Below, piece after piece: positions 1-64,000 of a stretch of 64,000 nucleotides of DNA (its first letter is position 1; the number at the start of each line of letters is the position of its first letter). The notes under the pieces are model-generated. The model saw only the letters and a program-made list of their open reading frames with translations. It was not told where the DNA came from and ran no database searches. The translations under genes were made by a program, and so were the position numbers. This DNA comes from Bowdeniella nasicola (GTDB taxonomy: Bacteria > Actinomycetota > Actinomycetes > Actinomycetales > Actinomycetaceae): contig JAUNVA010000003.1 of the NCBI GenBank assembly GCA_030537895.1, positions 45,605-109,604 of the forward strand, in the 5' to 3' direction.

Positions 1-1
1 C

Positions 2-196
2 GCCCTGCGTGCGAGCCCCGTGAAACTCCGCACCATGGGCCGCGACCTGGACGAGGATCCGCTTGCCTTCCTGTGTGCCGGCGCTGCCGGGCGCTATGCG
101 GCCCGCCTCCTGCGTGAAGCCGAGGAGCGCGCCGAGAGCACTCAGGTCGAGGGCCCGCTCCCCTCCTCGAGGGGTGGGAAGTCCGGTGGTTCGTGA
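2..196 (+). CDS. 3' end of an unidentified protein (partial)
   Basis: An open plus-strand frame enters from the left edge and stops at TGA 194-196. It gives about 64 C-terminal residues, including LRTMGRDLDEDPLAFL and an Ala/Arg/Glu-rich helix. Third codon positions are almost all G or C up to about base 140, as in real genes here, and no other gene covers bases 1-141. I do not recognise the family. If real, its last 55 bases overlap the convergent PH-domain gene. The part beyond base 142 is low complexity (Ser/Gly-rich), so the true stop could also be an artefact. Confidence 0.45.
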   Translation, partial: ALRASPVKLRTMGRDLDEDPLAFLCAGAAGRYAARLLREAEERAESTQVEGPLPSSRGGKSGGS

Positions 197-621
197 GCGC
201 GCACAAGTGCCGCGAGGCGGGCCGCCTCACGCTCGGCGCGGCGCCCGTCGGCAGCCTGGATCGCCATTACGGCGAGCGTCGTTCCATCTGAAAGATCAAG
301 TCGCACCCACGGCCAGCCGGGCGCATAGCGCACCGCGATAATCTCCGCCCACTGGACCTGACGGCGCCGAAAGAGATTGCGCACGTCAAGACCCTCCTCA
401 CTGGGGCGGGCGCAGATCAGCGCCTGCCGCACCACGACGATGAGTCCGGCGGCGAGAAAGAGGCCCACCGTAATCCGGTCCCAGGAGCCCCATGACGGGT
501 GGGCGCGCACCCGCCACAGCAGTACCGCATATCCAACGACGACTGCGGCGAGGAGTCCTGCCGCGACGATCGGCGCAAACAGAGGCCGAAAGACGCGATA
601 GGACCCGCGCGCTTTCGTCAC
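142..621 (-). CDS. PH-domain (bPH_6-like) small membrane protein
   Basis: A 159-residue protein with two N-terminal hydrophobic helices (about residues 13-35 and 49-66), followed by a small beta-rich domain. EGLDVRNLF and WVRLDLSDGTTLAV in that domain resemble the bacterial PH domain found beside ribH or hisG in actinobacteria. The GTG start at 619-621 overlaps the hisG stop as GTGA, so the two are probably translationally coupled. The function of the family is unknown. I infer a membrane-anchored protein with a cytoplasmic PH fold. Confidence 0.75.
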   Translation of the reverse strand: MTKARGSYRVFRPLFAPIVAAGLLAAVVVGYAVLLWRVRAHPSWGSWDRITVGLFLAAGLIVVVRQALICARPSEEGLDVRNLFRRRQVQWAEIIAVRYAPGWPWVRLDLSDGTTLAVMAIQAADGRRAEREAARLAALVRAHEPPDFPPLEEGSGPST

Positions 622-1463
622 AGACGGCAGGCCTCAATTGAGGTGACAAGGATTGCGCGGGCCCCCACCTCGTAGAGATCGTCAAGCACCCGGTTCGTTT
701 GCGCGCGCTGCACCATGGCTCGCACGGCAAGCCAGGAGCCGTCGTGCAGTGGAGAGACGGTCGGCGACTCGAGTCCGGGGGTGATGGCGACTGCGGCGTC
801 CACGTCTTCGCGCCGCACGTCATAGTCGATGAGGACGTATTCGCGGGCGAGGAGAACGCCGTTGATCCGCCGGTCCAGAACGTCCAACTGCGGGTTCGGT
901 TCGCGCTCTGCCGGGGTGATGAGGATCGCTTCAGAGGCCAGCAGGGCATCTCCGAAGACCTCGAGGCCCGCAGCGCGCAGTGTCGAACCCGTTTCCACGA
1001 CGTCGGCGACGGCGTCCGCGACCCCGAGGTCCACGGATGTTTCAACGGCGCCATCGAGGTGGACAACCTCGGCGTCGATCTCGTGGCGGGACAGGTAGTC
1101 CGCGAGCAGCACGTCATAGCTCGTCGCGACCCGCTTGCCGGCCAGGTCCGCCAGGCTGTGGCACGTGCCCTTCGGGGCAGCGAAGCGGAAGGTGGACCGT
1201 CCAAAGCCGAGGGCGCGGCTCTCCTGCGCAGCCGCACCAGAATCGAGCAGGAGGTCACGGCCGGTGATCCCGGCGTCGACGGTTCCGGACCCCACGTAGA
1301 TCGCGATATCGCGTGGGCGTAAGTAAAAGAACTCGACGCCGTTTTCGCCGTCGCGACACACGAGTTCCTTCGAATCGCGGCGTTGACGGTAACCCGCCTC
1401 CTTCACGAGGCGGGAGGCCGGTTCGGACAGGGAACCCTTATTGGGCAGAGCGATGCGCAGCAT
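618..1463 (-). CDS. hisG: ATP phosphoribosyltransferase, long form
   Basis: HisG joins ATP and PRPP to make phosphoribosyl-ATP, the first step of histidine synthesis. The 281-residue product begins [15 protein letters not shown] and carries the PRPP-binding stretch DVVETGSTLRAAGLE. It also has a C-terminal ACT-like domain, so it is the self-contained long form that does not need HisZ and is usually feedback-inhibited by histidine. A longer open frame runs upstream to 1556, but the ATG at 1461-1463 overlaps the hisE stop (TAATG) and matches the family N-terminus, so I chose it. The gene follows hisE and precedes the PH-domain gene. Confidence 0.95.
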   Translation of the reverse strand: MLRIALPNKGSLSEPASRLVKEAGYRQRRDSKELVCRDGENGVEFFYLRPRDIAIYVGSGTVDAGITGRDLLLDSGAAAQESRALGFGRSTFRFAAPKGTCHSLADLAGKRVATSYDVLLADYLSRHEIDAEVVHLDGAVETSVDLGVADAVADVVETGSTLRAAGLEVFGDALLASEAILITPAEREPNPQLDVLDRRINGVLLAREYVLIDYDVRREDVDAAVAITPGLESPTVSPLHDGSWLAVRAMVQRAQTNRVLDDLYEVGARAILVTSIEACRL

Positions 1464-1726
1464 TACAGGTACCGGTACACGTCTTTCAGATCGAGATCGA
1501 GAGCGATCATGAGGGTCTGGAGGTGGTAGAGCAGTTGGGAAATCTCTTCGGCACACGCCTCGGTGCCCTCGTGCTCAGCGGCCATCCACACCTCGGCGGC
1601 TTCCTCCACGATCTTCTTCCCGATCGGGTGGACACCACCGCGCACACGTTCGACGGTGTGGGAGCCGGCTTCGCCCGCGGCCACCTTGGCGGTCAGTTCC
1701 TCGAAGAGTGAGTCAAAAGTCTTCAC
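1463..1726 (-). CDS. hisE: Phosphoribosyl-ATP pyrophosphatase
   Basis: HisE hydrolyses phosphoribosyl-ATP to phosphoribosyl-AMP, the second histidine step. The 87-residue product has the MazG-like helical motif [13 protein letters not shown] followed by EEISQLLYH, and ends VYRYL; the same EEIS variant occurs in mycobacterial HisE. The GTG start at 1724-1726 lies only 9 bases after the stop of the solute-binding lipoprotein gene, with no room for a promoter. This suggests co-transcription with the FMN-riboswitch transporter genes. Confidence 0.93.
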
Positions 1727-1735
1727 GTCTTGATC

Positions 1736-2797
1736 CTAGTCCTGCGTCACGCTGTGCTCATCGAGGGCGTTCACAGCCCGGACGGGGTCCACCTCACTGT
1801 CCAACAGCGCATGCTCTGCCATGAAGTCAGCCATGGGTGCCCAGTCAGCTGGGTCGATCGCCATGGGCTCGCTGCCGTAGAGCTGGGCTGTGGCCGCAAG
1901 AACGTCCTCAGCCTGGGCGATCCGATTCGCACCCGAAACCTTCGGCAGGTAGGGCAGCGCTTCCTGTACGGCATCGTCCGGGTCCTCGATGATGTCTCGC
2001 ATCGCACGAGCGAGCGCGCGGCGCAGCTTCACGAGGGTCTCGCCCTCATGTTCCACGAACGTGTCACGCGCACCCAGGGCGATGGACTTGAGGGGATTGT
2101 CGCGCACGGGGAAGGTCCGCACCTTCAGGCCCGCCGTCTGCAGCGCCACGACGTCGTTGTTGGAAAACCCCATGACCGCATCGACCTTGGCCGACATCAT
2201 GGCCGTCTGGAGGGTGAATCCGATGTTCTCGATGGTGACGTCATCCTGACTGAGGCCAGCCGACTCGAGGAGGGCGAGCAGAGCGAACCAGTTCTCGCCG
2301 AACGGCCCCGGCACGCCGATGGTCGCTCCCTTGAGATCCGCGAGGTCCGTGATGCCGGATTCCTCGCGCGCAATCAGGACCACCGGGTAGTCCTGGTACA
2401 TCAGACCGAAGGCTGTGACGCCCAAACCCTGGGAGCGTGCTTGGAGCATCTCATCTGCACCCGCGTTCACGACGTGCTCATCGCCCGCGATCAGAGCGCC
2501 GAACAGTGACTCGCCGGCCCCGTGGTGACGCAGGTTCACGGACAGCCCTTCGTCGGCGAAGTACCCGCGAGCGTCCGCGAGGTAGAAGGGTGCGAACTGG
2601 ATGTCGGGGATGTAGGTGAGTCCGACGGTCAACTCAACCGGATCGGCGTTTGTGGTCGCGTTCGCGCTGGCGCTCTCGGTGGGCTTCGAGGCCGGAATCT
2701 CGGACGATCCGTCGCTCGGTTCCACGGTTGGAGAGGCGCACGCCACCAGGGTGACGCCGAGTATCAGGGATAGGTATCGCAGTGCACGTTTCACCAC
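1736..2797 (-). CDS. NMT1/THI5-like ABC solute-binding lipoprotein, probably riboflavin (RibY type)
   Basis: A 353-residue exported lipoprotein. It has a basic N-terminus, a hydrophobic segment and the lipobox LVAC (Cys about residue 20), then a Ser/Thr/Glu-rich linker and an NMT1/THI5-like periplasmic-binding fold (LTVGLTYIPDIQFAPFYLA near residues 55-75). Homology alone would suggest a thiamine-precursor binder. The FMN riboswitch upstream and the adjoining permease instead point to riboflavin or a related flavin, as proposed for RibXY systems. The GTG start overlaps the end of the permease gene (TGGTGA), so they are coupled. No ATPase gene lies nearby. Confidence 0.8.
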   Translation of the reverse strand: MVKRALRYLSLILGVTLVACASPTVEPSDGSSEIPASKPTESASANATTNADPVELTVGLTYIPDIQFAPFYLADARGYFADEGLSVNLRHHGAGESLFGALIAGDEHVVNAGADEMLQARSQGLGVTAFGLMYQDYPVVLIAREESGITDLADLKGATIGVPGPFGENWFALLALLESAGLSQDDVTIENIGFTLQTAMMSAKVDAVMGFSNNDVVALQTAGLKVRTFPVRDNPLKSIALGARDTFVEHEGETLVKLRRALARAMRDIIEDPDDAVQEALPYLPKVSGANRIAQAEDVLAATAQLYGSEPMAIDPADWAPMADFMAEHALLDSEVDPVRAVNALDEHSVTQD

Positions 2798-3576
2798 AGG
2801 CCTCGCATTCGATGTTCCAGATAAGAAATCGCGGCATAGAGCGCAGCCGCGGCGCTACATAGGACGATGAGGACAGCGAACAGGCCCTCCGTATCGGCGG
2901 CGTCTCGGTAGACCGTCAACAGGAGACCGAGGCCGCGCCCGCCCATGGTGAACTCGCCGACGACGGCGCCCGTCACCGAGAGGGTGAATCCGCCACGGAT
3001 CCCCGTAAGGATCGAGGGCGCCGCCAGGGGCGCTTGGATTCTGCGTACCAGGTCGAAGCCGGCCGCGCCATCGAGGCGCGCTGCATCAAGCACGTCCCGG
3101 TCGATGTCGCGGATTCCCAGCTGCGTGGTGAGCACGATGGGAAAGAACACCATGAGGGCACACAGGATCACGATGGGGGCACGCCCATACCCGACCCACA
3201 TCACGAGGATTGGGGCGAGGGCGATCGCGGGAATCGCCTGGGAGACTGCCACCCAGGGTGAAAGGGTGGTGCGCACGATGCGGAAGGAGGCAATCGCGTA
3301 CCCGAGCGGGACCCCGGCAACAGCACCGAGCGCGGAGCCGAGCAGCGCCGTGAGGAAGGTCTCCCCGACGTAGGGCAGCAGTTGACCGCTCGTGAGATCG
3401 GTGGCCGTGCGTGTGGCGACGGCGCCCGGGGGCGGCAACAGGTAGGGGTCAAGGACTGCCGAGCCGATACTCCACGCGATGAGAAGTGCGACGGCAAAGA
3501 CAATGGGGGCGAGAATATGGCGGGCACGCATCCGCGAGCGGTCGCGTCGCCGCGGTGGCGGCGTCGTGAAGACCAT
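2791..3576 (-). CDS. ABC transporter permease, probably riboflavin uptake (RibX type)
   Basis: A 261-residue inner-membrane permease of the BPD_transp_1 family with about six hydrophobic segments. The EAA-like cytoplasmic loop reads AARLDGAAGFDLVRRIQAP. The ATG at 3574-3576 follows a good ribosome site (GGGGAAGGG, 4 bases before), which favours it over the internal Met at about residue 16. It is the first gene after the FMN riboswitch and overlaps the lipoprotein gene. The partner ATPase must be encoded elsewhere or shared with another transporter. The flavin substrate is inferred from regulation. Confidence 0.8.
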   Translation of the reverse strand: MVFTTPPPRRRDRSRMRARHILAPIVFAVALLIAWSIGSAVLDPYLLPPPGAVATRTATDLTSGQLLPYVGETFLTALLGSALGAVAGVPLGYAIASFRIVRTTLSPWVAVSQAIPAIALAPILVMWVGYGRAPIVILCALMVFFPIVLTTQLGIRDIDRDVLDAARLDGAAGFDLVRRIQAPLAAPSILTGIRGGFTLSVTGAVVGEFTMGGRGLGLLLTVYRDAADTEGLFAVLIVLCSAAAALYAAISYLEHRMRGLW

Positions 3577-3608
3577 GCGTCCCTTCCCCGCCTTCGGGGC
3601 ACGCGCCG

Positions 3609-3634
3609 CCGCGCACCCGTGCCCGGGTGCGCGG
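3609..3634 (-). repeat. GC-rich hairpin between FMN aptamer and permease start
   Basis: A perfect 10-bp inverted repeat (CCGCGCACCC with GGGTGCGCGG, 6-base loop) sits in the expression platform of the FMN riboswitch. A second short hairpin (CCCCG/CGGGG) lies next to the ribosome site. There is no U-run, so control of translation, or of termination by another route, is more likely than a classical intrinsic terminator. Confidence 0.6.
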
Positions 3635-3638
3635 TGCT

Positions 3639-3756
3639 CGTACTTCTCCCATCCGGACTTTTACCGTCGGTATCGGACTTTCACCGATTCAACCGCGCGG
3701 GGCGCGGGTCGCGGACTGTCACCGCCGGTTCAGACTTTCACTGACCCCGAAGTACG
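3639..3756 (-). promoter_or_regulatory. FMN riboswitch (RFN element)
   Basis: Read on the minus strand, the segment shows the RFN blocks in order: GGGGTCAGTGAAAGTC, ACCGGCGGTGACAGTCCGCG, GGTGAAAGTCC, ACCGACGGTAAAAGTCCGGATGGGAGAAG. The ends close with an 8-bp P1 helix (CGTACTTC with GAAGTACG). FMN binding to this aptamer normally turns off riboflavin synthesis or uptake genes. It begins only 25 bases after the rpe stop, so the promoter must lie inside rpe or further upstream. Confidence 0.95.
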
Positions 3757-3781
3757 TTTGCCGCCAGCTTAGCAGGGCCTC

Positions 3782-4447
3782 CTAATGGGCGCAGGCATCC
3801 GTGGCAAGGCGGCGCAGCTCCGCGACCTCAGCGGCGGCATCCTCCGCGTTGAAGACCGCCGACCCTGCGACGAACACGTCCGCTCCGGCCTCCGCACACG
3901 CCTCGATCGTGGAGCGTGAGACGCCGCCGTCGACCTGGATCGCGAGATCGACGCCGGTGCGGATCGCCGCCCGGCGCGTGCGCTGCACCTTCGGGAGCAT
4001 TGAATCGAGGAAGCTCTGACCGCCAAAACCCGGTTCGACCGTCATGACGAGGATCATGTCGAACTCGTGCAACAGGTCGACGTAGGGCTCGATGCCGGTC
4101 GACGGCTTCAACGCGAGTCCCGCTTTGGCTCCCTGAGCGCGAATCTCACGAGCGAGGCGAATCGGCGCGCCGGCAGCCTCGGCGTGGAATGTGACGGACG
4201 CGCACCCCACCTCCGCGTAGGCGGGCGCCCAGCGATCCGCATCCTCAATCATGAGGTGCGCGTCAACCGGGAGCACCTTCGACTTCACGATCTGTTCCAC
4301 GACGGGCAAACCCCAGGTGAGGTTGGGGACGAAGTGGTTATCCATGACGTCAACGTGGGCGAAGTCGGCGTCGGCGATCTTCTCGAGTTCGCAGCGTAGA
4401 TCCAGGACGTCACAGTTGAGGATTGATGGGGAGATCGTGATAGTCAT
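3782..4447 (-). CDS. rpe: Ribulose-phosphate 3-epimerase
   Basis: Interconverts ribulose 5-phosphate and xylulose 5-phosphate in the pentose phosphate pathway. The 221-residue TIM barrel carries the family signatures [12 protein letters not shown] (metal-binding His/Asp), [17 protein letters not shown] and VDGGV. It lies 9 bases after rsmB in the fmt-rsmB-rpe string. The FMN riboswitch follows its stop almost at once. Confidence 0.96.
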
Positions 4448-4456
4448 ATCCCCACC

Positions 4457-5812
4457 TTAGCGGCGGAAGGCCACGCCAAACATGGCGTCGGTCCCGTGAA
4501 CGTGGGGCCACAGCTGCACGCTCGTGGTGTCCCCGACCTCTGGGATGACTCGACCGAGGACGTGCTCCGCGATGGCGGGTGTGTCAAGCACGGTGAGGCC
4601 GAGTGTCTTCGCGGCGAATCGGACCTGAGCGAGGGTTTCGCGCTGCAGGGGCGAGCATGTGACGTAGGTGAGGATCCCGCCGGGCCGTAATGCTCCGGCG
4701 GCCGCGGCCAGCAGGTCCCGTTGCAGCGCAGTCAGGTCGTCGAGATCGGAGCGCGAATGGCGCCACCGCGAATCCGGACGTCGGCGCAGGGCTCCCGTCC
4801 CGGTGCATGGTGCATCAACCAGGACCCGGTCGTAGGCGCCTGGTTCGTCCTCAGCGACACGCCGACCATCGGCACAGCGGATCTCGACGCTGTCGAAATC
4901 GCGCAAGGTCCGCGCCACGAGGTCAGCGCGGTGGCGGGATACCTCGTTCGCCACAAGATGAGCGCCCACCTTCTCGGCTCGGGCCGCGAGGACGCCGGCC
5001 TTACCGCCCGGCCCGGCGCACAGGTCGAGCCAGCGTTCGTCCCGGCCCTCAATCGGTGCTCCCGCCGCGATAAGCGCCATGATCTGGGACCCCTCGTCTT
5101 GGACCGCCAGGCGCCCGGATCTTACCTCGCGGATCCGCGCCGGGTTGCCGCGCAACAGACGCATGCCGATCGGCGAGAGTTCGGTCGGTTCGACTTCGAG
5201 GGGCAGCTCGTGCAGCAGGGCGCCGCGGTCACCGCGCCGGATGACGAGATCGATGAGCGGCGGCCGGTTGTTCGCGGCGAGCAAGTCGGGCAGTTCCTCG
5301 ATGCTACGGCCGTGCGCAGCTAGTGCCGCGGTGAGTTCTTTCACCAGCCACGCGGGGTGGGAGTGCCAGTGGCCGAGACCATCGCGGCCGCCAGAGACCT
5401 CGGCGCGCCATTCGGCGAGCGGACGGCGTGCCACTGAGCGCAGGACCCCATTCACGAACCCCGTAGCTCGCTCCCCCACGTATTCGCGGGCCGCGCTGAC
5501 GGCCTGCGAGACAACCGCGTGGGCGGGTGTCTCCAAGGTGAGGATCTCGTGGCATCCGGTCCGTAAGATTGCCCGGACCTCGGGGTCGAAGGAGCCGACC
5601 GAGCGTTCTCCGGTGACAATCCGGATGATCGCGTCGTACCGTCCGGCGAGTCGGGTGGTGCCGTACACGAGTTCCGTGGCGAACGCGGCATCCCTCGGTT
5701 CCAGCTGCGCAGCCCGCAGTTCCTTCGGTAGAGCGAGGTTGGCGTAGGCGCCGTCGAGGTCGATGGCGAGCAGCGTGTTGAGCGCGACCCGGCGCGCATC
5801 CGTGAGTCTCAT
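4457..5812 (-). CDS. rsmB: 16S rRNA m5C967 methyltransferase
   Basis: A 451-residue RsmB/Sun protein. The first 130 residues or so are a NusB-like RNA-binding domain. The rest is a SAM-dependent methyltransferase with LDLCAGPGGKAG for SAM binding, DAPCTGTG, and TCSPLQRE, which holds the catalytic cysteine. It methylates C967 of 16S rRNA. The ATG overlaps the fmt stop by 4 bases (ATGA), as expected for coupled genes. Confidence 0.95.
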   Translation of the reverse strand: MRLTDARRVALNTLLAIDLDGAYANLALPKELRAAQLEPRDAAFATELVYGTTRLAGRYDAIIRIVTGERSVGSFDPEVRAILRTGCHEILTLETPAHAVVSQAVSAAREYVGERATGFVNGVLRSVARRPLAEWRAEVSGGRDGLGHWHSHPAWLVKELTAALAAHGRSIEELPDLLAANNRPPLIDLVIRRGDRGALLHELPLEVEPTELSPIGMRLLRGNPARIREVRSGRLAVQDEGSQIMALIAAGAPIEGRDERWLDLCAGPGGKAGVLAARAEKVGAHLVANEVSRHRADLVARTLRDFDSVEIRCADGRRVAEDEPGAYDRVLVDAPCTGTGALRRRPDSRWRHSRSDLDDLTALQRDLLAAAAGALRPGGILTYVTCSPLQRETLAQVRFAAKTLGLTVLDTPAIAEHVLGRVIPEVGDTTSVQLWPHVHGTDAMFGVAFRR

Positions 5813-6735
5813 CGTTCCTCCTCAAACCGCTGCGTCCCACGCCACCCGCGAACCCACGCGTGCCCCTCGATCACCTTGCGTCCGGCAGGTTGGAGGCGTT
5901 CGAGGACCAGTGCCCCCTCCCCCGTGCCGACCACGGCGGCGTTGTCACGCAGCGCAAACTGGCCCGGCTCGAGGTCGACCGCGGGTGGGGAGGGCCGGGC
6001 GGCGTGGATCTTCACGCGCACCCCGTCGACGACGGTCCAGGTACCCGGGTTGGGGCTGAATGCGCGGATCTTGCGGTCGAGCACGTCGGCAGATTGACTG
6101 AAGTCGAGACGCCCCTCGGCGGAGGTGAGTTGGGGCGCGAGGCTCACACCGTGGTCCTCCTGAGGGACGGGTGTGAGGGCCCCCGCGGCGAGGTCTTCGA
6201 GGGCCTGACGAAGGACGGGGGCTCCCCTGTCGGCGAGTGTGGCCAAGGCCTCCCCAGCGGTGACGCGCGGCGGAAGGTCGACTTCGCGGCGTGCGAGAAG
6301 TGGCCCGGTGTCAAGGCCGCGATCAATCACGAACACGCTCACACCCATGTGCTCCTCGCCGGCTTCGATTGATCGCTGCACCGGCGCCGCGCCACGGTAG
6401 GCCGGCAGCAGAGAGAAGTGCAGGTTAATCCAGCCGTACCGCGCAAGGTTCAACGCGCTCTCGGGAACGAGGGCCCCGTAGGCAATGACGGCGACGGCGT
6501 CGGCTTCCTTGGTGCGCAGCCAGTCGTGGATCTCTGGCGTCTTCAGGGTGGCAGTCTTCACCACCTCAAGGCCGACGTCGGTTGCCGCGACGGCAAGCGG
6601 CGAGGGGTGGCGGGTCTTACCGCGCCTGCCTCGCGCGTCAGGCATCGTGATCACGCCGACGACGTCGTGGTGTGCCACGAGCTCACGCAGGGCGGGGACG
6701 GCGACCTCAGGGGTCCCGGCGACGATTAGGCGCAT
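5809..6735 (-). CDS. fmt: Methionyl-tRNA formyltransferase
   Basis: Formylates initiator Met-tRNA using 10-formyl-THF. The 308-residue product has the N-terminal formyltransferase domain, with SLLPAYRGAAPVQRSI around residue 110 and downstream GVSVFVIDRGLDTGP. A C-terminal OB-like tRNA-binding domain follows. Length and domain order are normal. Its start lies inside the end of the HAD gene and its end overlaps rsmB. Confidence 0.96.
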   Translation of the reverse strand: MRLIVAGTPEVAVPALRELVAHHDVVGVITMPDARGRRGKTRHPSPLAVAATDVGLEVVKTATLKTPEIHDWLRTKEADAVAVIAYGALVPESALNLARYGWINLHFSLLPAYRGAAPVQRSIEAGEEHMGVSVFVIDRGLDTGPLLARREVDLPPRVTAGEALATLADRGAPVLRQALEDLAAGALTPVPQEDHGVSLAPQLTSAEGRLDFSQSADVLDRKIRAFSPNPGTWTVVDGVRVKIHAARPSPPAVDLEPGQFALRDNAAVVGTGEGALVLERLQPAGRKVIEGHAWVRGWRGTQRFEEER

Positions 6736-7355
6736 GTCTCCTCCTGATCAATCGCGGCGAGTGCCCAGGAGCGGGCGCCTCGCGCATCAGTGAACTGGTG
6801 GGTGGCGAGGCCGAGAGCGGCCGCCGCCTCAACGTTTCTCGGCGAGTCATCCACAAAGCCGGTCCGCTCGGCGTCCAGGCCGAATCGGGTGAGCGCGAGG
6901 GTGAAGATCTCGGGGTCCGGCTTAGCGAGGCCCTCCTGGCCAGAGACAAGGATGCCGTCGAACTCATCGAGCACGGGCGCAGCGTGTCGTGCGTGTCCGA
7001 AGGTCTCGGCCGACCAGTTCGTCAGGCCGTACACGCCGATCCCCCGTTCGCCGAGCTCGCGGATGAGTTCCGTGGTGCCCTCGATGAGGCCGGTGAGCGA
7101 ATGCTCGAAGTTCTCGACGTAGTAGGCAAGGGCCTCAGCCGCCTCCGCGCGCCCGGCAGTGCGAAGCTCATCAATTGAGTGCGCGAAGGGGAGGCCCGCG
7201 TCGTGAATCGGATTACGGCGCGCGAAGTCCGCCTCACTCAGGAGGCGTTCGGCCTCGATACGCCCGTAGCGGGGCTCAAGCGCCGCGACCGGGTCCCAGG
7301 AGACCACCACCTGGCCGATGTCGAACATGATGGCGGTGAGGGTGGGTTTGGTCAC
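6726..7355 (-). CDS. HAD-superfamily phosphatase, subfamily IA (YihX-like)
   Basis: A 209-residue haloacid-dehalogenase protein. Motif I is FDIGQVVV (nucleophile Asp, with Gly in place of the second Asp, as in YihX-like members), and motif IV is FVDDSPRNVEAA. It probably removes phosphate from a sugar phosphate or nucleotide, but the substrate cannot be read. GTG start at 7353-7355. It overlaps fmt by 10 bases, so it belongs to the priA-to-rpe string. Confidence 0.85.
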   Translation of the reverse strand: MTKPTLTAIMFDIGQVVVSWDPVAALEPRYGRIEAERLLSEADFARRNPIHDAGLPFAHSIDELRTAGRAEAAEALAYYVENFEHSLTGLIEGTTELIRELGERGIGVYGLTNWSAETFGHARHAAPVLDEFDGILVSGQEGLAKPDPEIFTLALTRFGLDAERTGFVDDSPRNVEAAAALGLATHQFTDARGARSWALAAIDQEETCA

Positions 7356-7376
7356 GGGTGTCCTTGGGTTACGGGG

Positions 7377-9344
7377 CTAGAGGTCTTCGGGGTCCATTGT
7401 GGCACTGATCGGCGTCTCGCCTCGTGCGCTGCGGCGACGCAGCACGGTCGCTACCTCGCGGCGCAGCGCCGCGGCGCCCGCGGGCGGGACGCGAACGAGG
7501 AGCCGATCGGTGTGTTCGTCGAGGGCGACGGGGCCGAGCACTTCGGTTCCGGGCGTCACCTCCGCGAGATCGCGGGCCACCTGGGTAAGAGCCGAACGCG
7601 GCGCGGTGAATTCGGCGACGGTCGCGACGGGGGGCAGGTGTAGCTGTGCGCGCTCGGCGAGCAGGCGCTCCGCGTAACCCGCGCCGTCCGCCCGGATCAA
7701 CGCTTGGGCAAGCGGCTCGTCGAGATGGCCGGTGAGCACCATGCGCCCACCGTCTCCTCCCGGAGCGACAAGGGCGGCCGCCCACGAGAGTTGGCTCATT
7801 ACCTGACTGGGGGCGGACAGTTCGGTCCGTGCCGTGAGGGCCGCCCCGTCGAGCAGGACGGCGCAGCGGTAGCCACCGTCCGCGAGGGGAACGGCACCGA
7901 GGGTCGCGACAACAATCGCGGGTTTTGCGGATATCTTCTCGACAATCCCCGTGCGAGCGCCCGACAGCCGAATGAGGACCCCTGGGAAAGCCCGTCCGAG
8001 TTCCTCTGCGGTCCGTTCGGACCCGATGGTGCCCGCCCGCCACGCCGCTGACTCACACAGGGGGCAACTCCAGCGGGTAATGAGGTGGTCGGCCCACGCG
8101 CACCGGAGTCGGGCAGGAGCACTGGCCTGAACGGGTCCACCGCATTCGGGGCAGCGCGCGAGGGCCCGGCAGCGTTCGCAGCGTACCGCCTGGATGTAGC
8201 CACCACGCGGGACGATAACGAGAACGGGCCCCGTCTCCAAGCCTTCACGCAGTAGCCGGAATGCCTGGGAGGGCAGGCGCTGGGGCGGACCGGAGCGCGG
8301 ATCGCCCACGAGCACGCGCGGCCCGAGAGCACGCTGTGCCGCTCGGGTGGGCGCGTAGGATTCCGCCTCGCCACGGTGCACTAGGAGGTGTGCCTGGGGG
8401 GAGCGTGCCATCGAGACGAGCGCCGTGGCGCCGGCGCGCGCGACAGCGATCCGCCACACGTGTGGGCGGGGCGCGTGTCGCTCACGCAGGAGAGGATCCG
8501 CTTCGTCGACGACGATGGTGAGGCCGAGGTTGGGCAGCGGAGCCCACACCGCCGACCGGGTGCCAACCACGACGTCGACCTGGCCGAGGAGGGCGAGAAG
8601 GAAGGCGCGGTAGCGCTTGGCCGGGGTCTGGCTTGACTGGTAGTCGATCGCCCGTATCCCCGCCTCGGTGAGCGCGGCGACCATGGTCGCGACGTGGCGT
8701 GCGGCGGGCACGACGACGAGCGCGCGCCGAGCCGAGGCGAGGGCGGAGATCACCAATTCGAGAACCTGGTAAAACCAGCGGGGTCGGTCCCCGAGCACGC
8801 CGGGCAGCAGGTCGATGACGGCGGTCGGGTTTGCGCCGGCAGCGATCCGCTCGAGGAGACGGACCCCGCCCTCGTAGGCGCGGAAGAGCTCGCTACCTGG
8901 TGGCCGTGGTGGGGCCACGGTGAGTGGAGCGCCCACGTGGGCGCACACCGCCTGCTCGGTGCGGGCGTGGCGAGGTGGGATCGCGAGGCGCGCGACGTCG
9001 GGGAAGGTGCCCGCGTAGTGGGTGGCGATGTCCTCGATCACCTGCGTCACCTCGGCGGTGAGGACCGGCAGGTCGGAGACAAGTGAGCGCAGGTCGCGCA
9101 GCTGGCCCGCGTGCGCGGTGCCATCGGAGATCCCCACAATAAAGCCAGAGCGGTCCCGAGAGCCGAATCGGGCGGTGATGCGTTGTCCGACCTCGGCTCG
9201 CACCGCGAGTGGCTCGGGCAGCGCGTAATCGAAGACCTGATCGAGGTGTGCCGCGGGCAGATCAAGCCGGACCTGGGCCACGGGGCCCTGGTGGGTCGCG
9301 GGTTTCGGCAGCGCGAGACCCGGCAGTTCCGGCTGACTGGTCAT
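7377..9344 (-). CDS. priA: Probable replication-restart protein PriA, helicase motifs degenerate
   Basis: A 655-residue PriA homologue of the actinobacterial kind. The N-terminal 3'-DNA-binding domain (VRLDLPAAHLDQVFDYALPE) is present. The zinc-binding cysteine cluster at about residues 389-430 (CERC, CPEC, C, CPLC) is intact. The Walker A position reads LPGVLGDRPRW near residue 180 instead of G-x-x-G-x-G-K-T, and motif II reads VVDEADPLL. It therefore probably keeps DNA and primosome binding but not ATP-driven unwinding, as is common in actinobacteria. Confidence 0.9.
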   Translation of the reverse strand: MTSQPELPGLALPKPATHQGPVAQVRLDLPAAHLDQVFDYALPEPLAVRAEVGQRITARFGSRDRSGFIVGISDGTAHAGQLRDLRSLVSDLPVLTAEVTQVIEDIATHYAGTFPDVARLAIPPRHARTEQAVCAHVGAPLTVAPPRPPGSELFRAYEGGVRLLERIAAGANPTAVIDLLPGVLGDRPRWFYQVLELVISALASARRALVVVPAARHVATMVAALTEAGIRAIDYQSSQTPAKRYRAFLLALLGQVDVVVGTRSAVWAPLPNLGLTIVVDEADPLLRERHAPRPHVWRIAVARAGATALVSMARSPQAHLLVHRGEAESYAPTRAAQRALGPRVLVGDPRSGPPQRLPSQAFRLLREGLETGPVLVIVPRGGYIQAVRCERCRALARCPECGGPVQASAPARLRCAWADHLITRWSCPLCESAAWRAGTIGSERTAEELGRAFPGVLIRLSGARTGIVEKISAKPAIVVATLGAVPLADGGYRCAVLLDGAALTARTELSAPSQVMSQLSWAAALVAPGGDGGRMVLTGHLDEPLAQALIRADGAGYAERLLAERAQLHLPPVATVAEFTAPRSALTQVARDLAEVTPGTEVLGPVALDEHTDRLLVRVPPAGAAALRREVATVLRRRSARGETPISATMDPEDL

Positions 9345-9401
9345 GCACCCATAGAATCACGAACCACCGACACGGTGGCCGGTCGCGGCCCGAGAGCTGC
9401 C

Positions 9402-10607
9402 TCAGGCCCGCCCGGCCGCCTCCCGCAGGGCATCGGCGCGATCCGTACGCTCCCAGGTGAACGTCGGCAATTCGCGGCCGAAATGTCCGTAGGCCGCCGT
9501 CTCGCGGTAGATGGGCCGCAGGAGGTCGAGGTCTCGAATGATCGCGGCCGGCCGCAGGTCGAAAACCTCACGGATGGCCGACTCCAGGTCTCGCTCGGAG
9601 ACGGTGCCCGTCCCGAAGGTCTCCACGTAAAGGCCGACCGGGTTGGCCTTACCGATGGCGTAGGCTACCTGCACCTCGCAGCGCTCCGCGAGGCCCGCGG
9701 CGACGACGTTCTTCGCCACCCACCGCATAGCGTAGGCGCCCGAACGGTCCACCTTCGAGGGATCCTTACCGGAGAAGGCGCCACCTCCGTGGCGAGCCAT
9801 GCCACCGTAGGTGTCGACAATGATCTTGCGGCCCGTAAGGCCGGCATCGCCCTTCGGTCCCCCGACCACGAATGAGCCCGACGGGTTGACGAGCACATCG
9901 AGCGCGGAGGTGTCGAGGTCGAGGTCGGCCTCGGCGAGGACCGGGTCAATCACGTGGACGCGGAGCACTTCGGCGAGCTCGTCCTGGCTGACCTCGGCAC
10001 TGTGCTGAGTAGACAGAACCACGGTCGCGAGGCTCGCGGGACGGTCGCCGTCGTAGCCGATCGTGACCTGAGACTTGCCGTCCGGGTAGAGTCCGGCCAC
10101 GGTCCCGTCCTTCCGCACCGCGGTGAGACGTTCGGTGAGTCGGTGGGCCAGGTGGATTGGCAGAGGCATGAGTTCGGGCGTGTCAGTACACGCATAGCCG
10201 AACATGAGGCCCTGGTCCCCCGCACCCTGAGCGGCCAGCAGGTCGGTAGCCCCCTCCCGGTGCTCGACCGATTTGTCAACGCCGGCCGCGATCTCGCCGG
10301 ACTGCTGACCGATGGACACACATACCCCGCACGACTCGGCGTCGAAGCTCGCCTCCGAGGATGTGTAACCGATCTCGCGGATTGTGTGGCGCACGAGGTG
10401 GGGGATCTCCACATAGGCGGTGGTGGAAAGCTCACCGACGACGTGCACGAGCCCAGTCGTGGCGAGTGTTTCAATCGCGACGCGGGCGTGAGGATCCTCC
10501 GCGAGGACCGCATCAACGATCGCATCAGAGATCTGGTCACAGACCTTATCCGGGTGGCCCTCAGTTACCGATTCGGACGTAAAGAGACGGGACGCGTTAG
10601 CACTCAC
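9402..10607 (-). CDS. metK: S-adenosylmethionine synthetase
   Basis: Makes S-adenosylmethionine from methionine and ATP. The 401-residue product starts [20 protein letters not shown], whose HPDK motif binds ATP. It also has the P-loop-like [19 protein letters not shown]. The start is GTG (10605-10607) with no ribosome site. A TACACT hexamer lies 6 bases upstream, the spacing of a leaderless actinobacterial transcript. It precedes priA by 57 bases. Confidence 0.97.
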
Positions 10608-10613
10608 CGGGCC

Positions 10614-10619
10614 AGTGTA
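10614..10619 (-). promoter_or_regulatory. -10 element of a leaderless metK promoter
   Basis: TACACT on the minus strand fits the actinobacterial TAnnnT -10 pattern and sits 6 bases before the metK GTG. Transcription would therefore begin at the start codon itself. No convincing -35 hexamer is visible, and there is no Shine-Dalgarno sequence between. Confidence 0.55.
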
Positions 10620-10683
10620 ACGCCCTGCTCCGACCAGCGCCTGATCGGGCCGGATCTCGAAGCGCCCACATCACGCGCGCCCG

Positions 10684-11946
10684 TCACCGGTCTCGCGCTG
10701 ATCGCTCACTCTCGGACGACGCTGCACGCTCCTCGATCACAGCCCTCCACAGCAGTCGAGCGACGTCGTCCTTCGTCCCTCCGCCCTCGGCCACGCACTG
10801 TCCATCCGGGCGCACGATCGTCACGTGGTTGGTTTCTCGCCCAAAACCCTGCCCTGCCGAGACGTCGTTGATGGCGAGGAGGTGGGCGCCCTTGCGGGCC
10901 GCTTTCCGCCGACCATGGGTGAGGGCGTCACTCGTCTCGTCGCCCGTCTCAGCCGCAAACCCCACGACCGTGAGGCCTGTGTAGGCTGCCTGCACGACGC
11001 TGGCCAGAATATCGGGATTGGGCACCAGTTCGAGCGTGAGCGATTCCGCCCCAGCCTTCTTGTGCTTGTAGCGTCCCACCTCCCGGGGGCGGTAGTCCGC
11101 GACGGCTGCCGCCATGATGAGCACATCACAGCGGGGCGCTTCCGCATGCACGTGCGCATTCAGCTCGGCGGCACTCTCAACGTCGACGACGCGCACCTCG
11201 GGTGCGAGCCGTGCCCGCACCTGTGGGGAAATGTTGGCCGCCAAGAGGTGAACCTCAGCTCCGGATCGGGCGGCCACGTTCGCGAGCGCGACGCCCTGGC
11301 GACCCGAGGAACGGTTAGCGAGGTAGCGGACCGGGTCCAGGGCCTCGCGGGTACCGCCAGCACTCACGAGGACGCGCAGGCCGGCGAGTTCGGGAATCGC
11401 CGGCTCCAACAGGCCCGTGGCAAAGGCGAGGATCTGCTCGGGCTCGGGCAACCGTCCGGGTCCCGAATCACGGCCGGTCAGGCGCCCTGTCGCGGGCGGC
11501 ATGATCACGGCGCCACGCTGCCTGAGCGTCTCAAGATTGGCCTGGACCGCGGGGTGCTGCCACATCTCGGTGTGCATGGCGGGGCAGATCGCAAGGGGCG
11601 CGCGCGTGGCAAGCGCCGTCGCGGTGAGAAGGTTATCGGCGAAACCGGCGGCCAGTTTTGCGATGGTGTGCGCCGTTGCGGGCACCACGAGCACGAGATC
11701 GGCCCGCTGGCCGAGCTCCACGTGGTCGACGTTCTCCGAGTGGTCGAAAACCTCGGTTCCGATCCGATGGTGCGAGAGGGCCTGCCAGGTGGCGGTACCG
11801 ACCATGCGCAGCGCAGACGAGGTAGGAACGACGTGTACATCGTGGCCCGCCTCGGCGAGGCCGCGCAGCACGTGCACGGCCTTATACGCAGCGATCCCGC
11901 CACACACACCAAGAACGATGGTGCGCGGGCGGGACGGGGAGGTCAT
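10684..11946 (-). CDS. coaBC: Bifunctional phosphopantothenoylcysteine decarboxylase/ligase
   Basis: A 420-residue fusion making 4'-phosphopantetheine for coenzyme A. The N-terminal CoaC flavoprotein part (about 1-185) has GGIAAYKA and PAMHTEMW. The C-terminal CoaB part has [30 protein letters not shown] and the dimer lysine region KHKKAG. Its start overlaps the end of rpoZ by 4 bases, as in many actinobacteria. Confidence 0.96.
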
Positions 11947-12215
11947 TTGGCCTCGTCAGCCTGCTGTTCGAGGGTAAGAAGGCCCTCGTTGATCTCACGC
12001 ATTGCGATCGAAAGCGACTTGTCTTCCTGGGCCGCCTCCACGAGGGGGCCGATAGAGACCATCATGTTGTCTTCGAGCTGCGCGTTGTAGGCGTTGATCT
12101 GGCGGGCGCGCTTGGCGGCGTAGACGACGAGCGCGTACTTCGATTCCACCGCCTCGAGGAGGTCATCGATCGGCGGGTTCGTAATGCCGGTCGGATTGGC
12201 GACGGTTCCTGACAC
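11943..12215 (-). CDS. rpoZ: RNA polymerase omega subunit
   Basis: A 90-residue omega subunit that helps assemble RNA polymerase by holding the beta' subunit. The core [20 protein letters not shown] near residues 28-47 is the family signature. GTG start at 12213-12215. It sits between gmk and coaBC, the conserved actinobacterial order. Confidence 0.93.
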
Positions 12216-12251
12216 TTCAGGTACGACCTTTCTTCGAGTCTTCGGGTCGAT

Positions 12252-12833
12252 TCACTGTATCAAACCGAGCACGTGGGCAAGCTGTGTGGCGGCCGAATCG
12301 ACGGTGTCATTCACCACGACGTGGTCGAATTCGTCGATCGCGTCGAGTTCGACCTCCGCGGTGCGGAGCCGACGTTCGATCTCCTGTGCACTCTCCGTCT
12401 CGCGGCCGCGCAGGCGCGCCTCCAATTCGGCGCGGCTCGGTGGAGCAAGAAACACGAAGTGGGCCTCGGGCATGGTCTCGCGAACCTGACGCGCTCCCTG
12501 CAGATCGATCTCCAACACGACCGGGAGCCCCGCTGCGAGGCGCTCCTCGACGGGCTCGCGTGGAGTCCCATAGCGCTCCGTTTCGTGGACCCAGGCCCAC
12601 TCGAGCATGCCGCCTGAGTCCACCAGCTCGGTGAAGCGCTCCGGCGTAATGAAGAAATAGTGTTCGCCGTCGCGCTCGCCCGGGCGTGGCTCGCGCGTCG
12701 TCGCGGAGACTGAACACCACACAGACGGAAAGCGTCGCCGCAGCTGCGCGATGACCGTTCCCTTCCCGACGCCGGAAGGTCCGACCAACACGAGAACGCT
12801 CCCGCGCGGCGGGTTCACTGCTGTGGGTGCCAT
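12252..12833 (-). CDS. gmk: Guanylate kinase
   Basis: Phosphorylates GMP to GDP. The 193-residue product has the P-loop GPSGVGKGT, the GMP-binding SATTREPRPGE and HYFFITPE. Its ATG lies 9 bases after the pyrF stop, so it is probably transcribed with pyrF. Length is normal. Confidence 0.97.
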   Translation of the reverse strand: MAPTAVNPPRGSVLVLVGPSGVGKGTVIAQLRRRFPSVWCSVSATTREPRPGERDGEHYFFITPERFTELVDSGGMLEWAWVHETERYGTPREPVEERLAAGLPVVLEIDLQGARQVRETMPEAHFVFLAPPSRAELEARLRGRETESAQEIERRLRTAEVELDAIDEFDHVVVNDTVDSAATQLAHVLGLIQ

Positions 12834-12842
12834 AGCTCTAGC

Positions 12843-13688
12843 CTAGTGGCCGCGCAGTTCGGTGAGGACGGTGTCACGCGCCCTCGCGAGACCGCCCGGT
12901 CCGGCCGCAAGGATCGTCCGGGAGGCAGCCGCGAGTACCCTCGAGGACCCGAACACGTCTGCGCATTCGCGCGCCCCAGCCCCCTGTGCGCCGACGCCCG
13001 GCGCCAGGTGAATCCCATTAAATTCTGTGAGATCGATACCGAGGCGCCGGGCGGCATCCCCGATGGTGGCGCCGACAACGGTGCCGATGGGTCCAACATT
13101 GGTGCTGCTCGCTGCGCAGATCCGCGCATTGGTGGCTGCGGCGGCCGCAAGGATATCGCCCGCGACCGTTCCGGTGGGGGTGCGCGCGTGCTGAACGCTC
13201 GCCCCTTCCGGGTTGGAGGTGAGCACCAGGACGAAGAGGGCCCGGTCGTGTTCCTCGGCCAGATCGAGCGCGGGGGCGAGGGATCCAAAACCAAGATAGG
13301 GGCTCAGGGTGAGGGCGTCCGCTTCGAAGGGCGCCCCCGGGCGCAGGACCGCATTGGCGTAGCCCGCCATGGTCGAGCCGATATCGCCACGCTTCGCGTC
13401 CAGGATCGTGAAGTGGCCCCGTTCGCGGGCCCGCCCCAAGCAGTCTTCAAGCGCGGCATAGCCGGCGGCGCCATACGATTCGAAGAACGCGACCTGAGGT
13501 TTGAGGGCCGCCACCCCATCTGCGAGTTCGTCGACGACGATCTGGGCGAAGTCGCGTACGCCCTGTGCTGAGACGGGCAGGCCCCAGTTCTCCAACAGGT
13601 GCGGATGCGGATCGATACCGACGCACAGCGGTCCGTAGCGTTCCATTCGCTTCGCCAGTCGGGCTCCCGCGTTCACACGCGCGTTCAT
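12843..13688 (-). CDS. pyrF: Orotidine 5'-phosphate decarboxylase (type 2)
   Basis: Converts OMP to UMP, the last step of de novo UMP synthesis. The 281-residue product has LCVGIDPHPHLL, the catalytic ILDAKRGDIGSTM and LAPGVGAQGA. The frame is open to 13721, but the ATG at 13686-13688 has a clear ribosome site (GAGGAG, 5 bases before) and matches the family start. pyrC lies upstream across a strong hairpin; the carA-carB pair often found between them is missing here. Confidence 0.94.
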   Translation of the reverse strand: MNARVNAGARLAKRMERYGPLCVGIDPHPHLLENWGLPVSAQGVRDFAQIVVDELADGVAALKPQVAFFESYGAAGYAALEDCLGRARERGHFTILDAKRGDIGSTMAGYANAVLRPGAPFEADALTLSPYLGFGSLAPALDLAEEHDRALFVLVLTSNPEGASVQHARTPTGTVAGDILAAAAATNARICAASSTNVGPIGTVVGATIGDAARRLGIDLTEFNGIHLAPGVGAQGAGARECADVFGSSRVLAAASRTILAAGPGGLARARDTVLTELRGH

Positions 13689-13707
13689 CAATTCTCCTCG
13701 GGACGGC

Positions 13708-13735
13708 GCGGGGCCGGACACAGCTCCGGCCCCGC
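13708..13735 (-). terminator. Hairpin between pyrC and pyrF
   Basis: A perfect 11-bp inverted repeat (GCGGGGCCGGA with TCCGGCCCCGC, 6-base loop) lies 10 bases after the pyrC stop. No T-run follows, so it may be a weak terminator, an RNA-stability element or an attenuator that lowers read-through into pyrF-gmk. Confidence 0.55.
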
Positions 13736-13745
13736 GCAGTAGGGG

Positions 13746-15050
13746 TTAGGACTGGGTGACAGGCTCACCGTCGAGCACGGTCGCGCGACCGCGCAGGAAC
13801 GTTGCCGTGACGCGGCCGGGCAATTCCATGCCCGCATACGGCGTGTTGTGCGAGCGCGAATACTGGGCCTCGGGGTCGATGACGCGCGTGACGGACGGAT
13901 CGTAGAGGGTGATGTTCGCCGGGTTACCGACCTCGATCGGCAGTCCATGCCCCTCCAGGCGTCCGATCCGGGCCGGCTCATAGGACAGGACCCGGGCGAC
14001 GTCGCTCCATGTGAAGCGCCCCGTATCGACCATGACCTTCTGCACGATCGACAGGGCGGTCTCCAGCCCGATCATGCCGAACGCGCCGGCCGCCCACTCG
14101 CAGTCCTTGTCCTCGCGGGCGTGCGGTGCATGGTCCGTGCCGACGATATCGATCGTCCCGTCCGCAAGGCCCTGGGTGACCGCGTCGATGTCCTTGTGGG
14201 TGCGCAGCGGCGGGTTCACCTTGAAGATCGGATCGTAACTGCGGGCTCGTTCGTCGGTCAGCAGGATGTGGTGTGGAGTGGCCTCAGCCGTGACCTTGAT
14301 GCCACGGGCCTTCGCCTCCCTGACGAGGCGCACGGATCCGGCCGTCGACAGGTGACAGATGTGCAGGCGTGAGTCGACGTGTTCAGCAAGCAGAATGTCG
14401 CGCGCGACAATCGCCTCTTCGGCGACCGAAGGCCAGCCCGCCAAACCAATCTCAGCCGAGACGACGCCCTCATTCATCTGAGCCCCCTCGGTGAGGCGGG
14501 GCTCCTGAGCGTGCTGCGCAACGACGCCATCGAAAGCCTTCACGTATTCGAGGGCGCGACGCATGAGGACCGGGTCGTGCACACACATACCGTCATCGGA
14601 AAACACGCGTACGCGGGCCTTCGACTGGGCCATCGCCCCAAGTTCGGCGAGACGTTCGCCCTTGAGTCCCACGGATACGGCGCCGACCGGAAAGACGTCG
14701 CACCAGCCGGCGTCCTGCCCGAGCCTCCACACCTGCTCGACGACGCCGGCCGTGTCCTGCACGGGGTTCGTATTCGCCATGGCGTGCACGGCAGTGAACC
14801 CGCCAACGGCCGCCGCGCGAGTGCCCGTTTCCACCGTCTCGGCATCCTCTCGGCCGGGCTCGCGCAGATGCGTATGCAGGTCAACGAGGCCGGGCAGCGC
14901 GATAAGGCCGGTGCCGTCCACACGCTTGCAGTCCTCCCCCGCCTCGGCGGAGGCCTCCGGACCGATGGCGCGGATCACACCGTCGGCAAGCAGCAGGTTG
15001 GTCGCCTTCCCGTCCAGGATGGACACGTTCTCGATGAGGTAGGTGGTCAT
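13746..15050 (-). CDS. pyrC: Dihydroorotase (class I)
   Basis: Cyclises carbamoyl-aspartate to dihydroorotate. The 434-residue amidohydrolase has zinc ligands in [10 protein letters not shown] (about residue 60), a substrate loop MANTNP, and [13 protein letters not shown] near residue 305. Its ATG overlaps the pyrB stop by 4 bases, so the two are coupled. Confidence 0.96.
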
Positions 15051-16030
15051 GACAGCGGCTCCTCGCTCTTCTCGCCGGCCAGCAGGAGGTAGAGCGCGGC
15101 CATGCGAATGGATACGCCGTTGGCGACCTGCGGCAGCACGGTGGAGCGCTCCGCGTCGGCGGCGTCGGACGAAATTTCGAGGCCCCGGTTCATGGGGCCG
15201 GGGTGCATGATGATGGCATGCTCGGGCAGGCGATCCATGCGGTCCTTGTCTAGCCCGTAGACGCGGTGGTATTCGAGCGGCGAGGGAAAGTATCCACCGC
15301 CCGCGGCGCTCATCCGTTCTCGCTGCACGCGCAGCAACATGACGGCGTCGGGGCCCGCATCGATGGCGTCATCCAGGTCGTAGCTCACCCGCGCGCCCCA
15401 CGACTCGACACCGACCGGCAGGAGGGTCGGCGGGGCGACGAGGGTGACGGACGCACCCAGCGTCGACAGCAGCTCCACGTTCGAGCGGGCGACCCGCGAG
15501 TGCAGGATGTCGCCCACGATGACGACGCTGCAGCCCGCCAGATCCGTTCCCGCAGGCACGGGTGAACCGTCCATGGGGCCGGTGAGATAGCGGCGCATCG
15601 TGAACGCATCCAGCAGAGCCTGCGTCGGGTGCTGGTGCGTGCCGTCGCCCGCGTTCAGGACGGGAACATCGATCCAGTCGGTCGAGGCGAGGCGGTGAGG
15701 TGCGCCAGAGGCGGAGTGCCGAATCACGACACCGTCAATCCCCATCGCGTCCAGAGTCTGTGCGGTGTCTTTGAGTGATTCCCCCTTCGAAACTGAGGAG
15801 CCTTTCGCGGAGAAGTTGATGACGTCCGCACTCAACCGCTTCGCGGCTGCCTCAAAGGAGATCCGAGTGCGGGTGGAATCTTCGAAGAACAGGTTCACGA
15901 CGGTCTTACCGCGCAGTACCGGGAGCTTCTTCACCGTCCGGGCGCTGGTGGCCGCCATCTGCTCGGCAGTGTCGAGGATCAGGAGGGCGTCATCAAGCGA
16001 AAGATCCTTCGCGTTCAGCAGATGCTTCAT
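15047..16030 (-). CDS. pyrB: Aspartate carbamoyltransferase catalytic subunit
   Basis: Joins aspartate and carbamoyl phosphate, the committed pyrimidine step. The 327-residue product has the carbamoyl-phosphate site FEDSTRTR (about residue 52), the SSVSKGES loop, [14 protein letters not shown] and MHPGPMNRG. There is no pyrI regulatory subunit, as usual in actinobacteria. The start overlaps the pyrR stop by one base (TGATG). Confidence 0.97.
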
Positions 16031-16578
16031 CAGTGGGCTCCCCCCGAGATGTGTACGGCATCGTCGCCGTCGAGTTCACTGAGTGCGACCGAGACGTTCT
16101 CGGACCGCGAGGTCGGAAGGTTCTTCCCCACAAAGTCGGGGCGAATCGGCAACTCGCGATGGCCGCGGTCGACGAGAACCGCGAGCTGGACACGGCCGGG
16201 CCGACCGAGATCCGCGATTGCTTCGAGCGCGGCGCGAATGGTGCGCCCGGAGTAGAGGACGTCATCGACAAGGACGACCGTGCTGCCGTCGATCCCGCTC
16301 TCGGGAATCGTCGTCGTGCCAATCGTCATGGTCGGGCGGGTGTGGAGATCATCGCGGTAGGGCACGACGTCAAGGGTGCCGACGGCAACGTCGTAACCGA
16401 GGTTGGCCAAGATGGCGCCGAGGCGATTGGCCAACGGTACGCCGCGCGTGGGAATCCCGAGCAGAATGATGCCCTCACCCCCTTCGTTGCGTTCGATGAT
16501 CTCGTGTGCGATACGAGTGAGCGAGCGTGAGATGTCGGCTTTACCGAGCACCTGACGCCGCGCGGGTGTTGACACCAC
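16030..16578 (-). CDS. pyrR: Pyrimidine operon RNA-binding regulator PyrR
   Basis: A 182-residue phosphoribosyltransferase-fold protein. It binds pyr mRNA when UMP is plentiful and may have uracil phosphoribosyltransferase activity. The PRPP motif is [21 protein letters not shown] start at 16576-16578 with an AAGGAGA site 5 bases before. A PyrR-binding hairpin lies just upstream of that ribosome site, so the gene probably regulates its own operon at the level of translation. Confidence 0.95.
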
Positions 16579-16592
16579 GGGGGTCTCCTTCT

Positions 16593-16608
16593 CCGCCTCT
16601 CTGGACGG
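16593..16608 (-). promoter_or_regulatory. PyrR-binding RNA hairpin in the pyrR leader
   Basis: The RNA reads CCGUCCAGAGAGGCGG: two stacked helices around a bulged U and an AGAGA loop. It contains UCCAGAGAGGC, the conserved PyrR-binding loop sequence. The ribosome site AAGGAGA starts 3 bases downstream. That arrangement fits translational repression, as described for mycobacterial PyrR, rather than terminator control. Confidence 0.8.
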
Positions 16609-16632
16609 TGGTTAAAGGACTTGGGCGTGCTT

Positions 16633-16638
16633 AGCATA
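16633..16638 (-). promoter_or_regulatory. Putative -10 of the pyrR promoter
   Basis: TATGCT on the minus strand would place the transcript start about 48 bases before the pyrR GTG, so the leader would contain the whole PyrR hairpin. No good -35 hexamer is visible. This rests on the -10 alone. Confidence 0.35.
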
Positions 16639-16680
16639 CCCCGGTCAGCCGCCCACGTGGGCGCATGAGGCCATCGGAAA

Positions 16681-16720
16681 TACGCGGCCCCGCGGGAGGA
16701 GCTCACCTCCTACGGGGCCG
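16681..16720 (-). terminator. Terminator-like hairpin after nusB
   Basis: A perfect 10-bp outer stem (CGCGGCCCCG with CGGGGCCGCG) encloses a second inverted repeat (GGAGG with CCTCC). It starts 6 bases after the nusB stop and is followed by GTATTT. It separates the efp-nusB pair from the pyr operon. Confidence 0.7.
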
Positions 16721-16725
16721 CGGCA

Positions 16726-17589
16726 CTACAGATCGTCGAAAAGCGTCGGGTGTTCGAGGCCGGAGTCCGTTCCGGGATCCCGTGAGAGGTCGGCTTCGAG
16801 CGCGGCCGAGAACTCATCGGTGCTCTCGCCCTCCGCTGTGCTCGTTGCGGGTGCTGCCTCCCGCGCGAAATCCGGCGCCTCATCTCGGGTGCGTGCTTCA
16901 TCGGTGATAGTGCCCGAGTCCTCCGCCCGATCTGAAGGATCGGGCGGCACTGTGGCACTCCACTCCTCCTCTTGCACGTCTTCGGGGAAGAGATCGGCGT
17001 CATCGAAATCCCCGGCATCGTACATTGCGGCATAGACCTCCGTGTGGGAGCGCACCCGGTATTCCGCTTCCTCCTGCGGACTCATCACCGGATCGTCGTA
17101 CCCGGACTCGGCGCGCTCAGCCGCATTGTCCCACCCGCTCTCTTGGGCGAGGAGGCCGGGTTTCATCGCGGCGACGGTATCCAACACACCGTTGATGAAC
17201 GAGGGCGAGCGGGCGGTTGACAGCGCTTTCGCGAGCCGGACGGCCTGATCGATCACGACGCCGGCTTCGGCGTCCTCCGCATACAGGAGCTCCCACACCG
17301 CCCCCCGCAGGATCGCACGATCCACAGCTGGCAGGCGATCGATAGCCCAGTCGTGTGCGTAGGTGGAGATGGCGTAGTCGATGTGCGCGAGGTGGTCCGC
17401 GACTCCCGTCACGATCTCCCGGGAGAACGTAGGCAGGGGTGTTTGTCGCGCGTGCTCGCTCACGCGGCGCTCCGTGAGGGCACGAAGCGCCGACGGCGTC
17501 ACCCGCCCGCGCTGATCCGCTTCAAACAGAATGTCGAGCGCGCGCTGGCGTTCGCGTGTGCGCCGAGTAAATCCCTCCGGTCGACCCAC
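16726..17589 (-). CDS. nusB: Transcription antitermination factor NusB with long acidic tail
   Basis: Residues 1 to about 150 form a complete NusB domain (RQRALDILFEADQR, LPAVDRAILRGAVWELLY, SPSFINGVLDTVA), which binds boxA RNA with NusE during rRNA transcription. The protein then continues for about 135 residues of Asp/Glu/Ser/Pro-rich, probably disordered sequence, making it 287 residues against the usual 130-170. GTG start 5 bases after efp. The tail has no recognisable domain. A frameshift fusion is unlikely because the tail has no separate start and keeps gene-like codon use. Confidence 0.9.
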   Translation of the reverse strand: MGRPEGFTRRTRERQRALDILFEADQRGRVTPSALRALTERRVSEHARQTPLPTFSREIVTGVADHLAHIDYAISTYAHDWAIDRLPAVDRAILRGAVWELLYAEDAEAGVVIDQAVRLAKALSTARSPSFINGVLDTVAAMKPGLLAQESGWDNAAERAESGYDDPVMSPQEEAEYRVRSHTEVYAAMYDAGDFDDADLFPEDVQEEEWSATVPPDPSDRAEDSGTITDEARTRDEAPDFAREAAPATSTAEGESTDEFSAALEADLSRDPGTDSGLEHPTLFDDL

Positions 17590-17594
17590 GGCGA

Positions 17595-18158
17595 TCAGTC
17601 GGTGACGCGCGAGATGTACTCGCCCGTTCGGGTGTCAACCTTGACCTTCGTGCCCTGTTCCAAGAAGAGCGGCACCTGGATCTCGTAGCCCGTCTCAAGC
17701 GTGGCCGGCTTGGTGCCCGCACTCGAGCGATCACCCTGCAGGCCCGGTTCGGTGTAGGTGACCTCGAGAACGACCGAGGGCGGTAGTTCGATGTAGAGCA
17801 CTTGGCCCTCATGCATCGCAATGATCGCGGACTGCCCCTCCAGCATGTAATGCGCTGCATCGCCGACGACGTCCTTCATTACCATGACCTGTTCGAAGGT
17901 CTGGTCGTCCATGAAGACGAAATCCTCGCCGTCCTTGTACAGGTACTGCATGTCGCGCTTGTCGACGTTCGCCGTCTCGACCTTGACTCCGGCGTTGAAG
18001 GTCTTATCCACCGTCTTTCCAGACAGGACGTTCTTGAGTTTGGTGCGCACGAAGGCCGGCCCCTTGCCGGGTTTCACGTGCAGGAACTCCACCACGGTCC
18101 ACAACTGGTTCTCCAGCTTCAGGACCATGCCGTTCTTCAAGTCGTTGGTCGTCGCCAC
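17595..18158 (-). CDS. efp: Translation elongation factor P
   Basis: Relieves ribosome stalling at polyproline stretches. The 187-residue three-domain protein carries the tip loop KPGKGPAF with Lys32. The loop matches the actinobacterial form that is thought to work without lysine modification, and no epmA/epmB-like gene is nearby. GTG start with GAGGAG upstream. It is followed directly by nusB. Confidence 0.96.
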
Positions 18159-18222
18159 GTTCTCCTCGTTTCCTTCGCATTGACACCGGTGGGGCCGCGC
18201 ACAGTCGGCCCGGACACAGCCT

Positions 18223-18268
18223 AGCGCCTCGGTGCGGACCGGCTCTGATCTCGCCGCACCGAGGCGCT
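18223..18268 (-). terminator. Terminator-like hairpin after the SatD-like gene
   Basis: A perfect 15-bp inverted repeat (arms AGCGCCTCGGTGCGG and CCGCACCGAGGCGCT, 16-base loop) begins 10 bases after the SatD-like stop. A T-run is absent. It lies between the aro segment and efp. A TAGGCT hexamer overlapping its downstream edge could serve as a -10 for efp. Confidence 0.65.
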
Positions 18269-18278
18269 CACGGATGTA

Positions 18279-18869
18279 TTAACGCGTGGGAGGCTGCGCG
18301 GCCTGGTCAAGCAGACACAGCAGCAGCGGCTCCACATTGTGCGTCTCGCGGTAGCCAGCGGCACGCAGGCGTTGGGACACCGCTTGCTCCGTCACGTTCA
18401 ACGTGCGAGCAGCCTGCTTCTGATTGAGGCCCGAGCGCACGAGATTAGATACTTCCCAGCCCGCCTCGGACCGGCGGGCGAGAGCGAAGAACAGCAGCTG
18501 CGCCAGGCCGGTGGCCCATGCCGCCGACTCTGCGGCACGACCGCGGACGACGACCGGCATATCGCCGGAACGCGAACGCGCCCTACGCAGAGCTCGTACA
18601 GCGTAGTCCTCCACGCCATAGCGAGGGTTGCCTTCCCCAGAGTCAGCACCGACGCCGACACAGACGCCTTCGCGTCGGGAGGCCTCCCCGATCAGCGTGA
18701 TGATGGGCGCCGGTCGGTCAAAGCGTAGGAGCGTGTCACCCGCGTCATTTTGAGAGCTCGACACGGCATCAGCGCGGACTGCTTCTACCACGTTGGACAA
18801 ATCTTCGGCGCTAGCTGGGCGCCGGGTACACAGAGCAACCGTAAACACGCCATTAATCTTACAACACAT
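18279..18869 (-). CDS. SatD-like helix-turn-helix protein
   Basis: A 196-residue soluble protein. The first 130 residues have a weakly conserved domain with ITLIGEAS, GVCVGVGADSG and YGVEDYAVRALRRAR, reminiscent of SatD-family proteins. A C-terminal HTH follows (GLNQKQAARTLNVTEQAVSQRLRAAG), resembling sigma-70 region 4. I infer nucleic-acid binding; the role of the family is unknown. The ATG at 18867-18869 has GAGGG touching it, so the true start may be the GTG at 18848. Base composition is lower in GC than its neighbours. It stands where aroB/aroQ/pepQ usually sit. Confidence 0.6.
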   Translation of the reverse strand: MCCKINGVFTVALCTRRPASAEDLSNVVEAVRADAVSSSQNDAGDTLLRFDRPAPIITLIGEASRREGVCVGVGADSGEGNPRYGVEDYAVRALRRARSRSGDMPVVVRGRAAESAAWATGLAQLLFFALARRSEAGWEVSNLVRSGLNQKQAARTLNVTEQAVSQRLRAAGYRETHNVEPLLLCLLDQAAQPPTR

Positions 18870-18914
18870 CCCTCAAGATTCGCATAGCGAGAGTGGCCAG
18901 TTAGGTGAACTTAA

Positions 18915-19445
18915 CTATCTGAATCCAGTACATATGTTGGAGAGTCTCTCGTGAATATGAGAGACGAGGCTGTTCACATCGTGGTCCCCCACCTCAACGA
19001 TGAGGTCCGCATGCTCGGCATACAACGGCCGTCTTTCGTGTAATAATGCACCAAATAGCGCACGTGGAGCGACTAGTCCGACGGGTCGCGGGGCGTTCAG
19101 GCCGGTGCGCGGAAAAGCGACCGCGAGACTGACGTCCAAAAAGACTGAAATGGGAGCACATTGCTTTTGTTGTGGAAGTTTTAATCCCGTCACTCCGGAG
19201 GGCAGAGCTAACACAAAGGATTCTGTGCGACGGGTACAAAACCGTTCAAGAGTCACTAACTGAAACTCCAGGGCCGCATCGTCGCCCCACTCCAGCACCA
19301 TGTCGCTAATCGGCAGTCCTGCCTCCCGTGCACACAGCTCCTCGCCGTCGAACGACGCCCATCCGAGGCGTTCAGCTAGAGCGGCACCCACCGTAGTCTT
19401 GCCGCTGCCGGGCGGGCCGACGAGCAGGATTGCGCAGACCGTCAT
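18915..19445 (-). CDS. aroK: Shikimate kinase-like protein, key residues missing
   Basis: A 176-residue P-loop protein whose ATG overlaps the aroC stop (ATGA). The Walker A GPPGSGKT (residues 10-17) is intact, and [21 protein letters not shown] matches actinobacterial AroK. However the shikimate-binding DxD reads DGE (33-35), the FR arginine is Gln62, and the GGG loop is LPSG (81-84). The last third is AT-richer than its surroundings. It may have lost or changed activity. The long open frame upstream of 19445 is inside aroC. Confidence 0.75.
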
Positions 19446-20635
19446 GAGGGGTCGTCCGCTACCACCGCGCGCAGAGTCGCCGGCAACGCCTGAAGATATG
19501 AAGCGAGGTTGCGGCGCGCCTCCTGGACGGAGTCCCCGCCGGTCTTTTCCAGTAGGCATTCGGCGAGTGTCAGGGCCACCATTGCCTGTGCAACGACGGC
19601 CGCGGGAGCGACGGCGCACGTATCGGAACGCTGATTGATCGCCACATCCTTAGCCCCCGTGGCGATGTTCACGGTGGACAGTGCCCTCGGCACCGAGGAA
19701 ATGGGCTTGAGCGCACCTCGCACGACGATCGGAGAGCCGTTCGACATTCCCCCCTCGATTCCACCGGCGAAATTTGTCAGGCGCTCACTCGGCGTCATCT
19801 CATCGTGACACGCTGAGCCACGCGAGCGTGCCTGGGTGAAACCGTCGCCAATCTCCACGCCCTTGATGGCCTGGATCGACATGAGTGCCGCGGCGAGCTT
19901 GGCGTCCAGGCGGCGTGTGGCTTCCACATGCGACCCCAGCCCCACGGGCACGTGGTAGGCAATGACCTCCACAATGCCACCGAGGGTGTCGCCCTCCCGT
20001 TGAGCGCGATTGATCTCTTCCACCATCGCGGCGTCGGTCTCGGGGTCGAGGCACCGCACGGAGGTTGCATCGAGCGCCGGGGTGTCGGTCGGTCCCGGAC
20101 GTACCCCCTCGGGAGGCAGGGCCACCTGACCGCATTCGATCACGTGCGAGACAATCCGAATCCCCGCGATCTGTTCACAGATATGTTCGGCGAGCGTGCC
20201 CACCACGACGCGAGCCGCCGTCTCGCGAGCCGAGGCCCGCTCGAGGATCGGCCGGCAGTCAGTATGCCCGTATTTCGCCATACCCGCGAAGTCCGCGTGC
20301 CCAGGGCGAGGCCGCTCGAGCGGAGCACCGCGCCCCGTGGTCGGCAGCTCATCGACCGGATCGGCCGCCATCACGGTGCGCCATTTCGGCCACTCCGAGT
20401 TGCCGATCCGCACGGCGAGCGGGCTGCCCAGCGTGCGACCGTGGCGCAGTCCCCCGATGATTTCAAGCTCATCACGTTCGAAGGACATGCGCGCGCCGCG
20501 GCCGTGCCCGAGGCGCCGCCTTGCGAGAGCCTCGCGCAAATCATCAGTGGTGAGCGCGACTCCCGCAGGAACTCCTTGGGCGAGGGCGACGAGTGCTGGG
20601 CCGTGGGACTCTCCGGCGGTAGACCAGGTGAACAT
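19442..20635 (-). CDS. aroC: Chorismate synthase
   Basis: Converts EPSP to chorismate using reduced FMN. The 397-residue product starts [18 protein letters not shown] and has [24 protein letters not shown], the [11 protein letters not shown] signature and [12 protein letters not shown]. The frame is open to 20743, but this start matches the family exactly. It follows the prepilin peptidase and precedes aroK. Confidence 0.96.
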
Positions 20636-20648
20636 GGGGTTCAGTCTC

Positions 20649-21314
20649 TCACCAACTGAAGGGGGACGCGGACATGTTCCAGAAGATGGCAAGTGCCATC
20701 CCCGCGAAAAGAAACGGACCAAACGGGATCGCCGTGCGCGCATTCACACGCCTGGCCGCGTAGGCGATAAGGACGAAAATCCCGGCCATCCAAAAGGCGT
20801 TGAAGATAGCCCAGACGGCGCTGACGGGAGACCACCAACCCGCGAGCATCGTCGTCGTGACGGCGAATTTCGCGTCCCCCATCCCGATCCCCGACGGCGT
20901 GACCAGGGCCGCCACGAAGAACACTCCACCGGCGAGCAAACCGGAAAAGAGGGCGACCGAGATACGGCGCGGTTCGCCGAGAATGAGCGAGAGGACAATC
21001 AGACTCACCGCCGCGGCCGGGATAAGCGGGTAGGTAAGCCGGTTCGGCAGCCGGTGTTCGACGATGTCGACGGCGACCGCCCAGCCAGCCAGGGCCCCGA
21101 AGACGCCAAAGACGATGATGGCAAGGATCTGCTCGAGGCTGGAGAAGTGGTGACCGGTCGACGCGGCGAGTGCGGCCCCGCCGCCCAGCACTACACCCAC
21201 CAGCGCTCCCAGGCCCTGCACACTGCGAGAGGTGGTCAGGGCGACCGGCACCTCGAGCGGGCCGACCGGCGCGGGCTCCGGGCCTTCGATGGGCGACTCC
21301 CCTCGATCAGTCAT
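20649..21314 (-). CDS. Type IV prepilin peptidase (A24 family)
   Basis: A 221-residue multi-membrane-span aspartic protease. The two catalytic aspartates lie in [15 protein letters not shown] and GMGDAKF, the classic D-x6-LPN and GxGD motifs. It would cut and possibly methylate type IV or Tad/Flp prepilins. The cytoplasmic N-terminal cysteine domain is absent, as in short actinobacterial forms. No pilin genes are in the window. It starts 7 bases after mltG. Confidence 0.88.
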
Positions 21315-21321
21315 TGTTCGC

Positions 21322-22494
21322 TTAGTCCCCCTCCGAGGATTCGGCGTCCTCGCTCGAGCCTGTGCCGCTCTCCTCGGGGTGGGCGGCTCGCCAGTCGCGC
21401 AGCTTTTGGATGTTCTCCTTGTGCTGTTCGAAATCGCCCGTGAAGAGCGTTTCACCGGTGTCGAGGTTGATCGTCACCAAGTAGAGCCAGTCCCCCTCGG
21501 GTGGGGCGAGCACCGCCTCAATCGCGGCGCGACTCGGCGCCCCAATTGGTGTCGGCGGTAGCCCCTTGTGGATGTAGGTGTTGTAGGGCGTGTCGGTCTG
21601 GACTTCCTCCTGGGTGGGCACGCCGCCGCGCTTACCGAGCCCGTACAGCACAGTGGAGTCCATCTCGAGGCGCCCCACCGTGGGCCCGTTCGTGCTCGCC
21701 ATGCGGTTCTCGATGACTCGGGCGACCTCGCCGTAGTATTGCGCCGGGGCCTCACGTTCGACGATCGAAGCCTTGGTGAGGACCTCCTGCCAACGATCTT
21801 TCGGCACCCCGATATCGTCGAGCTCGTTGATGGTTTCACTCACCATCTGGCGCAGAGCGTCCGTGGCGCTCGTGTCCGGCGCGAAGTTGTAGGTCTTCGG
21901 CGCGAACCACCCCTCCGGCTGACCACCAGCTTGGTCGGGCAAACCGATCGCGGCGGCGTTCTTCGCGGCCGCGCGCACCTCCTCCAGTGGAATATCCATC
22001 CTCGAGGCGAGGCGCTCGTAGACCTGTTCTGCGTGGAATCCCTCCGGCACGGTGACGGCCGAGTCGGCGCGGTTGACGGGGTCGAGTAGCGCGTTCACCG
22101 CTTCAGCTGCGCTCATCTTCGTGCGCAGCGTGTAGCTACCTGGCTGAATGCGCTCCGCTCGCTCATTTTGGGAGAAGCTCTGGACAAAGGGCTCAATGGT
22201 CAGGATCACGTCGGCGTCCTTGAGTACCTGGGCCATGTCGGCACCGCTGGCACCTTCGGGAATCGTCACGGTGACCTGTTCGCCGGTGCCACCCGGCGGA
22301 TAGTCCGTGGGCTCAGACCCCACCCCGGCGAGCCATGAGCGCACCAACGGCGTCACGACGGCGACCGCAGTCGCGAGCACGAGCAGGGAGACGAGGACGG
22401 CGAAGAGGGAGCGTCGCCGACGTTTGCGCTGCCGCTGGCGGAGGGCCTGGCGGCGACGCGAACGCTCGGGCAACTGCGTGGTGTCAGCTGGCAC
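21322..22494 (-). CDS. mltG: Endolytic murein transglycosylase MltG
   Basis: A 390-residue YceG-family protein that cuts nascent glycan strands in the cell wall. A basic cytoplasmic N-terminus (RRRQALRQRQRKRRRR) and one membrane helix (about 29-52) precede a LysM-like region and the catalytic domain with ASIVEREAP, where the Glu is catalytic. It follows ruvX by 13 bases, the conserved alaS-ruvX-mltG order. Confidence 0.94.
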   Translation of the reverse strand: MPADTTQLPERSRRRQALRQRQRKRRRRSLFAVLVSLLVLATAVAVVTPLVRSWLAGVGSEPTDYPPGGTGEQVTVTIPEGASGADMAQVLKDADVILTIEPFVQSFSQNERAERIQPGSYTLRTKMSAAEAVNALLDPVNRADSAVTVPEGFHAEQVYERLASRMDIPLEEVRAAAKNAAAIGLPDQAGGQPEGWFAPKTYNFAPDTSATDALRQMVSETINELDDIGVPKDRWQEVLTKASIVEREAPAQYYGEVARVIENRMASTNGPTVGRLEMDSTVLYGLGKRGGVPTQEEVQTDTPYNTYIHKGLPPTPIGAPSRAAIEAVLAPPEGDWLYLVTINLDTGETLFTGDFEQHKENIQKLRDWRAAHPEESGTGSSEDAESSEGD

Positions 22495-22507
22495 GATGGA
22501 TGATCCT

Positions 22508-22957
22508 TCAGTTCACCGGGAGCCCCACCGGTTCTCCGGTGCGACGCTCGGTATCTAAAACGTGATCTAACAACACTACCGCCGATGCTTGATCGACGAC
22601 TGATCGGTGTGTGCGGCCCGCCCGTCCAGCCTCATGCAGAGCGGCGTGGGCTTGGACGGTGGTGAGACGTTCGTCAACGAGGAAGACGGGCCGCCCGCTC
22701 ATGGCGCGCAGACGCCGGGCAAAACGCCGCGCCATATGCGCCGCGCGACCTTCCTGCCCCGACATGAGCAGCGGTAACCCGACGTAGATGTCGGCCGCTT
22801 CCCACTCCTCGATGAGGTCGAGGATCCGATCGAGGTGGGAGTCGTAACGATCCACCCGTACGGTTTCGACAGGCAGGGCAAGCACCCGTCCGCCATCACA
22901 GCGCGCGACCCCGATGCGTGCGGCCCCTACGTCGATGGCGAGTGAGACGCGGCTCAC
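22508..22957 (-). CDS. ruvX: Holliday junction resolvase-like protein RuvX/YqgF
   Basis: A 149-residue RNase H-fold nuclease. The acidic site residues appear in LAIDVGAARIGVA, VGLPLLMSGQEG and VDERLTT, with a late Asp in VDQASAVVLLD. YqgF is implicated in 16S rRNA 5'-end processing. It overlaps the alaS stop by 4 bases. Confidence 0.92.
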   Translation of the reverse strand: MSRVSLAIDVGAARIGVARCDGGRVLALPVETVRVDRYDSHLDRILDLIEEWEAADIYVGLPLLMSGQEGRAAHMARRFARRLRAMSGRPVFLVDERLTTVQAHAALHEAGRAGRTHRSVVDQASAVVLLDHVLDTERRTGEPVGLPVN

Positions 22958-25638
22958 GAATGCTCCGCGATCGTGTCCCGCAGTGCCGCGAGGGCCGCAC
23001 CGATGGCACTCATATCTTGGCCGCCGCCCTGAGCCAGGTCGGGGCGTCCTCCCCCACCGCCTCCGAGTCGCGTGGCAGCAACCTTCACGAGGGCGCCCGC
23101 GGCAAGCTCTCGCTGTCCGTCCAGGTTTGCGGTTCCCACGACAACCATGGGCTTGCCCGACACCTCAGCAATCAGAGCGACAACGACTGGCCGCTCCCCG
23201 CTCAGGCGGTCACGCACGTTCACGACCAAGGAACGCAAATCATCGGTGGAGCCGATCTGCCCGACCGATTCGAGGACGGCGCGCACGGAGCCGATATCGC
23301 TGGCTCCGGCCGCGAGGTCTCCCGCCTTCGCGAGAGCTTGAGCGTTGCGCAGCTGAGCAACCTCCTTCTCGGCGCGCTTCACGCGCTCGAGCAGGGCACT
23401 GATGCGCTCGGGGACCTCCTCGGTACGGCCCCCAACCATCGCGTTTACCTGGTTCACAATGAGCCGTTCCTTCGCCTGCTGGGCGTAGGCACCCGCGCCG
23501 ACCAGGGCCTCGATGCGGCGCACGCCCGACCCGATCGAGGATTCACCGAGCACGGCGATCCGGCCGATATTGCCGGTCAGCGGCACGTGGGTACCGCCAC
23601 ACAGTTCCTTGGACCAATCCCCGCCGATGGACACGACGCGCACGCGATCGCCGTACTTCTCGCCGAACAGCGCCATGGCACCGGCTTCACGAGCCTCATC
23701 GAGGCCCATGACCTCATCGGTGACCTCCAGATTCTCCTGCAGGCGCTCGTTCACGCGCTGCTCGATCTCGCCCATGACGGAGGCCGGGACTGCCGAACCG
23801 TGCTGGAAGTCGAAGCGCAGGCGCGACGGTGAGTTCTCCGAACCGGCCTGCGTGGCCTGCTCCCCGACAAACTCGTGCAGCGCCTTGTGCACCATGTGGG
23901 TCGCGGTATGGGCCTGGGAGATCTGTTGGCGGCGCGTCACGTCGATCTCCGCGACGGCCTCCTCCCCCACGTGGATGTCACCTTCGATCAGCGTCCCGCG
24001 ATGCACGCGGACTCCGGCCACGGGCTGCTGAACATCGTGGACCTCGACGATGCCGCCGCCGGCCAGACGGATCACACCGTGGTCGGCGAGCTGGCCGCCC
24101 GCTTCAGCGTAGAAGGGGGTCTGATCCAAGATGACGTCCACCTCGGCCGGCGCACTGGCCACGGGTGCGGCCGCGCCCTCGGTGAGCAGCGCGGCGACCG
24201 TCGCCGTCGTAGAGGTTTCGGAATACCCCAGGAAGACGACGTCGTGACCGAGACTCTCGCGCGCTTCCCGATAGGCCTGTGCGTCGACGTGACCGGTCTT
24301 CTTCGCGCGTGCGTCTCGACGCGCACGCTCCTTCTGCTCGGCCATGAGGGAGCGGAATGCCTCCTCGTCCACGTTGACGCCCTGCTCACGGGCCATCTCG
24401 AGCGTGAGGTCAATCGGGAAGCCGTAGGTGTCATGCAGCTGGAAGGCTTCCGCACCCGAGACCGTGTGCGAGGCATCCCGCTTTGCACGCTGCACGGCGG
24501 TGTCGAGGATCGTGGTGCCGGCGCCGAGAGTGCGAGCGAACGCCTCTTCCTCGGCGTAGATGGTCTGGCTGATCCGTTCGAAGTCGGTCTCCAGGTTCGG
24601 GTAGGAGCCCTTCATCGCATCCCGCGAGATCGGCAACAGCTCGGGCATCGTCGCGTCCTGGATACCGAGCAGTCGCATCGAGCGCACGGCGCGGCGGATG
24701 ATCCGGCGCAGCACGTAGCCTCGTCCGTCGTTGGCTGGACGTACCCCGTCACCCACGAGCATGAGGGCGGAGCGTACGTGGTCGGCGACAACGCGCATCC
24801 GCACATCATCGTCTTCGCGTCCGGCACCATAGGTGCGGCCGGTGATGTCCTGCGTGTGCGCGATGACGGGCCAGACCTCGTCAATCTCGTACATGTTGGA
24901 CTTGTCCTGGAGCAGGAATGCGAGGCGTTCCAGGCCTGCGCCCGTATCGATCGCCTTATGATCGAGTTCCTTAATGAGCGGGTAGTCCGCGCCCGTGCCC
25001 TCCCCACGCAAGTACTGATCGAAGACGAGGTTCCACACCTCCAGGTATCGGTCGCCGCCCGGGTCGACAGTGCCGCCAACGGCCTCGGGCCCAAACTCGG
25101 GGCCCCGATCGTAGTGGATCTCAGCGCACGGGCCCGCGGGGCCCGGCTGGCCCGTATCCCAGAAGATCTCCGGGCGCGTCAATTTGACGATGCGGCGATC
25201 ATCCAGGCCGATGATGCGGTGCCAGACGTCGTAGGCCTCGTCATCGTGTTCCCACAGCGTCACCCAAATCCGTTCTCCATCGAGACCGTAGCCGCCGTCG
25301 GAAATCGGCGTGGTGAGCAGCTCCCACGCCATCGTGGAGGCACCCTCCTTGAAGTAGTCACCGAAGGAGAAGTTGCCGTTCATCTGGAAGAACGTGCCGT
25401 GCCGAGTGGTCTTCCCCACGTTATCGATGTCGTTGGTGCGGACGCACTTTTGGACCGAGGCCACCCGCGGCCAGGGCGCCTCCTCGGTACCCACGATGTA
25501 GGGGATGAACGGCACCATGCCGGCAACTGTAAACAGGAGAGAGGGGTCCGGGGAGACTAGCGGAACGGAATCGGCGATGTGGTGGTCTTTTGAGGCGAAG
25601 AAGCTCAGCCAGCGCGAACGGATATCAGTGGTGCGCAT
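22954..25638 (-). CDS. alaS: Alanyl-tRNA synthetase
   Basis: Charges tRNA-Ala. The 894-residue product contains the class II catalytic domain (VASVQKCVRTNDIDNVGKT, FFQMNGNFSFGDYFK), the editing domain with zinc ligands HTATHMVH and CGGTH, and the C-terminal DHHA1/C-Ala region ending near GGGRPDLAQGGG. It is the second reading frame of a transcript that begins with a 24-codon ORF at 25776. Confidence 0.98.
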   Translation of the reverse strand: MRTTDIRSRWLSFFASKDHHIADSVPLVSPDPSLLFTVAGMVPFIPYIVGTEEAPWPRVASVQKCVRTNDIDNVGKTTRHGTFFQMNGNFSFGDYFKEGASTMAWELLTTPISDGGYGLDGERIWVTLWEHDDEAYDVWHRIIGLDDRRIVKLTRPEIFWDTGQPGPAGPCAEIHYDRGPEFGPEAVGGTVDPGGDRYLEVWNLVFDQYLRGEGTGADYPLIKELDHKAIDTGAGLERLAFLLQDKSNMYEIDEVWPVIAHTQDITGRTYGAGREDDDVRMRVVADHVRSALMLVGDGVRPANDGRGYVLRRIIRRAVRSMRLLGIQDATMPELLPISRDAMKGSYPNLETDFERISQTIYAEEEAFARTLGAGTTILDTAVQRAKRDASHTVSGAEAFQLHDTYGFPIDLTLEMAREQGVNVDEEAFRSLMAEQKERARRDARAKKTGHVDAQAYREARESLGHDVVFLGYSETSTTATVAALLTEGAAAPVASAPAEVDVILDQTPFYAEAGGQLADHGVIRLAGGGIVEVHDVQQPVAGVRVHRGTLIEGDIHVGEEAVAEIDVTRRQQISQAHTATHMVHKALHEFVGEQATQAGSENSPSRLRFDFQHGSAVPASVMGEIEQRVNERLQENLEVTDEVMGLDEAREAGAMALFGEKYGDRVRVVSIGGDWSKELCGGTHVPLTGNIGRIAVLGESSIGSGVRRIEALVGAGAYAQQAKERLIVNQVNAMVGGRTEEVPERISALLERVKRAEKEVAQLRNAQALAKAGDLAAGASDIGSVRAVLESVGQIGSTDDLRSLVVNVRDRLSGERPVVVALIAEVSGKPMVVVGTANLDGQRELAAGALVKVAATRLGGGGGGRPDLAQGGGQDMSAIGAALAALRDTIAEHS

Positions 25639-25701
25639 TGCGGATATCTCACAATCAATCGAAACGGATACGGAAGGAGCGCGGCGGCTGTCCGGGGCGG
25701 C

Positions 25702-25776
25702 CTAGTGGGCGGCGGGCAGCGACGGCAGGCGGGTACCGGGTGCGGCGCCCCGGCTCAGGACCGTGCCGTGAGCCAT
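25702..25776 (-). CDS. 24-codon small ORF leading the alaS transcript
   Basis: An ATG (25774-25776) follows a near-perfect ribosome site, GAGGAGGAG, 3 bases before. The frame encodes MAHGTVLSRGAAP and ends LPSLPAAH before TAG (25702-25704). It stands after the rpsD terminator and a plausible promoter, and 63 bases before the alaS start, whose own ribosome site is weak. Five of 24 residues are Ala, so it could be a leader peptide; a stable small protein is also possible. I recognise no family. Confidence 0.5.
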   Translation of the reverse strand: MAHGTVLSRGAAPGTRLPSLPAAH

Positions 25777-25809
25777 ATCTCCTCCTCGGGTATGTCCGTC
25801 GTTGGGGCC

Positions 25810-25815
25810 AGAGTA
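25810..25815 (-). promoter_or_regulatory. Putative -10 of the small ORF-alaS promoter
   Basis: TACTCT on the minus strand, with TTTTGG 16 bases further upstream as a weak -35. It lies between the rpsD terminator and the small ORF and would give a leader of about 27 bases before the small ORF. Confidence 0.4.
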
Positions 25816-25844
25816 GCAGAGCGTGCGGTGGCCAAAAGGACGCA

Positions 25845-25874
25845 GTGAACCCCGGGCCGCAGCCCGGGGTTCAC
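25845..25874 (-). terminator. Intrinsic terminator of rpsD
   Basis: A perfect 13-bp inverted repeat (GTGAACCCCGGGC with GCCCGGGGTTCAC, 4-base loop) starts 10 bases after the rpsD stop. It is followed on the minus strand by TGCGTCCTTTTGG, a short T-run. Confidence 0.85.
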
Positions 25875-25884
25875 GCTGTGGCGA

Positions 25885-26508
25885 TTAGCGGGAGTAGAAC
25901 TCGACGACCAGCTGAACGTCGCAGGTGACCGGGACTTCTTCGCGCTTGGGGGCCCGCACGAGCTCCGCACGCAGCTTCTCGATCTGTACGTCGAGGTAGG
26001 CGGGCACGTCCGGGAGCACCTTCTGGTGTTCGCCAGTCGCGGCAATTTGGAAAGGCGCCATCGTCTGGGAGCGCGGTTTGATCTGGATGACCTGGCCCGG
26101 CTTCACACGGAAGGAGGGACGGTCCACGAGTTTGCCGTCCACGAGGACGTGACGGTGCACGACGGTCTGGCGGGCCTGCGCCATGGTGCGGGCGAAGCCG
26201 GACCGTAGCACGAGCGCGTCCAGGCGAGTTTCCAGCATTTCGACCAGAGCCTCACCGGTCAGGCCCGGTTCCTTACGGGCCTGCTCGAAGGCGGTGCGCA
26301 GCTGCTTTTCCCGAATGCCGTACTGGGCACGCAGGCGCTGCTTCTCCTTCAGACGCACTGCGTAGTCGGAATCGGCACGACGGCGGGCGCGGCCGTGCTC
26401 GCCCGGTCCGTAGGGTCGCTTTTCGAAGTACTTCTGGGCCTTCGGCGTCAGCGGAATGCCGAGGGCGCGCGAGAGCCGGACCTGCCGGCGGGTGCGGGAA
26501 ATAGCCAT
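25885..26508 (-). CDS. rpsD: 30S ribosomal protein S4
   Basis: A 207-residue S4 protein that nucleates 30S assembly by binding 16S rRNA. It begins MAISRTRRQVRLSRALGIPL and has the S4 RNA-binding domain ETRLDALVLRSGFARTMAQARQTVVHRHVLVDG. The open frame extends to 26649, but this ATG is the family start. It is a single-gene unit with its own promoter region and terminator. No zinc-binding cysteine motif is present near the N-terminus. Confidence 0.97.
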   Translation of the reverse strand: MAISRTRRQVRLSRALGIPLTPKAQKYFEKRPYGPGEHGRARRRADSDYAVRLKEKQRLRAQYGIREKQLRTAFEQARKEPGLTGEALVEMLETRLDALVLRSGFARTMAQARQTVVHRHVLVDGKLVDRPSFRVKPGQVIQIKPRSQTMAPFQIAATGEHQKVLPDVPAYLDVQIEKLRAELVRAPKREEVPVTCDVQLVVEFYSR

Positions 26509-26545
26509 GAGGTGTGCTTCTCCTGTCTCGTATGTCAGTGGAACA

Positions 26546-26562
26546 CCCGAGCCACGCTCGGG
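26546..26562 (-). repeat. Hairpin in the rpsD leader
   Basis: A 7-bp perfect stem (CCCGAGC with GCTCGGG, 3-base loop) about 40 bases before the rpsD start. A second small inverted repeat (GCTCAC/GTGAGC) lies further up the roughly 110-base leader. S4 often autoregulates, but I see no match to a known S4 leader structure. Confidence 0.4.
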
Positions 26563-26619
26563 CGGGATCGGCCTCGTGGGCCAAGACCCCAGGAGCTCAC
26601 GGAAGTGAGCAACCGCTCT

Positions 26620-26625
26620 AGGATA
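26620..26625 (-). promoter_or_regulatory. Putative -10 of the rpsD promoter
   Basis: TATCCT on the minus strand fits TAnnnT and would give a leader of about 105 bases containing two small hairpins. No clear -35 is visible. Confidence 0.35.
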
Positions 26626-26677
26626 GCAAAGCGGGCGGAGGTCCAGCACTCACGACCGTGAGGGATCGCTCACGCCC

Positions 26678-28018
26678 TTAGGCCTCGCCGCGCAGGTAGG
26701 AGCGGATCACGCCGAGCCGGGACGCGATTTCGCGCTCATGCCCGTAATCGGTCGGCTCGTAATACTGGGCGTCACGCAGCGTCTCGGGAAGGTAGTCCTG
26801 GGCCGCGATCGCGCGCGGGAAATCGTGCGCATATTTGTACTCGAGCCCGTGCCCGAGGCGTTTTGCAGTGCGGTAGTGCGCATCGCGCAGGTGGAAAGGC
26901 ACGGTGCCCGCCTTGCCTGCTTTAATGTCCGCGATGGCCCGATCAACAGCCCGATAGGCGGCATTCGATTTCGGCGCGGTCGCGATGTGCACCACGGCCT
27001 GCGCGAGTGGGATGCGCGCCTCCGGCATCCCGAGGAATGCCACGGCCTCGTAGGCCGCCACGGCGGTCACGAGAGCACTCGGGTCTGCCATACCGACATC
27101 TTCCGAGGCACAGATCACGATCCGCCGCGCGATAAATCGTGGATCCTCCCCCGCCACGACCATCCGGGCGAGGTAGTGCAGGGCGGCGTCGACGTCGGAC
27201 CCACGCATCGACTTAATGAACGCGGAGGTGACGTCGTAGTGCTGGTCGCCCGTTTTGTCGTACCGTACGGCCGCTTCATCGATCGAATCGGTGACATCCG
27301 TCATCGAAATCTCGCCCGAGTCGCGCTCCTGTGCACCGGCAGCCGCCGCCTCCAGGATCGTGAGCGACTTGCGCCCATCGGATCCTGCCAAGCGCACGAT
27401 GAGGTCCAAGGCGTCGTCAGCAATCGAAAGCTCCCCCGCATATCCGCGCTCGTCACTGAGAGCGCGGCGGACAAGGGATGCGACGTCGTCGTCACCGAGG
27501 GGTTGAAGCGTGAGCAGAAGTGAGCGCGATAGCAGGGGGGAGATCACCGAAAACGACGGGTTCTCGGTGGTGGCGGCCACGAGCGTAATGATCCGGTTTT
27601 CCACGCTCGGCAAGAGGGCGTCCTGCTGCGACTTAGAGAAGCGGTGGACCTCATCGACGAAGAGCACCGTCTCCAGGCCCTGTGCTCCGAGGGCCCGCTT
27701 CGCGCCGGCCACCACCTCACGGACGTCCTTCACCCCGGCTGACACGGCCGATAGCTCCACGAACCGCCGCCCCGCCGTGCGCGCGATGAGGTAGGCAAGC
27801 GTGGTCTTCCCCGTACCGGGCGGGCCCCACAAGATGATCGAGGACGTCCCTGCCGTCGAACCCGATTCCAGCAGCCGAGTAAGCGGGGAGCCCGGTTTCA
27901 AGATGTGGTCTTGACCGACAACCTCCTGGAGCGTCGTCGGGCGCATCCGCACGGCGAGCGGCGCGTGGGCACCCGGTGCGTCGGGACTGGGCTCGCCCAA
28001 ATCGGCAAAGAGGTCCAT
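26678..28018 (-). CDS. rarA: Replication-associated recombination protein A (MgsA/RarA)
   Basis: A 446-residue AAA+ ATPase acting at stalled replication forks. Walker A is [10 protein letters not shown] and Walker [11 protein letters not shown]; the sensor region has [11 protein letters not shown]. The C-terminal tetramerisation and MgsA domains follow ([22 protein letters not shown]). I start at ATG 28016-28018 (MDLFADLG), but MRAMDLF at 28027 is possible. Confidence 0.93.
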
Positions 28019-28061
28019 GGCCCTCATGGTAGCGAGGCCGCCCGTCGTGGTCGCCTCGTCC

Positions 28062-28991
28062 TCAGCGAGCCCGCGGGTGGCTGGTGGCGTAGACCTCACG
28101 CAGGTGGTCGACGGTCACGTGGGTGTAGATCTGCGTGGTCGAGACATCCGCATGACCGAGCAGCTCCTGGACAACCCGCACGTCGGCCCCGCCCGCGATC
28201 AGGTGGGTGGCGTAACTGTGCCGTAGCGTGTGGGGGGTCGGTGGCGGGTCGAGGTCCGCCGCGCGGGCCACTCGCCGCACGATGGCACCGGCTGCCTGTC
28301 GCGTGAGGGGCTTGCCCCAAGCGTTCACGAAGATCGCGCTCGTGCCGCGCCCCACCCCCACCAGCTGGGGTCTCGCGCGCGTGAGGTAGGCACCGAGTGC
28401 AGCATTCAGGTACCGCCCCATGGGGACGATCCGCTCCTTGCGGCCCTTGCCGAACAGGCGGATCACGCCGGTCGTAAAATCAACGTCGTCGGGCGCCACT
28501 GTGCACGCCTCCGTGACGCGCGCGCCCGTCCCGTAGAGGAACTCGAGGAACGCCGCGTCGCGCAGGCCGAGGGCGTCCTGCCCGCTCGCGGCGGTCTCGA
28601 GGAGGTGGCGCACCTGCTCGACGGTGAGCGCGCCGGGCAGCCGGCGGGCAGGGCGTGGGGGCGTGAGGGATTCGGTCGGATCATCCTCGGTGAGGCCCTC
28701 GGTAAGGGCGAAGCGGTGGAAGGCGCGCACCGCGGACAGCAACCGTGCAACCGAGCTCGCAGCCAGGGGGGCGCCACCGTCGTCACCGGCACTCACCCGT
28801 GTGAGGAACTCGCGTACCGTCGCGGAGCGCACCTGCTCGACGGTGGTGACGCCCGCGTCCGCGAGATAGGTGAGGTAGCGCTCGAGATCACGCCGATAGG
28901 CCTCGACCGTGTTCTCCGCCAACCCTCGTTCGACAGCCAGGTGGGCGAGAAACTCGAGGCGGAGAAGCTCGAGTGCGGAGCGCGGGGTCAT
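28062..28991 (-). CDS. xerD: Site-specific tyrosine recombinase XerD
   Basis: A 309-residue integrase-family enzyme that resolves chromosome dimers at dif with XerC. The N-terminal SAM-like core binds DNA. The catalytic set is visible: Arg in YGTGARVTE, Lys in [32 protein letters not shown] with the nucleophile Tyr. The frame is open to 29471, but those codons lie in ctaB; ATG 28989-28991 fits the family. Its location by rarA, away from mobile DNA, supports a housekeeping role. Confidence 0.93.
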
Positions 28992-28996
28992 GGCGC

Positions 28997-29938
28997 TTAG
29001 AAGAGCAGCTTTTCGACGAACGGGTCGAGTGCGACCGCGAGGAAGATGAGTGAGAGGTACGTGATGGACTCGTGGAAGACGCGCATCGCCTTCAAGGGGC
29101 CCTTGTCCGGGTGACGAGCGTGCCGGTAGAGGTCGATCGTCCTCCACCCGAAACGCGCTCCCGCAACGATCGCGACGACGGTGTAGAACATCGACATGTC
29201 TGCCAGCGGGATCAACGCGAGGGTGCACGCGATCATCGCGAAGGTGTGGATCAAAATGTTGCGCGCCACGACGAGGTCTGAGGAAACCACCGGCAGCATG
29301 GGAACCCCGGCGGCAGCGTAATCCCCCTTGAACTTCATCGACAGTGGCCAGTAGTGCGGCGGCGTCCAGAAGAATACGACGAGGAACAACACGAAGGGCG
29401 CGACCGCGAGTGACCCCGTGACCGCGGACCACCCAATCAGCACCGGCATACACCCCGCGATGCCGCCCCACACGATGTTCTGGGCGGTGCGTCGTTTCAG
29501 GATCATGGTGTAGCCGACGGCGTAGAGCACGATCGCCGTCAGGGTGAGGAGTGCGGACGGGAGGTTCACGAGGAGGGCAAACCAGAGCACCGAGGCGACG
29601 GCGAGCGTGAGCCCGAAGATCAGGGCGCCACGCACGGAGACGATACCCGCAGGGATCGGGCGCTTGCGGGTGCGTTGCATCACCCGGTCAATGTCCCGGT
29701 CATAGATCATGTTGAACGTGTTCGCCGCGCCCGCAGCAGCGCTGCCACCGATGAGCGTCGCAAGCACGAGCCACGTGCCCGGCCAACCGCGCTCCGCGAG
29801 GATCATCGTGGGGATCGTCGTCACCAACAGCAGCTCAATGATGCGGGGCTTGGTGAGGGCGATATACGCCTTCACCACTTCCCGCGCGGTGCGGCGGGCC
29901 TGCTGTTGGGGCGCAGACGCTCCTGGGCGGTCGGACAC
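28997..29938 (-). CDS. ctaB: Protoheme IX farnesyltransferase (heme O synthase)
   Basis: Adds a farnesyl group to heme B for heme-copper oxidases. The 313-residue UbiA-family membrane protein has about nine hydrophobic helices, and the prenyl-diphosphate motif NMIYDRDIDRVMQRT. I chose the GTG at 29936-29938, with AAGGAG 11 bases upstream, over the ATG at 30028. It is divergent from tkt, the usual actinobacterial arrangement, and implies aerobic respiration. Confidence 0.93.
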   Translation of the reverse strand: MSDRPGASAPQQQARRTAREVVKAYIALTKPRIIELLLVTTIPTMILAERGWPGTWLVLATLIGGSAAAGAANTFNMIYDRDIDRVMQRTRKRPIPAGIVSVRGALIFGLTLAVASVLWFALLVNLPSALLTLTAIVLYAVGYTMILKRRTAQNIVWGGIAGCMPVLIGWSAVTGSLAVAPFVLFLVVFFWTPPHYWPLSMKFKGDYAAAGVPMLPVVSSDLVVARNILIHTFAMIACTLALIPLADMSMFYTVVAIVAGARFGWRTIDLYRHARHPDKGPLKAMRVFHESITYLSLIFLAVALDPFVEKLLF

Positions 29939-30107
29939 GACGATGATGACTCCTTGGGATGGGCCTCTCTTCACGAGGGTACCGCGTCGGCGAGCAGGTC
30001 CTAGAGAACGCACCCTACGATAGAACATAGCGGGCGGTTATGCCGCTCACATGCTCGCCGGGGCGCGCTATGCGTTCCCGGGCCGAATGGAACTGAAACG
30101 AGGAACC

Positions 30108-32201
30108 ATGCCCGAGTCCACCGAATTCCGTTGGGATGATACCGATCAACTCGCCGTCGATACTGGACGGCTACTCGCCGCCGACGCCGTGCAGAAGGTC
30201 GGCAATGGGCACCCGGGGACAGCGATGTCCCTCTCCCCCCTGGCCTACCTGCTCTTCCACAAGGTCATGGTGCGCGACCCGAAGGACGCTCACTGGATTG
30301 GTCGCGACCGTTTTATCCTGTCTGCCGGACACTCCTCCCTCACGCAATACGTCCAGCTCTTCCTGACCGACTCCGGTCTCGAGCTCGAGGATCTCAAGTC
30401 CCTGCGTACCTGGGGCTCGGCCACGCCAGGCCATCCGGAGTACAAGCACACCGATGGCGTCGAAATCACGACCGGCCCCCTCGGCCAAGGACTTGCCTCC
30501 GCCGTCGGGATGGCCATGGCGTCCCGCCGCGAGCGCGGCCTGCTGGACCCGGAAGCCAAGCCGGGCGAGAGCCCCTTTGACCACAACATTTGGGTGATTG
30601 CCTCCGATGGCGACCTCCAGGAAGGCGTCACCTCCGAGGCCTGCTCCCTGGCGGGCACGCAGAAATTGTCCAACCTGATTGTGGTGTGGGACGACAACCG
30701 CATCTCGATTGAGGACGACACCTCGATCGCGTTCACCGAGGACGTGTGCGCCCGCTACCGGGCCTACGGGTGGGACGTTCTTGAGGTCGATTGGACGCGC
30801 GAGGGTGAGTATCGCGAAGATATGGAGGCCCTCTACGACGCGCTCATTGCCGGACGTGAGAACTCCGAGCGTCCGGTCCTCATCCGGCTGCGCACCGTCA
30901 TTGGCTGGCCCGCCCCGAACAAGAAAAACACCGGGGCCATCCACGGCAGCGCACTCGGCGCCGAGGAAGTGGCCGCCACGAAGAAGGTCCTCGGTTTCGA
31001 CCCCGAGCTGGACTTCGAGGTCGATGCCGACATGCTGAACACCGTGCGCGAACGCGCACTCGAGCGTGGACGGGTCGCCCACGAGGCCTGGTCGCAGCGC
31101 TTGGACACGTGGCGCGAGGCTCACCCCGAGGCGAGCGCACTCCTCGACCGCCTCCTCGCCCGCGACCTGCCCGAAGGCTTCGAGGCGGCCCTGCCGACCT
31201 TCGCGGATGTGGAGAAGATGTCGACCCGGAAGGCCTCGGGTGAAGTGCTCTCCGCACTGGCGGATACCATGCCGGAACTGTGGGGTGGTTCCGCCGATCT
31301 GGCCGGATCGAACAACACGACCATGAAGGGAGCCGCCTCCTTCCTACCGAAGGAACGATCCTCGGAGATGTTCCCCGGCAACGAGTACGGGCGCACACTG
31401 CACTTTGGGATCCGGGAACACGCGATGGGCTCGATCCTCTCCGGTATCGCGCTACACGGCCTCACTCGACCCTATGGCGGCACGTTCCTCGTCTTCTCCG
31501 ATTACATGCGCGGTGCGGTACGTCTCGCGGCACTCATGGGCGTACCCGTCACCTACGTGTGGACGCACGACTCAATCGGGCTCGGTGAGGACGGCCCGAC
31601 CCACCAGCCGGTCGAGCACCTGACCGCCCTGCGAGCCATCCCGAACCTTGACGTGGTGCGTCCGGCTGACGCCGCAGAGACCGCGCAGGCCTGGGCCTCC
31701 ATCCTGAAGCGTGACGCGCGCCCCTCGGGCCTCATCCTCACCCGTCAGGATGTACCGAATGTTCATGCCGGTGGGACCGATGCCTCGGGCGTGGACCGCG
31801 GCGCCTACGTCCTCGCCGAGGCAGAGGGCGACCTCCAGGTCATCCTGTTGGCGACCGGCTCCGAAGTGGCGTTGGCTCTCGAGGCACGCGAGGCCCTTCA
31901 GGGCGAAGGCATTGGCACACGCGTCGTCTCCATGCCCTGCATGGAGTGGTTCGAGCAGCAGGACGCGGGCTACCGCGAAGAGGTCTTGCCGAGTGCCGTC
32001 CGGGCTCGCGTGAGCGTCGAGGCCGGCCTGTCCCTGCCGTGGCGCCCCTACGTTGGTGATCACGGTCGGTGTGTCTCCCTGGAGCACTACGGTGCCTCCG
32101 CCGACTACCAGCGTCTCTACGAGGAGTTCGGGATCACCGCTGACGCCGTCGCTGAGGCGGCTCGGGCGTCCCTCGCCTCGGTACGCTCCGTTCAGGGCTG
32201 A
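30108..32201 (+). CDS. tkt: Transketolase
   Basis: Moves two-carbon units between sugar phosphates. The 697-residue product has the thiamine-diphosphate motif SDGDLQEGVTSEA through WDDN, the pyrimidine-domain GIREHAMGSI, and the C-terminal domain. The ATG at 30108 has a GAGGA ribosome site; the longer frame from 30051 lacks one. It heads the five-gene pentose phosphate operon tkt-tal-zwf-opcA-pgl. Confidence 0.97.
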   Translation: MPESTEFRWDDTDQLAVDTGRLLAADAVQKVGNGHPGTAMSLSPLAYLLFHKVMVRDPKDAHWIGRDRFILSAGHSSLTQYVQLFLTDSGLELEDLKSLRTWGSATPGHPEYKHTDGVEITTGPLGQGLASAVGMAMASRRERGLLDPEAKPGESPFDHNIWVIASDGDLQEGVTSEACSLAGTQKLSNLIVVWDDNRISIEDDTSIAFTEDVCARYRAYGWDVLEVDWTREGEYREDMEALYDALIAGRENSERPVLIRLRTVIGWPAPNKKNTGAIHGSALGAEEVAATKKVLGFDPELDFEVDADMLNTVRERALERGRVAHEAWSQRLDTWREAHPEASALLDRLLARDLPEGFEAALPTFADVEKMSTRKASGEVLSALADTMPELWGGSADLAGSNNTTMKGAASFLPKERSSEMFPGNEYGRTLHFGIREHAMGSILSGIALHGLTRPYGGTFLVFSDYMRGAVRLAALMGVPVTYVWTHDSIGLGEDGPTHQPVEHLTALRAIPNLDVVRPADAAETAQAWASILKRDARPSGLILTRQDVPNVHAGGTDASGVDRGAYVLAEAEGDLQVILLATGSEVALALEAREALQGEGIGTRVVSMPCMEWFEQQDAGYREEVLPSAVRARVSVEAGLSLPWRPYVGDHGRCVSLEHYGASADYQRLYEEFGITADAVAEAARASLASVRSVQG

Positions 32202-32203
32202 TC

Positions 32204-33331
32204 ATGATGACGCCCTACGAGTCTCTCTCCGATGCTGGAGTCTCCATCTGGCTGGATGACCTCTCCCGGGAGGCCCTGCGGGCGGGTTCCGATGTGTGCC
32301 TCGCCGACGACGTCGCCGAACGCGACGTCGTCGGCGTGACCACGAACCCGTCGATCTTTGCCGCGGCGATCGGCGACGGCGCGGCATACCGTGAATCGAT
32401 CGCACGTCTGCTTGATAAGCACGGGGATCCGACCGTCGAGGATGTCACCTTCGCTCTCATGATCGAAGACGTGCAGACAGCCTGTGACCAGATGCGTCCC
32501 GTTTTCGATGCGAGCGACGGCGTCGACGGACGGGTCTCAATCGAGGTGGATCCACGCCTCGCCCACGACACCGATCGCACAATCGAGCAGGCCCGCATGC
32601 TGTGGCATGCCGTGGACCGACCAAACCTGCACGTGAAGATCCCCGCGACTGCGGAAGGCCTTCCGGCGATCGCCGCCGTCATCGGAGAGGGCATCAACGT
32701 GAACGTCACGCTGATCTTCTCCGAGGATCGCTACCGCGCCGTCCTGGGTGCCTACCTTGATGGGCTGCATGTCGCGGCCCGCAACGGCCTCGATCTCACC
32801 CGCATTCATTCCGTCGCCTCGGTGTTCATCTCGCGCACCGACTCGAAGGTGGACCCGCTACTCGACTCGTTCGCCGAGTCTGGCCGTGGCGAGGCGAGGG
32901 AGCTGCGCGGAGAGGTGGGGATCGCGGTGGCGAGGCGCTGCTACGCCGATTTCCTCGAATCGATCGCCTCTCCACGGTTCACCGAACTCGAGGGGGCCCG
33001 TCCGCAGCGTCCGCTGTGGGCGTCGACCGGGGTGAAGGACCCGGCCTACGAACCGACCCGGTACGTGACCTCACTCATCGCTCCCACCACCGTGAACACG
33101 ATGCCGCGGGCCACGCTCATGGCACTCGGCGAACTCGAGAAGGTACCGAAGGACACGGTCCGCCCCTTCCTCAAGGATGCCGCCCACGTTCTTGAGCGGG
33201 TCGAGGCCGTTGGTGTCGACCTCGATCGCGTGTATGCGGAGCTGGAGCGCGAGGGGGTCGACAAGTTCATCGACGCCTGGAATCAGCTGTGTGACGCCGT
33301 CTCGGCCGCAATGGAGGCCGAACGCTCCTGA
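32204..33331 (+). CDS. tal: Transaldolase
   Basis: Moves dihydroxyacetone units between sedoheptulose 7-phosphate and glyceraldehyde 3-phosphate. The 375-residue product has GVTTNPSIF near the N-terminus, the Schiff-base lysine in HVKIPATAEG, and NVTLIFS. It starts 2 bases after the tkt stop. Confidence 0.96.
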   Translation: MMTPYESLSDAGVSIWLDDLSREALRAGSDVCLADDVAERDVVGVTTNPSIFAAAIGDGAAYRESIARLLDKHGDPTVEDVTFALMIEDVQTACDQMRPVFDASDGVDGRVSIEVDPRLAHDTDRTIEQARMLWHAVDRPNLHVKIPATAEGLPAIAAVIGEGINVNVTLIFSEDRYRAVLGAYLDGLHVAARNGLDLTRIHSVASVFISRTDSKVDPLLDSFAESGRGEARELRGEVGIAVARRCYADFLESIASPRFTELEGARPQRPLWASTGVKDPAYEPTRYVTSLIAPTTVNTMPRATLMALGELEKVPKDTVRPFLKDAAHVLERVEAVGVDLDRVYAELEREGVDKFIDAWNQLCDAVSAAMEAERS

Positions 33332-33364
33332 ATACCATCCGCACGGGCGATCCAGAGGAGAGCG

Positions 33365-34897
33365 ATGTCTGAGGGAGACAACCCACTCGTCCACCCCGAC
33401 GATCTGCGCTTACCGCGGATGTCGGGCCCATGTGGCGTCGTGATGTTCGGCATCACGGGTGACCTGGCGCGTAAGAAGCTCCTGCCCGCCATCTACGACC
33501 TCGCCAACCGCGGCCTCCTGCACCCCTCCTTCGCGCTCACCGGCTTCGCCCGGCGGGACTGGGGTAAGCAGGCGTTCGTCTCCTTCGTCGAAAAGCAGGT
33601 GCGCGAGCACGCACGCACCCCCTTCAATCAGGCCACGTTTGATCAGCTGGCCCACGGAATGCGATTCGTCGCGGGCTCCTTCGGGGATGCGTCCGCTTAC
33701 GACCGGCTCGCCCAGACGGTACGTGAGCTGGACGAGAGTTATGGGACGGGCGGGAACCATGCCTTCTACCTGTCCATACCGCCTCACTGGTTCGGTCCCG
33801 TCTGCGAGAACTTGGCCGCATCCGGCCTCGCTCGGGACCGAGCCGGTGCGCCCACGTGGCGACGGGCAGTGATCGAGAAACCGTTCGGACATAACCTGGC
33901 GAGTGCCAAGGAGCTGAACGCCACCGTGCAGAAGGTGTTTCCGGAGGATTCGATCTTCCGGATCGACCACTACCTGGGCAAGGAGACGGTGCAAAACATC
34001 ATGGCACTGCGTTTCTCCAACACAATCCTCGAACCCCTGTGGTCCGCGAACTACGTGGATCACGTGCAGATCACGATGGCGGAAACCATGGGGATCGGGT
34101 CCCGCGCCGGCTACTACGACGGGATCGGAGCCGCGCGCGACGTCATCCAAAACCACCTTCTGCAGTTGCTGGCGCTCACCGCGATGGAAGAACCCGCTTC
34201 CTTGGATGCCGCCGACCTGCGAGCCGAAAAGGAGAAGGTACTCTCCGCGGTGCGCCTGCCGGCGAACTTGGGCGAGCACACGGCGCGGGGTCGCTACGGC
34301 CCGGGCCGCCAGGCCGGCCGACAGGTCGTGGGTTACACCGATGAGGAGGGCGTCGAACCAGATTCGACGACGGAGACGTACGCTGCGCTGCGGCTGGATA
34401 TCGCCAATCGGCGGTGGGCGGGTGTTCCCTTCTACCTGCGCACAGGCAAACGCCTGGGCAAACGAGTGACCGAGATCGCACTCGTGTTCAAGGCCTCGGG
34501 CCACCAGCCCTTCCCGATGCCGTTCACCTCCGAACAGGACCGCAACGCCCTGGTCATCCGCATCCAACCCGACGAGGGCATCACGCTGCGGTTCGGTTCG
34601 AAGGTGCCGGGAACCACACATCAGATCCGCGACGTCACCATGGACTTCGACTACGGCGAAGCGTTCACCGAGAACTCCCCTGAGGCCTACGAGCGGTTGA
34701 TCCTCGACGTGTTGCGCGGCGAGCCGCCCCTCTTCCCGCGCCAACGGGAGGTCGAGCTGTCCTGGGAAATCCTTGACCCGGTGTTGGCTTTCTGGGAGAA
34801 GCAGGGGCCTCCCGAGGAATACCGGCCGGGGCTGTGGGGCCCCGACTCCGCGGACCTCATGCTTGCACACGACGGCCGTACCTGGCGCATCCCGTAA
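33365..34897 (+). CDS. zwf: Glucose-6-phosphate dehydrogenase
   Basis: First oxidative pentose phosphate enzyme, making NADPH. The 510-residue product has the nucleotide-binding GITGDLARKKLLPA (about 29-42) and the active-site RIDHYLGKETVQN. The ATG is preceded by GAGGAGAG. It is followed by opcA, whose product is needed for its assembly or activity in actinobacteria. Confidence 0.97.
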   Translation: MSEGDNPLVHPDDLRLPRMSGPCGVVMFGITGDLARKKLLPAIYDLANRGLLHPSFALTGFARRDWGKQAFVSFVEKQVREHARTPFNQATFDQLAHGMRFVAGSFGDASAYDRLAQTVRELDESYGTGGNHAFYLSIPPHWFGPVCENLAASGLARDRAGAPTWRRAVIEKPFGHNLASAKELNATVQKVFPEDSIFRIDHYLGKETVQNIMALRFSNTILEPLWSANYVDHVQITMAETMGIGSRAGYYDGIGAARDVIQNHLLQLLALTAMEEPASLDAADLRAEKEKVLSAVRLPANLGEHTARGRYGPGRQAGRQVVGYTDEEGVEPDSTTETYAALRLDIANRRWAGVPFYLRTGKRLGKRVTEIALVFKASGHQPFPMPFTSEQDRNALVIRIQPDEGITLRFGSKVPGTTHQIRDVTMDFDYGEAFTENSPEAYERLILDVLRGEPPLFPRQREVELSWEILDPVLAFWEKQGPPEEYRPGLWGPDSADLMLAHDGRTWRIP

Positions 34898-34909
34898 GGA
34901 AGGACAGGC

Positions 34910-35824
34910 ATGCAGCTGCACGACACCACCACGGTCGACATCGCGGCGACCCTCAACTCCTTGCGTGTCCAGGCGGGCTCCGTCACGCTCGGCCGCGTCC
35001 TCACGCTCCTGGTGATCGTTCCTCACGCTCAGGCGGCTGAAGAAGCGATCACGACGGCGCGGGCCACCTCGCGCGCCCACCCGTGTCGCGTCGTCGTCAT
35101 CATCGAGACGTCGGCAACGGAGGAGGACCGGCTCGATGCGGAGCTGCGCATCGGCGAATCGGAAGGGGCCTCCGAAGTCGTGATCCTGCACCCGCACGGC
35201 GGCATCCGCGATTCACTTGACTCTCTCGTGATGCCGCTACTCCTGCCGGATACCCCCGTGGTCGTGTGGTGGCCGTTCGGTGCCCCGACCTCCCCCGCTG
35301 AACACCCACTCGGCCACATGGCGCAGCGCCGCATCACCGACACGCGCGCCTGCGCTGACCCGATATCTGCACTGGACGCGCTCGGGTTGAACTACCGGCC
35401 GGGAGACACCGACCTCGCGTGGGCGGGGATCACCCTGTGGCGGGCCCTCGCCGTCACGCTCGTTGAGGAGCGGCCGCGCGCCCAGGTCGAGCGTGTGACG
35501 GTCCGAGGAAACCGCGCTCACCCCTCCACCCACCTCATGGCCGGCTGGCTCGGCCTCCTCCTCGAGGTCCCGGTCGCACTCGACCATGTCGAGACCGCAA
35601 CGCTGCGAGACGTCGTCATGCATCGCAGCGACGGAGATCTCGCGATCCGACGTGCGGACGGAGAGAATGTCGCGTGGCTCTGCCACCCCGCCCGCGTGGA
35701 CCAACCCGTCAATCTCCCCCGCCGCTCGCTCGCGGACTGCCTCACTGAGGACCTGCGCCGTCTGAACCCCGACGCCATGTACGCGCGCGTCATCACGCGC
35801 GGACTCGCCTTGCTTAAGGACTGA
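34910..35824 (+). CDS. opcA: Glucose-6-phosphate dehydrogenase assembly protein OpcA
   Basis: A 304-residue actinobacterial/cyanobacterial OpcA protein that activates Zwf. PDTPVVVWWPFGAP and HPLGHMAQRRITD are typical of the family. It sits 12 bases after zwf and 2 bases before pgl, so the three are one unit. Confidence 0.93.
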   Translation: MQLHDTTTVDIAATLNSLRVQAGSVTLGRVLTLLVIVPHAQAAEEAITTARATSRAHPCRVVVIIETSATEEDRLDAELRIGESEGASEVVILHPHGGIRDSLDSLVMPLLLPDTPVVVWWPFGAPTSPAEHPLGHMAQRRITDTRACADPISALDALGLNYRPGDTDLAWAGITLWRALAVTLVEERPRAQVERVTVRGNRAHPSTHLMAGWLGLLLEVPVALDHVETATLRDVVMHRSDGDLAIRRADGENVAWLCHPARVDQPVNLPRRSLADCLTEDLRRLNPDAMYARVITRGLALLKD

Positions 35825-35826
35825 TC

Positions 35827-36654
35827 GTGCCCCACCCGTCCGTACCGTTCAGCTGGCTCACTGCCGCCAGTGATGATCTTCCCGCCATCGCCGCGGAGAC
35901 CCTGCTGCTCAGTGCGGCGCGCGCCGTGCGCGAGCGGGGGCGCGCCGACGTCGTCCTTACGGGCGGATCGCTCGGGATCGACATGCTCCGAGCCCTACCC
36001 GAGATGCGTCCGCGTCTGCTACCCGACGCCGATTTGGCACCGGTACACCTGTGGTGGGGCGACGAGCGGTTCGTGCCCCACGAGGACGCCGAGCGCACCT
36101 CCAGTCAGGCTCGCGCGGCCTGGGGCGAATCGATGCGGGGGGCGCAGTTACACCTGCTCCCCGCTCCCGCGTCGGGGTCGGCTCCACACGAGCTTGCCGC
36201 GGCGGCGGCTGCCTATGCCCGTGAGCTGAGCGCGGTGCACGATTTCGACATCGTGTTTCTCGGAATGGGACCCGACGGGCATATCGCTTCCCTATTCCCG
36301 GGCCACTGCCAGGTACTCGATGAGAGCGCCGACGTCCTCGCCGAGACCCACTCCCCGAAACCTCCGGCGCTCCGCGCCTCGATGAGCGTGAGCCGCCTCC
36401 TACGCACCGAGCTCCTTGTTCTGTTGTTCAGCGGCGAGTCCAAACGCACGGCAGCGCGCACGCTCCTGCGCGGCTGCGCGGTCGAGTTAACACGCCACGA
36501 GGAGCACTCCGCGGTGCGGCTCTCCGAGGCGCTCGTGGCGCCCGTTTTCACGCCCGAGGAACGCCTCGAACTTCCCGCGCGATCCGTGATCAGCGAGTCG
36601 ACCGTTGTCCTGACGGACTGCTCCGCGGCGGAGCTGATGTCCGGGGGCGGCTAG
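35827..36654 (+). CDS. pgl: 6-phosphogluconolactonase
   Basis: Hydrolyses 6-phosphogluconolactone, the Zwf product. The 275-residue DevB/NagB-fold protein has VLTGGSLGIDML, WWGDERFVP and FLGMGPDGHIASLFPGH. GTG start 2 bases after opcA. It converges with rbpA: the two stop codons share the palindrome CTAG (36651-36654). Confidence 0.94.
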   Translation: MPHPSVPFSWLTAASDDLPAIAAETLLLSAARAVRERGRADVVLTGGSLGIDMLRALPEMRPRLLPDADLAPVHLWWGDERFVPHEDAERTSSQARAAWGESMRGAQLHLLPAPASGSAPHELAAAAAAYARELSAVHDFDIVFLGMGPDGHIASLFPGHCQVLDESADVLAETHSPKPPALRASMSVSRLLRTELLVLLFSGESKRTAARTLLRGCAVELTRHEEHSAVRLSEALVAPVFTPEERLELPARSVISESTVVLTDCSAAELMSGGG

Positions 36655-37001
36655 CCTCCGCGGCGACGACGCAGCGCGGCCAGTGCTTCGTCGAGCAGCG
36701 CCTCGCACTCGGATTCGGAACGGCGCTCTTTGACGTAGTCCAGGTGGGTCTTAAACGGAACGTTCTTCGGGGGCTCGGGCGGCGTCGCCGCGTCCCGCCC
36801 GGCGGGCAGCCCGCACTGAGGGCAGGCCCACTCCTCCGGAAGATCCTTGGGGTCAGCGCTCGCCGAAAATGAGGGCGTCGTCTCGTGTCCGTTCGCGCAG
36901 AAGTAGGAGACCTGGAAGCGTTCGGCCAGTGGGCCACGCACGTCCTCGTGGCTTTGCGCGGATCCGATCTTCGATCCGCGGATGGAACCCGGGCCTGACA
37001 T
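36651..37001 (-). CDS. rbpA: RNA polymerase-binding protein RbpA
   Basis: A 116-residue actinobacterial transcription activator. It holds RNA polymerase and the principal sigma factor together on promoters. The central zinc-ribbon-like region has FCANGHET and WACPQCGLPAG; the C-terminal sigma-interacting helix includes THLDYVKERRSESECEALLDEAL. It starts 5 bases after the secG stop. Confidence 0.94.
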   Translation of the reverse strand: MSGPGSIRGSKIGSAQSHEDVRGPLAERFQVSYFCANGHETTPSFSASADPKDLPEEWACPQCGLPAGRDAATPPEPPKNVPFKTHLDYVKERRSESECEALLDEALAALRRRRGG

Positions 37002-37006
37002 GATGC

Positions 37007-37252
37007 TTAGCTCGCGTACCGAGTGACGATGCCGATCAGCATGATGGTGATCGTCCAGGCGATCGCCACGCCAATGGTCAGACGATTGAGATTGCGTTCG
37101 GCGACGCCGGAGGAAGCGAATGAGGACGATAGGCCTCCACCGAACATGTCGGACAAACCGCCGCCGCGCCCCTTGTGCATCAAGATCGTGAGAATCAAGA
37201 AGAGGCTGGTCAACACCAGCAGGATGTCGAGAACGATCCGCAGTGCGGTCAC
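37007..37252 (-). CDS. secG: Preprotein translocase subunit SecG
   Basis: An 81-residue membrane subunit of the Sec channel with two hydrophobic helices (about 4-25 and 58-77) joined by the glycine-rich loop HKGRGGGLSDMFGGG. GTG start at 37250-37252. It has its own well-matched promoter and follows the tpiA terminator. Confidence 0.93.
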   Translation of the reverse strand: MTALRIVLDILLVLTSLFLILTILMHKGRGGGLSDMFGGGLSSSFASSGVAERNLNRLTIGVAIAWTITIMLIGIVTRYAS

Positions 37253-37280
37253 AATCAGGTCCGTTTCGTCGAGGTCACGC

Positions 37281-37299
37281 AGGGGCGCTCAGCGCCCCC
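37281..37299 (-). repeat. 19-base palindrome over the secG transcript start
   Basis: AGGGGCGCT-C-AGCGCCCCT is a perfect inverted repeat with 9-base arms. It begins 4 bases downstream of the secG -10 element, so it spans the predicted +1. It could be an operator or a 5'-terminal mRNA hairpin. Confidence 0.55.
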
Positions 37300-37302
37300 T
37301 TT

Positions 37303-37331
37303 ACAATAGGGCAAAATGTACGGAGTGTGAA
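37303..37331 (-). promoter_or_regulatory. secG promoter
   Basis: On the minus strand TTCACA (37326-37331) and TATTGT (37303-37308) are 17 bases apart, the best sigma-70-like pair in the window. Predicted start near 37296, about 45 bases before the secG GTG. Confidence 0.65.
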
Positions 37332-37335
37332 ACAC

Positions 37336-37366
37336 CGGCGGGCGGGAGCTGATCTCCCGCCCGCCG
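37336..37366 (-). terminator. Terminator of the gap-pgk-tpiA block
   Basis: A perfect 13-bp inverted repeat (CGGCGGGCGGGAG with CTCCCGCCCGCCG, 5-base loop) begins 9 bases after the tpiA stop and is followed by GTGTTTCAC. It overlaps the upstream edge of the secG promoter region. Confidence 0.8.
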
Positions 37367-37375
37367 ATCCTCGCA

Positions 37376-38164
37376 TTAGGCTCCCGCGTGCTCGCGGAAG
37401 CGGGCGATCGCAGCGAACTCATCGGCCTTCAACGAGGCGCCGCCAACGAGCGCGCCGTCGACGTCGTCCTTGGCCATGATCTGGGCAACGTTCGAAGACT
37501 TCACGGAGCCCCCGTACAGGATGCGCACGGAATCCGCCGTCTCCGCGTCGTAGAGTTCCTCGAGGCGAGCGCGGATCGCGGAGCAGACCTCCTGGGCGTC
37601 CTCCGGGGTTGCGACCTCACCGGTGCCGATCGCCCATACGGGCTCGTAGGCGACGACGGTGGCGCGCGCGTCCTCCGCCGACAGGTCCGCGAAGGCACCG
37701 TCAATCTGGCCGAGCGTGTACTCGACGTGGCGGCCCTCCTTGCGAATGTCCAGGCCCTCACCCACGCAGATGATGGGCGTCATGTCCGCCGCCAAGACCG
37801 CGGAGGCCTTGCGGCCCACCAACGCGTCATCCTCGCCGTGGTACTCGCGCCGCTCCGAGTGCCCGACGACGACGTAGCTGCACCCCAGACGCGCGAGCAT
37901 CGGAGCCGAGACTTCGCCGGTGTAGGCGCCCGACGTATGTTCCGACACGTCCTGGGCGCCGTAGCCGATCTGCATCTTGTCGCCATCCACGACGGTTTGG
38001 ACCGAACGGATATCGGTAAACGGCGGGATCACGACGACCTCGACGGCGTCGAAGTCGTGTTTCGCGTCCTTCAGCGCCCAGTCGAGCTTCTGGACCAGCT
38101 GGACCGCCTCAAAGTGATCGAGGTTCAGCTTCCAGTTGCCTGCCATCAAGGGGGTACGGGTCAT
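37376..38164 (-). CDS. tpiA: Triosephosphate isomerase
   Basis: Interconverts dihydroxyacetone phosphate and glyceraldehyde 3-phosphate. The 262-residue barrel has GNWKLN with the active Lys, VVGHSERR with the active His, [11 protein letters not shown] with the active Glu, and LYGGSVK. It starts 2 bases after pgk. Confidence 0.97.
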
Positions 38165-38166
38165 CG

Positions 38167-39357
38167 TTAGTCCTCCAAAACGTCGATGCCGGGGAGGGTC
38201 TTGCCCTCCAGAAGTTCCAGGGAGGCGCCACCTCCGGTGGAAATGTGAGAAAAGGTTGATTCATCGAAGCCGAGCTGGCGCACGGCCGCCGCCGAGTCAC
38301 CGCCGCCAACCACGCTGAAGGCGTCGCCCTCAGAAAGGGCGCGCGCAACGGCACGGGTCCCGCCGGCGAAGGCATCGAACTCGAAGACGCCCATGGGGCC
38401 GTTCCAGGCCACGGTCTTCGCCGAGGCGATGGCCTCCGCGTAGCGCTCCTGGGTTCTTGGGCCGATATCGAGCCCCATCTGGTCGGCCGGAATCGCGTCC
38501 GCGTCCACCACGGTGGCTGGCGCGTCCTTCGCGAACTCGGGGGCGACAACGACATCGACGGGCAGGAGCAGGTCGACGCCGCGCTCCGCCGCCGTCTGCA
38601 GGTAGCCTTTGACGGCCTCGACCTGGTCCTCCTCGAGAAGCGAGGAGCCGACCTCGTGGCCCTGGGCCTTCAGGAAGGTGAACGCCATCCCACCGCCGAT
38701 AAGCAGACGATCGGCCTTCTCCAGGAGGTTCGCGATCACGCCTAGCTTGTCGGATACCTTGGATCCGCCCAGGACGACGGCGTAGGGGCGCTCCGGGTCA
38801 TGGGTGGCGCGCCGCAGGGATTCAATCTCCTTGACGACGAGCAGACCGGCCGCACTGGGCAGGACCTTCGCGATGTCATAGACCGAGGCCTGCTTGCGGT
38901 GCACGACTCCGAAGCCGTCAGACACAAAGACGTCCGCGAGTGACGCGAGCTCGTTGGCGAGTTCGGCCCGCTCGGCGTCGTCCTTCGACGTCTCACGCGG
39001 GTCGAAACGGATGTTCTCCAACAGGACGATCTGCCCGTCCTTGAGGTCGGCGACCGCGCTCTGCGCGCCCGGGCCGACGACGTCGGGGGCGAGCGTCACG
39101 CGAACGCCGGCCAGCTCCTCCAAGCGTTCGGCCACGGGGGCAAGGGAGTATTCAGGCTTCACCTCGCCCTTGGGACGACCGAGGTGCGCCATGATGATGA
39201 CCTTCGCGCCGGCCTCGGTGAGGCGCGTGATGGTCGGCAAGGCCGCCTTGATACGGCCGTCGTCGGTGATGGTGGTCCCGTCGAGCGGGACGTTGAAATC
39301 GGAGCGGACGAGCACGCGCGTGGAGCGCAAGTCGCCCAGGGATTCGAGGGTTTTCAT
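38167..39357 (-). CDS. pgk: Phosphoglycerate kinase
   Basis: Makes ATP and 3-phosphoglycerate from 1,3-bisphosphoglycerate. The 396-residue product has [32 protein letters not shown] and GGGDSAAAV. It is separated from gap by a strong hairpin and is close-coupled to tpiA. Confidence 0.97.
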
Positions 39358-39392
39358 GGCTACATCATTCTTTCGATTAGGCCAAACGCCAA

Positions 39393-39423
39393 GGCGCCCG
39401 CGAGCCGGTAGCTCGCGGGCGCC
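39393..39423 (-). terminator. Hairpin between gap and pgk
   Basis: A perfect 13-bp inverted repeat (GGCGCCCGCGAGC with GCTCGCGGGCGCC, 5-base loop) begins 22 bases after the gap stop and is followed by TTGGCGTTTGG. It probably ends part of the gap transcripts, giving more gap than pgk-tpiA message. Confidence 0.75.
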
Positions 39424-39445
39424 CGGCGTCCACTCCAGGTGGTGT

Positions 39446-40534
<1,089 letters not shown>

Positions 40535-40642
40535 TCACACTGGCCGGCACCTCAAACGCTACCAGGATGGACCCCCGGTTGCGACGGGACAAAGGTCTCT
40601 ACGGCACGCTAAAACGTGCAGTGTGGGACGTTCCACTACGAG

Positions 40643-41626
40643 CTAATCGTCGAGCATCTCCTCGGTGAGCGCCGCCGACGTGTCCGGGATCCCCAGACTC
40701 TGGGCACGCTTGTCCGCCATCGCCAACAGACGCCGGATTCGGCCCGCAACCGCGTCCTTGGTGAGGGGCGGTTCGGCGGCCTGGCCAAGGTCTTCAAGCG
40801 AGGCGTCGCGATGCGCGAGACGAAGCTCGCCCGCCTGCACGAGGTGGGGCGGGATGTCGTCGTCCTTCATGATCACGAACGCCCGCTCCACGCGCGCCGA
40901 GGCGGCAACAGCAGCCCGGGTGGAGCGGCGCAGGTTTGCGTCGTCGAAGTTGGAGAGGCGGTTCACGGCGCCGCGGATCTCACGGCGGCGGCGCCGCTCG
41001 TCCCACACGGTCACGGTCTGTGTAGCACCCATCGCCACGAGGAGAGTGGCGATAGCGTCGCCGTCGCGCACCACGACCCGGTGCACGCCGCGCACCTCCC
41101 GCGCCTTCGCCACGACGTCGAGTCGGCGGGCCGCCCCGACGAGCGCGAGTGCTGCCTCGGGGCCGGGGCACGTCACCTCGAGTGCTGAGGACCGCCCCGG
41201 TTCGGTGAGAGAGCCGCGTGCCAAGAAGGCGCCGCGCCACGCGGCTGCCGACTGGGTGGTGGTGCCGGATACGATTGCGGGTGGCAATCCGCGAACGGGG
41301 CGACCGTAGTTATCGATGAGCCCTGTGCGCCGAGCGAGTTCACGTCCCCCCTGGATGATGCGGACCACGTAACGTCGGCCCCGGCGCAGTCCCCCACCCG
41401 AGACGACGATCACCTCGGAGGCGTGTCCAAACAGCTCGCTAATCGCCTGACGCAGCCGCCGCGCGGCGATCCCGGTGTCAAGTTCGGCTTCGATCACGAT
41501 GTTGCCTGAGATGAGGTGTAGCCCACCGGCAAACCGGATCGTTGCCGACACCTCCGCCTTGCGGTCGGCGATCCGGTCGACCGCGGTGCGGGCGATTTCA
41601 TCCTTCACGTCGATCGTGAGCGACAT
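40643..41626 (-). CDS. whiA: WhiA sporulation/cell-division regulator
   Basis: A 327-residue protein with an N-terminal LAGLIDADG-like domain and a C-terminal HTH ([26 protein letters not shown]). WhiA activates division and sporulation genes in actinobacteria and is kept in non-sporulating members. ATG 41624-41626 has GAGGAG before it; the longer frame to 41854 lies in yvcK. Last gene of uvrC-rapZ-yvcK-whiA. Confidence 0.95.
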
Positions 41627-41660
41627 GGTCTCCTCCTCAGTGGCTTCTGGCGTGGGCAGT

Positions 41661-42611
41661 CTAACGCGGCAGGTCGCCGATCGCCCCTTCGTACCCGTCC
41701 CGGATCGCGGCGGCCAGGCGCAGCGGGTCGTGAATAGCCGGGTGGTCCGCGGAGCGGACCTGCCGGAAGAGGACCTGGCCACCGAGGTCGTGGGCGGCGC
41801 AGACCAGGCGGTCCGGGTCCTGGACCGCGAGGGGGTCAGCGATGACGACGTCACAGCGCAGCTGCGGGTCGTGGTCCAGCAGCACGTGCAGGTGGTCGGC
41901 GGGACTGAGCTCTGCGGTTTCTGAATCCTGGGCGGCCAGGTTCATGACGATCACGCGCGTGGCCGCTGATTCGCGAATCGCGGCCGCCAGGTCGGGGACA
42001 AGGAGATGGGGCAACACGGAGGTGTACCACGATCCCGGTCCGAGCACGATGAGGTCGGCACCGTCCAACGCCTGTAACGCTTCGCGGCAGGGGGCGGGAT
42101 TGGGAGGTGAGAGCCGCACGTTGTCGAGGCTTCCGGGCACGGTCGCGACAGAAACCTGACCCGAGACGGTACGCCGCTCGCCGTCGTGGGTGACGTCGGC
42201 CTCAATGACGAGGGGGGTGACACACATCGGCAGAACCCGTCCGCCCGCTCCGAGGAGCCGTCCCACGAGATCGAGGGCGTGGACCTCGTTACCACGCTGC
42301 TGCCAGAGTGCGGCGATGAGGAGATTGCCGACGGCATGTCCCGCGAGTGGGCCATCAGACTGGAAACGATACTGCAGGAGATCGCGCCAGGTCCGGCCCC
42401 ACTCGGTACCTTCGCACAGCGCGGCCAGCGCCATCCGCAGGTCTCCGGGCGGCAGGATGTCGAACTCAGAGCGCAACCGACCGGAAGAGCCGCCATCGTC
42501 GGCAACCGTCACGATCGCCGTGACGTCCTCACTGATGAATCTGAGCGCCCGCAGGGTGGCCGACAGCCCGTGTCCCCCGCCGAGTGCGACTGCCTTGAGC
42601 GTTTTTGCCAT
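41661..42611 (-). CDS. yvcK: YvcK/CofD-like gluconeogenesis factor
   Basis: A 316-residue Rossmann-fold protein with [14 protein letters not shown] at the N-terminus and [15 protein letters not shown] near residue 205. YvcK-type proteins bind UDP-sugars and influence cell shape and carbon use. It lies between rapZ and whiA, the conserved order. Confidence 0.93.
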
Positions 42612-42620
42612 GATGTCGCC

Positions 42621-43556
42621 CTATTCGCGACCAAGGTCCCGGTGGACGGTGCGGGTGGGATAACCGCGTTCACGCAGTAGGCGACTGATCTCCTCGGTCA
42701 TTGCGACGCTCCGGTGTTTACCACCGGTACAGCCGATCGCGATCGTCACGTAGGGCTTGAGTTCGTTTTGGTAGCCGTCCAGAATCTTCGCGAGGGTGGC
42801 CACGTAATCCTCGGCGAATTCACGCGCGCCCTCCAGGCCGAGCACGTACTCCGAGACGGCACGGTCCTGCCCCGTGAGGTGGCGAAGCTCGCTCACCCAG
42901 TACGGGTTGGACAAGAAACGCATGTCGGCCATGTGATCGGCGTCCAGAGGCAGGCCGTACTTGTAGCCGAAAGACATGACGGTGATGTGGAGCTTTTGGT
43001 CCGCATCTTCCGACGCGACGATTTCCCGCATCCGTCGCGAGAGGTCGTGCACCGACAGGGTCGTCGTATCGATCACCTCGTCCGCACGGTTGCGCAGGGA
43101 GGCGAGAACGGAACGCTCACTCGTGATCCCGTCCATAATCCGCCCCTCCCCCTGAAGCGGGTGGGGGCGGCGGACGGTCTCGAAGCGGCGCACGAGTTCG
43201 GCATCTGAAGCGTCGAGGAAGATCACGCGGTAGGCGATCTTGTGTCGCGTGAGTTCATCGAGCACGTTCACGAGTTCGGCAAAGAACTCTCGCGACCGCA
43301 CATCGACAACGGCGGCGAGACGGCTTACCCGATCCCCGCTGCCCATCATGCCGGCGAGCGCCATGAGCATGCGGGGCGGCAGGTTATCGATCACGTACCA
43401 GTCGAGGTCTTCTAGCGCCGCCGCGGCGCGCGAGCGGCCGGCGCCGGACATACCCGAGATAATGAGGATCTCGGGGCGCTCGTTACGAGGCAGCTCGGCG
43501 GACTCGTCGAGGATCGGGATGCCATGGGGAACTGTGGGAGGGGGCGTCTCGCTCAT
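42621..43556 (-). CDS. rapZ: RapZ-family nucleotide-binding protein
   Basis: A 311-residue P-loop protein, Walker [15 protein letters not shown] (Arg in place of the usual Lys, as in other actinobacteria), with VIDNLPP and the C-terminal GCTGGKHRSVAMTEE. In E. coli RapZ controls glmS through small RNAs; the actinobacterial role is not established. Confidence 0.93.
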   Translation of the reverse strand: MSETPPPTVPHGIPILDESAELPRNERPEILIISGMSGAGRSRAAAALEDLDWYVIDNLPPRMLMALAGMMGSGDRVSRLAAVVDVRSREFFAELVNVLDELTRHKIAYRVIFLDASDAELVRRFETVRRPHPLQGEGRIMDGITSERSVLASLRNRADEVIDTTTLSVHDLSRRMREIVASEDADQKLHITVMSFGYKYGLPLDADHMADMRFLSNPYWVSELRHLTGQDRAVSEYVLGLEGAREFAEDYVATLAKILDGYQNELKPYVTIAIGCTGGKHRSVAMTEEISRLLRERGYPTRTVHRDLGRE

Positions 43557-43630
43557 GGCACTAGCTTCTCACGTTGTGCCGCGCGCCGGGCGGCTCCGCC
43601 GAGTGCACCCACCCATGAGGGCCTCGACGT

Positions 43631-45699
43631 CTACCGTGGTTTCGGCGCGAGGGCCTCATTGATGGCGGCGGCGAGCGCCGGTCCCACACCCGGAACCTCC
43701 TGCAGCTCCTCCACGCTCGCGGCCCGGATCGCCCGCACCGAACCGAAAGCTTTGAGGAGGGCAGCCTGGCGCGCGGGACCGAGCCCCGGAACCGCATCGA
43801 GAGCGGATCGGGTCATGGCGCGTGAGCGGCGTTTGCGGTGAAACGTGATGGCGAAGCGGTGCGATTCGTCACGCAGGTGCTGGAGCAGGTAGAGCGCCTG
43901 GGAGGTACGCGGCAGGATCAGAGGGAACTCGTCACCGGGGATCCACACCTCTTCCAGCCGTTTCGCGAGTCCGACGATCGGCACGTCAATGCCGAGGTCC
44001 GCAAGCGCCGCACGCGCCGCGTTCACCTGTGGTAGACCGCCATCGACGACGACGAGTTGCGGCCGATAGGCGAAACGGCGGGGCCGACCACTATCGGGAT
44101 CCACGGCCCCGGTGACGGGTTCGTCCTGCGGCATGGCCGCGGGGTCCGGAACGTGGGTGGACGTCACCGGAGTCTTCGCTCCCGCCGCGTTGGTCCCGCC
44201 CGGTCCGGGCGCTGAGCGCCGGCCCGAGGACTCCGCATCCGTTGCGGCCAGGCGGGCGAACCGGCGGCGGAGGACTTCGTCCATCGCGGCCGTATCGTCG
44301 GCCGCGCCCTCGCCGTCGGGTCCGCGCACGATGAAGTGGCGGTAGTCAGCCTTCCGGGGGGCGCCGTCCTCAAAGACGACCATCGAGGCCACCTGGTTCG
44401 TCCCCTGGGTGTGGGACACGTCAAAACATTCGATGCGCAGCGGTGCCTCGTCGAGGCCGAGGTTTTCGCGCAACTCATCAAGTGCCGCCGAGCGGGCGGT
44501 AAGGTCGCTCGCCCGCTTCGTACGATGCAGCGTAAGAGCGGCGACCGCGTTGTCGTGCACCGTCTCAAGGAGCGTGCGCTTCGGCCCACGCTGCGGAACC
44601 CGCACGCGGACGCGGGCACCACGTGCCTGGGAAAGCCATGCCTCCAGCGCCGCCGCGTCCGTCGGCTGGGTGGGCACGAGGATTTCCGGAGGGATTGACG
44701 CAACGGAGAGGTGGTCGACATCGTCCACGCTGCGTCGCTCTTGACGCCCCCGGCCCGGCGTCGCCCGGTCACCATACATTTGAATGAGCAGGCGCGCGAT
44801 GAGGTCGTCGTCGCCTGGGTTCTCAATGCGATCAATCACCCAGCCGCGGTGACCGCGCACGCGCCCCGCCCGCACGTAAAACACCTGGACCGCCGCCTCA
44901 AGCTCGTCGGCGTGCAGAGCGTAGACGTCGGCGTCCACGGATTCGTCGAGCACGAGGGTGTTCTTCTCTGTGACGGTGCGCAGCGCTTCGACGTCGTCGC
45001 GCAGTGCGGCGGCCTTCTCGAACTCCTCGGCTTCGGCAGCCTGGTGCATCTGCGCGGTGAGCGTGTCAATGATGCCGCGATCGCGCCCCATGATGAAGTC
45101 GCACAGCCCGTCGGCCAGCGCACGGTGATCCTCGGGGCTGATCCGCCCAACACACGGCGCCGAGCACTTGTCGATGTAGCCGAGTAGGCAGGGACGGCCC
45201 GCCGCCTGGGCCCGGCGGAGAACCCCTGCCGAACAGGTCCGCACCGGGAAGACTCGCAAGAGCAGTTCAAGGCTTTCGCGCACCGCCCACACTTTCGTGT
45301 AGGGGCCGAAGTAGCGGGTGCCACGCCGTTTCGCGCCGCGAGTCACGTAGGCGCGCGGGAACTGCTCCCCCATCGAGACCGCGAGATAGGGGTAGGACTT
45401 GTCGTCGCGAAACATCACGTTGTAGCGTGGCTCGAACTCCTTGATCCAGGCGTATTCGAGCGTGAGGGCCTCGATCTCAGATCCGACGACAGTCCACTGG
45501 ACGGCTCCCGCCGCATAGACCATGTGGCGGATCCTCGGATTCAGCGTGTCCGGGTCTTGGAAATAACTCCATAGCCGGTTGCGCAGGTTCTTCGCTTTAC
45601 CGACGTAGAGCACCCGGCCCTGTGGGTCCGAGAAGCGATAGACCCCCGGGTTGGTGGGAATCTCTCCGCGTTTTGGGCGGTAGGCCGGCGGGGCGGAGG

Positions 45700-45703
<4 letters not shown>
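43631..45703 (-). CDS. uvrC: Excinuclease ABC subunit C
   Basis: Makes both cuts around DNA damage. The 690-residue product has a GIY-YIG domain ([24 protein letters not shown]), the UVR helix, an RNase H-like nuclease core ([24 protein letters not shown]) and C-terminal helix-hairpin-helices. An Ala/Pro-rich loop in the nuclease half makes it longer than average. Its ATG overlaps the uvrA stop by 4 bases. Confidence 0.97.
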
Positions 45704-48537
<2,834 letters not shown>

Positions 48538-48543
48538 CCCGTC

Positions 48544-48549
48544 ATCTTA
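48544..48549 (-). promoter_or_regulatory. -10 of a leaderless uvrA promoter
   Basis: TAAGAT on the minus strand, 6 bases before the uvrA GTG. The -35 region (17 bases upstream) falls inside the LexA-like box. Confidence 0.55.
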
Positions 48550-48566
48550 GGCCGCGCCCGTCAAGT

Positions 48567-48582
48567 TCGCACACGTGTTCTA
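48567..48582 (-). promoter_or_regulatory. LexA (SOS) box of uvrA
   Basis: TAGAACACGTGTGCGA matches 13 of 16 positions of the actinobacterial/Bacillus-type SOS box TCGAACACATGTTCGA, keeping GAAC and the alternating centre. It covers the -35 region of the uvrA promoter, the right place for repression. It could also act on the divergent plus-strand gene. Confidence 0.6.
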
Positions 48583-48635
48583 CCTCAGCGAACATCGCAT
48601 CCGCGCGGTCCGCCGGGCTCTGCCACACTGGAGGT

Positions 48636-49274
48636 ATGAACCTCGTAGAGAGCGCTGATCTGACCGTCACCGTCGTGTCCGTCCCGCCCATGGACAACAA
48701 CGTCTACATCCTGCGCGAACGGGCGTCGGGCCGCTGCCTCGTGATCGATTGCGCGAACGACGCCAGCCAAATCCTGGAGACCATTCGCGCCGCGGACGGC
48801 TCGCTGCCTCTCGAGCGTATCGTCACCACCCACCGCCACCCCGACCATATTCAAGCGCTGGCGGAGGTCGTCGAGAGAACGGGCGCCCCCGCCGCGAGCG
48901 GCATCGATGATGCCCGCGCGATCCAGGACGCCACGGGTATCCCGCAGGAGGCCCTCGCAGACGGCGCCGAGGTTCGGCTCGGTGCGATCCGGCTGCGCGT
49001 CGTCCAACTGGTGGGCCATACCCCGGGTTCGATCGCCCTCATTGTGGAGCCGGCGGGACATCCGCCCGTCGTCTTCTCCGGCGATTCCCTCTTCCCCGGA
49101 GGGGTGGGCAAGACAACCACCCCCGAGGATTTCGCGTCGCTAATCGAGGACGTGGAACGCAAGATCTTCGCGATCCTACCGGATGAGACGCTCGTGCTGC
49201 CGGGCCACGGCCGCGCCACAACCCTCGGCGCCGAGCGCTCCAAGCTGCCGGCCTGGCGCGAGCGCGGCTGGTAG
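48636..49274 (+). CDS. MBL-fold metal hydrolase (glyoxalase II-like)
   Basis: A 212-residue metallo-beta-lactamase-fold hydrolase with the metal motif THRHPDH (about 69-75), GHTPGS, FSGDSLF and LPGHG. It probably cleaves a thioester such as a bacillithiol/mycothiol or glutathione-type conjugate, but the substrate is not readable. A GGAGG site lies one base before the ATG, and CACACT lies 6 bases before it, so a leaderless start is possible. Divergent from uvrA and convergent with the transporter that follows. Confidence 0.88.
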   Translation: MNLVESADLTVTVVSVPPMDNNVYILRERASGRCLVIDCANDASQILETIRAADGSLPLERIVTTHRHPDHIQALAEVVERTGAPAASGIDDARAIQDATGIPQEALADGAEVRLGAIRLRVVQLVGHTPGSIALIVEPAGHPPVVFSGDSLFPGGVGKTTTPEDFASLIEDVERKIFAILPDETLVLPGHGRATTLGAERSKLPAWRERGW

Positions 49275-49276
49275 CG

Positions 49277-50209
49277 CTAGCCGATATCGGGCCACCAGCG
49301 CTCGCCGCGCTTCTTGGTGCGCCCCGCACGAATGGCGCCGTCGACAGCCAGGACCACGACCGCGATCCAAATCAGGGCGTAGGTGGGCAGCTCCGCGGAG
49401 GTGATCCCCTCTCCGAGCAGGGTGAAGGCGACAACGACGAGGAGTACCGGCTCCAGGTACGCCAACAGTCCAAAGAGCGCGAACGGTAGCCAAACCTGGG
49501 CTGCCGCATACGTTGCCATGGCTCCCGCCGAGAGGAATCCCAACCCGAGGATGAGGGCGATCCCGCTCGGATTCGCCGCGTGCCCGAGACTCGAGGGGCT
49601 GGCAACGAGCAGAAGCGAGACCGGCACGGCGAGCCCCATCTCGCACCACAGCGCGGCCGCGCTCGCCATCCGAGAGATGCGGCGCGACACAAAGTAGGCG
49701 GGGTAGCCGATGGCGACGACGAGGGTCGGCCAACCGAGGCCTCCAGCCCGCCAGATTTCGTGGGCCACACCCACTGCCGCGAGGACGGTGGCGATCGCTT
49801 GGCCTCGGCTGACCGTCTCACGGAAACCCACGCGGCCAATGACGATCATCACGAGTGGCATCAGGAAGTAGCCGAGCGAGAGTTCGACCGTTCGCCCAAC
49901 ACCGGGCGCCCAGGTGAACAGCACCATCTGAATGATGAGGAGCACTGCGTTAAGCAGGAGTACGGGGATTTTCCACCGGACGTCCCAGATGTGTTGCAGA
50001 AAACGCCAGATGCGTGGTCCGCGTTGCGTCGCAAGCAGGATCACCGTGAGAGCGGGGAACGTGAGGAGCAGGCGCCAGCCGAAGATCTCCCACGGACCGA
50101 ACCGGGTGGTGAGGATATCCGCGTAGTAGGCGAGCAGGGCGAACATTGCGGACGAGGAAAGGGAGGCGGCAATACCGCTGCGAACCATCGGTTGGTGTCT
50201 GGTGGCCAT
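49277..50209 (-). CDS. EamA/RarD-type drug-metabolite transporter
   Basis: A 310-residue membrane protein with about ten hydrophobic helices and the RarD-like start (PMVRSGIAASLSSSAMFALLAYYA). Substrate unknown; the family exports or imports small metabolites. Strong GGGAGG site before the ATG. A perfect 18-base palindrome lies upstream at 50278-50295 and may be the binding site of its regulator. Its stop lies 2 bases from the convergent MBL gene stop. Confidence 0.85.
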   Translation of the reverse strand: MATRHQPMVRSGIAASLSSSAMFALLAYYADILTTRFGPWEIFGWRLLLTFPALTVILLATQRGPRIWRFLQHIWDVRWKIPVLLLNAVLLIIQMVLFTWAPGVGRTVELSLGYFLMPLVMIVIGRVGFRETVSRGQAIATVLAAVGVAHEIWRAGGLGWPTLVVAIGYPAYFVSRRISRMASAAALWCEMGLAVPVSLLLVASPSSLGHAANPSGIALILGLGFLSAGAMATYAAAQVWLPFALFGLLAYLEPVLLVVVAFTLLGEGITSAELPTYALIWIAVVVLAVDGAIRAGRTKKRGERWWPDIG

Positions 50210-50277
50210 AGTCCTCCCTCCCTTGTTGAGCCCCCATCACGGGCTTGACATCACGATGGTAAGGGATAACCCCTCTG

Positions 50278-50295
50278 GTGGTACATCTGTACCAC
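50278..50295. promoter_or_regulatory. 18-base palindromic operator candidate
   Basis: GTGGTACATCTGTACCAC has perfect 8-base arms around TC. TGGTACA/TGTACCA half-sites resemble operators of GntR-family repressors. It lies 69 bases before the transporter start and 11 bases after the uvrB stop, in the only place a transporter promoter could be. No regulator gene is adjacent. Confidence 0.55.
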
Positions 50296-50305
50296 AATGT
50301 CTGAG

Positions 50306-52399
50306 TTACGTAGCCGCGCGCATCTGACGCAGTTCCTTCTTCAGGTCTGCGATCTCATCGCGCAGGCGTGCCGCGAGCTCGAATTGCAGGTCCGCTGCAG
50401 CACTCCGCATCTGCTCGGATAGCTCCTCGATCAACTGCACCAGATCACGCTCCCCTTCGGGGAGCACGCGCTCCCGGGCGGCCACCGATGCGGCCTTCTT
50501 TGCCTTTGGGCTGGGACCGGAGCCCGCACCCCGGTAGCCGCCGGCCAGGAGCTCTTGGGTGTCGACTTCTTCGCGGGCGAGCATATCGGTGACGTCCGCG
50601 ATCTTCTTGCGCAGCGGCTGCGGGTCGATCCCATGCTCGGTGTTATAGGCGATCTGCTTGGCGCGCCGGCGCTCGGTCTCGTCGATGGCGATGCGCATCG
50701 CTTCGGTGATCTGGTCTGCGTACATGTGGACCTCGCCCGTGACGTTGCGGGCGGCACGCCCGATCGTCTGAATGAGCGATTTAGAGGAGCGCAAGAAGCC
50801 TTCCTTGTCGGCGTCGAGGATCGCCACGAGGCTCACTTCCGGCAGGTCAAGGCCTTCGCGCAGCAGGTTAATGCCGACGAGGACGTCAAACTGGCCGAGC
50901 CGCAGCTCGCGCAGCAGCTCGACGCGGCGCAGCGTGTCAACGTCTGAATGCAGATACTGTACCCGCACCCCCTTATCCAGGAGGTAGTCGGTGAGGTCCT
51001 CGGCCATCTTCTTCGTCAGGGTGGTCACGAGGACGCGTTCGTCACGATCGACGCGCGTATTGATCTCGGCTAGCAGGTCGTCGATTTGGCCCGTCGTTGG
51101 TTTCACCACAACCTTCGGATCGACGAGGCCTGTGGGGCGGATGATTTGCTCGACGACGCCGTCCGCTTGGCCGAGCTCGTAATCACCCGGCGTGGCAGAC
51201 ATGTAGACGGTCTGTCCGATCCTCTCCAGGAACTCGTCCCAGCGCAGGGGTCGGTTATCGAGGGCCGAGGGCAGGCGAAAGCCGTGCTCGACCAGCGTGC
51301 GTTTACGGGAAGCATCGCCCTCGTGCATCGCACCGATCTGGGGCACGGTCACATGGGACTCATCGATCACAAGGAGGAAATCTTCCGGGAAGTAGTCGAG
51401 CAACGTGTGCGGCGCCGTACCCGGGCCTCGTCCATCGATGTGGCGCGAATAGTTCTCAATGCCCGCACAGGTCCCAACGGTGCGCATCATCTCGAGATCG
51501 TAGGTGGTGCGCATCCGAAGACGCTGGGCCTCCAAGAGCTTGCCCTGACCCTCGAGTTCGGCGAGCCGGTGGCGCAGCTCATCTTCGATGTCTCGCATGG
51601 CACGCTCCATGCGCTCCGGGCCGGCCACGTAGTGGGACGCAGGAAAAAGGAAGACCTGCTCGCGTTCCTCGAGAACCTCCCCCGTGACCGGGTGCAGGGT
51701 CGCGAGGGCGTCGATCTCGTCACCGAACATCTCGATGCGGATCGCGAGCTCCTCGTAGACGGGGATGATCTCGATCGTGTCCCCGCGTACGCGGAACGTC
51801 CCACGCGTGAACGCCAGATCATTGCGCGTGTACTGCATCTGGACGAACTGCCGAAGCATCTGGTCCCGGTCAATCTCCATACCCACGTGTAGCGGCACCA
51901 TTCGGTCCACATACTCCTGGGGTGTGCCCAGCCCATAGATGCAGGAAACGGAGGCCACGACCACGACGTCGCGTCGGGTCAGTAGCGAGTTCGTGGCCGA
52001 GTGCCGCAGGCGCTCGACCTCGTCGTTGATGGAGGAATCCTTCTCGATGTAGGTGTCCGTCTGTGGGACGTAGGCTTCGGGCTGGTAGTAGTCGTAGTAG
52101 GAGACGAAATACTCGACGGCGTTGTGTGGCATGAGTTCGCGCAGCTCCGCGGCAAACTGGGCGGCCAGCGTTTTGTTTGGTGCCATGACGAGGGTCGGAC
52201 GCTGTACCTGTTCGATCAGCCAGGCCGCCGTCGCCGACTTTCCCGTACCCGTCGCGCCGAGCAGGACGATGTCCTTTTCTCCCGCGTTCAGGCGTTCGGT
52301 CAATTCCGCAATCGCCGTCGGTTGATCACCGGAGGGAGAGAACTCCGAGACGACCTGCAGGGTACCGGAAGCCCGGTCGATATCGGTACGTGGGCGCAT
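50306..52399 (-). CDS. uvrB: Excinuclease ABC subunit B
   Basis: Helicase-like damage-verification subunit. The 697-residue product has Walker A GATGTGKS, the beta-hairpin region [19 protein letters not shown], the C-terminal helicase half, and a UVR motif at the end ([29 protein letters not shown]) that contacts UvrC. TAGGCT lies 6 bases before its ATG with no ribosome site, suggesting a leaderless message. Confidence 0.98.
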
Positions 52400-52405
52400 A
52401 CGCCC

Positions 52406-52411
52406 AGCCTA
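52406..52411 (-). promoter_or_regulatory. -10 of a leaderless uvrB promoter
   Basis: TAGGCT on the minus strand ends 6 bases before the uvrB ATG (spacer GGGCGT), so transcription would start at the ATG. The -35 is not clear. Confidence 0.5.
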
Positions 52412-52449
52412 GTTGCGACCCCCGACGCAATCATGTCGAGAACAGCTGT

Positions 52450-53466
52450 CTAGGCTTCGGACGTCGGGCCGATGCGGGGCGCCTCCCGGCGGGCGTGTTT
52501 GCGCGAGACATAGAGGGAGGCGAATGTCGTGACCGCGAGCACCACGACGATGATGCCGAGCGAGACGAGGATGGGGATCTCGGGCACGCCGGCTAGCGGC
52601 TCACCGCCGTTGATGAAGGAGAGGGTGTTCGTGTGGAGCGCCTCCATGATGAGCTTCACACCGATGAACGCGAGGATCGCCGCGAGGCCGTAGGGCAGGT
52701 AGATCAGCCGGTCCAACAGGCCCCCGAGCAGGAAGTAGAGCTGGCGCAACCCCATCAGGGCGAACAGGTTGGTGGAGAACACGATGAACGGGTCCTGCGT
52801 GAGGCCGAAGATCGCGGGGATGGAGTCGAGTGCGAACATAAGGTCGGTCGAGCCGAGTGCCATGATCACGATGATGAGCGGGGTCCACAGACGCTTGCCC
52901 TCGACGACCGTCCGCAGCTTCATGCCGTCGTATTCTGTGTGGATCGGCAAGAAGCGCCGCATCAGCATCACGAGGCGGTTCTCTTCATAGTCCTCATCCT
53001 CGCCGTGTGAGCGGATGAGGGAGATCGCAGTCCACAAAAGGAAGGCACCGAAGATGAAGAACACCCAGGAGAAGCGTTCGATGATACTCGCGCCGATGAG
53101 GATCATGATGCCGCGCAGCACGAGCGCAATGATGATCCCAATCATCAGGACTTCCTGCTGCCGGTTCGGCGGTACGTTGAAGCGCGCCAGAATGATGACG
53201 AAGATGAACAGGTTATCGATACTGAGCGAGTATTCGGTGAGCCACCCGGCATAGAACTCGGTGGCGAGTTGCGTATTGGCGACGAGTGCCAGCACGCCAC
53301 CGAAGATGATCGCCGCCATCACGTAAAACCCCACCCAGATCGAACATTCGCGCATCGTCGGGATGTGGGGGCGCCGCACCACCCACAACAGGTCGAGGAC
53401 GATGACCGTCAGGATGACGGACATCGAGACGATCTCAAAGAGTGGCGTGAGGTGAGCGGATCCCAC
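52450..53466 (-). CDS. TerC-family integral membrane protein
   Basis: A 338-residue membrane protein with about nine hydrophobic helices. The TerC motifs EYSLSIDNLFIFVIIL and GSTDLMFALDSIPAIFG carry the conserved membrane aspartates. TerC/Alx-type proteins are linked to manganese export and metal loading of exported enzymes. I chose GTG 53464-53466 with GGAAGGG 6 bases before, rather than the ATG at 53613. A probable Mn2+ riboswitch precedes it. Confidence 0.9.
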   Translation of the reverse strand: MGSAHLTPLFEIVSMSVILTVIVLDLLWVVRRPHIPTMRECSIWVGFYVMAAIIFGGVLALVANTQLATEFYAGWLTEYSLSIDNLFIFVIILARFNVPPNRQQEVLMIGIIIALVLRGIMILIGASIIERFSWVFFIFGAFLLWTAISLIRSHGEDEDYEENRLVMLMRRFLPIHTEYDGMKLRTVVEGKRLWTPLIIVIMALGSTDLMFALDSIPAIFGLTQDPFIVFSTNLFALMGLRQLYFLLGGLLDRLIYLPYGLAAILAFIGVKLIMEALHTNTLSFINGGEPLAGVPEIPILVSLGIIVVVLAVTTFASLYVSRKHARREAPRIGPTSEA

Positions 53467-53498
53467 GTGGTCCCTTCCGTTGGGGATGACAAAGGCCG

Positions 53499-53590
53499 TG
53501 AGGTCTCTTCCACCGCGCGCGGTTACGGCCCCGAGCGCTCGTCGTCGTGCGCCGTGATGACGGGTTCCGTTCGTGGGAATACTCCCCTCA
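53499..53590 (-). promoter_or_regulatory. yybP-ykoY (Mn2+) riboswitch ahead of terC
   Basis: On the minus strand the element opens with TGAGG GGAGTA, close to the conserved GGGGAGUAGC, and closes with GAGACCTCA, matching the conserved AGACCU. The ends pair as P1 (TGAGG with CCTCA). An inner CCCGTCATCACGG resembles the GUCGUCA block. TerC-family genes are classic targets, and the predicted transcript start coincides with the first P1 base. Assigned by eye without a covariance model. Confidence 0.7.
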
Positions 53591-53596
53591 GCGGGA

Positions 53597-53602
53597 ACTA
53601 TA
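53597..53602 (-). promoter_or_regulatory. -10 of the terC promoter
   Basis: TATAGT on the minus strand, the best single -10 hexamer here, ends 6 bases before the riboswitch P1. No TTGACA-like -35 is seen 16-18 bases upstream. Confidence 0.6.
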
Positions 53603-53682
53603 CCGCGTGGCACGGGGCGGGTCGCGGCGAGCTGTGGACGGCGTGTCCGCAGCCGGGTCGGCGTGCGCCTGAGGCGCCTCGG

Positions 53683-54309
53683 TTAGCCGCCCATCAACTC
53701 CGCAAGGAGGGCGTCGGTCGCTCGGAGCAGTTCCGCGAGGGGGACGGAGGCGTCCAGCACGTGTGTGGCGTAAGCGCACCGCTGCGCCGCGCTCGCCTGG
53801 GTCGCGATTCGGGCGCGCGCCTCGGCTTCATCAAGTCCGCGATGCTCAACCAGACGCCTCACGCGCACGTCCTCGGGTGCCTCGACTGTCACGACGGCGT
53901 CGAAGTTTCCGCCGCCTCCACCTTCCGCATAGAGGGGAATCTCGTGAGCGACGAGGCCGCGGCCCGGTCCGTCTGTGGGCCAGACGGCGGCAGCCTCGCG
54001 CCGAGCTGCGGCCTCGCGGATCGCGGGGTGGGTGATCGCCTCGAGGTGGTCGCGCTCGCGGGGATCGGCGAAGACGATGCGTGCCAGGGCGGCGCGATTC
54101 AACCCCCGCGACCCAACGACGTCGGGCCAGACGGCTGCAATCTGGTCAAGCGCTCGACTGCCGGGGGCCACAACGTCCCGGGCAAGCTGATCGTAGTCGA
54201 TCACGACGGCGCCCAGGTCTGCCCAGCGCCGCCCGACGGTGGACTTCCCGGCGCCCATCCCGCCGGTGAGGACCACGCGCGAGTGCCTACCGCATTCCTG
54301 TGCAGACAT
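53683..54309 (-). CDS. coaE: Dephospho-CoA kinase
   Basis: Last step of coenzyme A synthesis. The 208-residue P-loop kinase has VVLTGGMGAGKSTVG, IDYDQLARDVVAPGS and ITHPAIREA. I start at ATG 54307-54309 (MSAQECGRHSR); the longer form from 54363 overlaps the upstream gene. Kinase domain only, without the C-terminal GrpB-like extension seen in some actinobacteria. Confidence 0.94.
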   Translation of the reverse strand: MSAQECGRHSRVVLTGGMGAGKSTVGRRWADLGAVVIDYDQLARDVVAPGSRALDQIAAVWPDVVGSRGLNRAALARIVFADPRERDHLEAITHPAIREAAARREAAAVWPTDGPGRGLVAHEIPLYAEGGGGGNFDAVVTVEAPEDVRVRRLVEHRGLDEAEARARIATQASAAQRCAYATHVLDASVPLAELLRATDALLAELMGG

Positions 54310-54316
54310 CGCAGAC

Positions 54317-55111
54317 CTAGTCGGGCAGCGGCGCGTGATGGTCGTAGCCCGCGAGTCCGTCACGCCAGTAGCCGGTCACCTTCAGCTGGGCGGGCGCACA
54401 GATAGTGCGCAGGTGGCGGCGCAGCGCCGCGAGCATCATGGCCTCGCCGCCGCACCACACGTAGCAGGTATCCTCCACCTCGCGCACGGCCAGGCACGCA
54501 CGGATCAGTTCATCGGCATGCGCGTGCCAGGTGACCGCGCAACGTTCGGCTCCCGCAACGGAGTGAAGGTAGCGATGCTCCCCCTCCTGCCCGAGTAGGT
54601 GGGCCCGCACCGGGAGGTCACTCATCTCAATCCAGCGAGCGACCGAGGGTAGCGCCGCCTCATCGGCAAATAGCAAAAGCGATTCGGCACCGTTCGGCAC
54701 GGGCTGGGACCCTCGCGGGCCCATGATCACAACCTCCTGGCCGGGCTCAGCTGCGCGGGCCCAGCGGGTGGCGGGGCCCGGGTCCTCGTGATCGAAGAAC
54801 TCGATCGCGAGCCGGCCGGCGTTCTGGTCGTAGGTGCGCGGCGTGTAGTCGCGCACAGTCGCCTCAAAGGGCCGTTGAAGGCTTCCGTCGACGATCGTCG
54901 GTTCCGGGATGGAGCCATCCTGGTCCGGAACGATGAGCTTCAGGTGATCGTGGGGGCCGAGCGACTCGAAGTCGCGCAACGCGTCGCCTTCAAAGGTCAC
55001 GCGGATCATGTTCTCGCTCATGCGCTGCACGTGAGACACCCTGATGCGGCGAGCGCGCAGATCACGTCGGATGCGCTCCCGACTGATGGGGCTTGCGGTC
55101 GGATCGGACAT
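54317..55111 (-). CDS. Siderophore-interacting flavoprotein (ViuB-like)
   Basis: A 264-residue ferric-siderophore reductase-like protein. The FAD-binding half has VRDYTPRTYD, the pyridine-nucleotide half has LLLFADEAALPSVARWIE, and the end has KVTGYWRDG. It would release iron from ferric siderophores in the cytoplasm. No siderophore uptake genes are adjacent. A DtxR-like iron box overlaps its predicted promoter. coaE follows after 7 bases. Confidence 0.9.
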   Translation of the reverse strand: MSDPTASPISRERIRRDLRARRIRVSHVQRMSENMIRVTFEGDALRDFESLGPHDHLKLIVPDQDGSIPEPTIVDGSLQRPFEATVRDYTPRTYDQNAGRLAIEFFDHEDPGPATRWARAAEPGQEVVIMGPRGSQPVPNGAESLLLFADEAALPSVARWIEMSDLPVRAHLLGQEGEHRYLHSVAGAERCAVTWHAHADELIRACLAVREVEDTCYVWCGGEAMMLAALRRHLRTICAPAQLKVTGYWRDGLAGYDHHAPLPD

Positions 55112-55143
55112 TGCCCTCCCCCTCGTGTGAACGGCTCAACTCA

Positions 55144-55156
55144 GGCCAGTCTAACC
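55144..55156 (-). promoter_or_regulatory. DtxR/IdeR-like iron box before the siderophore-interacting gene
   Basis: GGTTAGACTGGCC on the minus strand matches 10 of 13 core positions of the DtxR/IdeR consensus (GGTTAGSCTAACC). It contains TAGACT, a plausible -10, about 40 bases before the start codon. Iron-dependent repression is expected for this gene family. The match is imperfect in the outer positions. Confidence 0.4.
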
Positions 55157-55204
55157 ACCCCGATTGGCCGGGCCCGTGAGGACGTCCCACCGTAAGGGGA
55201 TAGT

Positions 55205-55236
55205 GAACGGCCCGCCGCGGGTGCGGCGGGCCGTTC
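55205..55236 (-). terminator. Terminator of rpsA
   Basis: A perfect 14-bp inverted repeat (GAACGGCCCGCCGC with GCGGCGGGCCGTTC, 4-base loop) begins 12 bases after the rpsA stop. It is followed by ACTATCCCCTT on the minus strand. Confidence 0.8.
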
Positions 55237-55248
55237 GACAAGATGAGG

Positions 55249-56724
55249 CTAGTTTCCGGTCAGCTTCTCACGCAGCGCAGCGAGCGCCTCGTCCGAGGCG
55301 AGCGTACCGCCACCATCCTCGCTCAGCGCCGGGGCCGCAGAATAGGACGCCGGAGCCGGCACCGAGGTGTCGCCCTGGGCGGACGCCTCGGCGTCCTCCT
55401 CGATAGCGCGCGCCACCTGCGCCTTGTGGGCCTCCCAACGGGCCTGGGCCTGCGCGTACTGCGCTTCCCATTCCTCGCGCTGGACCTCGTAGCCCTCGAG
55501 CCACTCGTTGGTCTCCGGATCGAAGCCCTCGGGGTACTTGTAGTTACCCTGCTCGTCGTATTCGGCGGCCATGCCGTACAGCGACGGATCGAAGTCGTCG
55601 GAGTTCGGGTCCACGCCCTCGTTCGCCTGCTTGAGGGAGAGCGAGATGCGACGACGCTCGAGGTCGATATCAATGACCTTGACGAACAGCTCGTCGCCTA
55701 CCTTGGCGACCTGCTCGGGGACCTCCACGTGGCGGACTGCCAGCTCGGAGATGTGCACGAGGCCCTCGATGCCGTCCTCGACGCGCACGAAGGCGCCGAA
55801 CGGCACGAGCTTCGTGACCTTGCCGGGCACGACCTGGCCGATCGCGTGGGTCCGCGCGAAGGCGCGCCACGGATCTTCCTGGGTGGCCTTCAGCGACAGG
55901 GAGACGCGCTCGCGATCCATGTCGACGTCGAGCACCTCCACCGTGACTTCCTGGCCGACCTCGACGATCTCGTTCGGGTGATCGATGTGCTTCCAGGACA
56001 GTTCGGACACGTGCACGAGGCCGTCCACACCGCCGAGGTCCACGAAGGCGCCAAAGTTGACGATGGAGGAGACAATGCCGGTGCGCACCTGGCCCTTCTG
56101 CAGGGTCTGCAGGAAGTGGGAGCGCACCTCGGACTGGGTCTGCTCGAGCCACGCGCGGCGCGAAAGCACCACGTTGTTGCGGTTCTTGTCCAGTTCGATG
56201 ATCTTCGCCTCGAGCTCGCGCCCAATGTAGGGCTGCAGGTCGCGCACGCGGCGCATCTCAACGAGGGAGGCGGGCAGGAAGCCGCGCAGGCCGATATCGA
56301 GGATCAGGCCGCCCTTGACGACCTCGATGACGGTGCCGGTGACAACGCCGTCTTCTTCCTTGATCTTCTCGATGGTGCCCCAGGCGCGCTCGTACTGAGC
56401 GCGCTTCTTGGACAGCAGGAGACGGCCTTCCTTGTCTTCCTTCTGGAGAACGAGAGCCTCGATCTGGTCACCGACCTCGACGACCTCATCCGGGTCGATG
56501 TCGTGCTTGATCGAGAGTTCGCGGGAGAGGATGACACCTTCGGTCTTGTAGCCGATGTCGAGGAGAACCTCGTCGCGGTCGACCTTGACGACAGTGCCTT
56601 CGACGATATCCCCGTCGTTGAAGTACTTGATGGTCTTATCGATTTCGGAGAGGAGTTCCTCTTCCGAACCGATGTCATTGACTGCGACCTGGGGGGTCGA
56701 AGGGTTCGTGGGAGTGGTGGTCAT
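55249..56724 (-). CDS. rpsA: 30S ribosomal protein S1
   Basis: A 491-residue S1 with four S1/OB domains (starting near GDIVEGTVVKVDRDE, GVVTGTVIEVVKGG, GQVRTGIVSSIVNFGAFVD and GQVVPGKVTKLVPFGAFVR) and an Ala/Glu-rich tail. Four domains is the usual actinobacterial form. I start at ATG 56722-56724 (MTTTPTNPS). It has its own promoter and terminator. Confidence 0.97.
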   Translation of the reverse strand: MTTTPTNPSTPQVAVNDIGSEEELLSEIDKTIKYFNDGDIVEGTVVKVDRDEVLLDIGYKTEGVILSRELSIKHDIDPDEVVEVGDQIEALVLQKEDKEGRLLLSKKRAQYERAWGTIEKIKEEDGVVTGTVIEVVKGGLILDIGLRGFLPASLVEMRRVRDLQPYIGRELEAKIIELDKNRNNVVLSRRAWLEQTQSEVRSHFLQTLQKGQVRTGIVSSIVNFGAFVDLGGVDGLVHVSELSWKHIDHPNEIVEVGQEVTVEVLDVDMDRERVSLSLKATQEDPWRAFARTHAIGQVVPGKVTKLVPFGAFVRVEDGIEGLVHISELAVRHVEVPEQVAKVGDELFVKVIDIDLERRRISLSLKQANEGVDPNSDDFDPSLYGMAAEYDEQGNYKYPEGFDPETNEWLEGYEVQREEWEAQYAQAQARWEAHKAQVARAIEEDAEASAQGDTSVPAPASYSAAPALSEDGGGTLASDEALAALREKLTGN

Positions 56725-56798
56725 TGAGTGATGACTCCGATACGGACATTGGTAGACGGATATGGACATGTAGAGCGACGCACAGGTCGCCGTAGGCG

Positions 56799-56828
56799 AG
56801 TCTACTCACGTCCGTAAACGATAGGCAA
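56799..56828 (-). promoter_or_regulatory. rpsA promoter
   Basis: TTGCCT (56823-56828) and TAGACT (56799-56804) on the minus strand are 18 bases apart. The predicted leader of about 70 bases contains an imperfect direct repeat, ATGTCCATATC and ATGTCCGTATC, 20 bases apart. Confidence 0.55.
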
Positions 56829-56899
56829 CCATGGCGCGAAGGGAAATGTGCGTGAGATCCGCGACCCCGTTTCGCGCGTGACGCCCACCTTCCAGCGCC

Positions 56900-59557
56900 C
56901 TAGTGTGCGGCCTCGCGCCAGGAGGTGCCCCGGCCGACCGAGACCTCCAGCGGAACTCGCAGTTCGGCAGCCTTCGCCATCTTGTCGCGTACGATCGCCT
57001 CCACTTGGTCGACCTCACCAGGCGCGACCTCCACGACGAGTTCGTCGTGGACCTGAAGCAGGAGGCGCGAACGGAGATTGTTGGCCTTCAAGGCCCGGTG
57101 CACGGAGATCATCGCGACCTTGATGATGTCCGCAGCACTGCCCTGGATGGGGGCATTCAAGGCAGCCCGCTCGGCCATCTCCCGACGCTGCCGGTTGTCG
57201 GAGGACAGGTCCGGCAGATAGCGCCGGCGCCCCTGCATGGTCTCCGTATATCCCCGCTTGCGAGCCTGCTCGACGACGCTCTCCAGGTAGGTACGCACCC
57301 CACCGAAGCGGGAGAAGTAGTCCTCCATCAGATCCTTGGCTTCACCCACATCAATGGACAGCTGCCGCGAGAGCCCGAAAGCTGAGAGCCCGTAGGCCAG
57401 CCCGTAGCTCATCGCCTTCACCTTGGAACGCATCTGGGGGCTCACCTCGGTGATCGGCACGTCGAAGACGCGCGAGCCCACATAGTTGTGCAGATCCTCC
57501 CCCGCCCGGAAGGCCTCGATGAGGCTCTCATCGCGCGAGAGGTGGGCCATGATCCGCATTTCGATCTGCGAGTAGTCGGCGGTGAGCAGGCACTCGTAGG
57601 TGTCGGCGCAGACAAATGCCTCGCGGATCCGTAGCCCGTCCTCAGTACGGGCTGGAATGTTCTGCAGGTTCGGATCGGTGGAGGACAGGCGCCCCGTAGC
57701 GGCCACCGTTTGTTGGAAGGTGGTGTGAATACGTCCGTCATCGGCGATGGCGGAGCGCAGCGTCTCGACGATCTGCTTGAGTTTGATCCGGTCGCGGTGC
57801 GTGAGCAGGGCCGCGAGGAAGGGGTGGTGCGTCTTCGCGTACAGACTCGCGAGAGCCTCGGCGTCCGTGGTGTAGCCCGTTTTCGTGCGTTTCGTCTTGG
57901 GCATACCGAGGTCCTCGAAAAGGACCCGCTGCAGCTGTTTGGGACTGGACAGGTTGATCTCTTCACCGTCAATCGCCGCGTAGGCATCCTCCGCGGCGGC
58001 GTCGACGGCGGCGCCGAGCTCCTCCGAGAGGGCAGCGAACCGGTCACGGTCGACCGCGATTCCCGCGTCTTCCATCTCGATCAGCACCCGCTGGACAGGA
58101 AGCTCAAGGCTGGTCATGAGACCCACCGCGCCGTGTTCCTCGAGGATTGGAGTGAGGTGTTCTTCCAGGGTGGCGACGGCGCCAGCCTGCTCGGCAAGCC
58201 AGGCGACGTCCGCGTCCTCCTCGAGGTCGAGCGCCAGCTGACCGGAGGTGTCTGCGGCGGTATCCAGCTCACGCTGCAGGTAGCGTTGGGCGAGATCCGC
58301 GAGGGTGCGTCGCCGCTGATCCGGGTGGATGAGGTAGGCGGCGATATCGGTGTCGAACACGAGGGAATTCAGGGTGAAGCCCCATTCAGCGAGCGTGTGA
58401 GTGAGGCGCTTTGCGTCGTGGGCTACCTTGGGATGATCCCCCGCCAGGAAGGCCCCCAGGAGGGCCTCCTCTTCGGGCGGTAGCTCGGCGAGGTCCAGCA
58501 CTATCGCGTGCGTCGTGGTGGCGAGTGCGAGCCGGCGCGTGCCCGTGTCGACGTCGTGGTGAGCGAGTGCGAGCCGGCCCTCACCATGCGCACCGAGGAA
58601 CGCTTGGAGGTCCCCGTCCTCGGCCCACTGACTCACCGACAGGACAGGGCGGGGTTCCTGGTCCGCCTCTCCCTCGCCCGTGAGCGGCCAGGAGGAAAGG
58701 ATCCGCTCGCGCAGTGTGTTGAATTCGAGTGCGTCGCACACGTCATGCACCGCGGCGGGATCGATCTCCTCGAGTGCGAGATCGGCCAGCGTGACAGGGA
58801 GGGGAAGATCGGTCACCAGGCGGTTGAGCTTCCGATTGCGCAGCACGTCAGAAAGCTGATCCCTGAAGTTCTGGCCCGCCTTGCCGGGCGCCTCATCGGC
58901 GCGACTAATGAGGGAGTCCAGGCCATCGAAACGCGCAAGCCACTTTGCGGCCGTCTTTTCCCCTACCCCGACGACGCCGCGCAGATTGTCCGAGGATTCG
59001 CCGACGAGAGCCGCGAGTTCCGGGTAGCGCTCGGGCGTCACCCCATACTTTGCTTCGACAGCCTGGGGCGTGTAGCGCGTCATCGTGGAGACGCCCCTCG
59101 TCGGATAGATGACGGTCGTTCTCGCCGTCACGAGCTGGAGCGTGTCGCGGTCTCCCGAACAGATGAGCACCTCATCAAAGCCGTCGGCTTCCGCGTCGGT
59201 GGCCAGGGTCGCGACGATATCGTCCGCCTCGTAGTCCTCCTTTTCCACGTAGCGGACCTTGAGCGCGTCGAGCAGCTCCTTGATCAGCGGGATCTGCGGT
59301 TTAAACTCGGGCGGTGTGGCATCCCGCGTTCCCTTGTATTGCGGGTATTCCCGCGTCCGGAATGTTTCGCGCCCCACATCGAAAGCGACGGCGATGTGGG
59401 TCGGCTCCTCCTGGTCGAGCAGCTTGGTGAGCATCATGACGAAGCCGTGCACGGCGTTCGTGAACTGGCCGGTCGACGTGGCAAAGTTGTCTACCGGAAG
59501 GGCGTAAAACGCGCGGAAGGCCAACGAGTGGCCGTCGATGAGGAGAAGTCGCTTCAT
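56900..59557 (-). CDS. polA: DNA polymerase I
   Basis: Repair and Okazaki-fragment polymerase. The 885-residue product starts MKRLLLIDGHSLAFRAFYALP, with a 5'-nuclease domain (EADDIVATLA, GVVGVGEKTAAKW). A middle 3'-5' exonuclease-like domain lacks clear catalytic acids, as in other actinobacteria. The polymerase domain has DPNLQNIPAR, ADYSQIEMRI and LLQVHDELVVE. The ATG overlaps the divergent thioesterase ATG; upstream in-frame codons to 59692 lie in that gene. Confidence 0.97.
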   Translation of the reverse strand: MKRLLLIDGHSLAFRAFYALPVDNFATSTGQFTNAVHGFVMMLTKLLDQEEPTHIAVAFDVGRETFRTREYPQYKGTRDATPPEFKPQIPLIKELLDALKVRYVEKEDYEADDIVATLATDAEADGFDEVLICSGDRDTLQLVTARTTVIYPTRGVSTMTRYTPQAVEAKYGVTPERYPELAALVGESSDNLRGVVGVGEKTAAKWLARFDGLDSLISRADEAPGKAGQNFRDQLSDVLRNRKLNRLVTDLPLPVTLADLALEEIDPAAVHDVCDALEFNTLRERILSSWPLTGEGEADQEPRPVLSVSQWAEDGDLQAFLGAHGEGRLALAHHDVDTGTRRLALATTTHAIVLDLAELPPEEEALLGAFLAGDHPKVAHDAKRLTHTLAEWGFTLNSLVFDTDIAAYLIHPDQRRRTLADLAQRYLQRELDTAADTSGQLALDLEEDADVAWLAEQAGAVATLEEHLTPILEEHGAVGLMTSLELPVQRVLIEMEDAGIAVDRDRFAALSEELGAAVDAAAEDAYAAIDGEEINLSSPKQLQRVLFEDLGMPKTKRTKTGYTTDAEALASLYAKTHHPFLAALLTHRDRIKLKQIVETLRSAIADDGRIHTTFQQTVAATGRLSSTDPNLQNIPARTEDGLRIREAFVCADTYECLLTADYSQIEMRIMAHLSRDESLIEAFRAGEDLHNYVGSRVFDVPITEVSPQMRSKVKAMSYGLAYGLSAFGLSRQLSIDVGEAKDLMEDYFSRFGGVRTYLESVVEQARKRGYTETMQGRRRYLPDLSSDNRQRREMAERAALNAPIQGSAADIIKVAMISVHRALKANNLRSRLLLQVHDELVVEVAPGEVDQVEAIVRDKMAKAAELRVPLEVSVGRGTSWREAAH

Positions 59558-59987
59558 GTCACTCACATCCCCCAGCCTAGGCCCCACGGCCGACACAAAC
59601 GACCTCGGGGACCTTGCGGCGCGTCTCGGCATGCGGGTGCGGCCTGACGAGGGGGGCTCGTACTCGAGCCTGGAGATGCCGGTGTCCGGCAATACGCAAC
59701 CCTTCGGTCTCCTCCACGGCGGGGCGAGTGCGGCGCTCGCCGAGACGGCGGCCTCACTCGCGGCCCGCCACGATTACCCCGACAGTCAACCCGCGGGCCT
59801 CACCCTCACGATCCGCCACCTGGCAGCCGTACGCTCCGGCACGGTGACGGCGAGCGTTCGGGCGCTCTCCCGGGCGGCAGACCACGCCGTCTATGAGGTC
59901 TGTGTACGCTCCGAGGCGGGTACGCTCGTGGCGCTCGCCGAACTGGTGTGCCTGGTCAGGACTTCTTCGAGCCGATCTGTTCAATAA
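59556..59987 (+). CDS. PaaI-type hotdog thioesterase
   Basis: A 143-residue hotdog-fold protein with FGLLHGGASAALAETAASLAA, the PaaI/YdiI acyl-CoA thioesterase motif. Substrate unknown. I take ATG 59556-59558, which has GAGGAGA 8 bases before it, and which shares the tetranucleotide CATG with the polA start on the other strand. Its 3' end overlaps the convergent response-regulator gene by 32 bases. Confidence 0.85.
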   Translation: MSLTSPSLGPTADTNDLGDLAARLGMRVRPDEGGSYSSLEMPVSGNTQPFGLLHGGASAALAETAASLAARHDYPDSQPAGLTLTIRHLAAVRSGTVTASVRALSRAADHAVYEVCVRSEAGTLVALAELVCLVRTSSSRSVQ

Positions 59988-60609
59988 CGGCGTCTGCCAC
60001 CTCACGCATCGTGAGTCGCCGGTCCATCGAGGTCTTCTGGATCCACCGGAAGGACTCCGGCTCGGTAAGACCCATCTTGCTCATGAGCAGACCCTTGGCA
60101 CGATCCACGCGCTTGCGCGTCTCGAACCGATCGGCCAGGTCTGCCACCTCCGATTCGAGGGAACGGATCTCATGGAAGCGGGAGACGGCGATCTCGATCG
60201 CGGGCAGCAGATCCGAGGGGTTGAACGGCTTGACGACGTAGGCCATCGCGCCGGCATCGCGCGCTCGCTCGACCAGTTCGGTCTGGGAGAAGGCGGTGAG
60301 CATTACGACCGCACAGATACGATCCTTCATGATGCGATCCGCGGCGGTGATGCCGTCCATCTCCGGCATCTTCACGTCCATGATGACGACGTCGGGCTCA
60401 AGTTCCGTGACGAGTTCGACGGCCTTTTGCCCATCGCCGGCCTCGCCGACCACCTCGTGGCCGGCGTCGGTCAGGGACTCGACGATATCCAGCCTGATTA
60501 GCGGTTCGTCCTCCGCGACGACCACGCGGTACGCGCCCGTGGCGTGGGGGGTCTCCTCGACATCCGCGGCATCAACGTCGAGTTCTTCGACCTCAGGCTG
60601 TTCGCTCAT
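59956..60609 (-). CDS. ANTAR-domain response regulator (PdtaR-like)
   Basis: A 217-residue regulator. An acidic N-terminal extension precedes a receiver domain (VVVAEDEPLIRLD; phosphoacceptor Asp in VVIMDVKMPEMDG; VVKPF) and a C-terminal ANTAR RNA-binding domain (ETRKRVDRAKGLLMSKMGLTEPESFRWIQ). PdtaR-type proteins act by antitermination, usually with the sensor PdtaS, which is not in the window. I start at ATG 60607-60609; the longer frame runs into the tRNA gene. Confidence 0.92.
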   Translation of the reverse strand: MSEQPEVEELDVDAADVEETPHATGAYRVVVAEDEPLIRLDIVESLTDAGHEVVGEAGDGQKAVELVTELEPDVVIMDVKMPEMDGITAADRIMKDRICAVVMLTAFSQTELVERARDAGAMAYVVKPFNPSDLLPAIEIAVSRFHEIRSLESEVADLADRFETRKRVDRAKGLLMSKMGLTEPESFRWIQKTSMDRRLTMREVADAVIEQIGSKKS

Positions 60610-60648
60610 CTCAGTCTCTCTCACACGCGGCCACCCTGGCCGACGCTG

Positions 60649-60730
60649 TGCTCCCGGAGGGACTCGAACCCTCACGCCGTGAAGCGCTGCATTTTGAGTG
60701 CAGTGTGTCTACCGATTCCACCACAGGAGC
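60649..60730 (-). tRNA. tRNA-Leu (anticodon CAA)
   Basis: An 82-base class II tRNA read on the minus strand. The acceptor stem pairs GCTCCTG with CGGGAGC, the D-arm reads GGTGGAATCGGTAGACAC, the anticodon stem-loop is CTGCA-CTCAAAA-TGCAG with CAA, and there is a long variable arm and a GGTTCGAGTCC T-arm. CCA is not encoded. TAGGCT at 60740-60745, 9 bases upstream, could be its -10. Confidence 0.95.
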
Positions 60731-60814
60731 GTGACCACCAGCCTAGCGAATCTCGGACGAGCGTCCTAGCCGGTGGCGGAGCCCAGTCTACGGGCCACGA
60801 ACCGAGCGTGCCGA

Positions 60815-62254
60815 TCAGTGCAAGTTTTCGCCTCGATCGTGTTGCACTTCACCGATCTTGTGCACCCGAATCGAGTTCGTGGACCCGACGGTCCCCGGGG
60901 GCATGCCTGCGACGATCGCCACGCGGTCGCCCCGTTCGGCCAGCCCGGACGCCTGCAGGTTGTAATCCACCTGTTCCACCATGTCGTCCGTGTGAGAAAC
61001 CGAGGCGACCTTATAGGTGTGGATCCCCCACGACAGGGCGAGAGTGTTACGCGTGGACTGCAGCGGGGTAAAAGCAAGCAGCGGGATCGGGGAACGCAGC
61101 CGGGACATGCGTCTGGCCGTGTCGCCCGACTGGGTGAATGTCACGAGGTACTTGCACTCGATCATCTCGCCGATCTCGGCGGCCGCCTTCGTGATGACGC
61201 CGGGGCGCGTATGCGGCGCGGAGGTGAGCGGCGCGATGCGATCTCCCCCGTTTTCTTCCGTGTTCTCAATGATGCGGGCCATGGTGCGCACAGCCTCAAC
61301 CGGGTACTCACCCACCGAGGTTTCTCCCGAGAGCATGACGGCGTCGGCCCCGTCGAGGATCGCGTTTGCGCAGTCGGAGGCCTCGGCGCGGGTCGGGCGC
61401 GGGTTCGTAATCATCGACTCCAGCACCTGGGTCGCCACGATCACCGGCTTCGCAAATCGGCGAGCGAGTTCGATGGCCCGCTTTTGCACGAGCGGCACCT
61501 GTTCGAGCGGAAGCTCGACGCCGAGGTCTCCTCGCGCGACCATGATGCCGTCAAAGGCGTCGACAATCTCGGTGAGATTCGCGACGGCCTGTGGCTTCTC
61601 GATCTTTGCGAGTACCGGGATTCGACGGCCTACCTCGTCCATGATGTCGTGCACAACGTTCACGTCACGGGCGTTGCGCACGAAGGACAGGGCGATGAAG
61701 TCGGCGCCGAGCTTCAAGGCCCAGCGCAGGTCGTCGACGTCCTTATCCGACAGAGCCGGTACGGACACGGCAACCCCGGGAAGGTTGATGCCCTTGTGAT
61801 TCGAGACGGGACCGGGCACTTCGACGCGCGTCACGACGTCAGTGTCCGTGACGTCCAGGACACGCAGTGCGACCTTGCCGTCGTCGATTAACAGCGGGTC
61901 GCCCGGGTGGCAGTCGCCAGGCAGGCCCGGGAAGGTCGTCGAACAGATCGTGGAGTTACCCTCCACCTCGCGCGTCGTGATCGTAAACGTCGCGCCCTCT
62001 TCGAGGACGACCGGGCCGGCAGCAAAGGACCCCAACCGGATCTTTGGTCCTTGAAGGTCGACGAGAACCGCGACAGCCCGGCCGGACGTTTGGGCGGCAG
62101 CGCGCACGTGCTGATAGACGCGTTCGTGCTCTTCTGCGCTGCCGTGAGAGCGGTTGATCCGCGCCACGTCCATGCCGGCATCGACGAGTTCCTGGACCTT
62201 CTCTGGGGTGTCCGTCGCAGGTCCAATCGTGCAGACGATTTTGGCTCTTCGCAT
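60815..62254 (-). CDS. pyk: Pyruvate kinase
   Basis: Makes pyruvate and ATP from phosphoenolpyruvate. The 479-residue product has KIVCTIGPATDTPEKV, the active-site IPVLAKIEKPQAV, MVARGDLGVELP and KPVIVATQVLESM, plus the C-terminal allosteric domain. It starts 5 bases after the lgt stop, so lgt-pyk are probably co-transcribed. Confidence 0.97.
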   Translation of the reverse strand: MRRAKIVCTIGPATDTPEKVQELVDAGMDVARINRSHGSAEEHERVYQHVRAAAQTSGRAVAVLVDLQGPKIRLGSFAAGPVVLEEGATFTITTREVEGNSTICSTTFPGLPGDCHPGDPLLIDDGKVALRVLDVTDTDVVTRVEVPGPVSNHKGINLPGVAVSVPALSDKDVDDLRWALKLGADFIALSFVRNARDVNVVHDIMDEVGRRIPVLAKIEKPQAVANLTEIVDAFDGIMVARGDLGVELPLEQVPLVQKRAIELARRFAKPVIVATQVLESMITNPRPTRAEASDCANAILDGADAVMLSGETSVGEYPVEAVRTMARIIENTEENGGDRIAPLTSAPHTRPGVITKAAAEIGEMIECKYLVTFTQSGDTARRMSRLRSPIPLLAFTPLQSTRNTLALSWGIHTYKVASVSHTDDMVEQVDYNLQASGLAERGDRVAIVAGMPPGTVGSTNSIRVHKIGEVQHDRGENLH

Positions 62255-62259
62255 ATGGC

Positions 62260-63126
62260 CTAGTCTAAGGCTTGTTCCTCTGGGGTCGTAGTCGGCTCCC
62301 GACCGGGCAGGTAGATCGGGTCGAGATCACTCGCACGAGCGCGGAGCCGAATAAAGAAGAACGCCGCGATCGCGAACACGATGAGTGAAGTCCACACATT
62401 CAGGCGCAATCCCAAAATGTGTTCGGCCGTGTCAATGCGCAACATCTCGATCCAGACGCGGCCCGTCGTATAGGCCATGACGTAGAGCCAAAATACCCGG
62501 CCGTGATTCAACGCAAAGCGCCGTGCCAGGACCACGACGACGACGGCCGCCGCGAGATTCCACACCAGTTCATAGAGAAACGTCGGATGAAAGAGGGTCC
62601 CGACCGGGTAGCCCTGGTTGTGGGCGGCGTCGATCTCGAGGCCCCATGGCACTGTGGTGGGGGCGCCGTAGAGCTCCTGATTGAACCAGTTGCCGAGGCG
62701 CCCGATTGCTTGAGCAACAAGGAGGCCCGGCGCAAGGGCGTCAGCGAGCGGCGCCAGGCGCAGACCCATCTGTCGGGCTCCGATGGCGGCTCCCACTGCA
62801 CCGAGCGCGATCGCTCCCCAGATCCCGAGTCCGCCCTGCCAAATGTAGAGGGCTCGCACCGCCTGGCCGTCGGGACCGAAATAGGCAGCCGGCGAGGAAA
62901 TCACGTGATAGATACGCCCGCCAACGATGCCGAACGGCACCATCCACAGGGCGAGGTCTACGCTCGCCTCTTCCGGACCGCCGCGGGCCGCGTAACGCCT
63001 CGCGAAGATAACGGTCGCCACGACGATCCCCGCGAGAATACACAGGGCGTAGGCACGCACGGGAAAGATCCACAGATACCACACCCCACTCGAAGGGCTC
63101 GGGATCGACTGGGCGAGCCCACTCAT
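62260..63126 (-). CDS. lgt: Prolipoprotein diacylglyceryl transferase
   Basis: Adds diacylglycerol to lipoprotein cysteines, such as that of the RibY-like lipoprotein here. The 288-residue membrane protein has about seven helices and the Lgt signature GRLGNWFNQELYG with the essential Arg. ATG 63124-63126 overlaps the trpA stop by 4 bases; the frame open to 63408 is inside trpA. Confidence 0.95.
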   Translation of the reverse strand: MSGLAQSIPSPSSGVWYLWIFPVRAYALCILAGIVVATVIFARRYAARGGPEEASVDLALWMVPFGIVGGRIYHVISSPAAYFGPDGQAVRALYIWQGGLGIWGAIALGAVGAAIGARQMGLRLAPLADALAPGLLVAQAIGRLGNWFNQELYGAPTTVPWGLEIDAAHNQGYPVGTLFHPTFLYELVWNLAAAVVVVVLARRFALNHGRVFWLYVMAYTTGRVWIEMLRIDTAEHILGLRLNVWTSLIVFAIAAFFFIRLRARASDLDPIYLPGREPTTTPEEQALD

Positions 63127-63911
63127 GCGCGAGCCCCTTGCACCCCTTCGGCGAGGTCTTGGGCAAGTTCCGCCAGCCGGTCCTGTCCGTCCCCGAGGGC
63201 ACGCAGCAGCGCCGAGCCGACGATCACGCCGTCGGCGAAGGCCCCGATCTCGCGGGCCTGAGCACCCGATGAGACGCCGAGCCCCACGCACACACGCGCC
63301 GCTCCGGCCTCTCTGGTACGCCGCACCAGGGTGCGGGCCGTCGTGTCCACGGCGGCGCGTTCGCCCGTGACCCCCATCGTGGAGGCCGCATAGACGAAGC
63401 CTCGGCACGCGTTCGCCGTCGTCTCCAGGCGCTCATCCGTGGAGGACGGTGCGACGAGAAATACCCGGTCGAGATCATGTTTCGTGGTCGCCTCGATCCA
63501 GGCGCCCCCCTCGTCGGGAATCAGGTCCGGGGTGATGGTTCCGGCGCCCCCGGCGTTCGCGAGATCGCGGGCAAAGGCCTCATCTCCATAGCGGAAAATC
63601 GGGTTGTAGTAGGTCATGACGAGGATTGGGGCGCCGAGCGGTGCGAGAGCCTCCACGACCTCGAAGACATGGCGGGTTCGAGTCCCAGCGGCAAGCGCGT
63701 GCGCGCCCGTCGCCTGGATTACGGGACCGTCCATGCCCGGATCGGAGTACGGGAGGCCGAGTTCGAGAATGTCGAATCCATTCTCGATCAGGGTGGTACC
63801 GGCGCGGATCGTGCCCTGCACGTCCGGATAACCGACGGTGAGGTAGCCGATGAGGGCGGCATCGGCGCGCTCCCGGCACTGGTCGATGCGGGCGGCACTG
63901 AGCGATGGCAT
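63123..63911 (-). CDS. trpA: Tryptophan synthase alpha chain
   Basis: Cleaves indole-3-glycerol phosphate to indole. The 262-residue barrel has the active Glu in LELGLPYSDPGMDGPVIQ, MTYYNPIF, and VGLGVSS. ATG 63909-63911 has GGAG 8 bases upstream, preferred to the frame start at 63938 which lies in trpB. It follows trpB by 4 bases. Confidence 0.96.
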   Translation of the reverse strand: MPSLSAARIDQCRERADAALIGYLTVGYPDVQGTIRAGTTLIENGFDILELGLPYSDPGMDGPVIQATGAHALAAGTRTRHVFEVVEALAPLGAPILVMTYYNPIFRYGDEAFARDLANAGGAGTITPDLIPDEGGAWIEATTKHDLDRVFLVAPSSTDERLETTANACRGFVYAASTMGVTGERAAVDTTARTLVRRTREAGAARVCVGLGVSSGAQAREIGAFADGVIVGSALLRALGDGQDRLAELAQDLAEGVQGARA

Positions 63912-63915
63912 GGGA

Positions 63916-64000
63916 CTACTCCTTCTCGGCGGTCTCATCGACCAGGTCGAACCAGGCGGCCGCCGTGGCCACGTCTTTATCCCCTCGCCCCGAGAGGTTC
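63916..64000 (-). CDS. trpB: Tryptophan synthase beta chain, 3' end (partial)
   Basis: The last 27 codons of trpB run off the right edge, reading NLSGRGDKDVATAAAWF then a short acidic tail and TAG (63916-63918). The NLSGRGDKD motif is the conserved C-terminal end of TrpB. It continues into trpA. Confidence 0.93.
   Translation of the reverse strand, partial: NLSGRGDKDVATAAAWFDLVDETAEKE

Follow-up and report, generated by a model that had tools for sequence, protein, structure and literature searches.

A probable RibXY riboflavin importer under FMN riboswitch control between rpe and hisE in an Actinomycetaceae genome

What does an ABC permease and lipoprotein pair import when its homology labels point to sulfonates or thiamine precursors and the element in front of it is an FMN riboswitch? 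This question is raised by a locus of the window (the whole stretch of 64,000 nucleotides analysed here), in which the minus strand carries, in order, fmt, rsmB, rpe, the FMN riboswitch, the permease gene, the lipoprotein gene, hisE, and hisG. The original prediction proposed a riboflavin importer at 2791-3756, an interval that holds the riboswitch and permease region and omits the lipoprotein, at 1736-2797. We conclude that the locus very probably encodes a riboflavin importer of the RibXY type that is controlled by FMN. Its components and neighbours are the following.

4457..5812, minus strand: rsmB, upstream neighbour (PF01189/PF01029; synteny)
3782..4447, minus strand: rpe, upstream neighbour (PF00834, E 2.8e-69; synteny)
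3637..3758, minus strand: FMN riboswitch aptamer, or RFN element (RF00050, 99.9 bits)
2791..3576, minus strand: ribX, ABC permease of 261 aa, BPD_transp_1, SsuC/TauC-like (PF00528, E 1.9e-29)
1736..2797, minus strand: ribY, lipoprotein substrate-binding protein of 353 aa, NMT1/THI5 fold (PF09084, E 1.2e-40)
1463..1726, minus strand: hisE, downstream neighbour (PF01503; synteny)
618..1466, minus strand: hisG, downstream neighbour (PF01634/PF08029; synteny; start chosen near the hisE stop)

The Rfam model RF00050 matches the aptamer over its full length (model positions 1-138; 3758-3637 on the minus strand; E 5.8e-22). The score of 99.9 bits is far over the gathering score of 66.2 bits, which bears out the RFN blocks and 8-bp P1 of the original prediction with the covariance model that it had proposed as a check. 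The 8 bp of P1 pair perfectly (CGUACUUC/GAAGUACG), the aptamer starts 24 nt past the rpe stop codon, and the 2.12-Mb genome has no second FMN riboswitch. Many true aptamer sites escaped a simple regular expression, which was not used as a search tool.

The permease and binding-protein pair behind the riboswitch has the architecture of RibXY, with an SsuC-like RibX and an NMT1-like RibY as expected of this importer (assigned by the Pfam models PF00528 and PF09084 rather than by COG0600/COG0715). The GTG start of ribY (PF09084 NMT1, 140 bits) overlaps the ribX stop, and its product has the lipobox LVAC, as judged by eye; its closest named relatives, from Bowdeniella nasicola strains, are 64 and 59% identical. 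The generic labels turned out to be those guessed at the outset, i.e., sulfonate, taurine, or nitrate transport. A sulfonate/nitrate-type ABC system standing behind a chance riboswitch would account for the matches to the SsuA, TauA, and SsuC/TauC models, which are weak and all well below their cut-offs; we find this scarcely credible, given that the riboswitch linkage is conserved over two phyla and that the pair and ribH have complementary distributions. The AlphaFold model of RibY (pLDDT 88) has ThiY (3ix1) as its best fold match, so the fold alone leaves the ligand unsettled. Automatic labels of sulfonate or thiamine-precursor transport would hide a route of vitamin B2 uptake.

The linkage to riboswitches in other genomes bears directly on the ligand. 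RibY orthologues are present in 45 of 79 related genomes (our own counted), and each of the 45 is preceded on its own strand by an FMN riboswitch at a distance of 829-1395 nt. When 20 of these loci were scanned with the full Rfam set, the result was 20 FMN riboswitches and no other element, so that the TPP linkage that would have spoken against the original prediction was seen at none of them. At 9 of 12 named loci that are more distant, an FMN riboswitch lies immediately upstream of ribXY, with cases in Propionibacterium, Actinotalea, Pseudoclavibacter, Gulosibacter, Micropruina, and Ktedonobacterales. The riboswitch is 4.7 kb off and on the opposite strand at one locus (L229), and is absent from the two Streptomyces loci scanned (L213 and L219), so that FMN control is not universal in this protein family. 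Homologues of RibXY occur in Streptomyces at L213, L219, L221, and L233, and a gene for a luciferase-like monooxygenase lies near the one at L219. In Chloroflexota, RibY was found in 80 of 201 genomes; the best 20 loci include 19 with an FMN riboswitch and none with a TPP riboswitch, and one locus (G147) has no FMN riboswitch within the 9.7 kb read.

These data weigh against a ThiXYZ-like importer of thiamine or its precursors (HMP/FAMP) placed behind an FMN riboswitch by happenstance. Such an importer would agree with the membership of RibY in the NMT1/THI5 family, with the ligands of its best solved relatives (the FAMP-binding ThiY 3ix1 and the thiamine-bound 4nmy), and with the TPP riboswitches found on some RibXY homologues of Proteobacteria (PMC4418817). 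We nevertheless hold it to be improbable: besides the FMN linkage of all 45 relatives, the genome has a thiamine system of its own, a separate ThiB-ThiP-ThiQ-like (thiBPQ) operon preceded by the sole TPP riboswitch of the genome, and at ribXY there is the FMN riboswitch only, with neither a TPP riboswitch nor thiamine genes. The presence of RibXY also tracks the absence of ribH. ThiXYZ and RibXY differ further in organisation, in that ThiXYZ has a thiamine role and an ATPase gene in its own operon, which ribXY lacks, although ThiY (3ix1), THI5, and RibY have fold and Pfam family in common. Finally, the N-terminal motif W-x-P-N-x-x-H of ThiY and 4nmy (W-[YT]-P-N-x-x-H in these two proteins) is replaced in RibY by Y-x-P-[DN]-[IV]-Q-F-A-P, as it is in the RibY of Chloroflexus aurantiacus.

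The C. aurantiacus system is the natural reference for function. Its RibXY restores growth of an Escherichia coli riboflavin auxotroph, and both flavin binding by RibY and a riboflavin-dependent rescue were reported (PMC4418817). We identified the locus (Caur_0816-0817) from its expected place and from exact matches to the primers given in that paper. As in the window, an FMN riboswitch is followed by a permease gene and then by a gene for an NMT1-type binding protein, and no ATPase gene is adjacent in the stretch examined; unlike in the window, rpe, hisE, and hisG were not found within the 8 kb read. The RibX proteins are 39% identical over 212 aa and the RibY proteins 32% over 293 of 353 aa (E 2e-46), the latter value being below the first threshold of PMC4418817 (38% identity over 80%, adjusted for some families). 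A RibY profile search of the C. aurantiacus genome gave RibY as the single strong match (E 6e-68). The two RibY proteins share Y-I-P-[DN]-I-Q-F-A-P (in general form, Y-x-P-[DN]-I-Q-F-A-P), and we infer that this segment sits at the ligand. This match, taken with the FMN linkage, the separate TPP-controlled thiBPQ, and the absence of ribH, upholds the reading as a riboflavin rather than a thiamine importer.

The importer type itself, with its FMN riboswitch, is already known, and the locus is another instance of it. RibXY received its name in 2013, for Chloroflexi (PMC3766115), FMN-riboswitch ribXY pairs like that of the window are tabulated for the same phylum, Actinobacteria, with and without the biosynthesis pathway (Table 2 of PMC4418817, 2015), and RibXY has been used in gut-microbiome reconstructions (PMC6593275). 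The idea that RibXY is rarely recognised in actinobacteria must accordingly be toned down. The main text of PMC4418817 makes no mention of Actinomyces, Mobiluncus, or Arcanobacterium in a word search, and we found no description there of the rpe-hisE slot; our literature search on rpe, hisE, and riboflavin control gave nothing relevant by title. RibM (PnuX) also provides FMN-regulated riboflavin transport in Actinobacteria, but is a single membrane protein unrelated to ABC transporters. We add here the comparison of the rpe-hisE slot, the anti-sequestor in the leader, and the lack of a nearby ATPase gene; the exchange at the slot and the ATPase partner are the parts that we did not find described in the literature searched.

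The gene content of the genomes suggests why riboflavin would be taken up. In a genome-wide search of biosynthesis genes that covered ribH alone, lumazine synthase (ribH) was not found in our genome (a 94% complete assembly) or in the three congeners, and the organism is therefore probably a riboflavin auxotroph. The 49 genomes of the family Actinomycetaceae comprise 35 with RibY and no ribH, 7 with both, 6 with ribH only, and 1 with neither. That single genome, G038, is an assembly of 79% completeness with a contig break inside the unit of FMN riboswitch and ribX, so that all 36 ribH-less genomes of the family have an FMN-ribX(Y) unit. The probability that all 6 genomes lacking RibXY belong by chance to the 13 ribH-containing ones is C(13,6)/C(49,6), about 1e-4, a figure that assumes independence and is no more than indicative given the relatedness of the genomes. 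The generic labels would also hide the likely riboflavin auxotrophy of most of this family. Another flavin compound could be the substrate (FMN, lumichrome, a roseoflavin-like analogue, or a flavin breakdown product): any flavin source is compatible with FMN control, and related folds bind large aromatic cofactors, e.g., PqqT with PQQ. We think this unlikely, if marginally less so than thiamine, because a genome with a flavokinase gene and no ribH needs riboflavin itself, and because it is on riboflavin that C. aurantiacus RibXY supports growth (PMC4418817). With riboflavin as the substrate, the RibY lipoprotein would capture the vitamin outside the cell, RibX would by homology form the membrane channel, an ATPase encoded elsewhere would power the transport, and the flavokinase of the genome would convert the riboflavin to FMN.

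The genes rpe and hisE are conserved bounds of the slot occupied by ribXY. Most family genomes with sufficient sequence have the order rpe, FMN riboswitch, ribX, ribY, hisE, hisG; the order is interrupted in some cases, and in some one flank is lost. In sister families, six genomes (G051, G052, G062, G064, G069, and G070) have other contents in the rpe-hisE interval: here an FMN riboswitch precedes ribD, ribE, ribBA, and ribH, and in some cases a PnuC-family (RibM-like) gene lies inside the biosynthesis operon; in a seventh (G061), rpe, the riboswitch, and ribD are followed by the end of the contig. Most simply read, the biosynthesis genes at this riboswitch position were replaced by uptake genes, and we infer that the exchange went in this direction, from biosynthesis to uptake. 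On this reading, the slot is a clear example of uptake replacing biosynthesis at a single position controlled by a riboswitch. Family genomes with ribH have the biosynthesis operon outside the slot, which could reflect relocation or re-acquisition. Riboflavin-making members (L108, L116, L132, L153, L154, L160, and others) carry it at other sites, mostly with an FMN riboswitch of its own, and in Georgenia (L209 and L252) its start lies about 2.2 kb beyond hisG.

How the riboswitch could act on ribX is suggested by three short segments of the leader.

3745..3752, minus strand: CUUCGGGG, the 3' half of the P1 5' strand and the adjoining core; complement of the anti-sequestor
3592..3599, minus strand: CCCCGAAG, candidate anti-sequestor (sequence, complementarity, hairpin in the predicted fold)
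3580..3589, minus strand: GGGGAAGGGA, Shine-Dalgarno stretch of the permease gene, 3 nt before the ATG

In our genome, CCCCGAAG abuts the Shine-Dalgarno stretch and is the exact 8-nt complement of CUUCGGGG in P1 and core; the corresponding complement is 8-9 nt long in the three congeners. It has two alternative partners, CUUCGGGG, which leaves the Shine-Dalgarno free, and the GGGG of the Shine-Dalgarno, which hides it. Across the 45 leaders, the longest complement to the leader's own P1 strand averages 6.56 nt versus 5.99 (sd 0.14) under random re-pairing (p 5e-5; p 0.007 without our own genus), in a permutation test that retains the relatedness among the leaders; taken one by one, many leaders are not significant alone. 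In several of them (G006, G007, G040, and G045), CUCCGGGG of the aptamer is matched by CCCCGGAG of the leader. A P1-complementary anti-sequestor beside the Shine-Dalgarno indicates that the ribX leader would be under translational control. Judging from the complementarity across relatives, FMN, when plentiful, would bind the aptamer and let P1 form, and the freed CCCCGAAG would pair with the Shine-Dalgarno stretch and shut ribX translation; when FMN is scarce, the P1 5' strand would pair with CCCCGAAG and expose the Shine-Dalgarno. The hisE start lies at most 10 nt from the ribY stop, and control at the level of translation would presumably spare the his genes. Transcription termination was considered as well and set aside: no intrinsic terminator was found on the ribX leader, and a run of five T occurs in just 5 of the 45 leaders.

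The importer must also be powered. No ABC ATPase gene was found near ribXY in the window operon, nor did the ribXY operons of the relatives examined contain an ABC ATPase open reading frame. The ATPase must therefore come from elsewhere, which leaves the energy supply of RibXY as a gap open to experiment. In two relatives, G016 (L119) and G025 (L148), ATPases of separate systems occur near ribXY, each within a second ABC system that comprises one binding protein, two permeases, and an ATPase with the signature LSGGMQQR. The SsuB-type ATPases of our own genome are each encoded beside a permease and a binding protein of their own. One of them, on contig C37, was rejected as a general dedicated partner, with a copy more than 50% identical in just 2 of 58 relatives; at the end of this contig (L189), the genes for this ATPase, whose close copies occur in few relatives, a binding protein, and a permease adjoin a methyltransferase-domain gene. 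Another region of the genome (L191, contig C24:1-8000) encodes an SsuABC-like permease, ATPase, and binding protein, followed by genes for a cytochrome P450, a pyridine-nucleotide-disulphide reductase-type flavoprotein, and an RPE65-family (carotenoid-oxygenase-type) protein. An orphan UgpC/MsiK-type ATPase on contig C15 is the leading candidate, with perhaps one chance in three of being the partner. It has no transporter genes beside it, adjoins what by sequence are apparent trehalose-synthesis genes, and is present in 58 of 59 genomes, with 66-89% conservation in the best matches of 56 of the 58 relatives; it also occurs in genomes without RibXY, so this conservation is no proof of a link. 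The full scenario, in which the FMN riboswitch was kept in the rpe-hisE slot, the importer replaced the biosynthesis operon, most of the family became riboflavin-dependent, and the importer runs on a shared orphan UgpC/MsiK-type sugar-uptake ATPase, is tentative, and we would sooner expect some part of it to fail than all of it to hold.

Elsewhere in the window (7377-9344, minus strand), a PriA-like protein has a Pfam match only to the N-terminal 3'BD domain, as if its helicase part were degenerate.
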